Virus record (IMG/VR): IMGVR_UViG_3300045243_000033
Coordinates: 1 to 48,295 of that record
DNA: 48,295 nt
Direction: 5' to 3' (one strand)
Origin: a virus
Part shown: piece by piece, positions 1 through 48,295 of the stretch
Position numbering within the stretch: the stretch's first letter is position 1
Layout of the letters: each line of letters opens with the position of its first letter
Notes under the pieces: model-generated
The model's input: the letters and a program-made list of their open reading frames with translations, nothing else
Databases searched by the model: none
What the model was told of the DNA's origin: nothing
Translations under genes and position numbers: made by a program

Positions 1-482
1 CGCGCTGGCGCGGGGCGACGACGCCTTCGATAGCGCCAACGACCTCGTCACGAACGGAGTCCGGCCAGCTCGATGCAAGAGGCAAGAGGCGTTCGCGCAT
101 CCGGCGAACCGCGAGGCTGTCCTCGAGCCCCGACAGATCGGCTCCAACGGGGACCGCCTCTGCGAAGCGACGAGGCCAGGTCAGGGCCTCGACCTCGGGC
201 AACCCCTCGAAGATCGCGTCCTCGAGGAGCGCCAGCCACTCCGGCAGTCCGAGCCGCTCCGGATACAGCGAGTGCGGCGCCTCGAGCGGCGTGTGGTCGT
301 CGGGGTCTTTCAGCGAGCACCCGACGGCGCAGCCCTTCCACTTGCCGTTCGCCTGCTCCCAGTAGACGCCCTTGATGATCGTGTCGAGCCGCTCGTGCTC
401 GGCGATCCGGGCGAGGAGCGTCGCCTTGATCTCGGGGTCGCCGTGGTAGGCGACCATCGTCGCCTCGTTCACCTGGGTCATG
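1..482 (-). CDS. Phage protein of unknown function, N-terminal part (runs off left edge)
   Basis: About 160 codons are visible from an ATG at 480-482, preceded by a good ribosome binding site (GAAAGGAA, about 4 bases upstream). The reading frame stays open to the window edge. A GCAVGC motif near residue 52 and a downstream stretch with LGLPEWLALLEDAIFEGLP recall a phage/plasmid protein family of unknown role whose members often end in long Ala/Asp/Ser-rich repeats. The frame begins to turn Arg-rich (VVAPRQR) at position 1. I infer that its C-terminus is the repeat gene entering at 48041-48295. No function can be assigned. Confidence 0.75.
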
Positions 483-506
483 GGGTTCCTTTCGGGTTGG
501 GTCGAA

Positions 507-776
507 TCACGCCGCGGCTCCCTCGAGCAGCTCGTCGACGATGTCGATCAGCGGCCGGGCGCTCGGGTTGACCAGGCTGTCGGTGAGGGCCAGGTGGAAG
601 CGCTCCATCAGCTCCAGGTGGTCGGGCCCGCAGCGCAGGCAGGCGACTGCGGGCTCAGGCGGCGTGGTGTCGGTGCGAAGTCCGACGATCACAGTGCAGC
701 CGCAGTCCAGGGATACCCGCTCGCGGTCGGTGATCGGCGGCGGTCCCGGCAGCACGTAGAGCCCCCGCTTGATCAC
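507..776 (-). CDS. Small zinc-binding-like protein of unknown function
   Basis: An 89-residue product starting at GTG 776, which overlaps the stop of the preceding gene (GTGA). It contains two cysteine pairs, LDCGCTV near residue 25 and CLRCG near residue 50, suggesting one zinc site, followed by a helical C-terminus ending DELLEGAAA. The same frame happens to be open far upstream, but the sequence there is Arg/Pro-rich shadow. No family is recognised; the place in the early unit suggests an accessory replication or regulatory role, which is inference only. Confidence 0.7.
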   Translation of the reverse strand: MIKRGLYVLPGPPPITDRERVSLDCGCTVIVGLRTDTTPPEPAVACLRCGPDHLELMERFHLALTDSLVNPSARPLIDIVDELLEGAAA

Positions 777-982
777 AGCCTGACCCCGATCAGACGTCGC
801 TGGATCGAGCGTCGCAACTGGTCGTCTGTCTTGTCGGCGCCGCAGGCCAGATCGAGCCGGTCGGCGAGCGCGCGGAGCTCGCAGCGCTCGAGGTCGCCGA
901 TCGCACCGCGAAGCGCAGCGCCGGCCCGGACCACGGCGTCGATCCTCCGCAGGCGCGCGTTGCTTTTGGTGATCACGCTCAC
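773..982 (-). CDS. Small helical hypothetical protein
   Basis: A 69-residue product from GTG 982, coupled to the upstream reading frame through a GTGA overlap and to the downstream gene in the same way. It is predicted to be mostly alpha-helical, with alternating Arg/Asp/Glu and Ala/Leu (RLRRIDAVVRAGAALRGAIG). No motif or family is recognised. It was chosen over the competing longer frame because of normal amino acid composition and the stop/start couplings on both sides. Confidence 0.6.
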   Translation of the reverse strand: MSVITKSNARLRRIDAVVRAGAALRGAIGDLERCELRALADRLDLACGADKTDDQLRRSIQRRLIGVRL

Positions 983-1544
983 GCCGCGCGCTCCCTTCGC
1001 TCGGCTCGCCGGGCCGCCCTCGCGGCCTTGATCCGCGGCTTGTGGCCCGGCGCCAGTCCTTCGAGATCTCCTCGAGGATCGGGGCGAAGTAACCGAGCGA
1101 ATCCGGCTCTGGCTCGTCGATTCCCGCGAGGTGGGTGTTCTCGCGTACGCCTCGCATCAGCGCGACCGCCTTGGCGACGCCAGCGCCGCGGCGACCCCGG
1201 CCGCGATCTGCGTAGCGATCGAGCCGGCGAAGGGCCTGCTCGAGCTGCGCCCCGGTTCGCGCCGAGAAGGGGACGGAGCGGCGAGTGAAGACCGTCTCGA
1301 AGGCGACGATCAGCCGGCAGACATCGCTGCTGGGATGCCCGGGCTTCGGGCCCCTCGCGCGCGGGCGCGCGCGTAGGCTCCCTTTAGCTGTTGTTTCTGT
1401 AGGTACTACAGAAACAGAAGAGATAGAGCCTTGACGCGCGCCCGCGCGCGAAGCAAAGTTCGGCTCGATTGTCAAGGCCGCGGCTGGATCAATTCTCAAT
1501 TTGCGGAGCGAGCCGGGAGAAGATCGGGGACTTTGCGGCCTCAT
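979..1544 (-). CDS. Probable replication-associated protein, start and C-terminus uncertain (possible frameshift)
   Basis: The frame opens at ATG 1544 (ATGA overlap with the previous stop). The protein-like part is VCRLIVAFETVFTRRSVPFSA through DSLGYFAPILEEISK (about 1360-1045), which resembles the C-terminal helical domain of phage replication-associated proteins. After about position 1045 the frame turns Arg/Gly-rich and does not stop before the next gene. A neighbouring frame gives a sensible basic end (KAARAARRAERRERAA) with a TGA at 979-981 that overlaps the next GTG. This suggests a single-base slip or sequence error near 1030-1060. The N-terminal third spans the nested palindrome at 1355-1451 and may not be translated. 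Replication role is tentative. Confidence 0.45.
1355..1451. repeat. Nested palindrome: GC-alternating outer arms around an AT-rich inner hairpin
   Basis: Outer arms of 17 bases (TCGCGCGCGGGCGCGCG at 1355-1371 and its exact reverse complement at 1435-1451) enclose a second perfect inverted repeat, TGTTTCTGTAG at 1392-1402 and CTACAGAAACA at 1406-1416, with a 3-base centre. The inner stretch is conspicuously AT-rich for this genome. The arrangement could be a replication origin, an operator or an mRNA structure. It lies inside the nominal N-terminus of the 979-1544 reading frame. Confidence 0.8.
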
Positions 1545-1705
1545 CGTGCCCGCGACCCCCGACCGACGATCAGCACCACCAGGAGGCTCAGCACGAGCCA
1601 GATGGCGATGCCGACAGAGACGCTCAGGAGCGTGACCCCGAGGGCAAGCGAGATCTGCGTCCCGAGGATGGCGCCGCCGACCATCGCGATCAGGTATCCG
1701 CTCAA
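1541..1705 (-). CDS. Small membrane protein, two predicted transmembrane segments
   Basis: 54 residues if started at TTG 1705, which overlaps the previous stop (TTGA) and has GGGAG upstream; ATG 1684 is the alternative. Two hydrophobic spans are evident, around residues 5-22 (YLIAMVGGAILGTQISLALG) and 26-48 (LLSVSVGIAIWLVLSLLVV), followed by a basic tail. Probably an inner-membrane protein with a short loop; function unknown. It is part of the tightly coupled early unit. Confidence 0.65.
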   Translation of the reverse strand: MSGYLIAMVGGAILGTQISLALGVTLLSVSVGIAIWLVLSLLVVLIVGRGSRAR

Positions 1706-1890
1706 CTTCGGGCTCCCTTGAGGGTGAGCTGCACGGTCCCGGTCCTCGGGTAGTGCTGCTCTTGGGCGACGTGACAGGGCTCGGTGGTGGTGACGACGTA
1801 GGTGCCGGCGGGGAGCCGGGCCATCTGGGTCTCGCCCGTCTTCAGATCCTTGACGGTGAGCTCGATCACGCAGGCGGTGTCCTCGGTCAC
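1702..1890 (-). CDS. Small hypothetical protein, beta-rich
   Basis: 62 residues from GTG 1890 (GTGA overlap with the preceding gene). The pattern ACVIELTVKDLKTGE, ARLPAGTYVVTT and GTVQLTLKG alternates hydrophobic and polar residues, suggesting a small beta-sandwich or barrel. Two cysteines (residues 7 and about 40) are not arranged as a zinc site. No family recognised. Confidence 0.6.
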   Translation of the reverse strand: MTEDTACVIELTVKDLKTGETQMARLPAGTYVVTTTEPCHVAQEQHYPRTGTVQLTLKGARS

Positions 1891-2423
1891 GAGAAGTTCC
1901 CGGTGTCGCGCTCCTCGAGGCGCTCCTGATGCCACCGCCGCGCCCTGACCAACGCGGGCTCGGGGACCTCCAGGTCCGCGCCCTGATCCCCCCGCCACAC
2001 CTCCCGCGGCAACACGAAGCGCGGGACATCGTCAGGGGCTATCCGCGGAGCGCCCCACTCCTGATCGCGCGACCAGTCGCGGTGCCCCATGTTCCCGTCG
2101 CATGTCCGCAGGTGTGGCGGAGGCGAGCCGGGTGCGGGGTTCTCGTCAATCGGCCAGGCCCAACAGCGGCCGAGCATGAACGCCGACGACAGATATAGCC
2201 CGGCTTCGCGCAGGGCCGGTGGACCCTCGACGCCGAGCGCCGTCCAGATCTCCCAGCCAAAGCCACACGTGTCGCACTCGTAGAACATCGCGCCCCAGCA
2301 GAGGCGGCCGACGGCCGCTCGGGCCGCCATGAGGCGAACCTGCGGTGGGCCTACCGCGAAGGCGTCAGCGCCCACCTCCTTGGAGATGGTTGCTTCAACG
2401 ATCCCGGCTAGCTGCTCGCTCAC
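1887..2423 (-). CDS. Hypothetical protein with CxxC motif
   Basis: 178 residues from GTG 2423, overlapping the stop of the upstream gene. Residues about 50-62 contain YECDTCGFGWEIW, a CxxC pair like half of a zinc ribbon, and a second Cys/His cluster (RTCDGNMGHRDW) lies near residue 105. The C-terminus is charged and helical. A metal-binding fold is plausible but unproven. Its place between replication-type genes suggests an early function. Confidence 0.65.
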   Translation of the reverse strand: MSEQLAGIVEATISKEVGADAFAVGPPQVRLMAARAAVGRLCWGAMFYECDTCGFGWEIWTALGVEGPPALREAGLYLSSAFMLGRCWAWPIDENPAPGSPPPHLRTCDGNMGHRDWSRDQEWGAPRIAPDDVPRFVLPREVWRGDQGADLEVPEPALVRARRWHQERLEERDTGNFS

Positions 2424-2677
2424 GTCGACGCCCTCTCTCGCTCGCCCTCGGCGTTGATCTCGTCCAAGCGCTCCTCGGAGCGATCCCACGCCTGACGGTC
2501 CATGACGCGGAATCGCTCTTCGATCTTCTTCGGGCTGTCTAGCCCCAGCACCTCAAGCGCCTTGGCGATCGCCGAGTTCCAGCCGCGCCCGTTGTTAGCC
2601 GGGCCGAAGTTCGGACCACCAGAGACATTCGGCTTGTAGAGCGCGTACAGCGCGTTGCGTTCCCTCGCGCCAATCAC
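2420..2677 (-). CDS. Small hypothetical protein
   Basis: 85 residues from GTG 2677, coupled to the HNH gene before it (GTGA). A Gly/Asn-rich central segment (VSGGPNFGPANNGRGWNSAI) is followed by amphipathic helices rich in Glu/Arg (KKIEERFRVMDRQAWDRSEERL). No domain is recognised. The longer open frame upstream is a shadow of the HNH gene. Confidence 0.65.
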   Translation of the reverse strand: MIGARERNALYALYKPNVSGGPNFGPANNGRGWNSAIAKALEVLGLDSPKKIEERFRVMDRQAWDRSEERLDEINAEGERERAST

Positions 2678-3084
2678 GCCGCCGCCCTCCCCACCGTCGG
2701 GATCAGCCGCTTGCGCGCGTTCTCCAGCCCGTTGCCGCCGTAGAGCTTGGAGGCGTCGGAGATCGCCTGCAGGACCTCGGGCAGGGTGAGGTGCGGGATC
2801 AGGTCGAGGCGGCCGGCGTGCTGGAGGCCGTGGCAGGTAGTGGTGTCGGTCGAGGGGCCGCATAGCGGGCAGACCCGGGTCGGGACGACCAGGTAGGGAT
2901 AAGGCCAGATCTCGAAGACCGGGCGGGCGAGCGGGAGAGGCGCCAGCCGGTCGGCCTCGCGGCCGATGATGTGGGCCATCTCGATCCCGATGCCGTTCTG
3001 GCGGCTTGCGCGGCGCCGGCACACCCGGCAGCGATAGCCCTCGGCGGCCTTCTTCTCCAGCGCGGCTGACCAGTTGCGCTTCAT
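2674..3084 (-). CDS. HNH endonuclease-like protein
   Basis: 136 residues from ATG 3084 (ATGA overlap). It has the layout of small phage HNH nucleases: a zinc CxxC near residue 19 (CRVCRRRA), the AHIIGR segment near residue 37 that supplies the first His, a conserved Pro-rich stretch, then VCPLCGPSTDTTTCHG with the second Cys pair and a late His. Probably a DNA-nicking enzyme acting in replication, recombination or packaging. This is one of three HNH proteins in the window. Family call is good; substrate unknown. Confidence 0.75.
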   Translation of the reverse strand: MKRNWSAALEKKAAEGYRCRVCRRRASRQNGIGIEMAHIIGREADRLAPLPLARPVFEIWPYPYLVVPTRVCPLCGPSTDTTTCHGLQHAGRLDLIPHLTLPEVLQAISDASKLYGGNGLENARKRLIPTVGRAAA

Positions 3085-3218
3085 CCCGGCTCCACCGGCT
3101 CGTCCTCGGTGGCATCCCACCAGCCGACCTGGTAGCCGTCACGTTCGCCAAGCCAGTAGCCCCACGCGAGCGCGACCACGGTCCCGGCGACGGCGAAGAT
3201 TCGGAACGCCCACTTCAT
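3081..3218 (-). CDS. Small single-span membrane protein
   Basis: 45 residues from ATG 3218, overlapping both neighbours by four bases. An N-terminal hydrophobic span (residues 4-20, AFRIFAVAGTVVALAWGYWL) is followed by an acidic tail (DATEDEPVEPG), so the protein is probably anchored in the membrane. Function unknown. Confidence 0.6.
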   Translation of the reverse strand: MKWAFRIFAVAGTVVALAWGYWLGERDGYQVGWWDATEDEPVEPG

Positions 3219-3325
3219 GACCGGTCCTTCTCCTCGGCGCACTCGGGATGCCACGGACGACCATCGGCGTCGAAGTAGACGTCGGCTGGACTCACCTCGG
3301 CGGGGCAGCCGGTGCAGAGGATCAC
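3215..3325 (-). CDS. Tiny zinc-ribbon-like protein
   Basis: 36 residues from GTG 3325. The cysteines and histidine form CTGC near the start and HPEC near residue 28, a CxxC...HxxC arrangement typical of very small phage zinc fingers. Coupled to both neighbours by GTGA/ATGA overlaps. Likely a regulator or structural cofactor of an early complex; this is inference. Confidence 0.6.
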   Translation of the reverse strand: MILCTGCPAEVSPADVYFDADGRPWHPECAEEKDRS

Positions 3326-4026
3326 GCCGCCGCCTTCACCGGGACCTCGGGCAGCTGCATCCACTCACGGATCAGCCGCTCTACCTCCACGAGCAGGTGA
3401 GCGATCGCCACCAGGTCGGTGCCGGCCTCGATCAGTCGCGCCCGCTCGAGCACTCGCCCCGCCACTTCCTTGGCGTGGTCGATCATCGTCATCTGCGCGA
3501 AGGTGGGATCAGCGTCCCGACTGGGGTCGGCGTCGATAAAGCCCTCGAAGGTGTCCTGCGAGGGGCCGCCGTCCTTCTTCGCCTGGAATGGGCGCCAGAA
3601 GTCGTCGTAGACCTTGCCGTTGCGACGGCGGTGCTGACCGCGCTTCATGTGGTACTCGGAGGCGACGAGGCCACGGATGGCTGAGCGGCACTTGGCAGCC
3701 CCGTCCTCCCCACGCTCTTCGGCGCGGGTCAGGAACGGCTCGACGATCCAGAAGCGGTCGGGGGTGAACTCGGCCCGACTATGGCCGGTGAGCGACTGCC
3801 AGTAACGGAAGATGCTGAGCGCGGTTTGCCATTTGCCGTGGGCCCGGGCCTTGGCGTCGCGATCGGCGCGCAGGTTGCCGATCTGGAGCAAGAGGCCGCG
3901 CTGCTTGCGTTCAAGCTCCAGGTAAGTGGTCTCCCAGTTCTTGCAGTGAGGGCATCCCTCTTCCGTGATCAGCCCGGTTTCGGGATCGACCAGGCGGAGG
4001 TTGCGCTTGCGGGCGAGCTCAGGCAC
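3322..4026 (-). CDS. Putative replisome-organiser-like replication protein
   Basis: 234 residues from GTG 4026, overlapping the upstream stop. An N-terminal CPHCK segment and a coiled-coil stretch (residues 25-65) precede a helical domain with FRYWQSLTGHSRAEFTPDR near residue 75 and SAIRGLVASEYHMKRG near 115, then GKVYDDFWRPF. This order (FxYW...R...AI.G...S.WH...YDD) is found in actinophage proteins encoded in replication clusters and resembles the DnaD-like C-terminal module of replisome organisers. It may load helicase at the phage origin. Role inferred from pattern and position, not proven. Confidence 0.6.
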   Translation of the reverse strand: MPELARKRNLRLVDPETGLITEEGCPHCKNWETTYLELERKQRGLLLQIGNLRADRDAKARAHGKWQTALSIFRYWQSLTGHSRAEFTPDRFWIVEPFLTRAEERGEDGAAKCRSAIRGLVASEYHMKRGQHRRRNGKVYDDFWRPFQAKKDGGPSQDTFEGFIDADPSRDADPTFAQMTMIDHAKEVAGRVLERARLIEAGTDLVAIAHLLVEVERLIREWMQLPEVPVKAAA

Positions 4027-4252
4027 CGCTCGCCTCGGCCTGCTCGGTGAGGTCGCGCAGGCGCTCGGCGTGCGAGCGGCCCCGGGGCTCGGAGTCGCGC
4101 TCCCATGCCAGGTTCGCAGCGACGACGATCAGGTCTTCGCCCGCGAGATGCGGGTGCTCCTGACGGGCGCGGCGTTCGGCCTCGAAGGGGTTGCGACCCT
4201 CGACCTTGACCGAGGCGCGGCGCGGCGCCACGCGGTAGCTACGTCGCGGCAT
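4019..4252 (-). CDS. Small basic hypothetical protein
   Basis: 77 residues from ATG 4252. The N-terminus is strongly basic (MPRRSYRVAPRRASVKVEGRN), the middle has ARQEHPHLAGEDLIVVAANLAW and the end is charged and helical. It could bind nucleic acid. It is the first gene after a 147-base non-coding gap with a perfect hairpin, and is coupled to the replication-type gene downstream (GTG inside its stop region). Confidence 0.6.
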   Translation of the reverse strand: MPRRSYRVAPRRASVKVEGRNPFEAERRARQEHPHLAGEDLIVVAANLAWERDSEPRGRSHAERLRDLTEQAEASGA

Positions 4253-4344
4253 GCGGATCCTTCGAAAAAGACTGGGCGGGCCTCCGAGCTAGAGGGGGGT
4301 TCACGCGCTGCGAGATTGCACGCTGTCGCTCGGAGGCCGCGCCC

Positions 4345-4376
4345 GGCCGAATGGCAGTCCCATAAGCCATTCGGCC
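4345..4376. repeat. Perfect 11-bp hairpin in an intergenic gap
   Basis: GGCCGAATGGC at 4345-4355 and GCCATTCGGCC at 4366-4376 form a perfect stem with a 10-base loop. It sits in the only sizeable gap (4253-4399) of this part of the early unit. No T-run follows on either strand, so it is not a standard intrinsic terminator. An mRNA processing or attenuation structure, or a protein binding site, are the simplest readings. Confidence 0.7.
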
Positions 4377-4399
4377 CGGCGTCCCAGCCAGCTTTGAAG

Positions 4400-4714
4400 T
4401 CATGTGCCTACTCCCGGCATGTCGTCGGCGCCGACGACGGGCACGGTCGAGATCAGCTTGCGGCCGATCTCGCGCGCCGCTTCACCGGTGATCACGGCAT
4501 GGTAGACGGTGGCCGACCCGGGATCCACAATCTCGATCAGCGCGTTGCCGTCGGGCAAGCGCTTGGCGTCCACCATCGCGGCGAGGAAGCGGACCTCGCG
4601 GGTCAGCTGGAGCTCGATCGCCTTGACCTCCGGGACGTCATTGCCTCCATGACCTGCGATGCCCTTGCCCGCGTTCAAGCTGCCCTCCTGGGTCGGTTCT
4701 TCGTCATGTGCCAC
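4400..4714 (-). CDS. Hypothetical protein
   Basis: 104 residues from GTG 4714, whose first codons overlap the end of the upstream gene. The first 25 residues look disordered (acidic, Gly-rich). The rest alternates strands and helices (VKAIELQLTREVRFLAAMVD, AVITGEAAREIGRKLIS). No motif recognised. The gene ends at the gap that carries the 4345-4376 hairpin. Confidence 0.65.
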   Translation of the reverse strand: MAHDEEPTQEGSLNAGKGIAGHGGNDVPEVKAIELQLTREVRFLAAMVDAKRLPDGNALIEIVDPGSATVYHAVITGEAAREIGRKLISTVPVVGADDMPGVGT

Positions 4715-4835
4715 TCGCGCACATCGGGCAGCGGTAGACCGCGCAGGCCCTCGATTGGGCGTTGCGGGTGTGAAGCAGCGCGCGCTTGGCCTTCGACTTC
4801 GAGGGGTAGCCCTGCTTGTGGCTGGCGCACTTCAC
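4704..4835 (-). CDS. Small zinc-finger-like phage protein
   Basis: 43 residues from GTG 4835. It is Lys-rich with CASHKQGYPSKSKAKRALLH near the start and YRCPMCASG near the end, giving one Cys/His cluster and a CxxC pair. This matches a common class of tiny phage proteins that end in a zinc knuckle. Coupled to both neighbours by overlaps. Probably nucleic-acid binding. Confidence 0.6.
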   Translation of the reverse strand: MKCASHKQGYPSKSKAKRALLHTRNAQSRACAVYRCPMCASGT

Positions 4836-5314
4836 GCGGCCGCCCTCACGCCCGGGCTGAGGACCTCGCCGGTCACAGGGTCGAAGTCGGGGTGCCCATC
4901 GCCATGGGTGGGCTGCTGACCCCAGTCGGCCGGTGGCGTGTCCACGCGGAGGTCACGCTTCATCGACCAGTTCAAGAGCGTGTCGACGTCGCGGCGATCG
5001 GCGCCGCGACGGAACGCCTCCTGCTTGGCCGCCTCGAAGACGCCGGCGGCGACGTCGCGGTTGTAGCGGAGGTCGGCGACTGCCTTCTCGCCGCGGGCGA
5101 CCTCGCCGCACATCGTCACCGCCATGCCCTCGGCCTTCAGCTCCACAATGCGCTCGGAGAGCTTCTTGCGGTAGACACGCTCCGCCTCTGCGAGCTTTCG
5201 GCTCGCATCCTTAAGGCGATCCTCGACCTCGCGCTGGAGCTCGGAGGCGCGGTGCGCGGCCGAGCGGGCATCCTCGATCTCCAGCGGGTGGAGCTGGTTC
5301 TCGGCAACGCTCAC
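4832..5314 (-). CDS. Alpha-helical/coiled-coil phage protein of the recombination region
   Basis: 160 residues from GTG 5314. Residues about 12-85 form a long charged coiled coil (RSAAHRASELQREVEDRL onward), followed by KAVADLRYNRDVAAGVFEAA, a segment seen in small phage proteins that travel with ERF/RecT recombination genes. The C-terminus carries a Pro/Asp-rich tail. Biochemical role unknown; a partner of the annealing protein at 7343-8164 is possible from context. Confidence 0.65.
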   Translation of the reverse strand: MSVAENQLHPLEIEDARSAAHRASELQREVEDRLKDASRKLAEAERVYRKKLSERIVELKAEGMAVTMCGEVARGEKAVADLRYNRDVAAGVFEAAKQEAFRRGADRRDVDTLLNWSMKRDLRVDTPPADWGQQPTHGDGHPDFDPVTGEVLSPGVRAAA

Positions 5315-5439
5315 CGCTGCCTACCGCCGGTTCGGCGTTTGCGAGCACGCAATCCACGTCGAGTCCGCGAAGCCTTCGGCGGCAGGCCCTTGCCCTTTTC
5401 GCGGTCTCCGCGCGGCTTCGTATAGCCGGCGCCCTTCAC
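5311..5439 (-). CDS. Very small, highly basic protein
   Basis: 42 residues from GTG 5439, which overlaps the upstream stop; its own TGA overlaps the next GTG. The product is almost half Lys/Arg (KGAGYTKPRGDREKGKG, TRRGLRARKRRTGG), suggesting nucleic-acid binding. Size makes the call tentative, but the exact stop/start couplings at both ends support translation. Confidence 0.5.
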   Translation of the reverse strand: MKGAGYTKPRGDREKGKGLPPKASRTRRGLRARKRRTGGRQR

Positions 5440-5618
5440 ACGCCCTCCCGCATCGCCTTGGCGGTGATCCGGCTGATGTCGGAGAGGGCGGATTGGCGAC
5501 GCTCGCCCTGGCCGGTGAGGGCACGGGCGGCGATGGCACCGATCTCGCGCAGGTGGGAGCGGTAATGGCGCTCGATCTGCTCACGCCTCTCGCGCTCAGT
5601 GAGCCCGGGGCCTCTCAT
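5436..5618 (-). CDS. Small charged helical protein
   Basis: 60 residues from ATG 5618 (ATGA overlap). The sequence RERREQIERHYRSHLREIGAI continues into RRQSALSDISRITAKAMREGV, so it is probably two amphipathic helices. No family recognised; coupled to neighbours on both sides. Confidence 0.6.
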   Translation of the reverse strand: MRGPGLTERERREQIERHYRSHLREIGAIAARALTGQGERRQSALSDISRITAKAMREGV

Positions 5619-5794
5619 CGCGTCAGCGCCTCCATCACGCGGTCGACCACCTGGTCCTTACGGAGGCCCATCGGCTGGACTCCGACGCCGCGGGCAGCCT
5701 GGTCAAGCTCGTAGCGTGGGACTCGATCCAGGGCGGTGCGGGCAGACTGCTCGCTGGTGGTGGCGGCCCGGATGTAGTCGAGGAGAGGCTTCAC
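5615..5794 (-). CDS. Small SAP-like protein
   Basis: 59 residues from GTG 5794. The C-terminal half (YELDQAARGVGVQPMGLRKD followed by QVVDRVMEALTR) resembles the short helix-extended loop-helix of SAP/Rho-N type DNA-binding modules (xGVxPxGLRKDxLVxRV). This is a pattern-based suggestion. The gene is coupled by overlaps on both sides. Confidence 0.55.
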   Translation of the reverse strand: MKPLLDYIRAATTSEQSARTALDRVPRYELDQAARGVGVQPMGLRKDQVVDRVMEALTR

Positions 5795-5961
5795 GCGGCC
5801 TGCTCCTCGCCCTGCTCAAGGGCGCAGCTGTAGTGAGCCCACCCTTCACCATTTAGATAGACGATCTCCTCGCCCTGCTCCTCATCGTTGCCGGCGAAGA
5901 TCGGCAGATCGCAGAGGCCGCAGTGGCCGTCGAAGCGGGCGATGACGGGTTCGAGCTTCAT
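5791..5961 (-). CDS. Small zinc-ribbon-like protein
   Basis: 56 residues from ATG 5961. [11 protein letters not shown] near residue 11 gives a CxxC pair, and HYSCALEQ near residue 45 gives a His/Cys pair, so one zinc site is likely. The central loop is acidic ([16 protein letters not shown]). Coupled to the HNH gene upstream by ATGA and to the next gene by GTGA. Confidence 0.6.
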
Positions 5962-6488
5962 GCGCTGGCCACCGCCTGTGCGGCGACGTCGGTTACGAAC
6001 CGTCCGTCAGCTCCGCGCGGTCTCGGTCGCGGCGGCGGCCGGTTCGCGCGTTGCTCGGCATCGGTGGCCCATCGACAGTTGCTCGGCTCGTAGTTGCCGT
6101 CGTTGTCGATGCGGTCCAAGGTCGTTCCGGCTGGCCGCTCGCCCATATCAGCCAGGAACGCTTCAAAGCTCTCGCGCCAGCGATCGCAAACCTTGATCCC
6201 ACGCCCGCCATAGCGCGGGTAGTGCTCGCGGTGCGGGTTCAGGCATCGCTGCCGCATCGCCTCCCAGCTGACATAGGTCGGAGAACCGGCGAGGCCATGA
6301 GTGATGCGCTGGCTGGTCAGCTCCCGCCGGAGGCAGCCGCAGGAGCGCGTAAGCCCCTTCTGCAGATAGCTAGCACGAACGATTCGAATCGTTCCGCAGT
6401 CACAGCGCGCAAGCACCTGCCTATGGCGATCGGACGCTGGCGCGGCAGCGCCAATCACCGTATAGCGACCGAACCGTTCACCGACCAT
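5958..6488 (-). CDS. HNH-type nuclease-like protein of the RFGR...CDCG family
   Basis: 176 residues from ATG 6488, which lies inside the 3' end of the upstream nuclease gene. The N-terminus has [10 protein letters not shown] and ARCDCGT, then SCGCLRRE (zinc cysteines). The second half has [31 protein letters not shown] and [19 protein letters not shown]. This combination marks a widespread phage and actinobacterial protein family related to HNH/AP2-type homing nucleases. Catalytic activity is likely but not certain; it may be a selfish or packaging nuclease. Longer N-terminal extensions of the frame are shadows. Confidence 0.75.
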
Positions 6489-7335
6489 TTCGCACTGCCT
6501 CAGCGGCTCGCTGACGGTAGAGGCCACCCCCAGCACACGAATCCCAAAACCCACACGACTTCTCGCCGCACCAGAAGGCTCCGGGGGGCGCATAGGCCCA
6601 CTGGTCGTTCTCCATCCGCCACTCGATCTCCTGGGCGGCGCCGAGGATCTCCAAGAGGAAGTGATCGAGCTGTTCGTCGGTGCGGTTGGTGGTCACCCGC
6701 TCCGCGTAGGGCTGCTTCACCCGCACCGCGGTGTCGAAGACGAACTCCGAGGCCGGGTCGCCCTCGGCGCGCCGGCCGGCCAGGTAGGCCGTGGGCTGCG
6801 GATCCGCGTCGGCCTTCGGCTGGCTCATCCGCTGGCCGATCAGCTTGCGGTCCTCGACCAGGTTGCCCTCGCGTTCGACGTCGAGGTAGGCGAGGAAGTC
6901 CACGCCCTCGACGTCCATCAGGATCTCCCGCTCGGCCTCTACCGGCGCCGGGAGATTCGGCACCGTCACGTGGTAGACCTTGAGCGCCGCGGCGCCGGAG
7001 TCCTTCAGCGTGGCGGGCTTATCGCCCTGCCAGTCGACGTCCTCCTCGGCGGCCTGATCGAACTCGTCCGAGTAGGCGTCGGTCACCTGGTCGGTGTCGA
7101 GCGGCTCGCCCGACTCGATCCAGGTGTGGTCCGACTGCGCCTCGGCGGCGCCGAACGCCTTGCCCAACGTCATCCGGCCGTTCGGCGGCTCGTACTCGCG
7201 CTCGACGTACTTGCGCCGCCAGCGCTCCGGGCACTGGCGCAGCGTCCGGATCGAGGAGACCGAGAGGTGGTCGACCGGGAGTATCGGGGTGGCCGTGTCG
7301 GTCAGGTGTTCGACCGGGAGGGGAGCGGTGTCCAT
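6478..7335 (-). CDS. RecB-like PD-(D/E)XK nuclease
   Basis: 285 residues from ATG 7335 with GAGG upstream; GTG 7350, inside the stop of the ERF gene, is an alternative. It begins with a RecB/Cas4-type entry, [17 protein letters not shown]. The active-site region is [20 protein letters not shown] (D...E-D-x-K) near residue 165. The C-terminus has three or four cysteines ([17 protein letters not shown]) that fit the Fe-S cluster of Cas4/AddB-like exonucleases. Next to an ERF annealing protein it most likely resects DNA ends for single-strand annealing recombination. Confidence 0.8.
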
Positions 7336-7342
7336 CGGGACC

Positions 7343-8164
7343 TCAGCCACCGGACTCCTCCTCAGCGACCCGGTCGAGGAGTGTCTGAGCAACCTCGTTG
7401 CCCTTCTTCGCCTCATCCTGGATCTCGGTGAGCAGCTTCGCGGCACCCGAGCCGTCCTTGCCCAAGGCGTCGATCAGGCCGGATGCCTCGTCGGTCGAGA
7501 GCCGGTCGAAGTGCTGCTTGCCAGCCTTGGCCGTCCACCACACCCGGATCACCGATGCCTGCGCCTTGGTCAGGTTCGCCTCACCAGAGAGGGCGTTGAT
7601 CACGCCCTTCTGATTTGGGGTGATCGGGCGCTCGGAGCCCTTGCGGGTCGCGCTCGCCTTCACCGCCTCGCGCTGCTGCGGTTGGCCCTTGGAGTCCTCT
7701 GGGTCATCGCCGATGTCGATCCCGAGCAGGTGGATGAAGGCGTACTTCCGCGCGCCCGTCATCGCCTTGTAGATCGCCTTGTCCCCGGGGTAGTCAGCGC
7801 CATAGCCGATCGCCTTCCGGGTCTCGCTCTCGCCGGTCGCGGAATCTGTGACGACGAGCTCGCAGATCGCCTTGACGATCAGGCCGTTGGTGCCGCTCTT
7901 GGTCTGGATCGGCGTCTCGATCGACTCGATGCACTCGAACTCAGCTAGCACGCCCCGGGAGAGCAGTGCCTTGGTCGCCGCAGCGGCGACGTCCTCGGCC
8001 TTCGCGTAGTTGTACTTCTGCTGCTCGTTCCGGCCGCCCTTCTCGATGTGCGGGACCTCAAGCGCCGCCTCGACCAGCTTCTGCGCCAGGCTCTTCGGCG
8101 CCTCTTGCTGGGTGGCCGCAGGCGGGGTCGCCGGTGGCGCCTTCGCCGTCTGTGCGCCAGCCAT
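7343..8164 (-). CDS. ERF family single-strand DNA annealing protein
   Basis: 273 residues from ATG 8164 (TGATG coupling). Residues about 24-150 match the ERF fold: LAQKLVEAALEVPHIEKGG, KYNYAKAEDVAAAATKALLS, then ETRKAIGYGADYPGDKAIYK and MTGARKYAFIHLLGI. The C-terminal third (NQKGVINALSGEANLTKAQAS) is a helical linker region common in these proteins. ERF proteins anneal complementary strands during phage genome circularisation and recombination. The nuclease that follows is its natural partner. Confidence 0.88.
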   Translation of the reverse strand: MAGAQTAKAPPATPPAATQQEAPKSLAQKLVEAALEVPHIEKGGRNEQQKYNYAKAEDVAAAATKALLSRGVLAEFECIESIETPIQTKSGTNGLIVKAICELVVTDSATGESETRKAIGYGADYPGDKAIYKAMTGARKYAFIHLLGIDIGDDPEDSKGQPQQREAVKASATRKGSERPITPNQKGVINALSGEANLTKAQASVIRVWWTAKAGKQHFDRLSTDEASGLIDALGKDGSGAAKLLTEIQDEAKKGNEVAQTLLDRVAEEESGG

Positions 8165-8514
8165 CAGACCTCACCCCGATCGAAATCTTCATGGTCGCCG
8201 TCCATCTGTCGATCCATCCGAACGTCGTCGGCAACCGTGTCCGGGCGGGGCGCCATCGACCTCGCGAGGTCAACGCCCAGCTCAAACAGGCCCTCGCCTG
8301 TGATCGGCTGAAGCACGCGCGTCAACGGCTCCGGCTGCTTCAGCGCCTCGAGGCAGTCATCCAGGGCGGTCAGCGAGAGGCGCAGCGAGTGAACGGCCTC
8401 GGTCTCGCCGGCCGCGTCAAGCGCTCCGGCGCAGCCGAGCATGTAGCCGCGGCAGACGCGAAGGTTCTCCTCAGCGCTCTCGACTGGATTCTTCGTTACG
8501 GTTCCTTCAGGCAC
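8164..8514 (-). CDS. Hypothetical helical protein
   Basis: 116 residues from GTG 8514, with an excellent ribosome binding site (CGGAGG, 5 bases upstream). The middle (LRLSLTALDDCLEALKQPEP) is helical and the C-terminus is acidic. No motif recognised. It is the first gene after a 31-base gap and is directly coupled to the ERF gene, so it may be involved in recombination. Confidence 0.6.
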   Translation of the reverse strand: MPEGTVTKNPVESAEENLRVCRGYMLGCAGALDAAGETEAVHSLRLSLTALDDCLEALKQPEPLTRVLQPITGEGLFELGVDLARSMAPRPDTVADDVRMDRQMDGDHEDFDRGEV

Positions 8515-8545
8515 GGCTACCTCCGTGTCTCACGGCGCCGGGTGC

Positions 8546-8797
8546 TCACGCACCGCGGCGCCTCTTTACAGGGTCGATGCCCACCCGGGTATGCCCGAGC
8601 GGGGCGATGTGCTGGCGCTCGAAAGTTCTGCTCTGGGCGGCGCGCCAACGGGCGATCTCGTTGCGGATCGACTCGGCCTCTTGGTGGGCCTCCTCCATCT
8701 CGTCGGCCTTCTTCGCTCCGACGAAGAAGAACCAGAGAGCGGTGACCCAGAGGCTGGCGAGCACGGCGACGGCGACGACCCACTCGACGGGGGTCAT
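8546..8797 (-). CDS. Small membrane-anchored protein
   Basis: 83 residues from ATG 8797 (coupled ATGACATGA arrangement). An N-terminal transmembrane helix (residues 4-27, VEWVVAVAVLASLWVTALWF) is followed by a charged helix (KKADEMEEAHQEAESIRNEI) and a basic tail. Topology suggests a cytoplasmic helical domain tethered to the membrane. Function unknown. Confidence 0.65.
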   Translation of the reverse strand: MTPVEWVVAVAVLASLWVTALWFFFVGAKKADEMEEAHQEAESIRNEIARWRAAQSRTFERQHIAPLGHTRVGIDPVKRRRGA

Positions 8798-8898
8798 GTC
8801 ATCCTCCGAACCGTCTCCGCGTCAGCTCGTTCCTCGGCGATCGCGTTGCCGATCGCGTAGCCAACCGCGAAGCCAAGGGCTGCCACCAGGAGCTTCAT
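8794..8898 (-). CDS. Tiny membrane peptide
   Basis: 34 residues from ATG 8898, which overlaps the stop of the Cro-like gene. MKLLVAALGFAVGYAIGNAI is a single hydrophobic helix with glycine spacing, followed by a charged tail. Too short for family assignment, but exact overlaps at both ends support translation. It could be a small toxin-like or membrane-modulating peptide. Confidence 0.55.
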   Translation of the reverse strand: MKLLVAALGFAVGYAIGNAIAEERADAETVRRMT

Positions 8899-9113
8899 GC
8901 GGCGACCTCATCCCAGCCCATGAGCCGAGCGGGGTCTACCTCGTAGAACTCCGAGAGGGCGAGCTTGGCCCAGTCCGGCACCGGGGACTCGCCCCGCTCC
9001 CACCGGTGGATGGTCGCCGGGTCTACCCGCAGGTGGGCCGCGAGGTCATAGAGCTTCAGATCCCGGGTGAGCCGCAATTCCTTCAGGCGATTCGGGGGAA
9101 GTTCCCGTTGCAT
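8895..9113 (-). CDS. Cro-like XRE-family DNA-binding protein
   Basis: 72 residues from ATG 9113 (TTG 9122 would add three residues). A classic helix-turn-helix: RLKELRLTRDLKLYDLAAHL, then RVDPATIHRWERGES as recognition helix, ending in an acidic dimerisation-like tail. It is the first gene of the leftward early unit. A good promoter places the transcript start at or next to the ATG, so it is probably leaderless. It faces the repressor-like gene at 9267-9623 and likely competes with it for the TGCAT operators. Confidence 0.8.
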   Translation of the reverse strand: MQRELPPNRLKELRLTRDLKLYDLAAHLRVDPATIHRWERGESPVPDWAKLALSEFYEVDPARLMGWDEVAA

Positions 9114-9240
9114 GCAATGCAATGTACACTACCTGCCAGTCTAATGCAAGGACAGAGCCCGGTGCGTGTTGCCCCGAGGCCGCAATCAGCGGAAAACGGT
9201 CCTAGCGCGGGACGCATGCGCGGGATTGCATGGCGTGCAT
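9109..9240. promoter_or_regulatory. Operator region with repeated TGCAT motifs
   Basis: A perfect palindrome TTGCATGCAA (9109-9118) overlaps the Cro-like start codon. Further TGCAT/ATGCA units lie at 9116-9124, in the -35 element (9144-9149), in CGCATGCG (9213-9220) and in ATTGCATGGCGTGCAT (9225-9240) just upstream of the repressor-like gene. Such clustering between divergent HTH genes is what a lysis-lysogeny operator looks like. Which unit each protein binds is inference. Confidence 0.6.
9121..9149 (-). promoter_or_regulatory. Early leftward promoter (PR-like)
   Basis: On the minus strand TTGCAT (9149-9144) and TACATT (9126-9121) are separated by exactly 17 bases, close to the sigma-70/HrdB consensus. 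The expected start point, about 7 bases past the -10 element, falls at 9114-9113, on the ATG of the Cro-like gene. The promoter overlaps TGCAT motifs and so could be repressed directly. Confidence 0.65.
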
Positions 9241-9266
9241 ACGCTGACTCCGTGGCAGAGGAACCG

Positions 9267-9623
9267 ATGATCAAGTTCCTCGCGGAAGCCGCCAAGGAAC
9301 TGCGTGAGACAGCCGACCCGAAACGCAAGATCATCCACGTCGCGGTCATTGCCGACATGGACCCGACGACGATCTGGCGATTCGAGAAAGGTCAGTGGCC
9401 CCGGGACGCAGATCAGGTCATCGCTGCCTACGCGACGGAGCTCGGCCTCGAACCGATCGACATCTGGGCCAAGGCGCTCGAGCTCTGGATCAGCGCCGAG
9501 GAGCCTTCGAGCGGCGAAGCTGCGGAGGCTGTACGGCACGTACGCGACGTGGCCCGAGAGCAAGCGAAATCTCAGAGGCAGTCGCCTCAAAAGCCTCCTG
9601 CCAAGCGGAAGCATGCAGCCTGA
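9267..9623 (+). CDS. Repressor-like HTH protein
   Basis: 118 residues from ATG 9267 with AGAGGA about 4 bases upstream; longer starts (9216, 9252) lack this. The helix-turn-helix is IIHVAVIADMDPTTIWRFEK, followed by ADQVIAAYATELGLEPIDIW, as in XRE-family regulators. The basic, low-complexity tail (QRQSPQKPPAKRKHAA) is unusual for a phage repressor and no protease-like C-terminal domain is present. Facing a Cro-like gene, it is the best candidate for the immunity repressor, but it could also be an anti-repressor or activator. Confidence 0.65.
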   Translation: MIKFLAEAAKELRETADPKRKIIHVAVIADMDPTTIWRFEKGQWPRDADQVIAAYATELGLEPIDIWAKALELWISAEEPSSGEAAEAVRHVRDVAREQAKSQRQSPQKPPAKRKHAA

Positions 9624-10056
9624 CCGCCACCTGCCTCAGGTAGACGACCGCCGCCGCGAGAAGCTCAACATCTTTCGGGTCCAGCGAATCCATGAGTGCG
9701 CTGTCCCTTCCCGCAAATTTAACCCGCTACGCGCGCGAAAGTTTCAGTCGATTGTCAGCTTGGTGGTCGCAGCCGCGATCTTCGCCGGCTGCGGGGGCGG
9801 CACGACGACCGTTACGACGGGGGTGAGTCAGACGACCTCGACCAGCACTACGACCTCAGCTGACATCAATCAGCGGATCGCCGACCGCTTCGCCGCGATC
9901 CACAACGGCCAGAATCTCGCCAGCATCTGCTCGCAGATCGCCGTGATCGGCAAGGCCCGGACGGTCCAGCTCGGGGAGAAGCAGCTCGGCCCGACGATCC
10001 TCAACGCGGGCGGAGATGTGTCGACGGTCGTTCAGGACATGTTGAAGCGGTGCTGA
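9613..10056 (+). CDS. Putative lipoprotein, possible lysogenic conversion or superinfection exclusion factor
   Basis: The frame opens at ATG 9613, inside the repressor stop. The clear feature is a basic residue pair followed by SIVSLVVAAAIFAGCGGG near residues 48-64, a signal sequence with lipobox FAGC. Because that lies 60 residues in, the real start may be a rare codon further on (9700-9770). A Thr/Ser-rich linker follows the cysteine, then a helical domain with two cysteines (ASICSQIA, MLKRC) that may form a disulphide. A surface lipoprotein co-expressed with a repressor is typical of prophage-expressed exclusion genes; this is inference. Confidence 0.6.
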   Translation: MQPDRHLPQVDDRRREKLNIFRVQRIHECAVPSRKFNPLRARKFQSIVSLVVAAAIFAGCGGGTTTVTTGVSQTTSTSTTTSADINQRIADRFAAIHNGQNLASICSQIAVIGKARTVQLGEKQLGPTILNAGGDVSTVVQDMLKRC

Positions 10057-10062
10057 CAGCCC

Positions 10063-10305
10063 GTGTTCCGCTACTTCCCACGCGGCTCGCGAGTCTCGAT
10101 GCCACTTTGGTTCGCCCCCATCTACTGGATCATGGCCTTCATGGGCTGGCTGTTGTGGATCACCGTGGTCGCGTTCTTCTTCGCCTGCGTGCTGGTCGTC
10201 GTCCTAGCCATCGCCGGGATCGAATTGGCCTTCAACCATGAAGAGGGGGATCCGAGCTTTGGCGAGCTGTTCCAGCGCTACCGCCCGCCGTGGCTTCGTC
10301 TGTGA
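10063..10305 (+). CDS. Small two-span membrane protein of the immunity unit
   Basis: 80 residues from GTG 10063, six bases after the lipoprotein stop; ATG 10099 is an alternative. Hydrophobic segments cover about residues 14-55 (WFAPIYWIMAFMGWLLWITV and FFFACVLVVVLAIAGIEL), followed by a charged tail. Co-transcription with repressor and lipoprotein suggests a role in the lysogenic state, such as superinfection exclusion. Its 3' end overlaps the convergent minus-strand gene at 10232-10423. Confidence 0.6.
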   Translation: MFRYFPRGSRVSMPLWFAPIYWIMAFMGWLLWITVVAFFFACVLVVVLAIAGIELAFNHEEGDPSFGELFQRYRPPWLRL

Positions 10306-10423
10306 GGAGCGGATTCCTGAACGCCGGCCACATCACCGAACCGCACCATCGGCAGCGATGCTCATGCGTCTCGCGCTCGTGGCGAGGCTCCCAGACCATG
10401 CAGCTCTGACATCGCCAAATCAA
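10232..10423 (-). CDS. Possible small zinc-ribbon protein at the end of the late unit
   Basis: 63 residues from TTG 10423, just after the holin-like gene. WRCQSCMVWEPRHERETHEH followed by RCRWCGS gives two CxxC pairs, a standard zinc ribbon, with a His-rich loop. The start is weak and the last third overlaps the convergent membrane-protein gene by 74 bases, so either the gene or its exact limits are uncertain. Confidence 0.45.
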   Translation of the reverse strand: MIWRCQSCMVWEPRHERETHEHRCRWCGSVMWPAFRNPLLTDEATAGGSAGTARQSSDPPLHG

Positions 10424-10436
10424 CTGCAGCCCGGTT

Positions 10437-10688
10437 TCAGCGGTGCCCGTGGGATTTTGCCTTGCTCGTGATCGCCTTCTGTGTGGCGCCGGCAACCGGC
10501 GGAGCTGCGACGCCGAGGATCCCGTAGGCGAAGGTCACCGCCAGGAGCTTGACCTGGTCGAGGTCGAAGCTGCCGGATGTGATCCAGGTGACGACGACCG
10601 CGAGCAGACCGAGCAGGAAGGGGTCCGCCACTTTGGGCGAGATCCCGAGCCCGGTCACGAACTCGTGGAAGCGTTGGATGAGGTTCAT
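10437..10688 (-). CDS. Holin-like membrane protein
   Basis: 83 residues from ATG 10688 (ATGA overlap). Two hydrophobic helices (about residues 21-38, ADPFLLGLLAVVVTWITSG, and 46-66, VKLLAVTFAYGILGVAAPPV) are linked by a short polar turn, with a basic C-terminus (KAITSKAKSHGHR). This size, topology and location next to lysis genes fit a class II-type holin that permeabilises the membrane for endolysin release. Confidence 0.65.
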   Translation of the reverse strand: MNLIQRFHEFVTGLGISPKVADPFLLGLLAVVVTWITSGSFDLDQVKLLAVTFAYGILGVAAPPVAGATQKAITSKAKSHGHR

Positions 10689-11041
10689 GGTGCTCCTTTC
10701 AGGGGGCCGGTAGTGCGTCGGAGAACGTCCGTTTCACGCGAGGAATCGGATGCGAGCCGCGCCGCGCGGACCGGATGCAGCTCGTGGCGGCTGTCGGCCA
10801 GCGCGCAGGCCGCGTAGACCTCGGCGAAGGCACGGCGGACGAACGCGCCGTCGATGAGCCCCTCGGTGAGGCCGCAGCAGAGCTGGTAGGCGAAATTCTT
10901 GAGCGCCTTGTTCTTCCCGGAGTCGAGCTCCAAGAGCTTGCCCGGCTGCTTCGGCGCGTAGTCGAGGTAGGCGCGGAAGTACTTCGGGAAGTCCCAGCCA
11001 TCGGCCGAGGGCGGGGTCGGTGACGGGTGCGGTTCAGTCAT
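10685..11041 (-). CDS. Hypothetical protein of the lysis region
   Basis: 118 residues from ATG 11041. A Pro-rich N-terminus precedes a compact helical domain (FPKYFRAYLDYAPKQPGKLL, NFAYQLCCGLTEGLIDGAFV). No family recognised. It directly precedes the holin-like gene and overlaps its start codon, so it may be a lysis accessory or a tail component. Confidence 0.6.
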   Translation of the reverse strand: MTEPHPSPTPPSADGWDFPKYFRAYLDYAPKQPGKLLELDSGKNKALKNFAYQLCCGLTEGLIDGAFVRRAFAEVYAACALADSRHELHPVRAARLASDSSRETDVLRRTTGPLKGAP

Positions 11042-11183
11042 GGGTCCAGGCGTAGAGGTGGGCCCGGAGCCAGGCAAAGGGGCCCGTGTACTCCTTCACG
11101 GCCGCCTGGCCGCGCATGACCCGGTAGATCGTCTGGGTGCCCCAGACGCCGTCGAAGCTGAAGCTCGAGACGCGCAGGCTCAT
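11034..11183 (-). CDS. Small hypothetical protein
   Basis: 49 residues from ATG 11183, coupled to the large gene upstream. Aromatic-rich (SFSFDGVWGTQTIYRVMRGQ, AWLRAHLYAWTHD). No motif recognised. Overlaps with both neighbours suggest translation. Confidence 0.55.
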   Translation of the reverse strand: MSLRVSSFSFDGVWGTQTIYRVMRGQAAVKEYTGPFAWLRAHLYAWTHD

Positions 11184-12373
11184 GGTGTCGGCGGGGCTAG
11201 GACCCGCAGCCGCGACCAGTCGATGCCGGACTGAATGTCCACGGCGTAGACCATGCGGCCACCGTCCGTGTGGCCGGGGATGCCGACCGACTGCGCCCAC
11301 TCGGTCCACTTGTTCTGGCCGGTCTCGAGGATCGAGGGGATGCCCGACTCCCAGTCCAGGGAGTGCGCTGAGCCGCCGTTGTCGTAGCTGACGAGCCCAA
11401 ACTTTGCGAGCGCGGTCACGAGGATCTTCTTCCACGCCGGGATCGATAGCGCACCGATCTCGGCCGGCGTGTAGGCGAGGAACATGCGCCCGCCCATCGG
11501 CAGCGCTGCCGGGTTAGAAGTCCAGCCGCCGCGCTCGGGGTCCTTCGCGTCGCCGGGCCAGCCGGGCCAACGGCGCCCATGCCACAGGTGAGTCTCGAAG
11601 AACAGCGCGTGCGGGATCTCCTTCGCAACCACCAGCTCGTCGTAGGTCACCTGGCCCTGGCGCGGCCCGAGCTTCGCCTGGCCGATACCCGAATCGCCGT
11701 CGCCGTGATAGATGCCGTCGCCGGTCGAGCTGATGACCGCCGCCTGGGCGCAGTGCCCGTCGACGGGATCGCGGCTTCGCCAGATCGAGACCACGGTGCC
11801 GTCGGGCTGCTGGATGACGACGCCGCCGTCGAGCTTCTGCGAATCGTCGCCGCCGGCGGGCCGGGCGCCGGCCGGGACGCGGATCGTGCGGCCCTCGACC
11901 GCCGGGTTCACCCAGCCGCCGGTGTCGCCCTGGCGGATCGTGTAGATCGGGTCGGTGTCCTTGGCGCGGTAGAACGGGCGCGTCCAGTCGTCCGGCCCAA
12001 GCTCGGTGCCCTGGGGTTTGTTCGCCCACATGCCCTGGGCGAGGAAGTTGCCGACGTAGGCCAAGGAGTTCGGGTCCAGCTGCGGGTTCGCCCCGACCGG
12101 GGTCCAGAACGGGCTCGTCGGGTAGAGCCGGTCCGGCGGTGGAGGCGGTGGCGCCGCGACCGTGAACGCCTTCCCTTGCGTGCCCGCCGTGGCGCTGTAG
12201 GTGCCGGGAGCGAGGGCCTTCGGCCATGTCGCCGACCACTTGCCAGCGGCGGGCGTTGTCGGGACGCTCGCGAGCTGCATCGCGCCCTGGTAGAGCTTGA
12301 CCGCAAACTTCTTCGTGCGGGTCGTCGTGCCACTCGCACCGTTGGCGTCTGCTGTCGTAATCGTGATGCTCAT
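11180..12373 (-). CDS. Large extracellular-type protein with Ig-like N-terminus, possible virion-associated enzyme
   Basis: 397 residues from ATG 12373. Residues 1-75 look like an Ig-like/beta-sandwich domain (AGKWSATWPKALAPGTYSAT). A Pro-rich linker (APPPPPPD) leads to a 300-residue domain containing VEGRTIRVPAGARPAGG, AKEIPHALFFETHLW, LPMGGRMFLAYTPAEI and FGLVSYDNGGSAHSLDWESG. That order recalls secreted actinobacterial proteins of unclear, possibly carbohydrate-related, function. No signal peptide is present, so it would reach the envelope through the virion or at lysis. Lying in the lysis block, it may be a receptor-degrading or lysis accessory protein. Confidence 0.6.
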   Translation of the reverse strand: MSITITTADANGASGTTTRTKKFAVKLYQGAMQLASVPTTPAAGKWSATWPKALAPGTYSATAGTQGKAFTVAAPPPPPPDRLYPTSPFWTPVGANPQLDPNSLAYVGNFLAQGMWANKPQGTELGPDDWTRPFYRAKDTDPIYTIRQGDTGGWVNPAVEGRTIRVPAGARPAGGDDSQKLDGGVVIQQPDGTVVSIWRSRDPVDGHCAQAAVISSTGDGIYHGDGDSGIGQAKLGPRQGQVTYDELVVAKEIPHALFFETHLWHGRRWPGWPGDAKDPERGGWTSNPAALPMGGRMFLAYTPAEIGALSIPAWKKILVTALAKFGLVSYDNGGSAHSLDWESGIPSILETGQNKWTEWAQSVGIPGHTDGGRMVYAVDIQSGIDWSRLRVLAPPTP

Positions 12374-12386
12374 CAAGTAGACGGGC

Positions 12387-12854
12387 TCAGGAGCCCGAGA
12401 CAAGGGTGTTGGCTCGATCCCAATACGCCCCGTTGACGATGTCCTTGTAGACGGCCTCGATCAGGGGCTCGGTCCCCCAATCGGACTGCTCGATCGCCTT
12501 CATCACCGCTCGCGAGCTGACGCTCGGCGTCCGCAGGCGGGCGACGATCAGCGGAAAGCCGTGAGCGTCCTGAAGCAGGGTCCGTTTGGTCGCGTAGAGG
12601 CCGTCATGGAGGGTGGCATAGTTCTGGACCGGGACCGAGTTGAAGTCGGTCGACGCGATGCCTGACGGCGCCGTCTGGGCGGTCAGCTTCCAGACGCTGC
12701 CGAGGGGATTCCAGCGACCGGTGTTGCTGCGGCCATCCGGATCGCCTGACTCCGTGTACATCCAGGCAATCCCGACGCGGGCGTTGCGTAGCGAATGCGG
12801 AATCATGACCTCGTCCCAGAAGGCGTGAAGCCAGTCGTTGAAGCTGACGCCCAT
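12387..12854 (-). CDS. Lysozyme-like peptidoglycan hydrolase
   Basis: 155 residues from ATG 12854, sharing a base with the upstream stop (TAATG). It follows the layout of a phage lysozyme-like family: GIAWMYTESGDPDG near residue 30 with a candidate catalytic Glu, a WNPLGS segment, then PVQNYATLHDGLYATKRTLL, LIVARLRTPSV and IEQSDWGTEPL. Proteins of this shape cleave the glycan strand. It is encoded directly after an M15-type peptidase, so the two probably act together as endolysins. Confidence 0.7.
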   Translation of the reverse strand: MGVSFNDWLHAFWDEVMIPHSLRNARVGIAWMYTESGDPDGRSNTGRWNPLGSVWKLTAQTAPSGIASTDFNSVPVQNYATLHDGLYATKRTLLQDAHGFPLIVARLRTPSVSSRAVMKAIEQSDWGTEPLIEAVYKDIVNGAYWDRANTLVSGS

Positions 12855-13408
12855 TAGAAGTCGCAAGCGTCGGCGCCGTAGCGGCGCTTGATCTCGTCAC
12901 CGAACTCCTGCCGACGGGCGAAGCCGAGGTCCATCGCGCAGCCGTCGCCCCGGTTGGCACAGGTCCGCAGCGTGTAGGGACTCGAGGAGTCCCGGTAGTG
13001 CCACGAGGTCGAGACGTGGACGCATTCGACGGGATCGAACGGCGGGAACTCGCGCACCGCGCCGGCGCCGCCGTACTGCTTGACGGCGATGTTTCCGAGT
13101 GCGATCAGCGCGTCCCGGTCGGTGGATGCAACGTGGACGTGGTTGTGGAGGCCGTTGTCGTTGTTGAAGAGCTCGGTGATGTGCATCGACTTCGGCCAGC
13201 CGCCCTGGTCGTCGTGCTTGCGCTTGCGGCCCTTGCGCACCTTGCGGCCGTAGACCTTCTTGGGCTTCTCGAACTTCGGATCGTCCTTGGCCCGACGACG
13301 CGCCCAATGGAGCGCCTGGACCCAGCGTGAGAGGTGTCCCTTGGCCCAGCGCCACACGCTCCCGAATCCGCCCCACTTGTATCGCTGCTGCGGGCCTGAC
13401 TTACTCAT
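12854..13408 (-). CDS. Peptidase M15-like endolysin
   Basis: 184 residues from ATG 13408. A strongly basic N-terminal 75 residues (KKVYGRKVRKGRKRKHDD) may bind wall polymers. The enzyme-like part carries HITELFNNDNGLHNHVHVAS and, near residue 135, VHVSTSWHYRDSS followed by CAMDLGFARRQEF, matching the SxHxxG...DL zinc-site pattern of D-Ala-D-Ala/M15 peptidases. It likely cuts peptide cross-links at lysis. Four cysteines around CANRGDGC suggest a stabilising bond. Confidence 0.7.
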   Translation of the reverse strand: MSKSGPQQRYKWGGFGSVWRWAKGHLSRWVQALHWARRRAKDDPKFEKPKKVYGRKVRKGRKRKHDDQGGWPKSMHITELFNNDNGLHNHVHVASTDRDALIALGNIAVKQYGGAGAVREFPPFDPVECVHVSTSWHYRDSSSPYTLRTCANRGDGCAMDLGFARRQEFGDEIKRRYGADACDF

Positions 13409-13571
13409 CGCTCGACGCCTCCTCGGAGACGTTGGCGGCGTCGTCAGCGCCGCGCTGAGCGTGGTCCTTGGACGGGTAAGACTCGGACTGGGCGACGATC
13501 TCGCCGTTGTCAGCGACCAGGCGCCAGCGCCAGGCGCCGGCGGAGTCCTCGTAAATCTCGTACTTCGCCAC
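13401..13571 (-). CDS. YegP/DUF1508-like small protein
   Basis: 56 residues from GTG 13571. The sequence KYEIYEDSAGAWRWRLVADN, GEIVAQSESYPSKDHAQRGA matches the UPF0339/DUF1508 (YegP) repeat: a short beta-hairpin followed by a helix. These proteins are common in bacteria and some phages; their role is unknown. The stop overlaps the M15 start (ATGAGTAA), so they are translationally coupled. Confidence 0.8.
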   Translation of the reverse strand: MAKYEIYEDSAGAWRWRLVADNGEIVAQSESYPSKDHAQRGADDAANVSEEASSDE

Positions 13572-13613
13572 ACGCACAGAGTCGTGCGCGTGGTGGTCGC
13601 GTCGCTACCGCTT

Positions 13614-14048
13614 CTAAAGCTGAAGCAGCTTCGCCGAGCAGTTCTTCGAGAGGTCGTGGATTGCTCGGTAGGCCGACGCCTTGCCCTGGTTGAACTGCTT
13701 TCGTTGCTGATCCACGATCGCCTGAGCCTGAGCGGTCGTCAGGTTCGGCAGGAACGCTTGCACGGACTCCACCGAGACCTGGGCGAGCTGGCGGTTATAG
13801 CCCTCGATCTGGCGCTTGTCGGTCTGAATCAGGGCGGCTGAGTTATGGCACACGCGGATCTTCACCTGCTTGATCGCGTGGTTGGCCTGGTGCGAAGAGT
13901 GCTTGGCCTCCATAGCAGCGTTGTTGGCCTTGTCGATCGCGGCGCCCTGGTTGAGCGCGATCACTCCTGTGATCGCGAGGGTGACAATGTCGATGATCGC
14001 CAGCGCGAGGACGATCCGCCAACCCTGCCTTTCGATCCAGTCGTTCAT
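13614..14048 (-). CDS. Membrane-anchored helical protein of the lysis region
   Basis: 144 residues from ATG 14048 (ATGA overlap). One transmembrane helix (residues 10-32, WRIVLALAIIDIVTLAITGV) is followed by a long helical, extracytoplasmic-looking domain (KHSSHQANHAIKQVK, NRQLAQVSVESVQAFLPNLT) with two cysteines. The topology resembles spanin- or Rz-like lysis accessories, but the sequence is not recognised. Confidence 0.6.
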   Translation of the reverse strand: MNDWIERQGWRIVLALAIIDIVTLAITGVIALNQGAAIDKANNAAMEAKHSSHQANHAIKQVKIRVCHNSAALIQTDKRQIEGYNRQLAQVSVESVQAFLPNLTTAQAQAIVDQQRKQFNQGKASAYRAIHDLSKNCSAKLLQL

Positions 14049-14260
14049 TGCTGGCTCAACACGATCGCCAGTAGGACCACGGTCGCGATGCTCGCGAACA
14101 GGACGAAGAGGAGCAGCCACGTCGGCCCCTCTGCGTGGAAGACGGTCCAGTCCTTGTCTTCAGGCTCTTTCGTCCGCTTTTGGACCTGGACGATCCTCTT
14201 GCGGGGCGTCTGGCGGCTCCATAGGAGGATCTTGGGAGGTCCCTCGGATAAACCCAGCAC
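14045..14260 (-). CDS. Small membrane protein, start uncertain
   Basis: The C-terminal part is convincing: an acidic/basic segment (KRTKEPEDKDWTVFHAEGP) then one transmembrane helix (WLLLFVLFASIATVVLLAIV) ending in SQQ. The only in-frame conventional start is GTG 14260, which overlaps the previous gene by 100 bases. It may be a second holin-type or holin-associated protein. Confidence 0.5.
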   Translation of the reverse strand: MLGLSEGPPKILLWSRQTPRKRIVQVQKRTKEPEDKDWTVFHAEGPTWLLLFVLFASIATVVLLAIVLSQQ

Positions 14261-14408
14261 CCAGACTGGTAACGATCGCCGTGCCGGCTGCACCCACGAC
14301 AGCAGCGTCAATGTGGAACCCAACGAGGTTCGCGATACCTGAGCCAATTACGACCCCCCAGCCGACGATGAAGGCGACCGAGAGCCGCGTATCGAGGTCA
14401 ATCCGCAC
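14160..14408 (-). CDS. Small two-span membrane protein (holin candidate)
   Basis: 82 residues from ATG 14408. Two glycine/valine-rich hydrophobic segments (about residues 10-30, VAFIVGWGVVIGSGIANLVG, and 34-54, AAVVGAAGTAIVTSLGAGFI) precede a Pro/Asp/Glu-rich cytoplasmic tail. It is the first of three neighbouring membrane proteins upstream of the endolysins, so it is a good alternative holin candidate to the protein at 10437-10688. Confidence 0.6.
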   Translation of the reverse strand: MRIDLDTRLSVAFIVGWGVVIGSGIANLVGFHIDAAVVGAAGTAIVTSLGAGFIRGTSQDPPMEPPDAPQEDRPGPKADERA

Positions 14409-14483
14409 ATAGGCCTGCGCTTAGCGTTACGTCGCTCGCCATCGGGAGCAACACTACGCAGCGCCTTTGTCTTCTCACTCCCG

Positions 14484-15362
14484 CTAGTCGTTGGCGATCA
14501 GCCAGTCGTGGACTTCGGAGGCGACGAAGCCGCTCGACAGCGAGTGGCCGTAGATCAGCGTGTTGCCCTGGTTGCCGATGTTGTGGAGGACCGCATCGTT
14601 GGCCGCCGCGAAGCTCGTCGCCTCGGAGATGAAGCAGACCTCATCGTCGTTCGACGCCCACATCTTGATCCCGAGGCCGGTGAAGTCCGAGGCCCGAGAG
14701 AGCGGGTTGTAGGCATTGGGCACCGCGCCGCCGTAAGCGACGTGGGGCAGGATGATCGGTGGCGCATAGACGTGGTGGCCGCCCCCGGTGAGCCGCCCAT
14801 CCGTGTCCAGGAGCTGCGGGTTGACCAGGGGAAGCATCAAGGACACCGACGCCACCTTCGTCGGGTTCCGCACCGCCCAGTTGAGGCAGCAGAGCGTTCC
14901 CATCGAAGCGCCGACCAGGTGGTACGGCGGCCTGAACAGGTAGTTCGCCTCGCAGAACGCGAGCATCGAGTCCACACGCGTGTTCATCTCGGCGTCGCCC
15001 CAGGTGTAGTCGGTCGGGAGGCTGACGATGCGACGCCGGTGGACGCCACGATCGGTGCAGTCGCGGAGCACGTCATCGGGGCCTGCCGGGTTCGTGGACG
15101 TGTCGGTCATCCAACTGTCCTCCAGGCCACCGCCACCGGGCATGTAGACGACCTGGTGGTTCGTGGCCAGGGGCCTCACCTGGGGTTTGTCCATTCGGGC
15201 CATGAGCAGCATGTGCGCCGTAATGTCGGGCAGCGGGCCGAGGCGGCGGAACGACGCGACAGCAGGCCGCCGCGCGATCCCCGCCACTTCTCCCTCGAGC
15301 AGGAACGAGCCGCCGTCCTCCAGCAGCCGCTTGCTGCCGTTTGACAGGAGCCGCGTGGCCAT
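14484..15362 (-). CDS. Tail-associated alpha/beta-hydrolase (putative esterase)
   Basis: 292 residues from ATG 15362. The first 27 residues (RLLSNGSKRLLEDGGSFLLE) resemble short beta-repeats found at the start of many actinophage tail appendage proteins. The rest is an alpha/beta-hydrolase: YMPGGGG near residue 73, the nucleophile elbow LVGASMGTLCCLNW near 148 (Ser in GASMG), and late Asp (SNDDEV) and His (YGHSLSSGF) residues in the right order for a Ser-Asp-His triad. Next to fibre genes, it could deacylate surface polymers during adsorption. Substrate unknown. Confidence 0.75.
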   Translation of the reverse strand: MATRLLSNGSKRLLEDGGSFLLEGEVAGIARRPAVASFRRLGPLPDITAHMLLMARMDKPQVRPLATNHQVVYMPGGGGLEDSWMTDTSTNPAGPDDVLRDCTDRGVHRRRIVSLPTDYTWGDAEMNTRVDSMLAFCEANYLFRPPYHLVGASMGTLCCLNWAVRNPTKVASVSLMLPLVNPQLLDTDGRLTGGGHHVYAPPIILPHVAYGGAVPNAYNPLSRASDFTGLGIKMWASNDDEVCFISEATSFAAANDAVLHNIGNQGNTLIYGHSLSSGFVASEVHDWLIAND

Positions 15363-15363
15363 T

Positions 15364-16368
15364 TCAGGCGATGCGGCTCGGCTTGATCCAGGAGCCCTTG
15401 AGCGCCTTCAACGCGCCCGCGTCACTGGTGTTCTGCGCCCATTGGAGCCGTACGTTCCCGGCGTTGGACCCGTTGACGATGTAGCCCGCGAACTCGACCA
15501 CGATGCCGATTGTGGCGTTGGCTCCACCGCCCTGCGTCTGTGCCGCGGCGAATGCCTGTGTCGGCGTTGCAGGGACCGCTCCTACGCCAGGAGCCGGGTA
15601 CTCCAGGGGGCGACGCCAGAAGAGGGCGGTGGTCGGAGACGTGGGACCGGCAATCGTCCACTTGAGGTCCATCGTGGCGTTGGCCATCGTGAAAACCACC
15701 GCCCCCTCGAACTGCCAAATCTCACTCGCCTCAACCGGGAACGTGAGCGCGTCGTCGTCCTGCAAGGTAGTCGAGCTCGTCACCGTCTCGTCAGCCGTCT
15801 TGCCGAGCATGCCGACCCCAGGCCAGATTAGGTGCGACCCGAGCGCGTCGAGGTAGGCCTGCCCCGTGTCGGTCTCCAGGATGAGCTGCGTCAGGCCGGA
15901 CGGACCAGCAGCGAGTCGAGCCGCATGCGTCGTCTTCGCGAACTGGTGGATGTAGCTGACGCCCGGACTCGCCGCCGAGTCCGTGGCCAGCACCTTTCCG
16001 TTCTGGCTGCCCTTCGGCACCCGCACCGGAGTCCCGGAAGCCGAGTAGCCGATTACATCGCCCTTCGCCGTCCCGAGCGCGTTGTGGATCACGGCCGTGT
16101 CATTGGCAGCGCCCAGGTTCGCCAGCGCGGTTGCCGCGTCGCTGGCCCCGGTGCCGCCGTCCGCGACCGCCACCTCGGTCCCGCCCGCGACGTAGACACC
16201 CGCGAGGATCTTCGACCGCAGCGTGGAAACCAGGACCTTCTTGTTCGTCCCGGGCGGCGCTCCCGCTCCCATGGCGTTGTCGGAGACGTCGAGAAGCTCC
16301 ATGTAGTCACCATCGGCGATCCCACCGACCCCGAGCGTGGTGAGGTTGTAGAGCTTCGTATCGGGCAT
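15364..16368 (-). CDS. Putative tail fibre protein with shared C-terminal domain
   Basis: 334 residues from ATG 16368. The N-terminus (LYNLTTLGVGGIADGDYMEL) and a Thr/Gly/Ala-rich middle (ADGGTGASDAATALANLGAA) are typical of trimeric tail fibres. The C-terminal 140 residues run from GKTADETVTSSTTLQDDDAL to VRLQWAQNTSDAGALKALKG and are clearly related to the C-terminus of the collagen-like protein at 34132-35772. That domain is widespread in actinophage fibres and probably forms the distal head. Confidence 0.75.
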   Translation of the reverse strand: MPDTKLYNLTTLGVGGIADGDYMELLDVSDNAMGAGAPPGTNKKVLVSTLRSKILAGVYVAGGTEVAVADGGTGASDAATALANLGAANDTAVIHNALGTAKGDVIGYSASGTPVRVPKGSQNGKVLATDSAASPGVSYIHQFAKTTHAARLAAGPSGLTQLILETDTGQAYLDALGSHLIWPGVGMLGKTADETVTSSTTLQDDDALTFPVEASEIWQFEGAVVFTMANATMDLKWTIAGPTSPTTALFWRRPLEYPAPGVGAVPATPTQAFAAAQTQGGGANATIGIVVEFAGYIVNGSNAGNVRLQWAQNTSDAGALKALKGSWIKPSRIA

Positions 16369-16369
16369 C

Positions 16370-16909
16370 TCAGACCTCCACGACCTGGATTGCAGCGGGC
16401 GAATTGTTCGTGTCCGTGCCGTCACCGGCAACGATCGTCATCGTCGGCGTCCCGGACGAGACCACGTTCTTCGCACGGAGCGAGTAGGTATGCGGACCCG
16501 CAGCCGGGTTCAGTCGCCGGACGGCGTTCAGGTCCGAGAACTCGCCGCCCGAGACGGACGCGATGAGCCCGATGCGAACGCTGTCCTCAACCAGGATCAG
16601 CTCGCCCGCGATGTTCGCGGTCGACTTCCAGGCGTCGGCGAAGATGCGGATCATGATCGGCCTGGTCCCGACCACGCAGCCAACGACCAGATCGGGCACC
16701 GCGACGCCGGTGCTGGCAACCGAACTCGTGGTGAAGCTCCCGGCCCCGCCGAAGTCCTCCGTCTCGGTGTAGCCGAGCTCGACCCCAGAGCCGATCGCGG
16801 CGGCGACCCTGGCCTCCTGCCGCGCCTCGAGGTCGTTGAGGGCATCGGCGTTGATCCGCGTGCCGCCACCGGGGCCGGGGTACCAGACCTTTGTGAAGTC
16901 GTCGCTCAC
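16370..16909 (-). CDS. Tail/appendage structural protein
   Basis: 179 residues from GTG 16909. An N-terminal helix (INADALNDLEARQEARVAAA), of the type that attaches appendages to a tail, is followed by a beta-rich domain (PDLVVGCVVGTRPIMIRIFA, GPHTYSLRAKNVVSS, TPTMTIVAGDGTD). It resembles small fibre-attachment or collar proteins. It ends one base before the fibre gene, so they are expressed together. Confidence 0.6.
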   Translation of the reverse strand: MSDDFTKVWYPGPGGGTRINADALNDLEARQEARVAAAIGSGVELGYTETEDFGGAGSFTTSSVASTGVAVPDLVVGCVVGTRPIMIRIFADAWKSTANIAGELILVEDSVRIGLIASVSGGEFSDLNAVRRLNPAAGPHTYSLRAKNVVSSGTPTMTIVAGDGTDTNNSPAAIQVVEV

Positions 16910-16953
16910 CGCGCCCTAGATTCCCTCATGGCTTACTCGTCTCGCTCCCGTCA

Positions 16954-18546
16954 TCAGCTCGCCTCGACGTAGTAGACCGTGACCCCGATGTGGTCCACAT
17001 AGGCGGTGACGCCGTTATTGACATCGGCCGAGATCAGGACCCCGAAGGCCGGGTCGTTGATCTCGTCGGGCGACCACGTGGTGCCCCAGAGATCGCCGCC
17101 GTAGATCGCCGCCGTGTCCGAGGTTGGCCACTTCTTGTCGCTCGCATTGTTGTCGGTGGCGGTGGGGGTGCTGGCACCTTTCAGCAGCCGCACGTCGTTG
17201 TCGACCGCGTAGTCATCGCCCGCGTTCGCCGAGGCATGGCGCTCGATGACCGCGGTGATCCCGGTGATCAAGGCGTCGTCGGGGATCGCGAAGCCGAAGT
17301 CGGTGGCCGAGAGGAAGTGGGTCTTTGAACGGGCCGTGACGGCTGGCGTCGTGTAACTCACCTTAAGTCTCACCGCATCGATCCGGGCCTGGCCGCCCGC
17401 ATCCTCGTCGGCGCTGATGGCGATGCCGAAGTCCGAGGCGTTGACGTCCGTATCGGTCAACGTCGTTCCCCACATATCAGCCGTGCCGCCGTAGCTGATG
17501 CCGGTGAAATCAGCGGGCCAGTGGACAAGGTTCGAGTGGTCGGTGCCGACGATCGACCCGCCCTTGACCAGCTTCACCAGGTTGTCCATGACCGCACCGC
17601 CACCGCCGCTGCCACCGAAGCCGCTGCTCGAGCCGTTGCGTCGAATGATCGTGGCCTGGACGCCGGTGATCGTCGCGCCAACCGGCACGTTGAAGCCGAA
17701 GTCGGTCAGCTTGAGGTAGTGCGTGTTGAGCCCGGAAGGAGCATCGGCGCTCGCGCCCATATCGTCAGGTGCGCCCAGAGCGGCGCTCATCGCGCCCCAG
17801 TTCTGCGACCCGACCGCGGGGTCGTCCTCTGCGTCGGCCGGGTACTTGAAGCCGGTATTCCCCGGAGTGGGCGGATCTGAGATGCCGGTGCCGACCGCGT
17901 GGGCGTAGGTATCGTCGCTCGTGGCGACGTTCCCCGGCGCAGTCCAGGCTTCGGCGAAGAAGGTCGCGACATCGCTCCCGGAGCTGGGGGAGTTCGGCCC
18001 GACCGCGGTCGGCAGGGTGAACGGGATTATGTAGGAGGCGTCGGTGGCGGGGTAGTCGCCGACCACGTCCGCCACCACCCAGGCGTCATCCCGGATCTCG
18101 ATCTCCACCGTCTCGGAGGTCGCGTCGTCGCGAGTGCGGGTGAGCAGGCGGGTCAGGAGCTTGTCCGGCACCCGCGCCGCGATCTCCTCGTACTGGCCCT
18201 CGGGGATGCAGTAGACCATGCGCTCATAGGTCGGCGGGTAGAGGCGGACCGGCGTGTCCACGGCGTAGGCGTTTAAGAGCGCGGCGCCGAGGTCCACCGT
18301 TCCCCCCTCGGCGTCCGGGGTCTCGTCAAGGTCGATCTCGTCCGAGCTGGGGTCTTCGGCGGCCGGGATCGAGTAGGCGACGATCTCCTGCGGCCCTGCG
18401 TCGGGACCGATCTGGAGCTGGCGGTCGGTGCCCCAGTCCATCGCCTCGAGATCGGAGACGGTGATTGCCGTGGCGCCTGCGGAAACCGCCACGTCCAGCT
18501 CTGAGCCGAGCTGGACTTCGCCGACGTTGACCACGCGAGCTCTCAC
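16954..18546 (-). CDS. Minor tail/baseplate protein
   Basis: 530 residues from GTG 18546 (GTGA overlap). The N-terminal 100 residues have VAVSAGATAITVSDLEAMDW and a GPQEIVAYSI stretch, common at the start of baseplate wedge-like proteins. Two beta-rich repeats of about 140 residues follow, each with KLTDFGF or LSATDFGF, a V(G/D)AxITG segment, R...R..G, and DxGVxIxAD-type endings. They look like internally duplicated lectin-type or jelly-roll domains. Probable role: tail tip or receptor contact. Confidence 0.65.
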   Translation of the reverse strand: MRARVVNVGEVQLGSELDVAVSAGATAITVSDLEAMDWGTDRQLQIGPDAGPQEIVAYSIPAAEDPSSDEIDLDETPDAEGGTVDLGAALLNAYAVDTPVRLYPPTYERMVYCIPEGQYEEIAARVPDKLLTRLLTRTRDDATSETVEIEIRDDAWVVADVVGDYPATDASYIIPFTLPTAVGPNSPSSGSDVATFFAEAWTAPGNVATSDDTYAHAVGTGISDPPTPGNTGFKYPADAEDDPAVGSQNWGAMSAALGAPDDMGASADAPSGLNTHYLKLTDFGFNVPVGATITGVQATIIRRNGSSSGFGGSGGGGAVMDNLVKLVKGGSIVGTDHSNLVHWPADFTGISYGGTADMWGTTLTDTDVNASDFGIAISADEDAGGQARIDAVRLKVSYTTPAVTARSKTHFLSATDFGFAIPDDALITGITAVIERHASANAGDDYAVDNDVRLLKGASTPTATDNNASDKKWPTSDTAAIYGGDLWGTTWSPDEINDPAFGVLISADVNNGVTAYVDHIGVTVYYVEAS

Positions 18547-19973
18547 CCCTGACCCCCGTACTGAGAGCCACGGTGGTGGTGCTTGTGACCGTGGTGTTTA
18601 TTGCCGTCACCGTGGCCATGGCCACGACCATGACCGTGACCGTGACCCCGGCCGCCGTGACCGCCCGGGCGGCCGCCGTGGGAACCCGGACCACCGGGCC
18701 CGGCCCAACGGTTGCGCTTCGTCGTCTTCACCCGCTTGGTGTCGCCAATCGTCATCGTGTCGGCGACCAGCGGGATCGTGAACTGGCGCAGGGGGATCTT
18801 GATGGCGAAGGTGTCGCCGGTCTTCACCTTCACCACATCGCCCTCTTCGAGCAAGGGAATCGGCAAGCTCTCCACCGCGACGTCGACCCCGATCTCCGAG
18901 TGCTGGCGCAGCAGGTGGAAGGCGCGCTGGCGGCAGTCCTCGTTGGTCTTCAGGTTCGGCGCGTTGACATGGCGGATCATGTAGCGGGGCTTGCCGTTGC
19001 GGGCCAGGGCCTGCGGGGAGAGCGGATGGTGCGCCGGGAGGCTGACCCGGGCCTGGGCGCGCTTCTTCCCCTTGCCCTTCGGCTGCTGCCCGTGGACCTC
19101 GTAGGTGTTGGCGAAGTTGAGCGCGTCCCAGGTGAAGGTGGGCTGGGAGGTCATCACCGAGGAATCGAAGGTGAATACGGCCTCCTTGTTGACGCGCTTG
19201 ACGCGCAGGCGCCCGAGGCCGTCGTAGTAGCAAAAATGGGGGTGCTTGCCGGTGCGGTGGATGAGACCGGCGACGTGCTTGCCGCTGGTGTCGGTGCCGC
19301 CGTTTAACACCTTCCAGGGCTCCTCGGTGGGATGAACGGCGCGGTTCTCCTTCAGCCTCCAGGGAAGGTCCGGGATCTGGAAGCGGTTCTCGCCGATCCG
19401 GTTCATCACCTCGCGGATCGCGTCGTCGGTGCGGTCGTGTTTGTGCAGGGTGTAGCCCTCGATGGCGAAGTGGGGATCGAGCGCCAGCGCTTCCTTCCCC
19501 TGGGCCTCGATCGTGATCTCGGCACCGGCCTGCTCGAACGAGGTCAGCGGGCCCCAGAAGACCGGGATATCAACCCAGACCCCGGGGTCGCGAGCGGTCG
19601 GGGTGTCGGGGTAGAGGTCGTCGGAGGGGTAGAGGTCGTCGCTCGGATGAAGCCCGAAGGGCGGCACATAGACCGAATACTCGATGCTGATGAAGTAACC
19701 GGTGAAGATCGCGCCGTGGGCGGGTGAGTCGGGGATGAACTGGATCCCGTTGGGGTCGATGATCGTCATCGAGAGCGAGCGCTTCACGTCCGCCGTGATG
19801 TCCACCTGGACCGAGCCGTCTACGAGCTTCGGGCCGCCGTCGTCGAAGGTGAACGAAGAGACCCGCTTCTCGTTGTGGTCGTGGATGTGGGTCTTCACCC
19901 GAATCCGGTGGGAGACGGTGAGCGTCTCCCAGAGGGCGTCGCGGAGCTGCTTGTCGATCGGCAAGTGGATCAA
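18543..19973 (-). CDS. Tail tip protein with His/Gly-rich C-terminal extension
   Basis: 476 residues from ATG 19973. Residues 20-400 have the order of actinophage tail-tip proteins that build the central baseplate: FTFDDGGPKLVDGSVQVDIT near 42, ITIEAQGKEALALDP, and GVDVAVESLPIPLLEEGDVV followed by VKVKTGD, where a structural protein normally ends. The last 60 residues are almost purely Gly, His, Arg and Lys (GGHGGRGHGHGHGRGHGHGD), a striking metal-binding-like tail. A SDDLYP hexapeptide is repeated in tandem near residue 110. Confidence 0.65.
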   Translation of the reverse strand: MIHLPIDKQLRDALWETLTVSHRIRVKTHIHDHNEKRVSSFTFDDGGPKLVDGSVQVDITADVKRSLSMTIIDPNGIQFIPDSPAHGAIFTGYFISIEYSVYVPPFGLHPSDDLYPSDDLYPDTPTARDPGVWVDIPVFWGPLTSFEQAGAEITIEAQGKEALALDPHFAIEGYTLHKHDRTDDAIREVMNRIGENRFQIPDLPWRLKENRAVHPTEEPWKVLNGGTDTSGKHVAGLIHRTGKHPHFCYYDGLGRLRVKRVNKEAVFTFDSSVMTSQPTFTWDALNFANTYEVHGQQPKGKGKKRAQARVSLPAHHPLSPQALARNGKPRYMIRHVNAPNLKTNEDCRQRAFHLLRQHSEIGVDVAVESLPIPLLEEGDVVKVKTGDTFAIKIPLRQFTIPLVADTMTIGDTKRVKTTKRNRWAGPGGPGSHGGRPGGHGGRGHGHGHGRGHGHGDGNKHHGHKHHHRGSQYGGQG

Positions 19974-21841
19974 CTCGCCAACCCCTCGACGCCCTCGGCC
20001 TCGAAGAACTCATCGACCTGGGCGACGTCGAAGCTGACGGTGTAGAAGTTGCCGATCCGCGAGGAGTCGGGCGAGACGTCGCCCTCCCCCATCTCGACCG
20101 GGATGTTCATCTTCGACTGGATGTATCGGAAGGTCGAGTTGACGCGACCCTTCAGCTCCAGGAAGTCGTTCTCGCCGCCCGGCTCCAGCACGCCGCTCAC
20201 CGTTCCCTCATGGCCGCCGATCGAGTCGGTGATCCTCACCGGCCTGCGGTTGCCGGGCAGGCGGAAGCTGGTCCCCGACTCCGCGATCGGGAGACTGGCC
20301 TGCTCGGCGCCCTCGATGAAGATGAAGAGGTCGTCGTCCTCGTCCACCAGGTACTTGCCGGTGACCTTGGTGGTCGCGTTGGCGGTCGGGTTACCGGAGG
20401 AGTGGTGCTTTTTACCGGTCTGGATCACGACCGCCTCGACCTCGTAGGTGTGGGAGACGCCCGAGATCGCCCGCCACCAGCGCATCTGATAGACGCCCGC
20501 GGAGACCATCACGTCGTCGGGGTCGATCCGGGGTAGCACCTCCACCCCATCCACACGGAGCGAGAAGTAATCGGGTGCGGCCGTTCGCGTCCAGTGGAGG
20601 ACGACCGCGGCACCGAGGGGCGTCGCGGTCAGAGTGGCGACCGGAGCGGGGGTGCCGTCGCGAGCGTAGGTGAAGTCCCGCTGAGCGAACATGAAATCGG
20701 GGTCGCCGGGCGTTGACTGGCGATCTACCGTGTCCCAGCCGAAGAGCCTGACCCGGTAGGTCTTCCCCGAGGTGATCAGCGCCTCGACCTTGCCGTGCTT
20801 TCGCTTCTCAAGCGTGATCGTGTTGAAGCCAGCCTCGACCTTCTGCTCGGGGAACTCGCACAGCTCGACCAGGCTGCCGTTCGGCTTCACCTCGTCGAGC
20901 AACAGGCGGACGCGATCGAGATCCACCGAGGAATCCCAGGTGATCGGCGGCGTCACATCGTCCACCTGGTTGCCGGGCCCCGCGGGCGGGTTGGTGATCG
21001 TCAGCGTGCCCTTGATCGCGCGCTGGAACTGCGCCGCGTCGGACCACCCGGAGCCGAGGTTGGAGTCGTCCCAGACCCGGCAGCGCCACCAGTAGGTGGT
21101 GCCATCCACCAGCGTGTACTCGCCCGCCAGGTTCCACTCATGGCGCACGTTGGTCTGCTTGCCCGAGTCATACACGGGCGAGGCGAACGACGAGGAGGTC
21201 GAGATCTGCACCTGGCTCGCCGACTGCTTGGTGGAGCCGAGGGTGTCCGAGAAGCGCCAGGCGAGCCTCGTGGTGGCGCTGGAGACGGCCAGGTCGCCCG
21301 CCGGCTGGAGGTTCGAGGGCGGGTAGGGCGCCTCCGTCCACTCGACCTCGAGCGTCGGGTTGGTGTCGGCCTTCGGGCTCTCCGAGGAGTAGAGAGCCAC
21401 CGCAGAGTCCTCGGAGATCGAGAGCTGGAGGCCGTGGTAGTCGTCGCCCGCTGAGACATCGGCGAAGAGGTCGGTGATGTCGATCTCGGCCGCGTCGCCA
21501 TCGTTGCCGTCCACGACCACGAGCGAGCCGAAGTTCGCCCCGGCCACGTTCGGCTGGTTGTTGTACGTGACGTGGTTCTCTTTCCAGGAGTCGGTGATCC
21601 GCTTCACCCGGATGGTGTGGGTGCCGCTCCACGCCGCCCCCTTCAGGTAGACGGTCAGGGTCGCCGAGCGGATCGTGGCGCCGGGGGGGAAGGGGCGGCC
21701 GAAGAAGACCAGGCCCAGGCGCTCGTGGCCGGTGTCGTCGGCGCGCAGGCGAATCTTCGAGCCCTGGCCGTGGTTGGCGCCCGGAGAGTCGTGCTCGACC
21801 CAGCTATCGACGTGCGCGCGTGCGGTGACCGTGGTGCTCAT
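19970..21841 (-). CDS. Minor tail protein with DNRLRE-like and FnIII-like domains
   Basis: 623 residues from ATG 21841. Residues 1-170 match a DNRLRE-type carbohydrate-binding domain (VDSWVEHDSPGANHGQGSKI, RATLTVYLKG-like strands, TYNNQPNVAG, SLVVVDGNDGDAAEIDITDL). This is followed by two or three fibronectin-III-like units with WRFSDTLGST and TYWWRCRVWDDSN. The C-terminus (FYTVSFDVAQVDEFFEAEGV) is typical of proteins attached to the tail tip. It probably binds host glycans and positions the tip complex. Confidence 0.7.
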   Translation of the reverse strand: MSTTVTARAHVDSWVEHDSPGANHGQGSKIRLRADDTGHERLGLVFFGRPFPPGATIRSATLTVYLKGAAWSGTHTIRVKRITDSWKENHVTYNNQPNVAGANFGSLVVVDGNDGDAAEIDITDLFADVSAGDDYHGLQLSISEDSAVALYSSESPKADTNPTLEVEWTEAPYPPSNLQPAGDLAVSSATTRLAWRFSDTLGSTKQSASQVQISTSSSFASPVYDSGKQTNVRHEWNLAGEYTLVDGTTYWWRCRVWDDSNLGSGWSDAAQFQRAIKGTLTITNPPAGPGNQVDDVTPPITWDSSVDLDRVRLLLDEVKPNGSLVELCEFPEQKVEAGFNTITLEKRKHGKVEALITSGKTYRVRLFGWDTVDRQSTPGDPDFMFAQRDFTYARDGTPAPVATLTATPLGAAVVLHWTRTAAPDYFSLRVDGVEVLPRIDPDDVMVSAGVYQMRWWRAISGVSHTYEVEAVVIQTGKKHHSSGNPTANATTKVTGKYLVDEDDDLFIFIEGAEQASLPIAESGTSFRLPGNRRPVRITDSIGGHEGTVSGVLEPGGENDFLELKGRVNSTFRYIQSKMNIPVEMGEGDVSPDSSRIGNFYTVSFDVAQVDEFFEAEGVEGLAS

Positions 21842-24800
21842 CGCATCATCCGATCCAATTGCTTGGCGTGGCTGTCATAGCCGTCGATCTCCTCGTTGGC
21901 GACATCAGCCGCCCACTGGTGGGCCCGGCGGGAACGGATCACGACCTCCACCGGATCGGGACGGTCGGAGATCACATCGCCGTGGATATGCACGTCGACA
22001 TCGAAGCCGCCGCCACCCGAGCCGCTGTGTCCGCCGCCCTGGGCTGCGCGGCGAAGCACTCGCATCGTGTCCTCTTGAGAGACGACGCCAACGCCGTGCT
22101 GGCCTCCGGGCACCAGAATCTCCGGGGGGTGGACCTTGGCCGAGCCGAAGGGAGGGATCATCCCGCCGCCGTGCTTCATTGGCCCGGTGTAATGGGCGTT
22201 GGGGTCGGTGACGAAGCTGGTCCCGTACCAGGCACGGAGGCCCTGCCCACCGTAGATCGACGCCATCGCCTCGGCGTTGATGACCGGGTTCAGCATCGCG
22301 CCGGTGCCGCCGAGGCGCTTGATCAGCGCGTCGTTGAAGCCGGTCGTGATCTGCCACAGGCCGTAGCCCTCGGTGCCACCGGGATCGTGGCCATGGGCGC
22401 CAGGGGCCATCGCTGACTCGCCCTTGGTCACCTGGGCCATCGTTACTCCTGGGATACGGCCCCGCCCGACCCACTCCGCCAGCTCGGCGATCTTGTTGAA
22501 CGGCATCGTCGCGCCACCGCTTACACCGCTGTCTGGGTACTGGCGGTTGTATTTCTGCAGGCTCGCGGGCAGTCCCTTGATAGGCGCACCGCGCTCGCCG
22601 ATGCCAGTGAGAGCGCTCGCAGCCTGCGAGTGCTGGCTGAGCCAATGGTTGGCCGCGTGCCAGACTTTGTCCAGCGCGCCCTGGCCGACGCGCCCCTCCA
22701 TGTTGTTGTGCGGGTGCAGGATCAGTCGCTTCAGTCGCTGCACCGCGGCGACTCCACCGGCGACCTTGCCCAGGCTGTCCAGAGCAAGGTGGATGTGGTT
22801 CAGGTGCTCGGCCCATACCGCGCCGAATGGACCAGCCCCGGAGAAGATCTGCCCGTTGGAAACGGCGAGGTTCGGATTGTGGATGCCCTCCAGAAGCGAC
22901 TTGTAAAGACCTGAGGACTTGACCCATGCCGCCGCCTTGTCCATGTAGCCGTAGTCGCTCGAGGCCATGTCTACCGCCTTGCCCTGGTAGTGGTAGGACC
23001 CGGCGACGTGGGTGCCATCGGTGGTCGCGGTCACCGCGAGGCCGGGGAAGTGCTGCTCCATGAGCCCGATGGCCGAGCGAACGGCGGGCACGACGTTCGT
23101 GGGGTGCCCGTCGAAGTTGACCGCCCCGCCCTTGGCGAACCCGAGGGAACTGCTTGCTCCGGTGCGGTTGAACAGGTCACCCAATCCGAAGCCGTAGGTG
23201 TGCTGCAGCGCCGAGGAGACGATTGGGACGTGATCCTCAGGTCGCAGGACCGCCTCGCCGCCGCGCACGCCGATTTGGTAGTTATCGATGGGGCTGTAGC
23301 CGGGGACGAAGCCGCCTAGCGCAAGGCCAGCACGAGTGCCCACGGGACCGTGCATCGCCTGGGGGTCGGCGTGGAACTGGATCGACTGCTTCACACCCAT
23401 CGCCTGCGCAGCCCTCGAGGTGTTCGATGTGAGCCAATTAAGGCCGCCGCCGACGACGTGGACCATGCCGTCGTAGGTCTTCGAGACGTGGACGGCGGAA
23501 TCCCCGACCGAGTTGGCGATCGAGTGGGTGGACTGGCCGGTGACCTTGGCGGCGGCCTCCATCTGAGCCTGCCACCGCTGGCTGTTGTTGGAGAACGCCC
23601 TGGTGAGCTGCTGAAGCTGGGTCTGGGTGATGTCGCCGGAATCGCGCGCCTGAATGGCGATGTCCTCCCACACCTTGCGCTGCTGCGCCGACATGTGGTG
23701 CCCCGCGTTGACGAGGGAGCCGTAGTGGTCCTTGAGCGAGTTGATCGCGTCCGAGGCCGACTTCGTGGACAGGCCGTCGATCTGCTTTTGCATCGACAAG
23801 ACGGCCCGATTGCCGCCGTGGACTCCGTCGGCGAAGGTGGAGATGGTCTTCTTGGCCTGTGCCACCGAGCCCCCGGAGCCGAAGAGGTCATCGAAGGCCC
23901 CACCGAGCACCGGGACCTGATGGGCGAGGCCGGAAACCTTGTCCTCGACACCGCCGATCGCACCGCCGAGGAGCGGGAGCTGCCGCAAGCCACGGGCAAC
24001 GAATGAACCCGGGCCGAGGGCCAGGTGCAAGCCGATATCACCAACCGCGTGCCCGACCGAACCGCCTGCGATGTCCTTGCCGGTAGCGATCCCCCCGAGG
24101 ACCGCGGTGCCCGCCGCGGCGACGGCGCCGCCACCGGCAAGCCGCGAGCCGCCGCCGAGCCGCGCCAGCAGCGCCCCGACCCCGCCCGCCTCTGCAGCAC
24201 CACCGGCCGCCCCCCCGAGGCCGCCACCGAAGCGCGTCGCGCTCCAGGCGACCATCAGCGCCGTTAGCGCCGAGATGTTCCCCACCTTGACCGAGTTCAG
24301 CGCGTTGAGGGTGTCGCGAATCGCCGCAGACACCGGGACGATCGCCACCGAGAGCGGCTCCATGGTCTGGGCGAAGTTGCCGAGCGCCGAGCCGAGAATC
24401 TCAACCGTGTGCAGGACGTTGATGAAAAACTGATTGACCTCGTGGTGGTGGTGGTCGATCCAGTTGGCCCAGTTGTTGAGGCCGTCTGCCATCCCCTGGA
24501 TCGCGTGGCCGCCCTCACGGGCCCCGCGGGTGTTGGTGAGGAACAGCGCCGAGAGGACGTGCCCCAGAGCGGAGGCAAGGTGGAACCACTCCCCGAACTG
24601 CTCGACGGTCTGGTGGACGTTGTGCTGGAGGCTGGCGGCGTTCTGCGTCGACTGCTCCCAGCCGTGCGTCACGTCCTGGAAGCCCTGGAGCATCCGCAGC
24701 ACGTCCGGCGCCGAGGCGACCGCGATTCGCTCCAGAACATGGCCGATGTTCTCGATGCCCCGCTCGAAGGGGCCGATGCCCTGGGCGAAGGTCTGGGTCA

Positions 24801-25680
24801 TCGTCTGGACGAAGGTGTGAAAGTCGGGCGTCTTCAGGACCGCGAAGAAGTGATCCATCGCTCCCCGGGCGGCGCCCATCGAGGTCTCGGCCGAGTGGGC
24901 GAACATCGGCAGCTGCTGCTCGGCGGCGTGAAGGCCGTCGCTGAGGAGCCCGAAGAACTGGTTCTGGGCGGGCATCGAGAGGTGGGCCCAACGAGTCTGG
25001 ATGTCGGCGAGGGAACGAGCGACCTTCTGCCCCGAGTCGGGGAGCGCAGCTTGCGCGGCGCTCAGCGCGAGGGTCGCAGTCTTCGCCTGCGCGGAGTCCT
25101 TGCCGTAGGTGGCGATCGCCGTGTTGAGGTTCTTCTGCGCGGTGGTCACGTTGCCCAGGGCGGTGACGGCGGGCTTTGCCGCGCCGAGGATTCCGGCGCC
25201 GCCTACCCCTGCCGCCGCTCCCGCCCCGAGTCCGAGTGCGCCGGCCCCGAGGACGCCCTGAAGGGCTGATGCCCCAATGGTGGGCGCGAACAGCGCACCA
25301 GCCCCCGCTGCCTTGGCGAGGAACGAGCCCTGGAAGAAGCCACCCGAGCCGAACACCGACGAGCCGCCGCCTCCTCCGGTCCCACCGATGCCTCCCACTC
25401 CCCCGGCCCCACCAATCGAAGCGACCTCGCGCTTCAGGAGCTCGGCCTTCGCCATCGCGGCGGAGATGTCCAGGTCTACGTTGGCGGTGGTGTCGAGGGA
25501 GTCGAGCTTTCCCTGGAGGCGGTCGGCGTCGAGCGATGCCTTGCCGGTGTCCAGGTCGACCGTCGCCGTGAACTTCTCGCGGGCGAAGCGCCCGGCATCG
25601 GCACGCGCCATATCCAGCCCGCGGTTAAACGGGGTGCGGTCGAGGGTCAGGGTTCCTTCGACATCCCCTGCCCTGAACAT
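21838..25680 (-). CDS. Tail tape measure protein with two peptidoglycan-hydrolase-like regions
   Basis: 1280 residues from ATG 25680, immediately after the chaperone stop. The first 900 residues show typical tape-measure helices, a Gly-rich hinge near residue 100, and transmembrane-like stretches (ALQGVLGAGALGLGAGAAAG). From about residue 870 a M15-like segment appears (TTDGTHVAGSYHYQGKAVDM near 890, HLNHIHLAL near 960). From about 1075 to 1150 there is a transglycosylase-like segment (VTKGESAM, GGTEGYGLWQITTGFN, NPVINAEAMASIYGGQG). It sets tail length and likely helps to pierce the wall during DNA entry. Confidence 0.9.
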   Translation of the reverse strand: MFRAGDVEGTLTLDRTPFNRGLDMARADAGRFAREKFTATVDLDTGKASLDADRLQGKLDSLDTTANVDLDISAAMAKAELLKREVASIGGAGGVGGIGGTGGGGGSSVFGSGGFFQGSFLAKAAGAGALFAPTIGASALQGVLGAGALGLGAGAAAGVGGAGILGAAKPAVTALGNVTTAQKNLNTAIATYGKDSAQAKTATLALSAAQAALPDSGQKVARSLADIQTRWAHLSMPAQNQFFGLLSDGLHAAEQQLPMFAHSAETSMGAARGAMDHFFAVLKTPDFHTFVQTMTQTFAQGIGPFERGIENIGHVLERIAVASAPDVLRMLQGFQDVTHGWEQSTQNAASLQHNVHQTVEQFGEWFHLASALGHVLSALFLTNTRGAREGGHAIQGMADGLNNWANWIDHHHHEVNQFFINVLHTVEILGSALGNFAQTMEPLSVAIVPVSAAIRDTLNALNSVKVGNISALTALMVAWSATRFGGGLGGAAGGAAEAGGVGALLARLGGGSRLAGGGAVAAAGTAVLGGIATGKDIAGGSVGHAVGDIGLHLALGPGSFVARGLRQLPLLGGAIGGVEDKVSGLAHQVPVLGGAFDDLFGSGGSVAQAKKTISTFADGVHGGNRAVLSMQKQIDGLSTKSASDAINSLKDHYGSLVNAGHHMSAQQRKVWEDIAIQARDSGDITQTQLQQLTRAFSNNSQRWQAQMEAAAKVTGQSTHSIANSVGDSAVHVSKTYDGMVHVVGGGLNWLTSNTSRAAQAMGVKQSIQFHADPQAMHGPVGTRAGLALGGFVPGYSPIDNYQIGVRGGEAVLRPEDHVPIVSSALQHTYGFGLGDLFNRTGASSSLGFAKGGAVNFDGHPTNVVPAVRSAIGLMEQHFPGLAVTATTDGTHVAGSYHYQGKAVDMASSDYGYMDKAAAWVKSSGLYKSLLEGIHNPNLAVSNGQIFSGAGPFGAVWAEHLNHIHLALDSLGKVAGGVAAVQRLKRLILHPHNNMEGRVGQGALDKVWHAANHWLSQHSQAASALTGIGERGAPIKGLPASLQKYNRQYPDSGVSGGATMPFNKIAELAEWVGRGRIPGVTMAQVTKGESAMAPGAHGHDPGGTEGYGLWQITTGFNDALIKRLGGTGAMLNPVINAEAMASIYGGQGLRAWYGTSFVTDPNAHYTGPMKHGGGMIPPFGSAKVHPPEILVPGGQHGVGVVSQEDTMRVLRRAAQGGGHSGSGGGGFDVDVHIHGDVISDRPDPVEVVIRSRRAHQWAADVANEEIDGYDSHAKQLDRMMR

Positions 25681-25932
25681 CTACGGCACCTGCCTCACGT
25701 TGAACCCCAGCTCGCCGAGGCTGGCCAGGGAGCCGTCACCGGGCGATCCGCCTTCGTCGGTATCGGCGAGCAGCTGCTCCATGATCGAGTCGTGCTCGTG
25801 CCAGGGAAGGGCCCTGACGGCTTCGAGCGTCATGCCGATCTCCTGGTGGAGCAGGCGCCGGAGTGCGTAGCGACGCTCCCTCGCATCCGGCCCTCCGCTC
25901 AGTCGCTCGTATCGCTGGACGGCGTAGGGTTT
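25681..25932 (-). CDS. Tail assembly chaperone, frameshift extension
   Basis: 83 codons in the -1 frame relative to the upstream chaperone, from AAA 25932 to TAG 25681-25683, directly before the tape measure ATG. No independent start is obvious. The peptide (DARERRYALRRLLHQEIGMT, AVRALPWHEHDSIMEQLL) looks like the C-terminal half of siphophage G/T chaperones. It is almost certainly translated as a fusion of about 214 residues through the slippery site at 25926-25932. Confidence 0.8.
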   Translation of the reverse strand, partial: KPYAVQRYERLSGGPDARERRYALRRLLHQEIGMTLEAVRALPWHEHDSIMEQLLADTDEGGSPGDGSLASLGELGFNVRQVP

Positions 25933-26324
25933 GAGAGCAACCCCATCAGCCAGCCGATGAAGGCGTCCTGGACTCGCCCGGGGAGCGCCTTGATCTCCTG
26001 CTCGGAGGGCGTGTTGGAGCAGACGGCCGCCACGTGCTTTAGCTGAGCCGGCGCCATCGCCTTTCGCTTCTCGTCCGGGATCGAGGCGAACTTCTTGGTC
26101 AGCTCCGCGCGGCTGTCGGGATCCAGGGGATCGAAGCCCTCGAGCTCGGCGAGGTCGATGCCCGCGTCGGCGAGGACCTGGCGTCGACCCTCCCAGAAGG
26201 CGTCCAGCTTCGCGCGGGACGGCTCGGGGATCGTGCCCTTGGACAGTGGCTTGCCGTCCTCGCCCTTGTAGGCGCTGAGGTCGTAGTCAAGCGGCGTTAC
26301 CGCGTTGGCGGCATCGAATCCCAT
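25899..26324 (-). CDS. Tail assembly chaperone (short form)
   Basis: 141 residues from ATG 26324, with a strong GGAGG 6 bases upstream. Helical and charged, with LPGRVQDAFIGWLMGLLSNP at the end. It lies between the tail tube and tape measure genes, as lambda G does. The final codons include the A AAC CCT heptamer, where a -1 slip gives a longer form. The short form ends at TGA 25899-25901. It should fold or hold the tape measure during tail assembly. Confidence 0.8.
   Translation of the reverse strand: MGFDAANAVTPLDYDLSAYKGEDGKPLSKGTIPEPSRAKLDAFWEGRRQVLADAGIDLAELEGFDPLDPDSRAELTKKFASIPDEKRKAMAPAQLKHVAAVCSNTPSEQEIKALPGRVQDAFIGWLMGLLSNPTPSSDTSD
25926..25932 (-). promoter_or_regulatory. -1 programmed frameshift heptamer (AAACCCT)
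   Basis: In the reading frame of the chaperone gene the codons are TCA AAC CCT, so the heptamer is A AAC CCT, a perfect X XXY YYZ slippery sequence. A -1 slip opens a frame that runs without a stop for 83 codons, to the tape measure start. This arrangement is the classic G/GT frameshift of long-tailed phages. Confidence 0.85.
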
Positions 26325-26395
26325 CGGGGAACCTCCATATGTAGGCCGCTCGGGGCGGCGAGGATTAGTGCGGGCCGAGACCGGCCAGTGGCACG

Positions 26396-26427
26396 AGCGT
26401 GGCGGGTCGAAGCCCGCATTTCACGCT
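26396..26427. repeat. Nested hairpin after the tail tube gene
   Basis: AGCGTG (26396-26401) pairs with CACGCT (26422-26427), and inside it GCGGG (26402-26406) pairs with CCCGC (26413-26417). The structure overlaps the tail tube stop codon. No T-run follows on the minus strand, so it is more likely a processing or partial-attenuation hairpin. It could reduce expression of the downstream chaperones relative to the abundant tube protein. Confidence 0.55.
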
Positions 26428-27004
26428 AGAGGGCGTTCGCCGTCTTCTCGATGATGGCGATGTTGCTTGGATCGACGAGCGCGCGGAAGGTGACCGCGTA
26501 ACGGCGGGCATCCGCGGCCCGGCGATAGGCGACCTGAGCGTTGGCGGTCGAAGAGACGATCGGGACCTGAACGCGGCGATAGAAGCCGGCGGGGCCGATG
26601 CCCTCGAAGATCAGCGCCAGCTGGTCCAGCTTGGAGGCGAGGGTGAGGGTGCGCTTGCCCATCACGCCCGTGGAGGCCGCGACGACGGCGATCGTTCCGC
26701 CGCCGAAGGCGAGCTTCATCGTCTCGAGCGTGTCCTCGGAGAGGACCGTGGCGTAGTTGAGGTCGGTCGTCTGAACCGGGGTGTTAACGGGGGTAGCCTG
26801 CTCGTCGACGTTGATGTCGTTGGTGTTCTGCGTGAACGACTGGGTGACGCCTTCCTGGGTGGCGCCTGAGTAGACGAAGGGCGTGGTGATCGTCACGTCG
26901 TCGGCGGGGAAAGAGCTTCCGACTGGAGCGAGCCACAGCTGGCCCCCACCAACGAGCACATTCTCGCGGTGGATGGTGCCCGGCATCGGGGTGGCGGCAG
27001 GCAT
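26426..27004 (-). CDS. Major tail tube protein
   Basis: 192 residues from ATG 27004 (ATGA-type coupling). It is beta-rich with features of siphophage tube proteins: VLVGGGQLWLAPVG near residue 16, FVYSGATQEGVTQSFTQNTN near 43, a long loop, then GPAGFYRRVQVPIVSSTANA and RRYAVTFRALVDPSN. Position between tail terminator and chaperones is diagnostic. Confidence 0.8.
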   Translation of the reverse strand: MPAATPMPGTIHRENVLVGGGQLWLAPVGSSFPADDVTITTPFVYSGATQEGVTQSFTQNTNDINVDEQATPVNTPVQTTDLNYATVLSEDTLETMKLAFGGGTIAVVAASTGVMGKRTLTLASKLDQLALIFEGIGPAGFYRRVQVPIVSSTANAQVAYRRAADARRYAVTFRALVDPSNIAIIEKTANAL

Positions 27005-27222
27005 CAGCTATCAACCTCCTCAAGCGGCACTCGGTTCGCCTCAGCCACCTCGCGGAGCTTCTCGAGCTGGCTCTTGGTCACCTCGGCAGGCTCCCCGCGA
27101 ACGAGCACACTGGGCTCCAGGCCCCTGATGCCGTGCTCGAAGCTGTCAACCGGGTAGCCCAGCTCGACCTTCACCTTGCCGCTGTCGCCCGAATCAGGCA
27201 CGCCCGGGAGGCTGCCAGCCAT
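27004..27222 (-). CDS. Small tail-region protein
   Basis: 72 residues from ATG 27222. Contains KVKVELGYPVDSFEHGIRGL and a C-terminal helix (KSQLEKLREVAEANRVPLEE). No family recognised. Lying between tail terminator and tube genes, it is likely a structural or assembly accessory. Confidence 0.6.
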   Translation of the reverse strand: MAGSLPGVPDSGDSGKVKVELGYPVDSFEHGIRGLEPSVLVRGEPAEVTKSQLEKLREVAEANRVPLEEVDS

Positions 27223-27241
27223 TCCCGATAGACCGCTTCCG

Positions 27242-27643
27242 CTACGCCGAGATAGGCGTGCGGGCGATTTCGAGCACGTAGGTCGCGCTGAAGACGGCCC
27301 TGCGCGAGGACGGATCGTCGAGTCCCACGAAGCCGGGGCCGGCGAACTGCTGGATGTTGGTCACGTGCCTGCCGCCGATCACGAGCGGCGGCACCGGGTC
27401 CAGGAACGCCGCATCCACCGCACTCATCAGCGCCTCAGCGGAGCCGGGATCGGACTGCTTGCCGCGCACCAGCGCCCGCACCGCCGGACGGTCGAACTGC
27501 TGCTCGTAGGTGGGTGAGAGCGCCGGTGGGAGCTCAAGCACCACCACCTCGTCCGGCATCCCCGGCAGATCACCCTCGAAGCGGATCTCGGCGGTGATCC
27601 CCTTCGTGGCCAGGTAGGCGGCGACGTCAGCCGAGGAGAGCAC
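27242..27643 (-). CDS. Tail terminator-like protein
   Basis: 133 residues from ATG 27643. N-terminal helix (SSADVAAYLATKGI), then strand-rich segments (GMPDEVVVLELPPALSPTYE, RPAVRALVRGKQ, EALMSAVDAAFLD) and a C-terminal strand (FSATYVLEIARTP). This alpha/beta layout and the position after the HK97 gp10-like protein fit the minor capsid/tail-completion family that caps the tail tube. Confidence 0.7.
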   Translation of the reverse strand: MLSSADVAAYLATKGITAEIRFEGDLPGMPDEVVVLELPPALSPTYEQQFDRPAVRALVRGKQSDPGSAEALMSAVDAAFLDPVPPLVIGGRHVTNIQQFAGPGFVGLDDPSSRRAVFSATYVLEIARTPISA

Positions 27644-28022
27644 CGGCGAACTCCTCGCTCACGCTCGCCTCGCCAGACTCCGCCAGGTGGCCTGTCTTGC
27701 GCGGTATCCGGCGCTGGGCCTCGCCCAGGAGATCATGCGTGACGCGCTCCATCGGCGCCCTGGCGCCCTGCTCGATCACGTCCCTGGCGATCTCGGCGAA
27801 GTAGCGCTCTGCGTTCTCCAGCAGCGAGTTCTCCATGTAGTGGGCGCCAGTGCCGGGGGTCGTGTAGTTGCGAATCAGCACCCCAGCGTTCGGGCCGCTG
27901 AACCAGGTCCCGCGCTCCTGGGGCACGGCGATCTTGTCCGGACTGAAGCTGACCCGGCCGATGATCTTGCCGTCGCCGACCTTTTCCTGGAGGCGTCGAG
28001 TGCCCTCCGCGAAGCCGCCCAT
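27627..28022 (-). CDS. HK97 gp10-like head-tail protein
   Basis: 131 residues from ATG 28022; longer upstream frame is shadow. It ends with the family signature: ERYFAEIARDVIEQGARAPM, then HDLLGEAQRRIPRKTGHLAE followed by SGEASV (the RxPxxTGxLxxS pattern of gp10-like neck proteins). It probably connects head and tail. Confidence 0.75.
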   Translation of the reverse strand: MGGFAEGTRRLQEKVGDGKIIGRVSFSPDKIAVPQERGTWFSGPNAGVLIRNYTTPGTGAHYMENSLLENAERYFAEIARDVIEQGARAPMERVTHDLLGEAQRRIPRKTGHLAESGEASVSEEFAGALLG

Positions 28023-28483
28023 CAGGCCTCCCGCAGCACGCCGGAGGTGAGGAAGCCGTGGTAGTCGGGGGTCAGAATCGAGGGGGTGACGGTGACCGTC
28101 GGCGGGTCCGACGTCGGGTCGCCGGTGCGCTCCCACTTGCCGCCGCTCTTCGCCGTGCCGTCGACGTACCAGCTGTGGCCCTTGCCCGGGAGGAAAACCA
28201 TTAGGCAGCGCCCGTCGGGGCCGATCATGTCGCCATAGATGTCACCCTGCTTCGGGTGGGTGGTGGCGTCGTACATCGCGCCGGGCCCGAAGTCCTTGAG
28301 GGTGCCGCGGCGGCCGTCGCGCGCGACCATGATCGGTGAGGCGGAGCGCCACTCGCGGCCCTCCTTCCACTCGTCGAAGTCGACCTCGTCGGCGAGCACA
28401 TTGCCGTCGTCGTCATAGACGCGGTGCAGGAGCGGGTCGGCGTAGGTGAGCCAGAAGCAGGGAATCTCGTCGCCGACGGCCAT
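28022..28483 (-). CDS. Head-tail connector/neck protein
   Basis: 153 residues from ATG 28483, coupled TGATG to the gene above. Strand-rich with IPCFWLTYADPLLHRVYDDD near the start and MIGPDGRCLMVFLPGKGHSW near residue 95. No firm family. Located between a DUF1320-like adaptor and the gp10-like protein, so probably a head-completion protein. Confidence 0.65.
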   Translation of the reverse strand: MAVGDEIPCFWLTYADPLLHRVYDDDGNVLADEVDFDEWKEGREWRSASPIMVARDGRRGTLKDFGPGAMYDATTHPKQGDIYGDMIGPDGRCLMVFLPGKGHSWYVDGTAKSGGKWERTGDPTSDPPTVTVTPSILTPDYHGFLTSGVLREA

Positions 28484-28947
28484 CAGCGCACCCATGGAGG
28501 GAAGGCGTCAGGTGGCATTGGCCCGAGACCGAGGTCCTCGAACGTGAAGAGTGATCCTTCGTATGGGTTCACGACGGCGACGCCTCCTGGCCGCGCCTCC
28601 TCCTCGACCTCCTGGGTCAGGTCGAGCTTGCCCGAGGCTGCCGCCGCCAGGAGGGCCTCGGCGCGCTTGTAGCGCAGGGCCACCGGATGCTCGTTGGGCA
28701 CCGGGTTTCCCTGGCGATGCGTGAGCGTGGCCAGGTAGGCGGCGACGTCGCGGACGATCCCCTGGATGACCACCGGGACGTCGGCGAACGGCGCCCCCTT
28801 CACCATCCCGTCCACCTCTGCGCTCGCCTCCACTAGAGCGTCGGTGAGCTGAGCGTCCTCGAGCGAGGCAGCGGTCGCGGGCGAGTCGAAGTCGCCATCG
28901 GGAGCAAGAGCGGTGCGGACGTCATTGACGGTCGCGTAGAGGGACAT
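28483..28947 (-). CDS. Head-tail adaptor (DUF1320-like)
   Basis: 154 residues from ATG 28947. LYATVNDVRTALAPDGDFDS and LTDALVEASAEVDGMVKG near the start, then IVRDVAAYLATLTHRQGNPV and ALRYKRAEALLAAAASGKLD, match the helical adaptor fold (gp6/DUF1320 type). An 11-codon mini-ORF (28947-28982) ends in TGATG at its start and may couple it to the upstream gene. Confidence 0.75.
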   Translation of the reverse strand: MSLYATVNDVRTALAPDGDFDSPATAASLEDAQLTDALVEASAEVDGMVKGAPFADVPVVIQGIVRDVAAYLATLTHRQGNPVPNEHPVALRYKRAEALLAAAASGKLDLTQEVEEEARPGGVAVVNPYEGSLFTFEDLGLGPMPPDAFPPWVR

Positions 28948-28987
28948 CAGCCTTCGCCCCTATCGGCCGACCAGGCGGCCATGTGGG

Positions 28988-29440
28988 TTACTCCTGAGGC
29001 GAGGACGCGGCGTGCTCGCGCAGAGCCTTGAGGAGATCGTCGGAGGTCACGTTGCCGTCCTTGCCGGTGCCCGTCACCTGCAGGCCGAGCTCGTTGACAC
29101 GCCCCTGGCGCTCCTTCTTCGTCAGCGAGTCGAGGTCATCATCGACCGCCGGCTTGCCGGACTCGACCCGATCCACCGCAGCGTCGTGCTCCTCGGCCTG
29201 GCCGGTGATGGCGTCGGCCTCGGCGTTGAGTCGCTCTGCCTCCGCCCGCAGGGCCTCGGCACGCTTGCGCTGCGACTCGCCGGGGAGCTCGAAAGCCTTC
29301 TGCAGGCGCTCGTACTCGCTGTCGGAGAGCTCCACCAGGTCGCCCTTGCGGAAGCGCTCGATCACCTGGTCGTCGCCCTTGCCGGTGATCCGCGTGTAGC
29401 GGGCGCCGGTCAGGACGTAGGTCTTCGTGGAGACGCTCAT
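28988..29440 (-). CDS. Head protein with coiled coil, unknown
   Basis: 150 residues from ATG 29440 (ATGA overlap with the capsid gene). N-terminal strands (TYVLTGARYTRITGKGDDQV) resemble the small beta-barrel of gpFII-like domains. A long charged helix follows (SQRKRAEALRAEAERLNAEA), and the C-terminus (KKERQGRVNELGLQVTGTGK) looks like an LEM/HeH-like mini-domain. Probably a minor head or head-tail component. Confidence 0.6.
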   Translation of the reverse strand: MSVSTKTYVLTGARYTRITGKGDDQVIERFRKGDLVELSDSEYERLQKAFELPGESQRKRAEALRAEAERLNAEADAITGQAEEHDAAVDRVESGKPAVDDDLDSLTKKERQGRVNELGLQVTGTGKDGNVTSDDLLKALREHAASSPQE

Positions 29441-30339
29441 GGCGTCACCGTTCCAGTGATCTGAGCGATCGCGAGCGGCTCATCGATTGCAACGGCCGAC
29501 TGGCGCAGGGTGTCCGAGCGCCATGCCTCGTTCTCGCGCTTCCAGAAGTAGAGCTCCGAAACCGACAGCGGCCGCTCATCGACGATCGCGCCGATGGTCT
29601 TCGCCTCGAGGATCAGGGGCGACGCGTCGGGGACGCTGTAGGAGACGTAGACGTCGAGGCCGGAAACCTGACGCGGAAGCTTGCCGAGCAGCTCGGGCCG
29701 GTCTGAGGCGATGTTCCCCTGGAAGACCCGGTTCACCTCGTCGGCGCCCTCGAGGATCGTCGCCAGTGTCGGGCTGATCGCCATCGCGTTGGGGTTGAAG
29801 CCCCGCTTCTCGTCCACGATCACCTGCTTGGCAGCGGCGATGTCGGCGCGGATCTTGGTACCCGAGGGCGCGTCCCAGGCCGCAGTGGCCGGGATCACGT
29901 GGCTCGGATCCACACCGGCGAGGACGGCTGTCATGAAGGTGCCGTCGATCGCGCGGATGACCGTGTTCTTGACCAGCTGGATCTGCTTGTTGACGCGATC
30001 CATCTGGTTGCGCCGGCGCATCTCCTCGGAGATGACCACGCTCAAGCCGCGCTTGCGTGTCGGCTCGAACTTCGGCACGCCGACATCGGTCATCGCGACC
30101 GGGATCTCGCCGAATTCGGCGACGATCTCTGGGTCGTTCTCCGCGAACAGCGGCGGCGACTCGAAGTACTGGACGACCCCGCCCGGTGCATCCCCGCCGC
30201 CGCGCAGCAGCTGGTCGGCGATGAACTTCTGATCGAGGATGTCGAGGATCCGCTCCTGGATCAGGGTGGGCTGGCGGAGCAGCGTGTTGACGGTGATCCG
30301 GGGGCCGGAGTCGGCGGATGCCCAGCGTACGGGAGGCAT
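29437..30339 (-). CDS. Major capsid protein
   Basis: 300 residues from ATG 30339. The predicted order, a long N-terminal helix, EFGEIPVAMTDVGVPKFEPT, KRGLSVVISEEMRRRNQMDR, NPNAMAISPTLATILEGADE and VSGLDVYVSYSVPDASPLIL, fits HK97-fold capsid proteins. It sits after a decoration protein and protease/scaffold gene, as expected. Length is at the short side of the family. Confidence 0.85.
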   Translation of the reverse strand: MPPVRWASADSGPRITVNTLLRQPTLIQERILDILDQKFIADQLLRGGGDAPGGVVQYFESPPLFAENDPEIVAEFGEIPVAMTDVGVPKFEPTRKRGLSVVISEEMRRRNQMDRVNKQIQLVKNTVIRAIDGTFMTAVLAGVDPSHVIPATAAWDAPSGTKIRADIAAAKQVIVDEKRGFNPNAMAISPTLATILEGADEVNRVFQGNIASDRPELLGKLPRQVSGLDVYVSYSVPDASPLILEAKTIGAIVDERPLSVSELYFWKRENEAWRSDTLRQSAVAIDEPLAIAQITGTVTP

Positions 30340-30785
30340 CAGTAGATCACCGCCAGTCCGACCGCACCGAGCGAGACCGCGTTGAGCGCCTCACCGATGA
30401 TCGCCCGGGTGTTGGTGATGCTGGTGCCCGCGTGGGCCAAGTCTGAGATGTCCACCGCCGGCAGCGGGGTGACCTGGCCGCTCGCGGCCGCGATCAGCTT
30501 GTCTCCCGGGTTCGCTGCGGCGGCGAAGGTGACTGCGATGACGCAGAAGCGGGAGACTGGCAGGCCGAGCGCGTCGCCGACCTTGACCTGCTCGGGCGAG
30601 AGGATGGTGGCGAGAGCGTCCTTGCGGGCGACGCCGCAGACCTTCAGCGAGGCCGCGCCGGCGGGCTGCACCAACCGGGTGCCGTTGATCCGCTCGACCA
30701 ACTGGCCGCCGGTGATCGCCGCGTTGGGCGTGTAAGAGATGGTGAGGGCTGCACCCTCGCCGAACTGTGGGCTGACGGCACTCAC
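30339..30785 (-). CDS. Capsid decoration-like protein (DUF2190 type)
   Basis: 148 residues from ATG 30785. NAAITGGQLVERINGTRLVQ and SLKVCGVARKDALATIL, then VSRFCVIAVTFAAAANPGDK, RAIIGEALNAVSLGAVGLAV make up the small beta-fold that trims capsid surfaces in many siphophages. It overlaps the capsid start by one base. Confidence 0.75.
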   Translation of the reverse strand: MSAVSPQFGEGAALTISYTPNAAITGGQLVERINGTRLVQPAGAASLKVCGVARKDALATILSPEQVKVGDALGLPVSRFCVIAVTFAAAANPGDKLIAAASGQVTPLPAVDISDLAHAGTSITNTRAIIGEALNAVSLGAVGLAVIY

Positions 30786-31891
30786 TTGGCCGTCTTCTCC
30801 TTCTCGCGGGCGCGCCGCGACCCCTGCGGGTCGTCGCGCTCCCAGGAGTCCAGGAGCTCCTCGTTGCCGTTCGAGGCTTCGCCGTCGGAGCGACCCCGCT
30901 CAGAGAGGTCGATCATGCCCTCGCACTGCTCCAGGATCTTCCCGACGGTGTCATGGGCATCGATCTTGGTGCCGTTCGAGAGCTCGATCTGCGCCTTCTC
31001 GCCCTTCAGGACGGGCTCGGCGAGATCGACGATGGCCGGAGGCACACCGGCCTCCAGAAGCTTGTCGCGCTTGGCCTCGTAGCGCTCCTTCGCGAGCTCG
31101 GCGCGCGCCGCGGCCGCCTGCTCGCGGGCAGTCTTCGCGTCGGACTTCGCGAGCTCGATGGCCTCGCGGTCTTCCTTGGAGAGCGTCGCCGGGACCGGCT
31201 CCTCCTTCACCTTGCCGGGCTCGGTCTCCTTGCCCTCCTCCTCGAGGATGCGGGCCAGAGCCTGCTCCATCTCCTCGTCCGAGATGTCGGCGTCCTTGAG
31301 GGCGGCGGCCGCTTCCTTGCCGCCCTTCTTCGCCAGAGCCTGGAAGGTGGCCTTCTCCGTGTCGCTGAGTCCGCTCACGGGATCGGAGAATGATTCCCCT
31401 GACAGATCGATCACTCCCGCCGACTTAGCGGCGTCGGAGAGTGCGACCTTCTCCCAGGGCTTCATTCCCTTGATCACCGGGTTGAGCGTTCCGGCGACGT
31501 GCTCGATGAACGGTGCCTCGGGATCGGTGCAATCGATGCGGGCCGAGACACCCAGCTTCGGGTTGTCGTCGACCAGCTTCGCCCCGTCCTCGGAGAGCTC
31601 GAGGGTGATGTAGAGCCCATCGCCAGCCAGATCCATCGCCTTGACCTCGCCCCGGTACTTCTCCGGGTCATCGACGTGCTTGTTTTCCGAGTCGACGAGG
31701 ACGTAGGGCACCTGGTCGAGCTTGCCGGCGGCGAAGTTCGCCACCAGCTTCGACAGGTACTCCTGGTTGAAGTCGAGCCTCTCGCCCTCGTGCTCGACGG
31801 TGCTCAGCGGGAGGAGCTGCTTGCGGAACAGGTGCTTGCCGACCTGCTGCGCCTTGCCCTCGCTGAACGGGAGATGCAGTGCCTTAGACAC
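30782..31891 (-). CDS. Prohead protease fused to scaffold
   Basis: 369 residues from GTG 31891; the open frame further upstream lacks protein-like sequence. Residues 1-150 resemble Mu I/Z-type prohead protease: LPLSTVEHEGERLDFNQEYL, VPYVLVDSENKHVDDPEKYR, GEVKAMDL, LELSEDGAKLVDDNPKLGVS. Residues 190-330 are a charged coiled-coil scaffold (SKEDREAIELAKSDAKTARE), ending in a basic peptide. The protein likely guides capsid assembly then cleaves it. Confidence 0.8.
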   Translation of the reverse strand: MSKALHLPFSEGKAQQVGKHLFRKQLLPLSTVEHEGERLDFNQEYLSKLVANFAAGKLDQVPYVLVDSENKHVDDPEKYRGEVKAMDLAGDGLYITLELSEDGAKLVDDNPKLGVSARIDCTDPEAPFIEHVAGTLNPVIKGMKPWEKVALSDAAKSAGVIDLSGESFSDPVSGLSDTEKATFQALAKKGGKEAAAALKDADISDEEMEQALARILEEEGKETEPGKVKEEPVPATLSKEDREAIELAKSDAKTAREQAAAARAELAKERYEAKRDKLLEAGVPPAIVDLAEPVLKGEKAQIELSNGTKIDAHDTVGKILEQCEGMIDLSERGRSDGEASNGNEELLDSWERDDPQGSRRAREKEKTAK

Positions 31892-32240
31892 GATCGGGAA
31901 GGTAGGAACGCGTTCGGATCGCCCGCTTCCGCCAACCGACGGACTCGGTGCCGTCGCCCTGATTGGGCTCCGGCTCTGGCGCTTACTTAGGGCAACCAGA
32001 GCGCAATGCCCCCTTTCGTCGATCCCAGCTCTTGGCTCCATCTCACCCACGGCACTGCCTCTGTTTCGCGCAGCGCAAGACCGTTGCCCCTCTAACGGGC
32101 TAGCGACCGACTCGGGATCCGTAGCGTCAGGCCAGCGGGAGTCGGCGGGCGGGGTGGCCGCTCACAGAAACGACCGCCACGGCAAGTAGAGTGGAGCGGC
32201 GTTTCTTCATCCACGCAGGAGTCTGATCTCGGCTCCCGAC
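31892..32240 (-). other. Non-coding interval before the structural genes, candidate late promoter
   Basis: Between the terminator at 32241-32267 and the protease GTG at 31891 no convincing gene is seen. A 27-codon ORF (32127-32210, MKKRRSTLLAVAVVSV...) looks like an isolated signal-like peptide and is doubtful. A promoter driving the head and tail genes would be expected here, since a terminator stands just upstream, but no clear -35/-10 pair was found. Confidence 0.4.
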
Positions 32241-32267
32241 GGAAAAACTGCCCCGCTCCGGCGGGGC
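32241..32267 (-). terminator. Intrinsic terminator
   Basis: On the minus strand GCCCCGC (32267-32261), loop CGGA and GCGGGGC (32256-32250) form a perfect 7-bp GC stem, followed by AGTTTTTCC (32249-32241). This is a standard Rho-independent terminator and the clearest one in the window. It separates the tRNA/HNH/fibre segment from the head and tail genes. Confidence 0.85.
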
Positions 32268-32328
32268 TTCGTCGTTCAGGGGCGGAGAGGGCGGCGCCCT
32301 CCAAGGACCGCCGGGACCGCAGGGGGTT

Positions 32329-32475
32329 CTAGGCGGTCCTCGTTCGCGAGGAGGACGATCGACTTCGGCGGCCGATCACTCCCGAGAAGAGCGGAGAGCC
32401 GTCGGGAGCAATGCCTGTCTGGGTCAGACCGGCCCCACGACACCAGTCCTCACACTGCTGGCGAGTGATCTTCAT
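32329..32475 (-). CDS. Small hypothetical protein after the tRNA
   Basis: 48 residues from ATG 32475, nine bases after the tRNA. The first half (KITRQQCEDWCRGAGLTQTG) is protein-like; the second half is Ser/Arg-rich and may be shadow. Could be a small real gene with an unclear end. Confidence 0.35.
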   Translation of the reverse strand: MKITRQQCEDWCRGAGLTQTGIAPDGSPLFSGVIGRRSRSSSSRTRTA

Positions 32476-32483
32476 AGGCGGAA

Positions 32484-32558
32484 TAGCGCGACCGGGATTC
32501 GAACCCGGGACCTTCGGGTTATGAGCCCGACGAGCTGGCCTGGCTGCTCCACCGCGCA
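32484..32558 (-). tRNA. tRNA-Met(CAU), initiator type
   Basis: A complete 75-base cloverleaf. 5' acceptor TGCGCGG pairs with 3' TCGCGCT except at position 1:72 (T:T mismatch). The D stem is GAGC/GCTC with A11:U24; A14, G18-G19 and A21 are present. The anticodon loop CTCATAA has anticodon CAU on stem TCGGG/CCCGA with three consecutive G:C pairs next to the loop. The T stem is CCGGG/CCCGG with loop TTCGAAT. The 1:72 mismatch, A11:U24 pair and GGG/CCC stem are hallmarks of initiator tRNA. No CCA is encoded. Confidence 0.95.
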
Positions 32559-32598
32559 TCGTGGCATCGACCCTACTTGCTAGAGATGACGAAAGTCG

Positions 32599-32850
32599 CT
32601 ACGCGGCATCGTCGGCAACGGCGCGTGTCGGCGCTGCCTCAGGCCCGGTCGTCTCAGCCTCGGGCTCAGGCGCGGGCGTCAGCTCGAGCTTGCGCGTGTT
32701 GCGATCCACCTTGACACGGTGGCCCTTCTCGCAGCGCGCAGTCAGCACCCGGTCCTCGTCCAGGTCGCCGACCACCCGGACGATCTTCGCCTTGCACTTC
32801 TCGTGCGGGCACGGCGTGCCGAACGGGTCCTTGAGCTTCGCCTTGGCCAT
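32599..32850 (-). CDS. Small zinc-binding-like protein
   Basis: 83 residues from ATG 32850. Residues 13-45 have TPCPHEKCKAKIVRVVGD and LTARCEKGHRVKVDRN, a Cys/His set typical of a zinc ribbon. The C-terminal half is disordered (PAPEPEAETTGPEAAPTRAV). Possibly a transcription-related or head-associated accessory protein. Confidence 0.65.
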   Translation of the reverse strand: MAKAKLKDPFGTPCPHEKCKAKIVRVVGDLDEDRVLTARCEKGHRVKVDRNTRKLELTPAPEPEAETTGPEAAPTRAVADDAA

Positions 32851-32860
32851 GACCGGCAGC

Positions 32861-33307
32861 CTACGCAGCCATCCGGTTGCCCTGGCTGCGCATCTCGCTG
32901 GCACTGGGGGCCGCCAGGTCGATGGGCGGGCCGAAGATTGCCGCGCGCACCAGCTGGCGCAGGCGACCACCGCGGCGGGGCTTCGGGATCGCGAGCTCCA
33001 GGATCGCGCGGGCCTCCAGCCGGCGCCAGGCGAACTGGAGCGAGTCCTCGTCCTCCCATCGTCTAGCGAGCTCGATCGACAGCCGGGCATCGGAGGAGAC
33101 CGACGTGGCCACCTTCAGCTGCTCCCACTGACGGACGGCATTGCAGGCCGCCCCCTTGATCGCGTCCGAGACCGGTTGGCTCGGGCGCCCGAACCAGTGG
33201 CCGGTCGAACACGTCTTCTTCGCGCCGCTGATCGCCGAGGCGATCGCCCGCGATCGCGCCATGCCCCCTCTTACCAAAGCCGTGGCGACAGAGTTGATGT
33301 ACGTCAC
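32861..33307 (-). CDS. Hypothetical helical protein
   Basis: 148 residues from GTG 33307. Mainly helical (RSRAIASAISGAKKTC, LSIELARRWEDEDSLQFAWR, RLEARAILELAIP). No family recognised. It is coupled by GTGA to the small ORF upstream and lies in the insertion-like segment between the fibre gene and the head genes. Confidence 0.6.
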   Translation of the reverse strand: MTYINSVATALVRGGMARSRAIASAISGAKKTCSTGHWFGRPSQPVSDAIKGAACNAVRQWEQLKVATSVSSDARLSIELARRWEDEDSLQFAWRRLEARAILELAIPKPRRGGRLRQLVRAAIFGPPIDLAAPSASEMRSQGNRMAA

Positions 33308-33405
33308 GGGGGCAGCCCTCCACGCTTCTCGATGTAGTTGGCGCGAGGGGAGATGTTCAACTGCCCCTTGCGCTCCGGATGCAGGGCCGGAACGCCGTGC
33401 GCCAT
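33304..33405 (-). CDS. Very small basic ORF
   Basis: 33 residues from ATG 33405, with the stop overlapping the next GTG. Sequence MAHGVPALHPERKGQLNISP then a basic tail. Too small to classify; the coupling and a plausible peptide justify listing it with low confidence. Confidence 0.35.
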   Translation of the reverse strand: MAHGVPALHPERKGQLNISPRANYIEKRGGLPP

Positions 33406-33406
33406 G

Positions 33407-34075
33407 TCAAGCGAGGACTGGCTGCCCACTTCGATCACCTCCTCTCTGGGCAAGGAAGATGAGCAACGGACGCTTGTGTTTGCGGCGGTTGCAGGAGCTG
33501 CACGCCGCGGTGAGATTCGACCACTCCAGACTGCCTCCGGTTGCCCTGGAATCGATGTGGTCAACGTGCTCCGTGGTCCCGCCGCAATAGGCGCACGGGT
33601 CGCTACGGAGGATATTGGCGAAGGTCTCCGCAGTCTCGTCGGCTAGGAATCGCCGCCGCCCATATTCGCGCTTCGACCGCCGGTCAGCCTCCTGTCGTTG
33701 CTCCGGCGTCATCGGCTCGACCAGGTGCTCGCGCATCCGAGCTTCTAGCTGCGGGCGCCTCGTCAGGAAGTCCCGTAGCGCCTCGCGGCTCTGCCCACAG
33801 CGCCCGGCTACGCCCTTGAATGTCCGCTCTTCGGCCATGAGACGAACAAGCTCATCGTCGGGCGGCCACGATGCATCCCTGCGGCGCAGGCTCTCGCCCA
33901 TGGCCTTTCGCTCAGCGCGGCGTCGTGCGTCCGCCTCGTGACCGTGCGCACGGAGACGCGCCTTCGAGCACGCCTTGCACTGGCTCTGCGGGTAGCGCCG
34001 TCCCTTGGCGGTGCGGAAGTAGAACTCGCTCAATGGCTTCTCGGAGCCACAGGCAGTGCAGCGCTTCACGTCCAT
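33407..34075 (-). CDS. HNH endonuclease with N-terminal zinc motif
   Basis: 222 residues from ATG 34075 (GGAGG directly upstream; TTG 34096 possible). N-terminal zinc element KRCTACGSEKPLSEFYFR plus QCKACSKARLRAHG; C-terminal HNH core DPCAYCGGTTEHVDHIDSRA, then GGSLEWSNLTAACSSCNRRK, with catalytic H in HVDHI and closing N...K. It is a probable free-standing homing-type nuclease inserted between the collagen-like fibre and the tRNA cluster, and may explain the mobile content there. Confidence 0.85.
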   Translation of the reverse strand: MDVKRCTACGSEKPLSEFYFRTAKGRRYPQSQCKACSKARLRAHGHEADARRRAERKAMGESLRRRDASWPPDDELVRLMAEERTFKGVAGRCGQSREALRDFLTRRPQLEARMREHLVEPMTPEQRQEADRRSKREYGRRRFLADETAETFANILRSDPCAYCGGTTEHVDHIDSRATGGSLEWSNLTAACSSCNRRKHKRPLLIFLAQRGGDRSGQPVLA

Positions 34076-34131
34076 CCTCCGCAGACTACGTCCCAACGAG
34101 GACAGCAGCTACCTCCCTGACCGCCCCTTCC

Positions 34132-35772
34132 CTACAAGAGCCGCTTGAGCTTCACGTGCGAGTTCGTCAGCACCTTGATGTTCTCAGCCGTCGCCGTGTT
34201 CTGCGCCCATTGGAGGGTCACCGTGCCGCCTGTTGAGCCGTTCGTGATCCAGGCCGCGAAGCCCGTCACCGAGATGCCGTTGTCCAGACCGAAGTTCATG
34301 GAGGTCGTGGTGACGAGCGTTGGCGTTGTCGCCGCGCCGACCGAGCCGATGTTCGAGAACCGGGTGATCTGGTAGGTGCAGCCGGACGGCACGGAGAGCT
34401 GGACCTTTATGTCGGCGTTCAACGACACGCCCTGGGTCAGCAGAAAAAACTCCGCGAAGTGGACCTCGTTCGCAGCCATGGCCCAGAACAGGTGGTCATC
34501 AAGCTGGAACGTGGCCGAGTTGTTGACCGTCTCGTCGGCGGTCTTGACGACCCGGCCGCTACTCCAATCCCACTCGGCCCAACCGCCCGCGCCGTCGCCG
34601 ACGTACACGAAGCCGGTGTTCGTCTCGAACCAAAGCTGGCCGGTCGAGGAGGCCGTGACGAGCCGGAGGGCGCGTGTCCCGGTAGTGGCGACCGGGCCAG
34701 CCGCCCCCGTGGCGCCCGTCGAGCCGGTTGCTCCCGTCGATCCCGTCGCTCCCGTCGCTCCGGTGGCACCAGTCGGACCCTGCGGTCCGATGAGCGACGT
34801 GGACGAACCCCAGGAGCCGCTCGTCTTTGGACCGTAGATCGAGTTGTTGTCGGTGCGGATGTAGAAGTCGCCATCGACGCCGAGGCCCGCCGAGGGCGCG
34901 CCGGAGCCCGATCGCACCGTCTTTCCGTCCGCTCCCGCGGCTCCTGTCGCCCCGGTGGATCCGGTTGCACCCGTGGAGCCCGTCGCGCCCGTTGCTCCGG
35001 TAGGACCGATGAGGCTGGTGGGCGATCCCCATGACCCGGATGCCTTCGGCCCGTAGACCGCGGTCGTGTCCGTGCGGTAGTAGAGATCGCCGTCCACGCC
35101 GAGGCCGGAGCTCGGCGCTCCTGAGCCGCTGCGCACCGTCTTGCCGTCAGCGCCAGCGGCCCCAGTGGCTCCCGTGGCCCCAGCTGCACCCGTCGCACCG
35201 GTTGGCCCGGTCGCGCCCGTTGCTCCGGGGTCGCCGGTGTCTCCCTTGTCACCTTTCGGCCCCTGAGCGCCAGTCGCGCCTGCTGCGCCCGTCGCCCCTG
35301 TTGCGCCAGCCGGTCCAGTCGCCCCGGTGGCTCCAGGAGCCCCGTCGGCTCCGTCCGCGCCATCAGCGCCGGGATCTCCCTGATCGCCCTTGTCGCCCTT
35401 CGCTCCCGTGGCGCCGGTAGCTCCAGCGGGCCCGGTGGCGCCGGTCGCCCCTGGAGCGCCGTCGGCTCCGTCCACTCCATCGTCGCCGGGGTCGCCCTTC
35501 GGCCCGGTTGCCCCCGTCGCGCCGGTCGCCCCTGTGGGCCCGGCGTCGCCCGGATCTCCCGTGTCACCCTTCGGGCCGGGATCTCCCGGCGGACCCGTCG
35601 CGCCGACGGCGCCATCCGCTCCGTCCGCTCCATCGGCCCCGTCAGCGCCAGCCGGCCCCTCTGGACCCACGGGACCGGGCGGACCAACGTCGACGCGCTC
35701 GGTGACGTGCTGGGCTTCCTCGGTGCGTTCGACGACCTCGACCCGATCTACGACCTCGATCGTCTCGGTCAT
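34132..35772 (-). CDS. Collagen-like fibre protein
   Basis: 546 residues from ATG 35772. A short acidic head ([20 protein letters not shown]) leads to about 200 residues of Gly-X-Y triplets. Two copies of a 50-residue module beginning [12 protein letters not shown] and ending SGSWGSxTSLIGP then follow, separated by more triplets. The C-terminal 140 residues ([20 protein letters not shown] to [20 protein letters not shown]) match the fibre tip of 15364-16368. Collagen-like triplets make trimeric rods, so this is a likely head or tail fibre. Confidence 0.85.
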
Positions 35773-36098
35773 CGACTGACGTCCGGCGTGACCTTGACCG
35801 GGCCCCCGATCAGCGTTAGAACTCCGCCGCTGGTCGAGGTCACCTGGAGGTCGTAGTGGCCCGAGCGCAGGTTCGCTGATTGGGCGGGCGTAATCGCGGG
35901 GGTGACGTACTGATCACTGTCGATGGTCAGGCCGTCGCCGTCGGTGAGCTCGAGCAGCACCTCATCGGCGTCTGGGCTGAGTCTGACCTGCATCAGGGCC
36001 GAGGCGAGCGGGACCGGGTCGCCGTTGGTGTCGCGCCAGCGCACCTTGAACCCGGACCAGCTATCGCCGCGAACGAGCTCTATGGGGAGGATGTCCAC
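35769..36098 (-). CDS. Fibre-associated structural protein
   Basis: 109 residues from ATG 36098. [20 protein letters not shown] then [20 protein letters not shown] and [20 protein letters not shown] make the common small beta-sandwich module found before phage fibre genes (baseplate attachment type). Overlap with the collagen-like gene (ATGA) implies joint production. Confidence 0.7.
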
Positions 36099-36165
36099 AG
36101 CCGCTCAGTCTGATTGCGGACCCAGACGTACTGCTTGAGGCGGACGTTATGCCACTAGACGGTCA

Positions 36166-36285
36166 CTACAGAGGCCAGATCCGTCGCAGTGCCCAGCGCA
36201 GCCTGGGAAAGCGAGGAGGGACGACCGAGGAATCGACGAGCCACGGCGGCACGTCGAACGTCCGAGCGATGTCGCGCCTCTCCAT
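36166..36285 (-). CDS. Small phage protein (39 residues)
   Basis: From ATG 36285 to TAG 36166. MERRDIARTFDVPPWLVDSS is protein-like and similar in tone to portal- or head-linked mini proteins with an R-D-I-A-x-x-F-x-V-P pattern; the rest is basic (FPRLRWALRRIWPL). It fills part of an otherwise 197-base gap. Function unknown. Confidence 0.5.
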   Translation of the reverse strand: MERRDIARTFDVPPWLVDSSVVPPRFPRLRWALRRIWPL

Positions 36286-36295
36286 GCAGCGGATA

Positions 36296-36901
36296 CTACG
36301 CCCCTACGAGGACACCCGCTGGCTCCCTCACGCCCACCCGATGAGGCGCACCTGGCTTGCATCTGCAGAAGGGATGGACGGTGCCGGGGTAGGCAGGACG
36401 GCCCTCGACTATGGGCGGATCCAGCACAGAGAAATTGTGGCCGTGCATCGCCCTGCAGCCCACGGTCGGATGGTCGTCGCGCCGGGAGTACCAGCCGAGC
36501 GTCAGCCCGTGGATCGCGGCCTGCTCGTCCACCTTCGCCGCAGCCTCTCGGCGCCCGCGCTCGGCGCCCAGGTGCTGGGAGAGGTAGCGGCGCTCGGCGG
36601 TAATCGAGGAGGGGTCGCTGGCGAGTCGCTTGGCGGCGTTCACCACGTACGCGGCGTGGCGAGGGAAGGCGGTGCGAGCAACCCATCCGGACGCGCTCGC
36701 CGGCATTTGGCCGAGGTCTGGCTCGATGTTCGGCGCCAGGAGCTCGAGCACGCTGCCGACGGCGGCGACCGGGATCCCGAGCACCTCGGCGGCGATCGGC
36801 GTCAGCTCGGGCTCGGGCATCCCCGAGAGGAGGAGCACGACCAACGCGGCGAGGGTGGCCTCGTCAGCCGGTGACTGCTGCTGAGCTTGGCTGGCTTCCA
36901 T
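36296..36901 (-). CDS. Mu F-like minor head protein
   Basis: 201 residues from ATG 36901, overlapping the portal end by 38 bases. The C-terminal part has the characteristic GCRAMHGHNFSVLDPP...PGTVHPFCRCKPG motif of phage Mu F-like head morphogenesis proteins. The N-terminal half is helical. Such proteins associate with the portal inside the capsid. The family's N-terminal region appears shortened. Confidence 0.75.
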   Translation of the reverse strand: MEASQAQQQSPADEATLAALVVLLLSGMPEPELTPIAAEVLGIPVAAVGSVLELLAPNIEPDLGQMPASASGWVARTAFPRHAAYVVNAAKRLASDPSSITAERRYLSQHLGAERGRREAAAKVDEQAAIHGLTLGWYSRRDDHPTVGCRAMHGHNFSVLDPPIVEGRPAYPGTVHPFCRCKPGAPHRVGVREPAGVLVGA

Positions 36902-38315
36902 TCGCCTGTTGTGCGAGCTGGCCCTGGCGCACGAGCTGCGTCGCCGCATCGACGCCGGCCTGCACCTTCGCCACCGGCGTATCGGGCGCTGAGTCGACGC
37001 GATCCTCGATTGCCTTGCGCACCTGGTCAACGTCGAGGGCGAGGTAGCCGGCGACCTTCTCCACCAGGAGGTCGATGAACTCCTGGGGCACAGCGACCGG
37101 CTGCTGGGCGCCGGCAAGCGCTTGCAGAAGGCTGAACGCCTGCTCCATCGCATCCGCCGCCGGCGGCTTGAACTTGAAGCTGGGAAAGGAGGCGCCGACA
37201 CCGAAGTTCCAGAAGACGAGATCGGCGACCGCGAATGAGCTGATCGTCGCCGCCATCTCCGTCAGCACGCCACCACGGCTGAGCTTGAAGAAGTCGATCG
37301 CGGATTCCGAGAGCGCGTAGGAGCCTTTGCCGGACCCAGCGGCCGCGGTGAGCTCCGTGAAGCCGGCCAGGACCGAGCCCACCATCTCCGCGCTCAGGTA
37401 GTCCATCGCCTGCTTGAAGACGTCGGCGCCGCGACCCGTGGACTCGAACGGCGTCACCTTCTCGTCGGGCCCGATGCCGAGCACCGAGCCGCCCTTCATC
37501 GTCGCCACCCGCTTGGCCATCTCGTCCTGCTCGTCGGGGTCTGGACTGGCGGCCTGAGCGATTGCTTTCGGGATCGTCTGGCCCTCGAGGAACGAGTACC
37601 AGAGGAAGCGAATCTTCTGCTTGGACTCGAAGATCGAGTAGGCGGTCCGCAGCGAGCTGATGCCGTAGAGCGGGTCCCGGTGCTGGCCGTGGATGTAGAC
37701 GAGTGCCTTCTGGGCTGGAATGTCCTCGCTCTCGAACCCGTCGCCCTTGCGGAAGCGCTGCCGGAAGCCCTTGAAGCTGTAGTCGTCTCGATCGCGGAGC
37801 AAGGAGCACGTGCGCGCCGGCCGGAACGCGATCTTCTTGAACGTCACCCGGCCGTCGCGGACGCGGAAGACCTTCTCGAAGTAGGCGCGTCGCAGGGTGA
37901 TCGCCGACGTCATCTGCGCGATCACCTGGTCGATGGGCGTGCTCATGCCATCGGCGTTGGCCGGCCGCTCGAGCTCGTTGCGGACGAACTCGGCCTCGCC
38001 CGAGTCGCCGTCACCGGGCTCGATCACCCACTCCGCGCTCATCAGTGGCAGCGTCAGCACCTGCTCCAGCGTCTTCGCCTTGCCGTCGTGGTCGAGCATG
38101 TACTCGAAGTCGTCCTCGCGCAGGTCCCGGGTCTCGAAGACCTTGCCGTCGTCGAAGGTGACGAACATGCGCTCGCCGGAGTAAGAGGAGCCGATCTCGC
38201 CCTCGGGCGGACCCGTCGTGATCTTCACCCGAGCCCCGTCGGCGGCGAGCTCCACGCGGCCTCTCTTGCCGTTGTGCGAGCCGTCGCGGTAGAGGATCAC
38301 TCCGGAGTCAGGCAT
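36864..38315 (-). CDS. Portal protein (Mu gp29/DUF935-like)
   Basis: 483 residues from ATG 38315. Motifs: LPLMSAEWVIEPGDGDSGEA, FEKVFRVRDGRVTFKKIAFR, YIHGQHRDPLYGISSLRTAY, EGQTIPKAIAQAASPDPDEQ and the long helix AVADLVFWNFGVG... These are typical of DUF935/Mu portal proteins, forming the dodecameric ring for packaging and tail docking. The extended Gln/Ala-rich C-terminus may contact the F-like protein. Confidence 0.85.
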   Translation of the reverse strand: MPDSGVILYRDGSHNGKRGRVELAADGARVKITTGPPEGEIGSSYSGERMFVTFDDGKVFETRDLREDDFEYMLDHDGKAKTLEQVLTLPLMSAEWVIEPGDGDSGEAEFVRNELERPANADGMSTPIDQVIAQMTSAITLRRAYFEKVFRVRDGRVTFKKIAFRPARTCSLLRDRDDYSFKGFRQRFRKGDGFESEDIPAQKALVYIHGQHRDPLYGISSLRTAYSIFESKQKIRFLWYSFLEGQTIPKAIAQAASPDPDEQDEMAKRVATMKGGSVLGIGPDEKVTPFESTGRGADVFKQAMDYLSAEMVGSVLAGFTELTAAAGSGKGSYALSESAIDFFKLSRGGVLTEMAATISSFAVADLVFWNFGVGASFPSFKFKPPAADAMEQAFSLLQALAGAQQPVAVPQEFIDLLVEKVAGYLALDVDQVRKAIEDRVDSAPDTPVAKVQAGVDAATQLVRQGQLAQQANGSQPSSAAVTG

Positions 38316-38351
38316 GGCGGCTCACCATACGGGTGCGGTCGGCGCGCTCAC

Positions 38352-38513
38352 TCATCGTCGTCGGGCGCTGGAGTGACCATGAGATGCATCGCCGGGCCTC
38401 GGGGGTGCTTGCGTCGGTCGCTCGATCGGACCCTCCATGCCGACGCCGTAGTGCTTCGCCAGTGGCCGGCCATGCTTGCGCCGCCGCCGCTTGCCCGATT
38501 GCGTCGTGTCCAT
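38352..38513 (-). CDS. Small basic hypothetical protein
   Basis: 53 residues from ATG 38513 (TGATG). A basic N-terminus (TTQSGKRRRRKHGRPLAKHY) is followed by GVGMEGPIERPTQAPPRP. The last dozen residues are doubtful. Between the portal and a DNA-binding-like gene. Function unknown. Confidence 0.45.
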   Translation of the reverse strand: MDTTQSGKRRRRKHGRPLAKHYGVGMEGPIERPTQAPPRPGDASHGHSSARRR

Positions 38514-39058
38514 CAGCGCTCCGTGAACCCGAGCGCCTCAGCCTGCTCGCGCAGCGTCTCCACCGTCTGGCGCTGAAGCTGGCGATTGGAGAACGACTGC
38601 TCGAAGGTGAGCGTCACCTTCAGCGGCGGCTCCTTCGCCGGCGCCCTACCGTTGCCCTTCGCGGCGACGCGCAGCTGGCGCGTCGAGAGGCCCTCCTGTT
38701 CGGCTCGGTCCAGGAGATCCTCCTGCTCGTCGGGCTCCATCCCAGCCAGGTCGCAATGATGCGACCACGAGAGATTCTCCCGGCGCCGGGAGATTTCGAA
38801 CTGGCCGGCGACGTAGGCCATGTTCATCAGCGACTGGATGTCGTAGCCGGTCTCCTCGATCGCCTGCACGTACTTCTCTCCGTAGGTGGTGGCGCCGTAG
38901 TTCAGCCAGTCGCCGATCCACCACTGGGTCGCGCGAGCGATCTGGCCGAGCTGCAGGCCCGCCTCCCGCCACTCCTCGAAGCTCATGTTTGGCTCCGGCT
39001 GCCAGCCGACCGGGCTGACCTCACCACGCTGCTTCTCGATCACTGCCACGTTGCTCAC
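38513..39058 (-). CDS. Putative DNA-binding protein of the packaging region
   Basis: 181 residues from ATG 39058 (ATGA). The pattern SFEEWREAGLQLGQIARATQ, WWIGDWLNYG..., SRRRENLSWSHHCDLAGMEP, LLDRAEQEGLSTRQLRVAAK occurs in a widespread phage and actinobacterial family of helix-turn-helix proteins (LSTRELR motif). Role may be packaging-associated or regulatory. Confidence 0.7.
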   Translation of the reverse strand: MSNVAVIEKQRGEVSPVGWQPEPNMSFEEWREAGLQLGQIARATQWWIGDWLNYGATTYGEKYVQAIEETGYDIQSLMNMAYVAGQFEISRRRENLSWSHHCDLAGMEPDEQEDLLDRAEQEGLSTRQLRVAAKGNGRAPAKEPPLKVTLTFEQSFSNRQLQRQTVETLREQAEALGFTER

Positions 39059-39474
39059 GCTGCCTTCCTTTCCAAGTTGTCCAGCATCGCCTCCAGGGTC
39101 CAGTCCACCGTCAGCGAGGGCCCGGCTTGCTCGTCGACCCGCGGATCGTCCTCCCAGCGGCTTTCGTCATAGACGACCCGCTGGCCCGTGAGTGCGTGCT
39201 CGGCCACCATGTCGCAGCAGCTCGCGAGCGACGGGCGGAACGGGTACTCGACGATGAAGGTGGCGCGCATCGAGCGCTGCAGGTCCATGGTCCCGTGCTG
39301 GCCTGCGCGCACGAGCTTGCCGAAGCTCCGGCCGCCCTGCACAAGCGCCTCGCCGGTCTCGCGGAAGTAGAAGCACTCGCGGCCGCGCCCCTCGGCCTCG
39401 ATGTGCGTGACCATCCGCTCGGCGACCTCCTGGGCCTTGGTGTCGGCGACGGCGGTAGTAATTATTACTTCCAC
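39055..39474 (-). CDS. Hypothetical protein, late unit
   Basis: 139 residues from GTG 39474, starting inside the terminase C-terminus. VADTKAQEVAERMVTHIEAE, FRETGEALVQGGRSFGKLVR, MRATFIVEYPFRPSLASCCD. No clear family, although the combination of basic helix and strand core suggests nucleic acid contact. Coupled to the next gene by ATGA. Confidence 0.6.
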   Translation of the reverse strand: MEVIITTAVADTKAQEVAERMVTHIEAEGRGRECFYFRETGEALVQGGRSFGKLVRAGQHGTMDLQRSMRATFIVEYPFRPSLASCCDMVAEHALTGQRVVYDESRWEDDPRVDEQAGPSLTVDWTLEAMLDNLERKAA

Positions 39475-40946
39475 GCCACGGCGCCGCGCGCCTTCTTCTT
39501 CTCCGTGTAGGGCGCGGCCTTGCGTCCGTTCTCTGACATCTGCGGCTTGCGGCTGTAGCGCTTCAGGTGGGTGATCGCCCACACGAGAGCGTCGAGGCGG
39601 TTCGGCGACGTCTCACCGGGGTCACCGGTCCACTCGCACATCTCGTCCTCGAGCTCGGGCAGGTCGTTGATGTGGTGGATGACGGGGTTGGAGAGCTCAG
39701 GGGTCTCGTCGCTGTAGCCCTGCTCATAGAGCATCGCCACCGGCTCGGCCCGGGTCTTCTTGTGCTCGGTGGCGTAGACGCGCATGTAGGGGACGCGGAC
39801 CCCGAGCTCCTTCATCGCCTGCTCTAAAAGCCCGATCAGGGCCTCGCCGCCGTGGTTCATCTCGATCACGATCACGGCGTTCTCCTCGTCGGCCAGGATC
39901 ACCGCCGCCGTCAGCCACTTGAGCGGCGTAGTCCGCATGGCCTCGGAGTCGACGACGTAAAGCTGATGGTCGACGCCGAGGCCGGCGAGGCACCAAGCCT
40001 GGTCATCCGATCCCTCCTTGCCGTCGGAGGGGTCGAGGGCGAGCACCTTGCGGCGGTAGCCCTTCAGCGGCGAGCGCTTGACCCGGCCCTGCTCGATCCA
40101 GTCGCGCTGCCAAAGCGCTCCCTCGACCTCATCGAGAAGCTCCCCGCGGAGCTCCTGGCGGCCAAGCTCGGTGCCGACGTAGACCTCAACCTCTTCCTTG
40201 AAGGTGTCGGAGAGGTTGTCCCAGTTGTCCTCGGTCAAGAGGCGCCGGCAGATAACCCGGTCGTTGGCGAGGAGCTCCTTGATCAGCTGGCGCGCCGGCA
40301 GGCTCCGCTTCGGCGTGCCAGTGGCGATGCGCCGGGCGTGTCCCTTGCGCAACGCGAACCCGATCGACTCCCGCCACGCCGTCTTCCACTTCTTCCACAG
40401 CCCGATCTCATCGCACCAGACGCCGCGCAGGTTGAGCCCCTGGATCCGGTAGGCCCCGTCGTCGCCGCCGTCGATCTGGATGAAGGTGCTGTCGTGGAGG
40501 TAGAGCTCGCCGATCGAGCGGTTCCACTTGGCGACGGTCGGGCTGATCTTGGCCTCGACCTCGGCGGCGGTGGTGCCGAGCGCGGCCAGGAGCCCCGACT
40601 CGCCCTCGATGCACTTGTCTCGGGCGTCTCCGAAGGTGGGAGCGACGATCGCCCACTCCCCCGGGCCCTCGGTATCGCGCAGTGGATCGCGCTCTATCTC
40701 CTGGGTGAAGATGTGAGCGCCGGCCCAGGTCTTCCCGGAGCCGCGGCCGCCGCCCAGGAACAGTGTCGAAGGAGCGCCGGGCTCGTCCTCGTCCCACTCA
40801 CGAGGCGGTAGCTGGTCGGGTCGGGCTCGCTCGCGCCAGGAACCGTAGACACGTTCTCTGAGGCGACGGAGTAGCTGGCGCTTGGCCGCGACGGGCCAGG
40901 AGCGCCACTCGTCCGTGTTAGGCCGCTGCGCGACTGCGGCTTCCAA
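39465..40946 (-). CDS. Terminase large subunit
   Basis: 493 residues; TTG 40946 overlaps the small-subunit end. Walker A GGGRGSGKT at residues 65-73, Walker B GVWCDEIG near 180, a coupling segment (ATGTPKRSLPARQLIKELL), and the nuclease entry VLALDPSDGKEGSDDQAW with its final NRLDALVWAITHL. It pumps and cuts phage DNA into the prohead. All hallmark motifs present. Confidence 0.95.
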   Translation of the reverse strand: MEAAVAQRPNTDEWRSWPVAAKRQLLRRLRERVYGSWRERARPDQLPPREWDEDEPGAPSTLFLGGGRGSGKTWAGAHIFTQEIERDPLRDTEGPGEWAIVAPTFGDARDKCIEGESGLLAALGTTAAEVEAKISPTVAKWNRSIGELYLHDSTFIQIDGGDDGAYRIQGLNLRGVWCDEIGLWKKWKTAWRESIGFALRKGHARRIATGTPKRSLPARQLIKELLANDRVICRRLLTEDNWDNLSDTFKEEVEVYVGTELGRQELRGELLDEVEGALWQRDWIEQGRVKRSPLKGYRRKVLALDPSDGKEGSDDQAWCLAGLGVDHQLYVVDSEAMRTTPLKWLTAAVILADEENAVIVIEMNHGGEALIGLLEQAMKELGVRVPYMRVYATEHKKTRAEPVAMLYEQGYSDETPELSNPVIHHINDLPELEDEMCEWTGDPGETSPNRLDALVWAITHLKRYSRKPQMSENGRKAAPYTEKKKARGAVAWK

Positions 40947-41433
40947 GCCTCTCCTTCGCCAGTTCCTCGGTCAGGCGCTCGACCTCGGTCAAGAGCCTCT
41001 CGATCTCGCGATCCAGGGCGTCGCCGCTCTGCTCCTCGCGAGTGGGCTGGGTGGGGCGGCCATAGGCGCGGTCGAAGGCTTCCTTGTGAGCGCGGATCCG
41101 GGTGCGGTGGTCGTCGAAGAACTCCACGTGGGCGGTAGGCCCGTCGCCGACGACGACGCCGTGCTCTGCCTTCAGCCCATCCTCGAGCGGCAGCAGCCAG
41201 CGATCGATGTCGGCCTCGATGCGCTCGCGCAGGACATCGACGGCTCGGGGGTTGCGCGGACGCCCACCCTTCCCATTCGCCGCGATAAACCCCGCCGATT
41301 CCCGCGTTTCCGCGTCGGCGTGCGCCATGCACACATCAGCGCCATGAAGCGCCCATGCCTTACAGGGCTTCCCGGCCTTCGTCTGGCGCGCGCAGTGGCG
41401 CTTAGATGGTGTCGTCTGTGACTGCTTGGCCAA
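40918..41433 (-). CDS. Terminase small subunit with zinc motif
   Basis: 171 residues from TTG 41433. A Cys/His unit CARQTKAGKPCKAWALHGAD with VCMAHADAE near the N-terminus is shared by several actinophage small terminases. The middle is helical, and a Glu-rich coiled coil ends the protein (REIERLLTEVERLTEELAKE). It should bind the packaging site of the genome. It lies directly before the large subunit. Confidence 0.75.
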   Translation of the reverse strand: MAKQSQTTPSKRHCARQTKAGKPCKAWALHGADVCMAHADAETRESAGFIAANGKGGRPRNPRAVDVLRERIEADIDRWLLPLEDGLKAEHGVVVGDGPTAHVEFFDDHRTRIRAHKEAFDRAYGRPTQPTREEQSGDALDREIERLLTEVERLTEELAKERLGSRSRAAA

Positions 41434-41598
41434 TGTGGCAAAGCAGCGCGTGTCCCCGACAGGGGAGTCTAGGGAGTGCCGTCAGACGGATTCGGCGGCG
41501 GGAGCATCACACCCGGACACAGGTCACCCCGAGCAGTCCTGACACCGCATCTAGGCCGGGGCGCGGTTGTCCACACTCCCAGCCTACGCCGGCCACAG

Positions 41599-41631
41599 CA
41601 TGAGCACCTCAGGAGCTGAGCCTTGCTCATG
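41599..41631. repeat. Nested hairpin before the terminase genes
   Basis: CATGAGCA (41599-41606) and TGCTCATG (41624-41631) form a perfect 8-bp outer stem; CTCAG/CTGAG forms an inner stem. It covers the stop codon of the 41627-41833 gene and precedes a 195-base gap leading to the terminase small subunit. It may stop part of the transcription from small genes or be a regulator/packaging recognition element. Confidence 0.6.
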
Positions 41632-41833
41632 ATGGGTTCTCGCGACGGATGCGAACGATGGTGAACATGAAGTCGTCCAGAGCTTTTACGTCGCTGCCAC
41701 GAACCGCCTTTCCCCGGCGACCTGCGAACCTCCGCACGATCAGGTCCCCCGCTTCTAGGACTTCGTTCAATAGCCGCTCTAGCTTCATCATCTCCGCAAG
41801 TTCGTCGTCGTCAATCGCCATTCGGCCCGTCAC
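41627..41833 (-). CDS. Small helical hypothetical protein
   Basis: 68 residues from ATG 41833. IDDDELAEMMKLERLLNEVL, then basic RRFAGRRGKAVRGSDVK, then DDFMFTIVRIRRENPS. No known motif. Last gene before the gap preceding the terminase. Confidence 0.6.
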   Translation of the reverse strand: MTGRMAIDDDELAEMMKLERLLNEVLEAGDLIVRRFAGRRGKAVRGSDVKALDDFMFTIVRIRRENPS

Positions 41834-42104
41834 CCTCCACCATGGCGCGGGCCTCCAATGCTCGACGGGCGATGTTGCGATACACGTTCGCCGCCGATTC
41901 GGTGAACTTTATGTCCCGCTCGACTATCTCCCGTAGCGCCGCCTCCGCTCGACTAGCACGCGCCCCAAGCTCAGCCTCCATCGCCTCCCAATCTGCCTGT
42001 TCATCTAGTAGCTCGCGCATCCGGTCCCGTTCAGCCTCCGCTCGTTCGGCGCGCGCAAGGACAGCGTTGAACTCCTGGTCAGCCATCGCGTGATTCTCGC
42101 TCAT
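41811..42104 (-). CDS. Coiled-coil hypothetical protein
   Basis: 97 residues from ATG 42104 (42086 possible). A long Glu/Arg/Ala helix (NAVLARAERAEAERDRMREL and EAELGARASRAEAALREIVE) suggests an oligomerising coiled coil. Overlaps with its neighbours fit translation coupling. Function unknown. Confidence 0.6.
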   Translation of the reverse strand: MSENHAMADQEFNAVLARAERAEAERDRMRELLDEQADWEAMEAELGARASRAEAALREIVERDIKFTESAANVYRNIARRALEARAMVEGDGPNGD

Positions 42105-42333
42105 CCGGGGTGACGATGCCCGCTTCAGCAGCGACCCGATCGGCGAACTCGTAGAGTCTGTGGTCGAGGTCGGAGGCCATCGAGGAGCGGACGCCCTGGT
42201 GCTCGCGGATGGCCTGGACCAGGAGCTGCCGGTGGCCGTCTGCCTCACCGAGCGCGCGCTGGAGGGTTGCCACCTGGTCCTCCTCGGAGGGCTGGTCGAG
42301 GGGCACGCCGCCGATGCGGTCCAGGTCAGGCAT
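42079..42333 (-). CDS. Helical hypothetical protein
   Basis: 84 residues from ATG 42333. GVPLDQPSEEDQVATLQRAL, then RQLLVQAIREHQGVRSSMAS, LYEFADRVAAEAGIVTPDER. Helical, no motif. Coupled by overlap to genes before and after. Confidence 0.6.
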   Translation of the reverse strand: MPDLDRIGGVPLDQPSEEDQVATLQRALGEADGHRQLLVQAIREHQGVRSSMASDLDHRLYEFADRVAAEAGIVTPDERESRDG

Positions 42334-42544
42334 CGCTGGGGACGTTCGGGTTGGGGACGGCGCCATGGTGTCGGCGCTCGTGGTCGAGCCGCCGCGCCAC
42401 GGTGACGAGGCGTGGGCGTGCCCCGTGGAGCGGCGCGTCCTCGGGGATTGTCCCGACCTCATCGATGAGCGAGATGACTACCGAGAGGGCCTGGTGCACG
42501 TCGTGGGCTTCCCGATCGCTGAGACCGAGCGTGACGTCGGTCAT
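42326..42544 (-). CDS. Small hypothetical protein
   Basis: 72 residues from ATG 42544. Opens with VTLGLSDREAHDVHQALSVV, helical and with His-Asp content, then ends in a basic, His-rich tail (LDHERRHHGAVPNPNV). No firm family. Confidence 0.6.
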   Translation of the reverse strand: MTDVTLGLSDREAHDVHQALSVVISLIDEVGTIPEDAPLHGARPRLVTVARRLDHERRHHGAVPNPNVPSDA

Positions 42545-43098
42545 CGGTCCACCTTCTCCGGCGTGAGCCCCGGGATCCAGCGGGTGATCTCGTAGACCTC
42601 GCCCGTGGGGATGAACGGCTCGAAGGTGTCCGGGTCGAGGAAGAGGCGCAGGTGCGAGAAGTGGCGGTGGCGCGTCTTCTCCGTCGGCGTGAGCCGAGGG
42701 TCGGTTCCACCGGGCTCGTGCCAGAGCTTGTGGAAGTGGGTGGGGAAGAAGGCGTGCGCCCAGTAGCGCTCCTCATCGTCCGGGACGTCCTCAGGATCCG
42801 CTGGCCGACGGCCGGGCACCAGGAGTGCCGAGTCCCACGCGGAGATCGATAGGTGCCAGCAGTATTCGTACTCGGCGTTACGCCACCAGCCGACCGAGTG
42901 GTGCATTCGGTCCTTGGTCAGCAGGAGGCGGATGCCGAGCTCGGGCGTGGTAGCGGCCTGGAGATCGCGGACGGCCCCGTAGCGCTCGAGGCTGGGCATG
43001 TCGCCGATGTACCAGCCCAGGCTGGCGTGTCGGAGCATCCGCATGGCGATCTGGCGGTGGCCGTCGAGGATCTCGGGAGCGGCGGTGAGCGGGGTCAT
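42541..43098 (-). CDS. Hypothetical protein
   Basis: 185 residues from ATG 43098. Contains aromatic/His-rich core: MRMLRHASLGWYIGDMPSLE, WWRNAEYEYCWHLSISAWDS, YWAHAFFPTHFHKLWHEPGG, HRHFSHLRLFLDPDTFEPFI. The multiple His/Trp residues and LxxxP stretches suggest an enzyme or metal site, but no family was recognised. One of the larger unknowns in the late leader region. Confidence 0.65.
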   Translation of the reverse strand: MTPLTAAPEILDGHRQIAMRMLRHASLGWYIGDMPSLERYGAVRDLQAATTPELGIRLLLTKDRMHHSVGWWRNAEYEYCWHLSISAWDSALLVPGRRPADPEDVPDDEERYWAHAFFPTHFHKLWHEPGGTDPRLTPTEKTRHRHFSHLRLFLDPDTFEPFIPTGEVYEITRWIPGLTPEKVDR

Positions 43099-43358
43099 CG
43101 CACACCCGGAGTAACTGCGAGAGCCTCACGGAGATACCGAGGCGCGTCAGCGCGCTCACAGAACCTGACGACCGCGGCGCGCAGCTCCTTGTCTCCCACG
43201 CTGATCCGCGTGACCTGGATCGAGCCTCGCGGTGCAAGGCGCCCGTCGTGGGCATGCATGCCGTCGCCGTTTATGTGTTGACCGCAGACACCGCAGACAT
43301 CGACCCAGAAGCGGTCGGGGATCAGCTCGATCAGTTGCCCGGCCTGGAACGCGGTCAC
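43095..43358 (-). CDS. Zinc-binding-like hypothetical protein
   Basis: 87 residues from GTG 43358. DVCGVCGQHINGDGMHAHDG near residue 20 looks like a zinc site (CxxC with H...H). Followed by SIQVTRISVGDKELRAAVVR and CERADAPRYLREALA. Function unknown. Confidence 0.6.
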   Translation of the reverse strand: MTAFQAGQLIELIPDRFWVDVCGVCGQHINGDGMHAHDGRLAPRGSIQVTRISVGDKELRAAVVRFCERADAPRYLREALAVTPGVR

Positions 43359-43453
43359 GACTCCTCCTCTGGAAGGACCCACACGGGCTTGCAACTCTCG
43401 GCGGCCATCCGGGCAATCCGTAGAAGCTCTTCGTCCGCTTCCTCATCGGTCAT
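43355..43453 (-). CDS. Very small acidic protein
   Basis: 32 residues from ATG 43453, TGA/ATG-coupled to both neighbours. TDEEADEELLRIARMAAESC, then KPVWVLPEEES. Acidic helix; function unknown. Confidence 0.5.
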   Translation of the reverse strand: MTDEEADEELLRIARMAAESCKPVWVLPEEES

Positions 43454-43542
43454 CCGGCGAACTCCTGCATCACCCGCTGAACTATCGGGCTCTCGAGCGC
43501 CTTCTCGGACTCGTCGGCGTGGTGCTTCTTCCAATCGCTCAC
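43450..43542 (-). CDS. Very small helical protein
   Basis: 30 residues from GTG 43542; GTGA and ATGA couplings on both sides. SDWKKHHADESEKALESPIV then QRVMQEFAG. Too short for assignment. Confidence 0.5.
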   Translation of the reverse strand: MSDWKKHHADESEKALESPIVQRVMQEFAG

Positions 43543-43940
43543 GCTGCCTCCTGACCCTCGTAGTCGTGGAACTCCCGCAGTGCCTCCCGGCCAGCATCGG
43601 TGAGCGGCCGCAGCAGGAGGCCGCCCTTGATGCAGTGGTCGTACATCTCCGGCTCGTCCCGCTTCATCCGCTTCAGCTCGGTCTTGCTCGCCGCATACCA
43701 CTCCCACGCGACGGCCTCCAGAACATCCTGCGGCACCAGGCCATTCGGATACATCATCGAGACGCCACGGCCTTGGCAGCGCGCCGGCGGCTGCTGCTGG
43801 CTCGGGTCGATGCCATCGGCGCGGCAGGCCAGGAACATCGGCGTCACGCCGTCATCGACGTGGACGATGTACGTCTTGCGGGCGCAGTCGTCGCAGGTGT
43901 AGCCGTTGATCTCGCCGCGCTTGGATCCGTACTCGGTCAT
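43539..43940 (-). CDS. Zinc-binding-like protein, first gene of the late unit
   Basis: 133 residues from ATG 43940, preceded by a strong GAGGAGGGG site. Contains YTCDDCARKTYIVHVDDGVT, with a CxxC pair and later CRAD and ARCQGRG cysteines, which together may bind one zinc; the C-terminal half is helical with LLLRPLTDAGREALREFHDY. First gene after attP, so could be a regulator of the downstream unit. No family match. Confidence 0.6.
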   Translation of the reverse strand: MTEYGSKRGEINGYTCDDCARKTYIVHVDDGVTPMFLACRADGIDPSQQQPPARCQGRGVSMMYPNGLVPQDVLEAVAWEWYAASKTELKRMKRDEPEMYDHCIKGGLLLRPLTDAGREALREFHDYEGQEAA

Positions 43941-43989
43941 CTGCCCCTCCTCGGTGTGTTGACGGACCAGCGGGGGCCGTGGGGCCTAT

Positions 43990-44219
43990 CGAACGCTCGT
44001 CGAACATCGGAGCGGCGAAGGGAGTCGATCGAGCGGCAAGCCGCGGCCAGAATCTCCCTGCTCTGACTCGTTACCGTTCGCTGCCGCTTGCCGCCCCTTG
44101 CCGTAGGGACCCGCTTCACACGCGAGAGGTCGCTGGTTCGAAACCAGCCGTGCCCATGCCTGAGAAGTGATCCGAGAGGTGTCACCCGGCCCCACCTCCG
44201 AACGCTGGTCGAACATCGG
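43990..44219. repeat. Pair of 21-base direct repeats flanking attP
   Basis: The 21-base element at 43990-44010 recurs at 44199-44219 with a single mismatch at its ninth position. The copies lie on either side of the tRNA-like attP core, the second within the 3' end of the integrase gene. Each also contains two CGAAC units. Spacing and placement fit integrase arm-binding sites, but this is inference. Confidence 0.6.
44111..44156 (+). other. attP core: 3' half of a tRNA-Val(CAC) gene
   Basis: The plus-strand sequence forms anticodon loop TTCACAC (44115-44121, anticodon CAC), stem GCGAG, variable loop AGGTC, T stem GCTGG/CCAGC with loop TTCGAAA, 3' acceptor CGTGCCC and discriminator A (44156). 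The 5' half is absent. This is the classic identity block left in attP when a phage inserts in a tRNA gene and restores its 3' end. Integrase ends 26 bases away. Confidence 0.85.
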
Positions 44220-45306
44220 CGCCGGAAAACACCTCAGCGCGCGCCTTCGTGATCAGCTCGTCCAGCCCCAGCTTCGTCCCTCGGAGCTCCTCGATGAGGT
44301 GCTGATAGATGCGCTCCGAGGTGTCGGCGCGATGGCCCATCTGGTTCTCGATCTCGATTCGGGGCGTGTTGACGGCGGCCAGCAGCGAGGTACATGTGTG
44401 GCGCAGATCGCGCGGGGTGAGGTCCGGCTCACCGATCACCTTCGCCGCCTTCGACAGCCACCGCCGGCGCCAGTTGTTTCGGTCGGTCTTCGACCACGGG
44501 TTGCCATTCGGCTTCGGGAAGATCAGGCCCTCGGGGCGGCCGCGCGCCATCCGCCACTCGGCGAGGTCGGCGACCACGGCCTCCGGCAGGTCTATCCAGC
44601 GGTGGCCGGTCTTCGGGTCGAGGATGAGCTCGCCGTCCACGTTCTTGTGCTCGATGAAATAGCGGGGGCCCGAGAGGTTGCGCCAGCGCATCGCGAGTGC
44701 CTCCTCCGGCCGCGGTCCCGCGTAGGCCATCACCGAGACCAGCACGGCGTCGCCGAGGCGCTTGCGTTCGAGGAACCAGGCCCGGATGCGCTCTACCTGC
44801 AGCGGACTGAGCGCCGTGCCCTCGACGTGGCGGTGCTTGATCCGCACCAGCGAGCGAGCGGGGTTGCCCGGGAGGAGGCCCTGGCGCACCGCGTCATCGA
44901 GGATCTGGCCGAGCACCTGGGTGGCGCGCTGGGCCATGTACGCGGTGCCGCCCTCGATCGCCTGCTGCTGCCAGGCGTCGAGCCGCTGCGGCGTCAGGTC
45001 GATCATCGAGAGGTGGCCGATGTAGGGGTCGATGTGCTTCTCCAGCAGGCCAGCGACGAACAGCTGGGTGTTGCGGGCGAGCTCGCCGCGGTCGATCCGG
45101 CGCTCCAGCCACACCTCGGCGAAGTCGCCGAGCGTCGGGACATCGCGGCGGAGCAGCACCGGGCGGCCGAGACCGACCTCTCGCTCTACCTCGCGCTTGA
45201 AGTCGGTGGCGTCGCCCTTGCGGGTGAAGCTCTTGGAGCGCTGACGCTGCCCCTCGCGCCACTTCACCTCGTACTTACCGCTTGGGCTGCGGTGGACGCT
45301 AGCCAT
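44182..45306 (-). CDS. int: Tyrosine integrase
   Basis: 374 residues from ATG 45306. An N-terminal SAM-like arm-binding region (SGKYEVKWREGQRQRSKSF, QLFVAGLLEKHIDPYIGHLS) and the catalytic domain: box I AYAGPRPEEALAMRW with the first Arg, LTPRDLRHTCTSLLAA with the HxxR-like pair (R-H), and MGHRADTSERIYQHLIEELR with the nucleophile Tyr. Integrates phage DNA at attP/attB. It adjoins attP and follows the excisionase-like gene. Confidence 0.9.
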   Translation of the reverse strand: MASVHRSPSGKYEVKWREGQRQRSKSFTRKGDATDFKREVEREVGLGRPVLLRRDVPTLGDFAEVWLERRIDRGELARNTQLFVAGLLEKHIDPYIGHLSMIDLTPQRLDAWQQQAIEGGTAYMAQRATQVLGQILDDAVRQGLLPGNPARSLVRIKHRHVEGTALSPLQVERIRAWFLERKRLGDAVLVSVMAYAGPRPEEALAMRWRNLSGPRYFIEHKNVDGELILDPKTGHRWIDLPEAVVADLAEWRMARGRPEGLIFPKPNGNPWSKTDRNNWRRRWLSKAAKVIGEPDLTPRDLRHTCTSLLAAVNTPRIEIENQMGHRADTSERIYQHLIEELRGTKLGLDELITKARAEVFSGADVRPAFGGGAG

Positions 45307-45574
45307 GCGCTCTCCTCGATTCGAGCGGGGTCACCTTGGAGCGGAACCTACCCCTTCGCGGCGCCGCTGGCCGGGCCATCGGATCATCGTCTCCGCGCGC
45401 TGCGGGAACGCGGCCATCGCGGACGAACTCGTGCAACTGGGAGAGCAAGGTGCGCCACTGACCGCAAACCTTCGTTCCGGGCAGTGCGCCAGCCGCGAGT
45501 GCCCGGTAGACGGTCGACTTGCCGAGCTGGAGCTCGTCGGCGACCTGCTCGGGGTTGAGGATCTTCTCGGTCAC
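45299..45574 (-). CDS. Excisionase-like/MerR-type HTH protein
   Basis: 91 residues from GTG 45574. ILNPEQVADELQLGKSTVYR (winged helix-turn-helix, recognition helix near STVYRAL) with ALPGTKVCGQWRTLLSQLHE as wing. This is the helix-turn-helix-17 type of many Xis proteins. Overlaps the integrase start, which fits a recombination directionality factor, although a simple regulator is possible. Confidence 0.75.
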   Translation of the reverse strand: MTEKILNPEQVADELQLGKSTVYRALAAGALPGTKVCGQWRTLLSQLHEFVRDGRVPAARGDDDPMARPAAPRRGRFRSKVTPLESRRAHG

Positions 45575-46695
45575 GCGACCTCCGCGGCGGTGTTGAGCAG
45601 CGGCGAGTCGTCACGGATCCTCTGGCGCGCGAGGTCGCAGTATTCGGCGTTGAGCTCGATGCCTATGGAGTCTCGGCCGAGACGCTCGGCCACCAGCAGC
45701 GTCGTGCCGGCGCCCGCGAAGGGGTCAAGCACCATCGACGAGCCCCCCCCCTCAGGGTGGTCGCAGCTCGGCTCCCAACCAGTCGTCGGGCGATACGACG
45801 CCTCCCAGCGATCGTCCTGACCAAAGCCTCCTCTACTGACCTGGTGATCTCGGCGGAAGCCGTTCCCGGATGGCCGGATGCCATCGACGGGTTCTGGATC
45901 CCCGAGCATCCGCTGCCAGGGCGCCCCGCAGGTGGAGCACGCCTCCCGTGACGAACTCGCAAGAATGCACGGCTCCACGAGCTCGGGCGGGAAGGTCGCG
46001 AAGTGGGCCTCCGGGTACGCCGTGCCGCGGATGGTCCAGACGGATCGCTTGTTTGCTCCGACCGGCTCTCCGTTGAGCTCGCGCATGGTGCCGAACGTGG
46101 TGAGCGTCTTAGGCTTCAGGGGCTCGCGGATCGCGTCCTGGTCGGCGTAGTACCGAGGGGCCTTGGTCAGGCGGAAGAGGTACTCATGGGCCCGCGTACA
46201 CCGATCCGCGACCGGCTCGGGCATCGGCGTCGGCTTGTGCCAGACGATGTCTTCGCGCAGCCACCAGCCGTCAGCGCGGAGTGCGAGGGCCAGCTGCGCC
46301 GGGACCATCATCAGGTCCTTCTGCTTTGCCCCCGCGGCGGAGGCCGTATGGCGACTTCGGCGCAGCGATGCCGACTGGGCTTTCTGGATCCGCGCCGGGT
46401 TGTTAAGGCGGCTCTTATCCCAGCCGTTGTCGGACCCCCGCGGCTTCGAGGCGTAGCTGTCGCCCATGTTCAGCCAGAGCGTGCCGTCTATACGAAGCAC
46501 CCGCCGGACCTCAGCGAAGACGACCACCAGGTTGTCGAGGTACTCGTCGAGGGTCGCCTCGAGCCCGATCTGGCCCTCGACGCCGTAGTCGCGGAGACCG
46601 AAGTAGGGCGGGCTTGTCACGACACACTGCACCGACTCGTCCGGGATCTCGCGGAGTCGATCGAGGACGTCGCCTTGGCGGATCTCCCAGGTCAC
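45571..46695 (-). CDS. DNA methyltransferase, N4-cytosine/N6-adenine class
   Basis: 374 residues from GTG 46695, which overlaps the stop of the frame that ends the C5 locus (GTGA). Motif IV VVTSPPYFGLRDYG (SPPY) near residue 30, target/structural region, then motif I SMVLDPFAGAGTTLLVAERL and SIGIELNAEYCDLARQRI near the C-terminus: beta-class order. A 9-base C run at 45743-45751 is in frame here. May protect phage DNA from host restriction or regulate expression. Confidence 0.85.
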   Translation of the reverse strand: MTWEIRQGDVLDRLREIPDESVQCVVTSPPYFGLRDYGVEGQIGLEATLDEYLDNLVVVFAEVRRVLRIDGTLWLNMGDSYASKPRGSDNGWDKSRLNNPARIQKAQSASLRRSRHTASAAGAKQKDLMMVPAQLALALRADGWWLREDIVWHKPTPMPEPVADRCTRAHEYLFRLTKAPRYYADQDAIREPLKPKTLTTFGTMRELNGEPVGANKRSVWTIRGTAYPEAHFATFPPELVEPCILASSSREACSTCGAPWQRMLGDPEPVDGIRPSGNGFRRDHQVSRGGFGQDDRWEASYRPTTGWEPSCDHPEGGGSSMVLDPFAGAGTTLLVAERLGRDSIGIELNAEYCDLARQRIRDDSPLLNTAAEVA

Positions 46696-47053
46696 AAGCC
46701 CATCTCCTCGGCCAGCGTCATGAGTCCGGCTCCGAGGAACCAGCCAGCCTGCATCTGAACTCCGTCGCCGAGAGCCGACAGGCGGGATCGCTCCAGCCCG
46801 GCGGCAGCCCGAGCATCCACTCCACGAAAGAAGCAGAGAGGCTCGGGCGCTCTTCCGTGTAGCGCCTCCCAGCGGCGGATGGCGGGCGCGAATCGGCCCC
46901 ACTCCACTGGAACTCCAGATCGCTCAGCGTCGGGCTCGTCCGGTCCGGATTCGGCTTGGACTGCGTCATGGACCGGCCGCCGCGAGCGTCTGCCCGAACT
47001 GGCGTTGGTAGCAGGTTGAGGATCTCGCTGAGTGAGCCCCCCCCCCTGGGCAT
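46692..47053 (-). pseudogene. C-terminal conserved segments of the C5 methyltransferase, displaced over two frames
   Basis: One frame gives SLSEILNLLPTPVRADARGG and, later, SLSASFVEWMLGLPPGW. Another gives VEWGRFAPAIRRWEALHGRA in between and RLSALGDGVQMQAGWFLGAG at the end. In known phage C5 methyltransferases these are consecutive parts of one C-terminal region. Here they alternate between frames. The final frame ends in TGA 46692-46694, coupled to the next methyltransferase GTG. A 10-base C run at 47037-47046 lies at the entry. Either repeated frameshift decay or sequence error. Confidence 0.6.
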
Positions 47054-47886
47054 TCGCGCCCCGCTTCGAGCCTGGACCCTTCTGCTCGGCTAGGGGCGTC
47101 GGCAGCAGTTCGACCAGGCCCGGCAGGCTCGGACGCACCGCTGCTCCCTCGCTCGGGCTTTGATTGCTCCCGTACTCCGTCGCGCTCGGGGTCGGCAGCA
47201 GATCCTCGATCGCTCCCGCGGTCGTCGGCTCCCGGCGATATCCCGATCGGATCGCCGCCGATCCGCTTTCGCCCAGCGCGGCCACCGGGGTCGGCAGCAG
47301 ATCCTCCACGGCCTGCTGCAGCATGATCCCGTGGCCCTGATTCATCGCCCCCTTGCCCGTTGCCGGTGTTCGCTTCGCTACCGGTGTGGGCAGCAACGGC
47401 GAAGAGCCGGTCACGGAGGTGCGGGGCGCCAAAGGCGGCAGCGGGAAGACAGTCCCATGAGACGACATAGCCGCTCTCGGCCAGATCCCCGAGAACCTCT
47501 CCCCATGCTCGTCCGCGGTCCTCAGTAGGGACAGCGAGGAGGTTCGCCACGTTCTCGATGAGGACGAGCGGCGGTCTAAGTAGGCGAACAACTCGGGCGG
47601 CCTCTCGCCATAGAGCAGTCTCCGGATGGTCGAGTCCCGTTCGCTTTCCGGCTGTTGATCCGCCTTTGCAGGGGAACCCGAACGCGAGAAGATCGACGCG
47701 AGGCGCACTGCCATCCACGTCTCGCACGTCGTGGTAGATCGGCACTCCGTGCCATCGCAGAGACAGGATCCCTCGGCGCTCGGGCTCGGACTCACAGAGG
47801 AAGGCGTGCTCCCATCCGGCGAGGGTGAGGCCGAAGTCGAGGAGTCCGTCCCCGGTGAAGAGGCTGCCGCAGATCGGGCCATTCAC
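46966..47886 (-). CDS. C5-cytosine DNA methyltransferase, catalytic part
   Basis: 306 residues from GTG 47886 (GTGA overlap). Motif I GSLFTGDGLLDFGLTLAGWE, motif IV FGFPCKGGSTAGKR with catalytic Cys (normally PCQ), motif VI LIENVANLL, and motif VIII AFGAPHLRDRLFAVA are in order, as in Dcm-type enzymes. After RDRLFAVA the reading frame continues as Asp/Gly/Pro-rich sequence to a stop at 46966, and lacks motifs IX and X, which appear in other frames (46692-47053). Activity is therefore uncertain. Confidence 0.8.
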   Translation of the reverse strand: MNGPICGSLFTGDGLLDFGLTLAGWEHAFLCESEPERRGILSLRWHGVPIYHDVRDVDGSAPRVDLLAFGFPCKGGSTAGKRTGLDHPETALWREAARVVRLLRPPLVLIENVANLLAVPTEDRGRAWGEVLGDLAESGYVVSWDCLPAAAFGAPHLRDRLFAVAAHTGSEANTGNGQGGDESGPRDHAAAGRGGSAADPGGRAGRKRIGGDPIGISPGADDRGSDRGSAADPERDGVREQSKPERGSSGASEPAGPGRTAADAPSRAEGSRLEAGRECPGGGAHSARSSTCYQRQFGQTLAAAGP

Positions 47887-48044
47887 GCCACTGCCCTAAT
47901 CGCAGCCGTTGGGAACTCATCCCACGTCCGTCCGTCGAGCTCGACGCCCGCCTTACGCGCCAGGTCCTCGAGGTAGGCGCGCTGCCCCAGCGATACCGGC
48001 TTCGGATTGGTCCCGCGCCGTGCCCGTTCGAAGGCCGTGGTCAT
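47883..48044 (-). CDS. Small basic hypothetical protein (DUF3072-like pattern)
   Basis: 53 residues from ATG 48044 (ATGA), stop coupled to the methyltransferase GTG. FERARRGTNPKPVSLGQRAY continues into LEDLARKAGVELDGRTWDEF, reminiscent of the short QxxYLxxLxxxAG motif of DUF3072-type proteins. No function assigned. Confidence 0.6.
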   Translation of the reverse strand: MTTAFERARRGTNPKPVSLGQRAYLEDLARKAGVELDGRTWDEFPTAAIRAVA

Positions 48045-48295
48045 GCCGCTTCGGGAACGGGCAGGGCACGTAGGGCATCAAGGAGCGCCGCCGACTCCGC
48101 CGACCACGCCGACTCCGCCGCCGACCGCGCCGACCGCGCCGACCACGCCGCCGACCACGCCGACTCCGCCGCCGACCGCGCCGCCGACCGCGCCGACTCC
48201 GCCGCCGACCACGCCGACCACGCCGCCGACCACGCCGACTCCGCCGCCGACCGCGCCGCCGACCCCGCCGCCGACTCCGCCGCCGACCGCGCCGA
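48041..48295 (-). CDS. C-terminal part of low-complexity repeat protein (continues off right edge)
   Basis: 84 codons to the edge, stop at 48041-48043. The protein is a run of short Ser-Ala units with one variable residue (SA[A]-E/W/R/H), for example SAAESAWSAAWSARSA, ending ALLDALRALPVPEAA. On the DNA level these are 9- and 12-base tandem units. This composition is typical of the C-termini of the same phage protein family as the gene at the left edge, so I read both as one gene broken by the linear ends. Confidence 0.65.
   Translation of the reverse strand, partial: SARSAAESAAGSAARSAAESAWSAAWSAWSAAESARSAARSAAESAWSAAWSARSARSAAESAWSAESAALLDALRALPVPEAA

What the first reader, a model, noticed from the sequence alone, without database searches (positions are those of the whole stretch)
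32484..32558. Phage-encoded initiator-type tRNA-Met
The cloverleaf has all three classical initiator marks: mismatch at 1:72, A11:U24 in the D stem and three consecutive G:C pairs at the base of the anticodon stem. Phages often carry elongator tRNAs for rare codons, but an initiator tRNA is unusual and could support late translation starts or replace a cleaved host initiator during defence. Abundant GTG/TTG starts in this genome make it more interesting.
Basis: partly seen in the sequence, partly recalled or inferred. Interest (0 to 1): 0.78.

Follow-up and report, generated by a model that had tools for sequence, protein, structure and literature searches.

The report
Initiator tRNA in phage head genes
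A temperate phage of soil actinobacteria (class Thermoleophilia) carries its own copy of the tRNA that starts protein synthesis, placed among its capsid genes. Phage initiator tRNAs are already known, but several other phages of the same bacterial class keep one near the same late genes, which suggests a job in making virus particles.

Summary
A complete tRNA(CAU) lies at 32484-32558 on the minus strand, with U1:U72 unpaired, A11:U24 and G29-31:C39-41. Models built from host tRNAs score it 86.8 bits as initiator against 62.6 and 48.3 bits for the two elongator/Ile2 types. The contig is a temperate siphovirus. Its attP is the 3' part of a Thermoleophilia tRNA-Val(CAC), 47 bp identical, so the host class is inferred and tRNA-dependent lysogeny at fMet is excluded. 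Hosts generally carry one initiator gene with C1:U72. The phage copy differs at 9-13 of 75 positions, keeps the structure by two compensatory pair changes, and has a host-identical anticodon arm. That argues against a nuclease-resistant decoy.

Phage initiator tRNAs are not new: cultured phages and at least 100 IMG/VR contigs carry one. What seems new is context. Four further Thermoleophilia-linked phages carry a lone initiator tRNA co-directional with packaging or capsid genes, two of them in the same capsid lineage. It is absent from 80 capsid relatives elsewhere and from 20 other terminase loci of this class, so it is not universal. In three of the five, an ATG without a Shine-Dalgarno sequence starts 4-6 nt after the tRNA.

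Most likely it is a working initiator tRNA supplied with late mRNA. Expression is untested.

The parts
32484..32558 (-). initiator-type tRNA-Met(CAU), CCA not encoded
32329..32475 (-). 48-codon ORF whose ATG starts 8 nt after the tRNA 3' end; coding status doubtful
   Evidence: not chosen by the gene caller
32250..32267 (-). terminator-like hairpin with T run downstream of the tRNA, before the protease gene
   Evidence: 1 found; 0.6 expected in shuffles
30782..31891 (-). head maturation protease-like gene (phrog_976, E 2.6e-4; ORF can start at 32050)
30339..30785 (-). small head gene (similar to the gene annotated scaffolding protein in actinophages)
29437..30339 (-). major capsid protein (phrog_1650, E 4e-77)
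32599..32850 (-). small gene ending 40 nt upstream of the tRNA, same strand, function unknown
36864..38300 (-). portal protein
39465..40946 (-). terminase large subunit
44112..44158 (+). attP core: 47 bp identical to the 3' part of Thermoleophilia tRNA-Val(CAC)
44182..45306 (-). tyrosine integrase, next to attP

Best explanation
It is a functional phage-encoded initiator tRNA (tRNA-fMet). It is transcribed together with the packaging/capsid genes, cut out of the late message, given CCA by the host enzyme, charged, formylated and used to start translation. Its gene copy number rises with phage DNA replication, so it adds initiator tRNA in a host that has a single initiator gene, just when capsid proteins are needed in bulk. 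Shown here: identity as initiator type, retained structure under divergence, phage location, co-direction with head genes, similar arrangement in related phages, and single-copy host gene. Inferred: transcription, processing, charging, formylation, and benefit in late infection.
For: Initiator model 86.8 bits vs 62.6 and 48.3. Relative to host initiators (CGCGGGG...CCCCGCUA; best 66/75 identical) the changes keep the fold: pairs 5:68 and 49:65 are swapped G:C to C:G on both sides, 7:66 becomes G:U, and 1:72 stays a mismatch (C:U to U:U). That is what selection on a working initiator would leave. No initiator with the TGCGNGG 5' end was found in 299 genomes of the host class, while 243 of 299 had the host-type arm, almost always once, so this is not a recent copy of the host gene. 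The tRNA is the only one in the contig and is co-directional with portal and capsid genes. Two prophage or phage contigs in Thermoleophilia genomes with the same capsid family (G430:C97, G235:C10) have an initiator-type tRNA between the same two head genes, upstream of protease, small head gene and capsid. Two further phages (G295:C28; IMG/VR L391/L392, the latter found only through the shared attP) have one about 2.2-2.5 kb upstream of terminase.
Against: No expression data. None of 80 capsid-related loci, mostly of other actinobacteria, carries one, nor do 20 Terminase_6N loci in this host class, so it is dispensable for many similar phages. No promoter was recognised upstream. The tRNA is followed by a terminator-like site before the capsid genes, so it may end a transcription unit rather than sit inside one.
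Confidence: 0.6

Rival explanations
1. Anti-defence replacement: the phage tRNA stands in for a host initiator destroyed by a tRNA-cutting toxin (VapC-type or other) during infection.
For: VapC toxins that cut initiator tRNA are known and phage tRNAs have been proposed to resist them through anticodon-loop changes (PMC10264068). Two related phage copies (G235, G295) have C33 instead of U33.
Against: In this window positions 26-48 are identical to the host initiator, so a nuclease reading the anticodon arm would cut it too. PMC10264068 reports that phages generally avoid encoding tRNA-fMet where the anticodon itself is the target.
Confidence: 0.14
2. tRNA-dependent lysogeny: the phage integrates into and breaks the host fMet gene and its own copy replaces it.
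For: Well described in actinophages (PMC10865867); this phage is temperate.
Against: The attP core beside the integrase is 47 bp identical to host tRNA-Val(CAC), long enough to rebuild that tRNA, and is the wrong isotype. The tRNA lies 11.6 kb from attP. No second fMet-like stretch of attP size is in the window.
Confidence: 0.02
3. RNA punctuation: processing of the tRNA out of the late transcript makes the 5' end of a nearly leaderless downstream message. The tRNA product may be secondary.
For: In G430, G235 and G295 the next ATG lies 4, 6 and 4 nt after the tRNA 3' end, without an upstream alternative start and without Shine-Dalgarno pairing. The G430 and G235 genes are homologous (25.5%, E 3e-8) and so probably real. 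Only 3 of 103 other viral initiator genes and 1 of 38 host ones have a start so placed.
Against: In the window itself the ORF is only 48 codons, 8 nt away, and of doubtful coding status. Any tRNA could punctuate, so the choice of an initiator is unexplained. The comparison is post hoc and small.
Confidence: 0.12
4. Passive cargo: a host tRNA picked up by chance and drifting.
For: Many related phages lack it.
Against: All initiator determinants are kept despite 9-13 differences, with two compensatory pair changes; similar placement in other phages.
Confidence: 0.12

Closest known systems
Phage-encoded tRNA-fMet of Caulobacter phage CcrBL9
   Same: Initiator-type CAU tRNA, U1:U72 mismatch, A11:U24
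   Different: Giant phage, CCA encoded, two of three G:C pairs (29:41 is U:A), sits with other tRNAs
Sinorhizobium phage phiLM21 and phiLM21-like prophages (PMC12429752)
   Same: About 50 kb temperate phage with a single tRNA(CAU) gene, beside the terminase genes; my parse finds G1:A72 and A11:U24, i.e. initiator-like
   Different: Different phage lineage and host; tRNA is antisense to the terminase operon; CCA encoded
Mycobacteriophage and Gordonia phage tRNA arrays with an initiator-like tRNA-Met (Roots515, Phendrix, Baudelaire)
   Same: Actinophage-borne tRNA-Met with A11:U24
   Different: One of many tRNAs in large arrays; not in the capsid genes
tRNA-dependent lysogeny phages (PMC10865867)
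   Same: Temperate actinophage with integrase, tRNA attB and a phage tRNA
   Different: Phage tRNA is not of the attB isotype (Met vs Val) and attP rebuilds the tRNA

Membership tests
bacterial initiator tRNA (tRNA-fMet) | no Watson-Crick pair at 1:72 | tested here: met
   U1:U72
bacterial initiator tRNA (tRNA-fMet) | A11:U24 in the D stem | tested here: met
bacterial initiator tRNA (tRNA-fMet) | three G:C pairs 29-31:39-41 | tested here: met
bacterial initiator tRNA (tRNA-fMet) | scores above elongator Met / Ile2 models | tested here: met
   86.8 vs 62.6 and 48.3 bits; model controls sort correctly
bacterial initiator tRNA (tRNA-fMet) | charged, formylated, used in the P site | not testable with these tools
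   needs tRNA sequencing or complementation
[quoted passage not shown]
   attP core is tRNA-Val(CAC)
tRNA-dependent lysogeny | short (~10 bp) core that does not rebuild the host tRNA | tested here: not met
   47 bp core from the anticodon stem to past the 3' end
nuclease-resistant phage tRNA | anticodon-loop changes relative to the host tRNA | tested here: not met
   positions 26-48 identical to host

The most novel reading that the evidence does not exclude
Some phages of Thermoleophilia keep an initiator tRNA as a fixed element of their late operon with two uses: supply of initiator tRNA for capsid synthesis, and a processing mark that frees a downstream, Shine-Dalgarno-less (near-leaderless) late message starting a few nucleotides after the tRNA.
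Probability: 0.12. Interest if true: 0.75.

Novelty: new variant of a known kind. Interest (0 to 1): 0.45.

Why it matters
Why phages carry tRNAs is a long-standing question, and codon compensation cannot explain an initiator, since every gene needs it once. A lone initiator kept beside capsid genes in several phages of one host class separates 'more initiation' from 'rare codons' and is directly testable by deletion, by complementation of an initiator-depleted laboratory strain, and by RNA end mapping.

Tried and rejected
Host copy or contamination: rejected; the tRNA sits 2.1 kb from the capsid gene in one phage contig and differs from all host initiators seen. Elongator Met or Ile2: rejected by model scores. 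Attachment-site relic: rejected; the true attP is elsewhere and of another isotype. Close relatives of capsid, terminase and portal in IMG/VR by single-protein search: none found; the alignment query gave 80 distant ones. Rule for neighbours of lone initiator tRNAs in viral contigs at large: none; integrase, Q-like antiterminator, recombination, terminase and head genes all occur in small numbers. Universal presence in Thermoleophilia phages: rejected. ATG directly after the tRNA as a general feature: rejected, 3 of 103. Model search of 399 genomes: the listing was filled by host initiators, so second copies were followed up in only 20 genomes. RNA folding z-score is uninformative. The exact anticodon-arm pattern found no second IMG/VR copy.

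Full report
1. Observation. ARAGORN and Rfam agree on a single tRNA in the window, 32484-32558 minus strand, anticodon CAU. Read by arms it has U1:U72, A11:U24, G29-31:C39-41, T-loop UUCGAAU, discriminator A73 and no encoded CCA. The window tRNA scores 86.8 bits as initiator, 62.6 and 48.3 as the others. Host controls sort into their own class in all three models.

2. The contig. It is an IMG/VR virus record of 48,295 bases, not known to be complete. Gene calls and PHROG/Pfam matches show a temperate siphovirus: terminase 39465-40946, portal 36864-38300, protease-like 30782-31891, capsid 29437-30339, tail genes, Erf-like protein, integrase 44182-45306, methyltransferase. The capsid is about 37% identical to Gordonia, Rhodococcus and Mycobacterium phages. 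The tRNA lies between a small gene (ends 32599) and a terminator-like hairpin at 32250-32267, all on the minus strand, in the head-gene block.

3. Host. Just past the integrase stop there is a 3' tRNA half (44112-44158, plus strand). A scan of 84,980 species genomes with a 39-base pattern from it gave 82 stretches, most of them titled Solirubrobacterales, Thermoleophilia or Actinomycetota (a few titles name other groups); 66 lie in a tRNA-Val(CAC), and the longest matches are 47 bp identical to the window. So the phage very probably integrates at tRNA-Val(CAC) of a thermoleophilian and rebuilds it. This removes tRNA-dependent lysogeny (PMC10865867), which needs a phage tRNA of the attB isotype and a short core.

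4. Phage versus host initiator. Host initiators read CGCGGGGUGGAGCAG...CCCCGCUA with C1:U72. The host-type arm occurs in 243 of 299 genomes of the class, almost always once; an initiator starting TGCGNGG occurs in none. The phage tRNA matches the best host at 66 of 75 positions. Changes are C1 to U1, a 10-nt D-loop, swaps of pairs 5:68 and 49:65 (both sides changed), and 7:66 to G:U. Positions 26-48 are unchanged. This is divergence under constraint, and it gives no sign of anticodon-nuclease escape of the kind proposed in PMC10264068.

5. Known phage initiators. Blastn finds 191 phage-collection records with a similar tRNA. Reading the determinants shows initiator-type genes in CcrBL9 (U1:U72), Phendrix, phiLM21, phiKX2 and Roots515. 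At least 120 IMG/VR stretches hold a strict initiator arm (the scan stopped at its limit): 110 copies parse with A11:U24 and GGG:CCC, 88 of them with a 1:72 mismatch, 27 of these U:U; in 81 of the 120 loci it is the only tRNA found. So the kind is known, and neighbours across these loci follow no rule.

6. Similar arrangement in phages of the same host class. (a) L391/L392, one phage found only because it shares the attP core, carries a lone initiator-type tRNA (C1:C72, A11:U24, two of three G:C pairs) about 2.2 kb upstream of terminase. (b) Among 399 Thermoleophilia genomes three hold a convincing capsid of the window's family: G430:C97 and G235:C10 each have an initiator-type tRNA upstream of, and co-directional with, protease, small head gene and capsid, between the same two head genes in both; G182 has none. 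G235:C10 also carries prfB and secA, so it is an integrated prophage in a bacterial contig. (c) G295:C28 has one 2.5 kb upstream of terminase. All score clearly best as initiators: 76.2-86.7 bits, 12 or more above the other models. Against generality: none of 80 IMG/VR capsid relatives has one, and none of 20 Terminase_6N loci of the class does within about 10 kb. The set is small, and G430 and G295 were found by searching for the tRNA.

7. A detail worth testing. In G430, G235 and G295 the next ATG begins 4, 6 and 4 nt after the tRNA 3' end, in a frame closed by a stop 38-54 nt upstream, with no alternative start and no Shine-Dalgarno pairing. The G430 and G235 genes are homologous. In the window an ATG lies 8 nt after the tRNA, but opens only 48 codons. 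Elsewhere this is rare: 3 of 103 viral and 1 of 38 host initiators, with 5% at random positions. RNA processing at the tRNA 3' end would leave a nearly leaderless message. This is inference, on few cases, seen after the fact.

8. Mechanism. Best supported: a working initiator tRNA made with late phage RNA in a host with one initiator gene. Expression, charging and benefit are inferred. Anti-defence use is possible but not favoured by the host-identical anticodon arm. Abundant GTG starts (41 ATG, 24 GTG, 3 TTG) are not an argument, since the same tRNA reads all of them.

9. Verdict. Observation confirmed, interpretation partly supported, known kind with an apparently new, partly conserved late-operon setting in one host class.

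Noticed in passing
L125, L154, L168, L179 (contigs PKYB01000083.1, PKXY01000001.1): Several copies of the tRNA-Val(CAC) 3' core on one Solirubrobacterales contig, some with a shared non-tRNA 5' side (TTTGCAGG...GGGCGTTTTCGCG), as if integrative elements had piled up in tandem at this site.
   Followed up: no
L435:16337-16409 and L430:6-77: Two phage initiator tRNAs of Thermoleophilia have C33 instead of the nearly universal U33 in the anticodon loop.
   Followed up: partly
L423:9917-9990 (G331): A thermoleophilian genome carries a second, divergent initiator-type tRNA (loop CUCAUUA); the two neighbouring proteins scanned are not phage-like.
   Followed up: partly
L426:2376-5009: 877-residue protein with a C-terminal pyridine-nucleotide oxidoreductase domain inside a phage head-gene cluster, between the initiator tRNA and the protease gene.
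   Followed up: no
window 48078-48293: Low-complexity GGVGAV-type repeat at the contig end, probably where assembly stopped.
   Followed up: no
window 34132-35772: Collagen-like tail-fibre-type gene lying between portal/minor head genes and the capsid gene, an unusual place for a tail gene.
   Followed up: no
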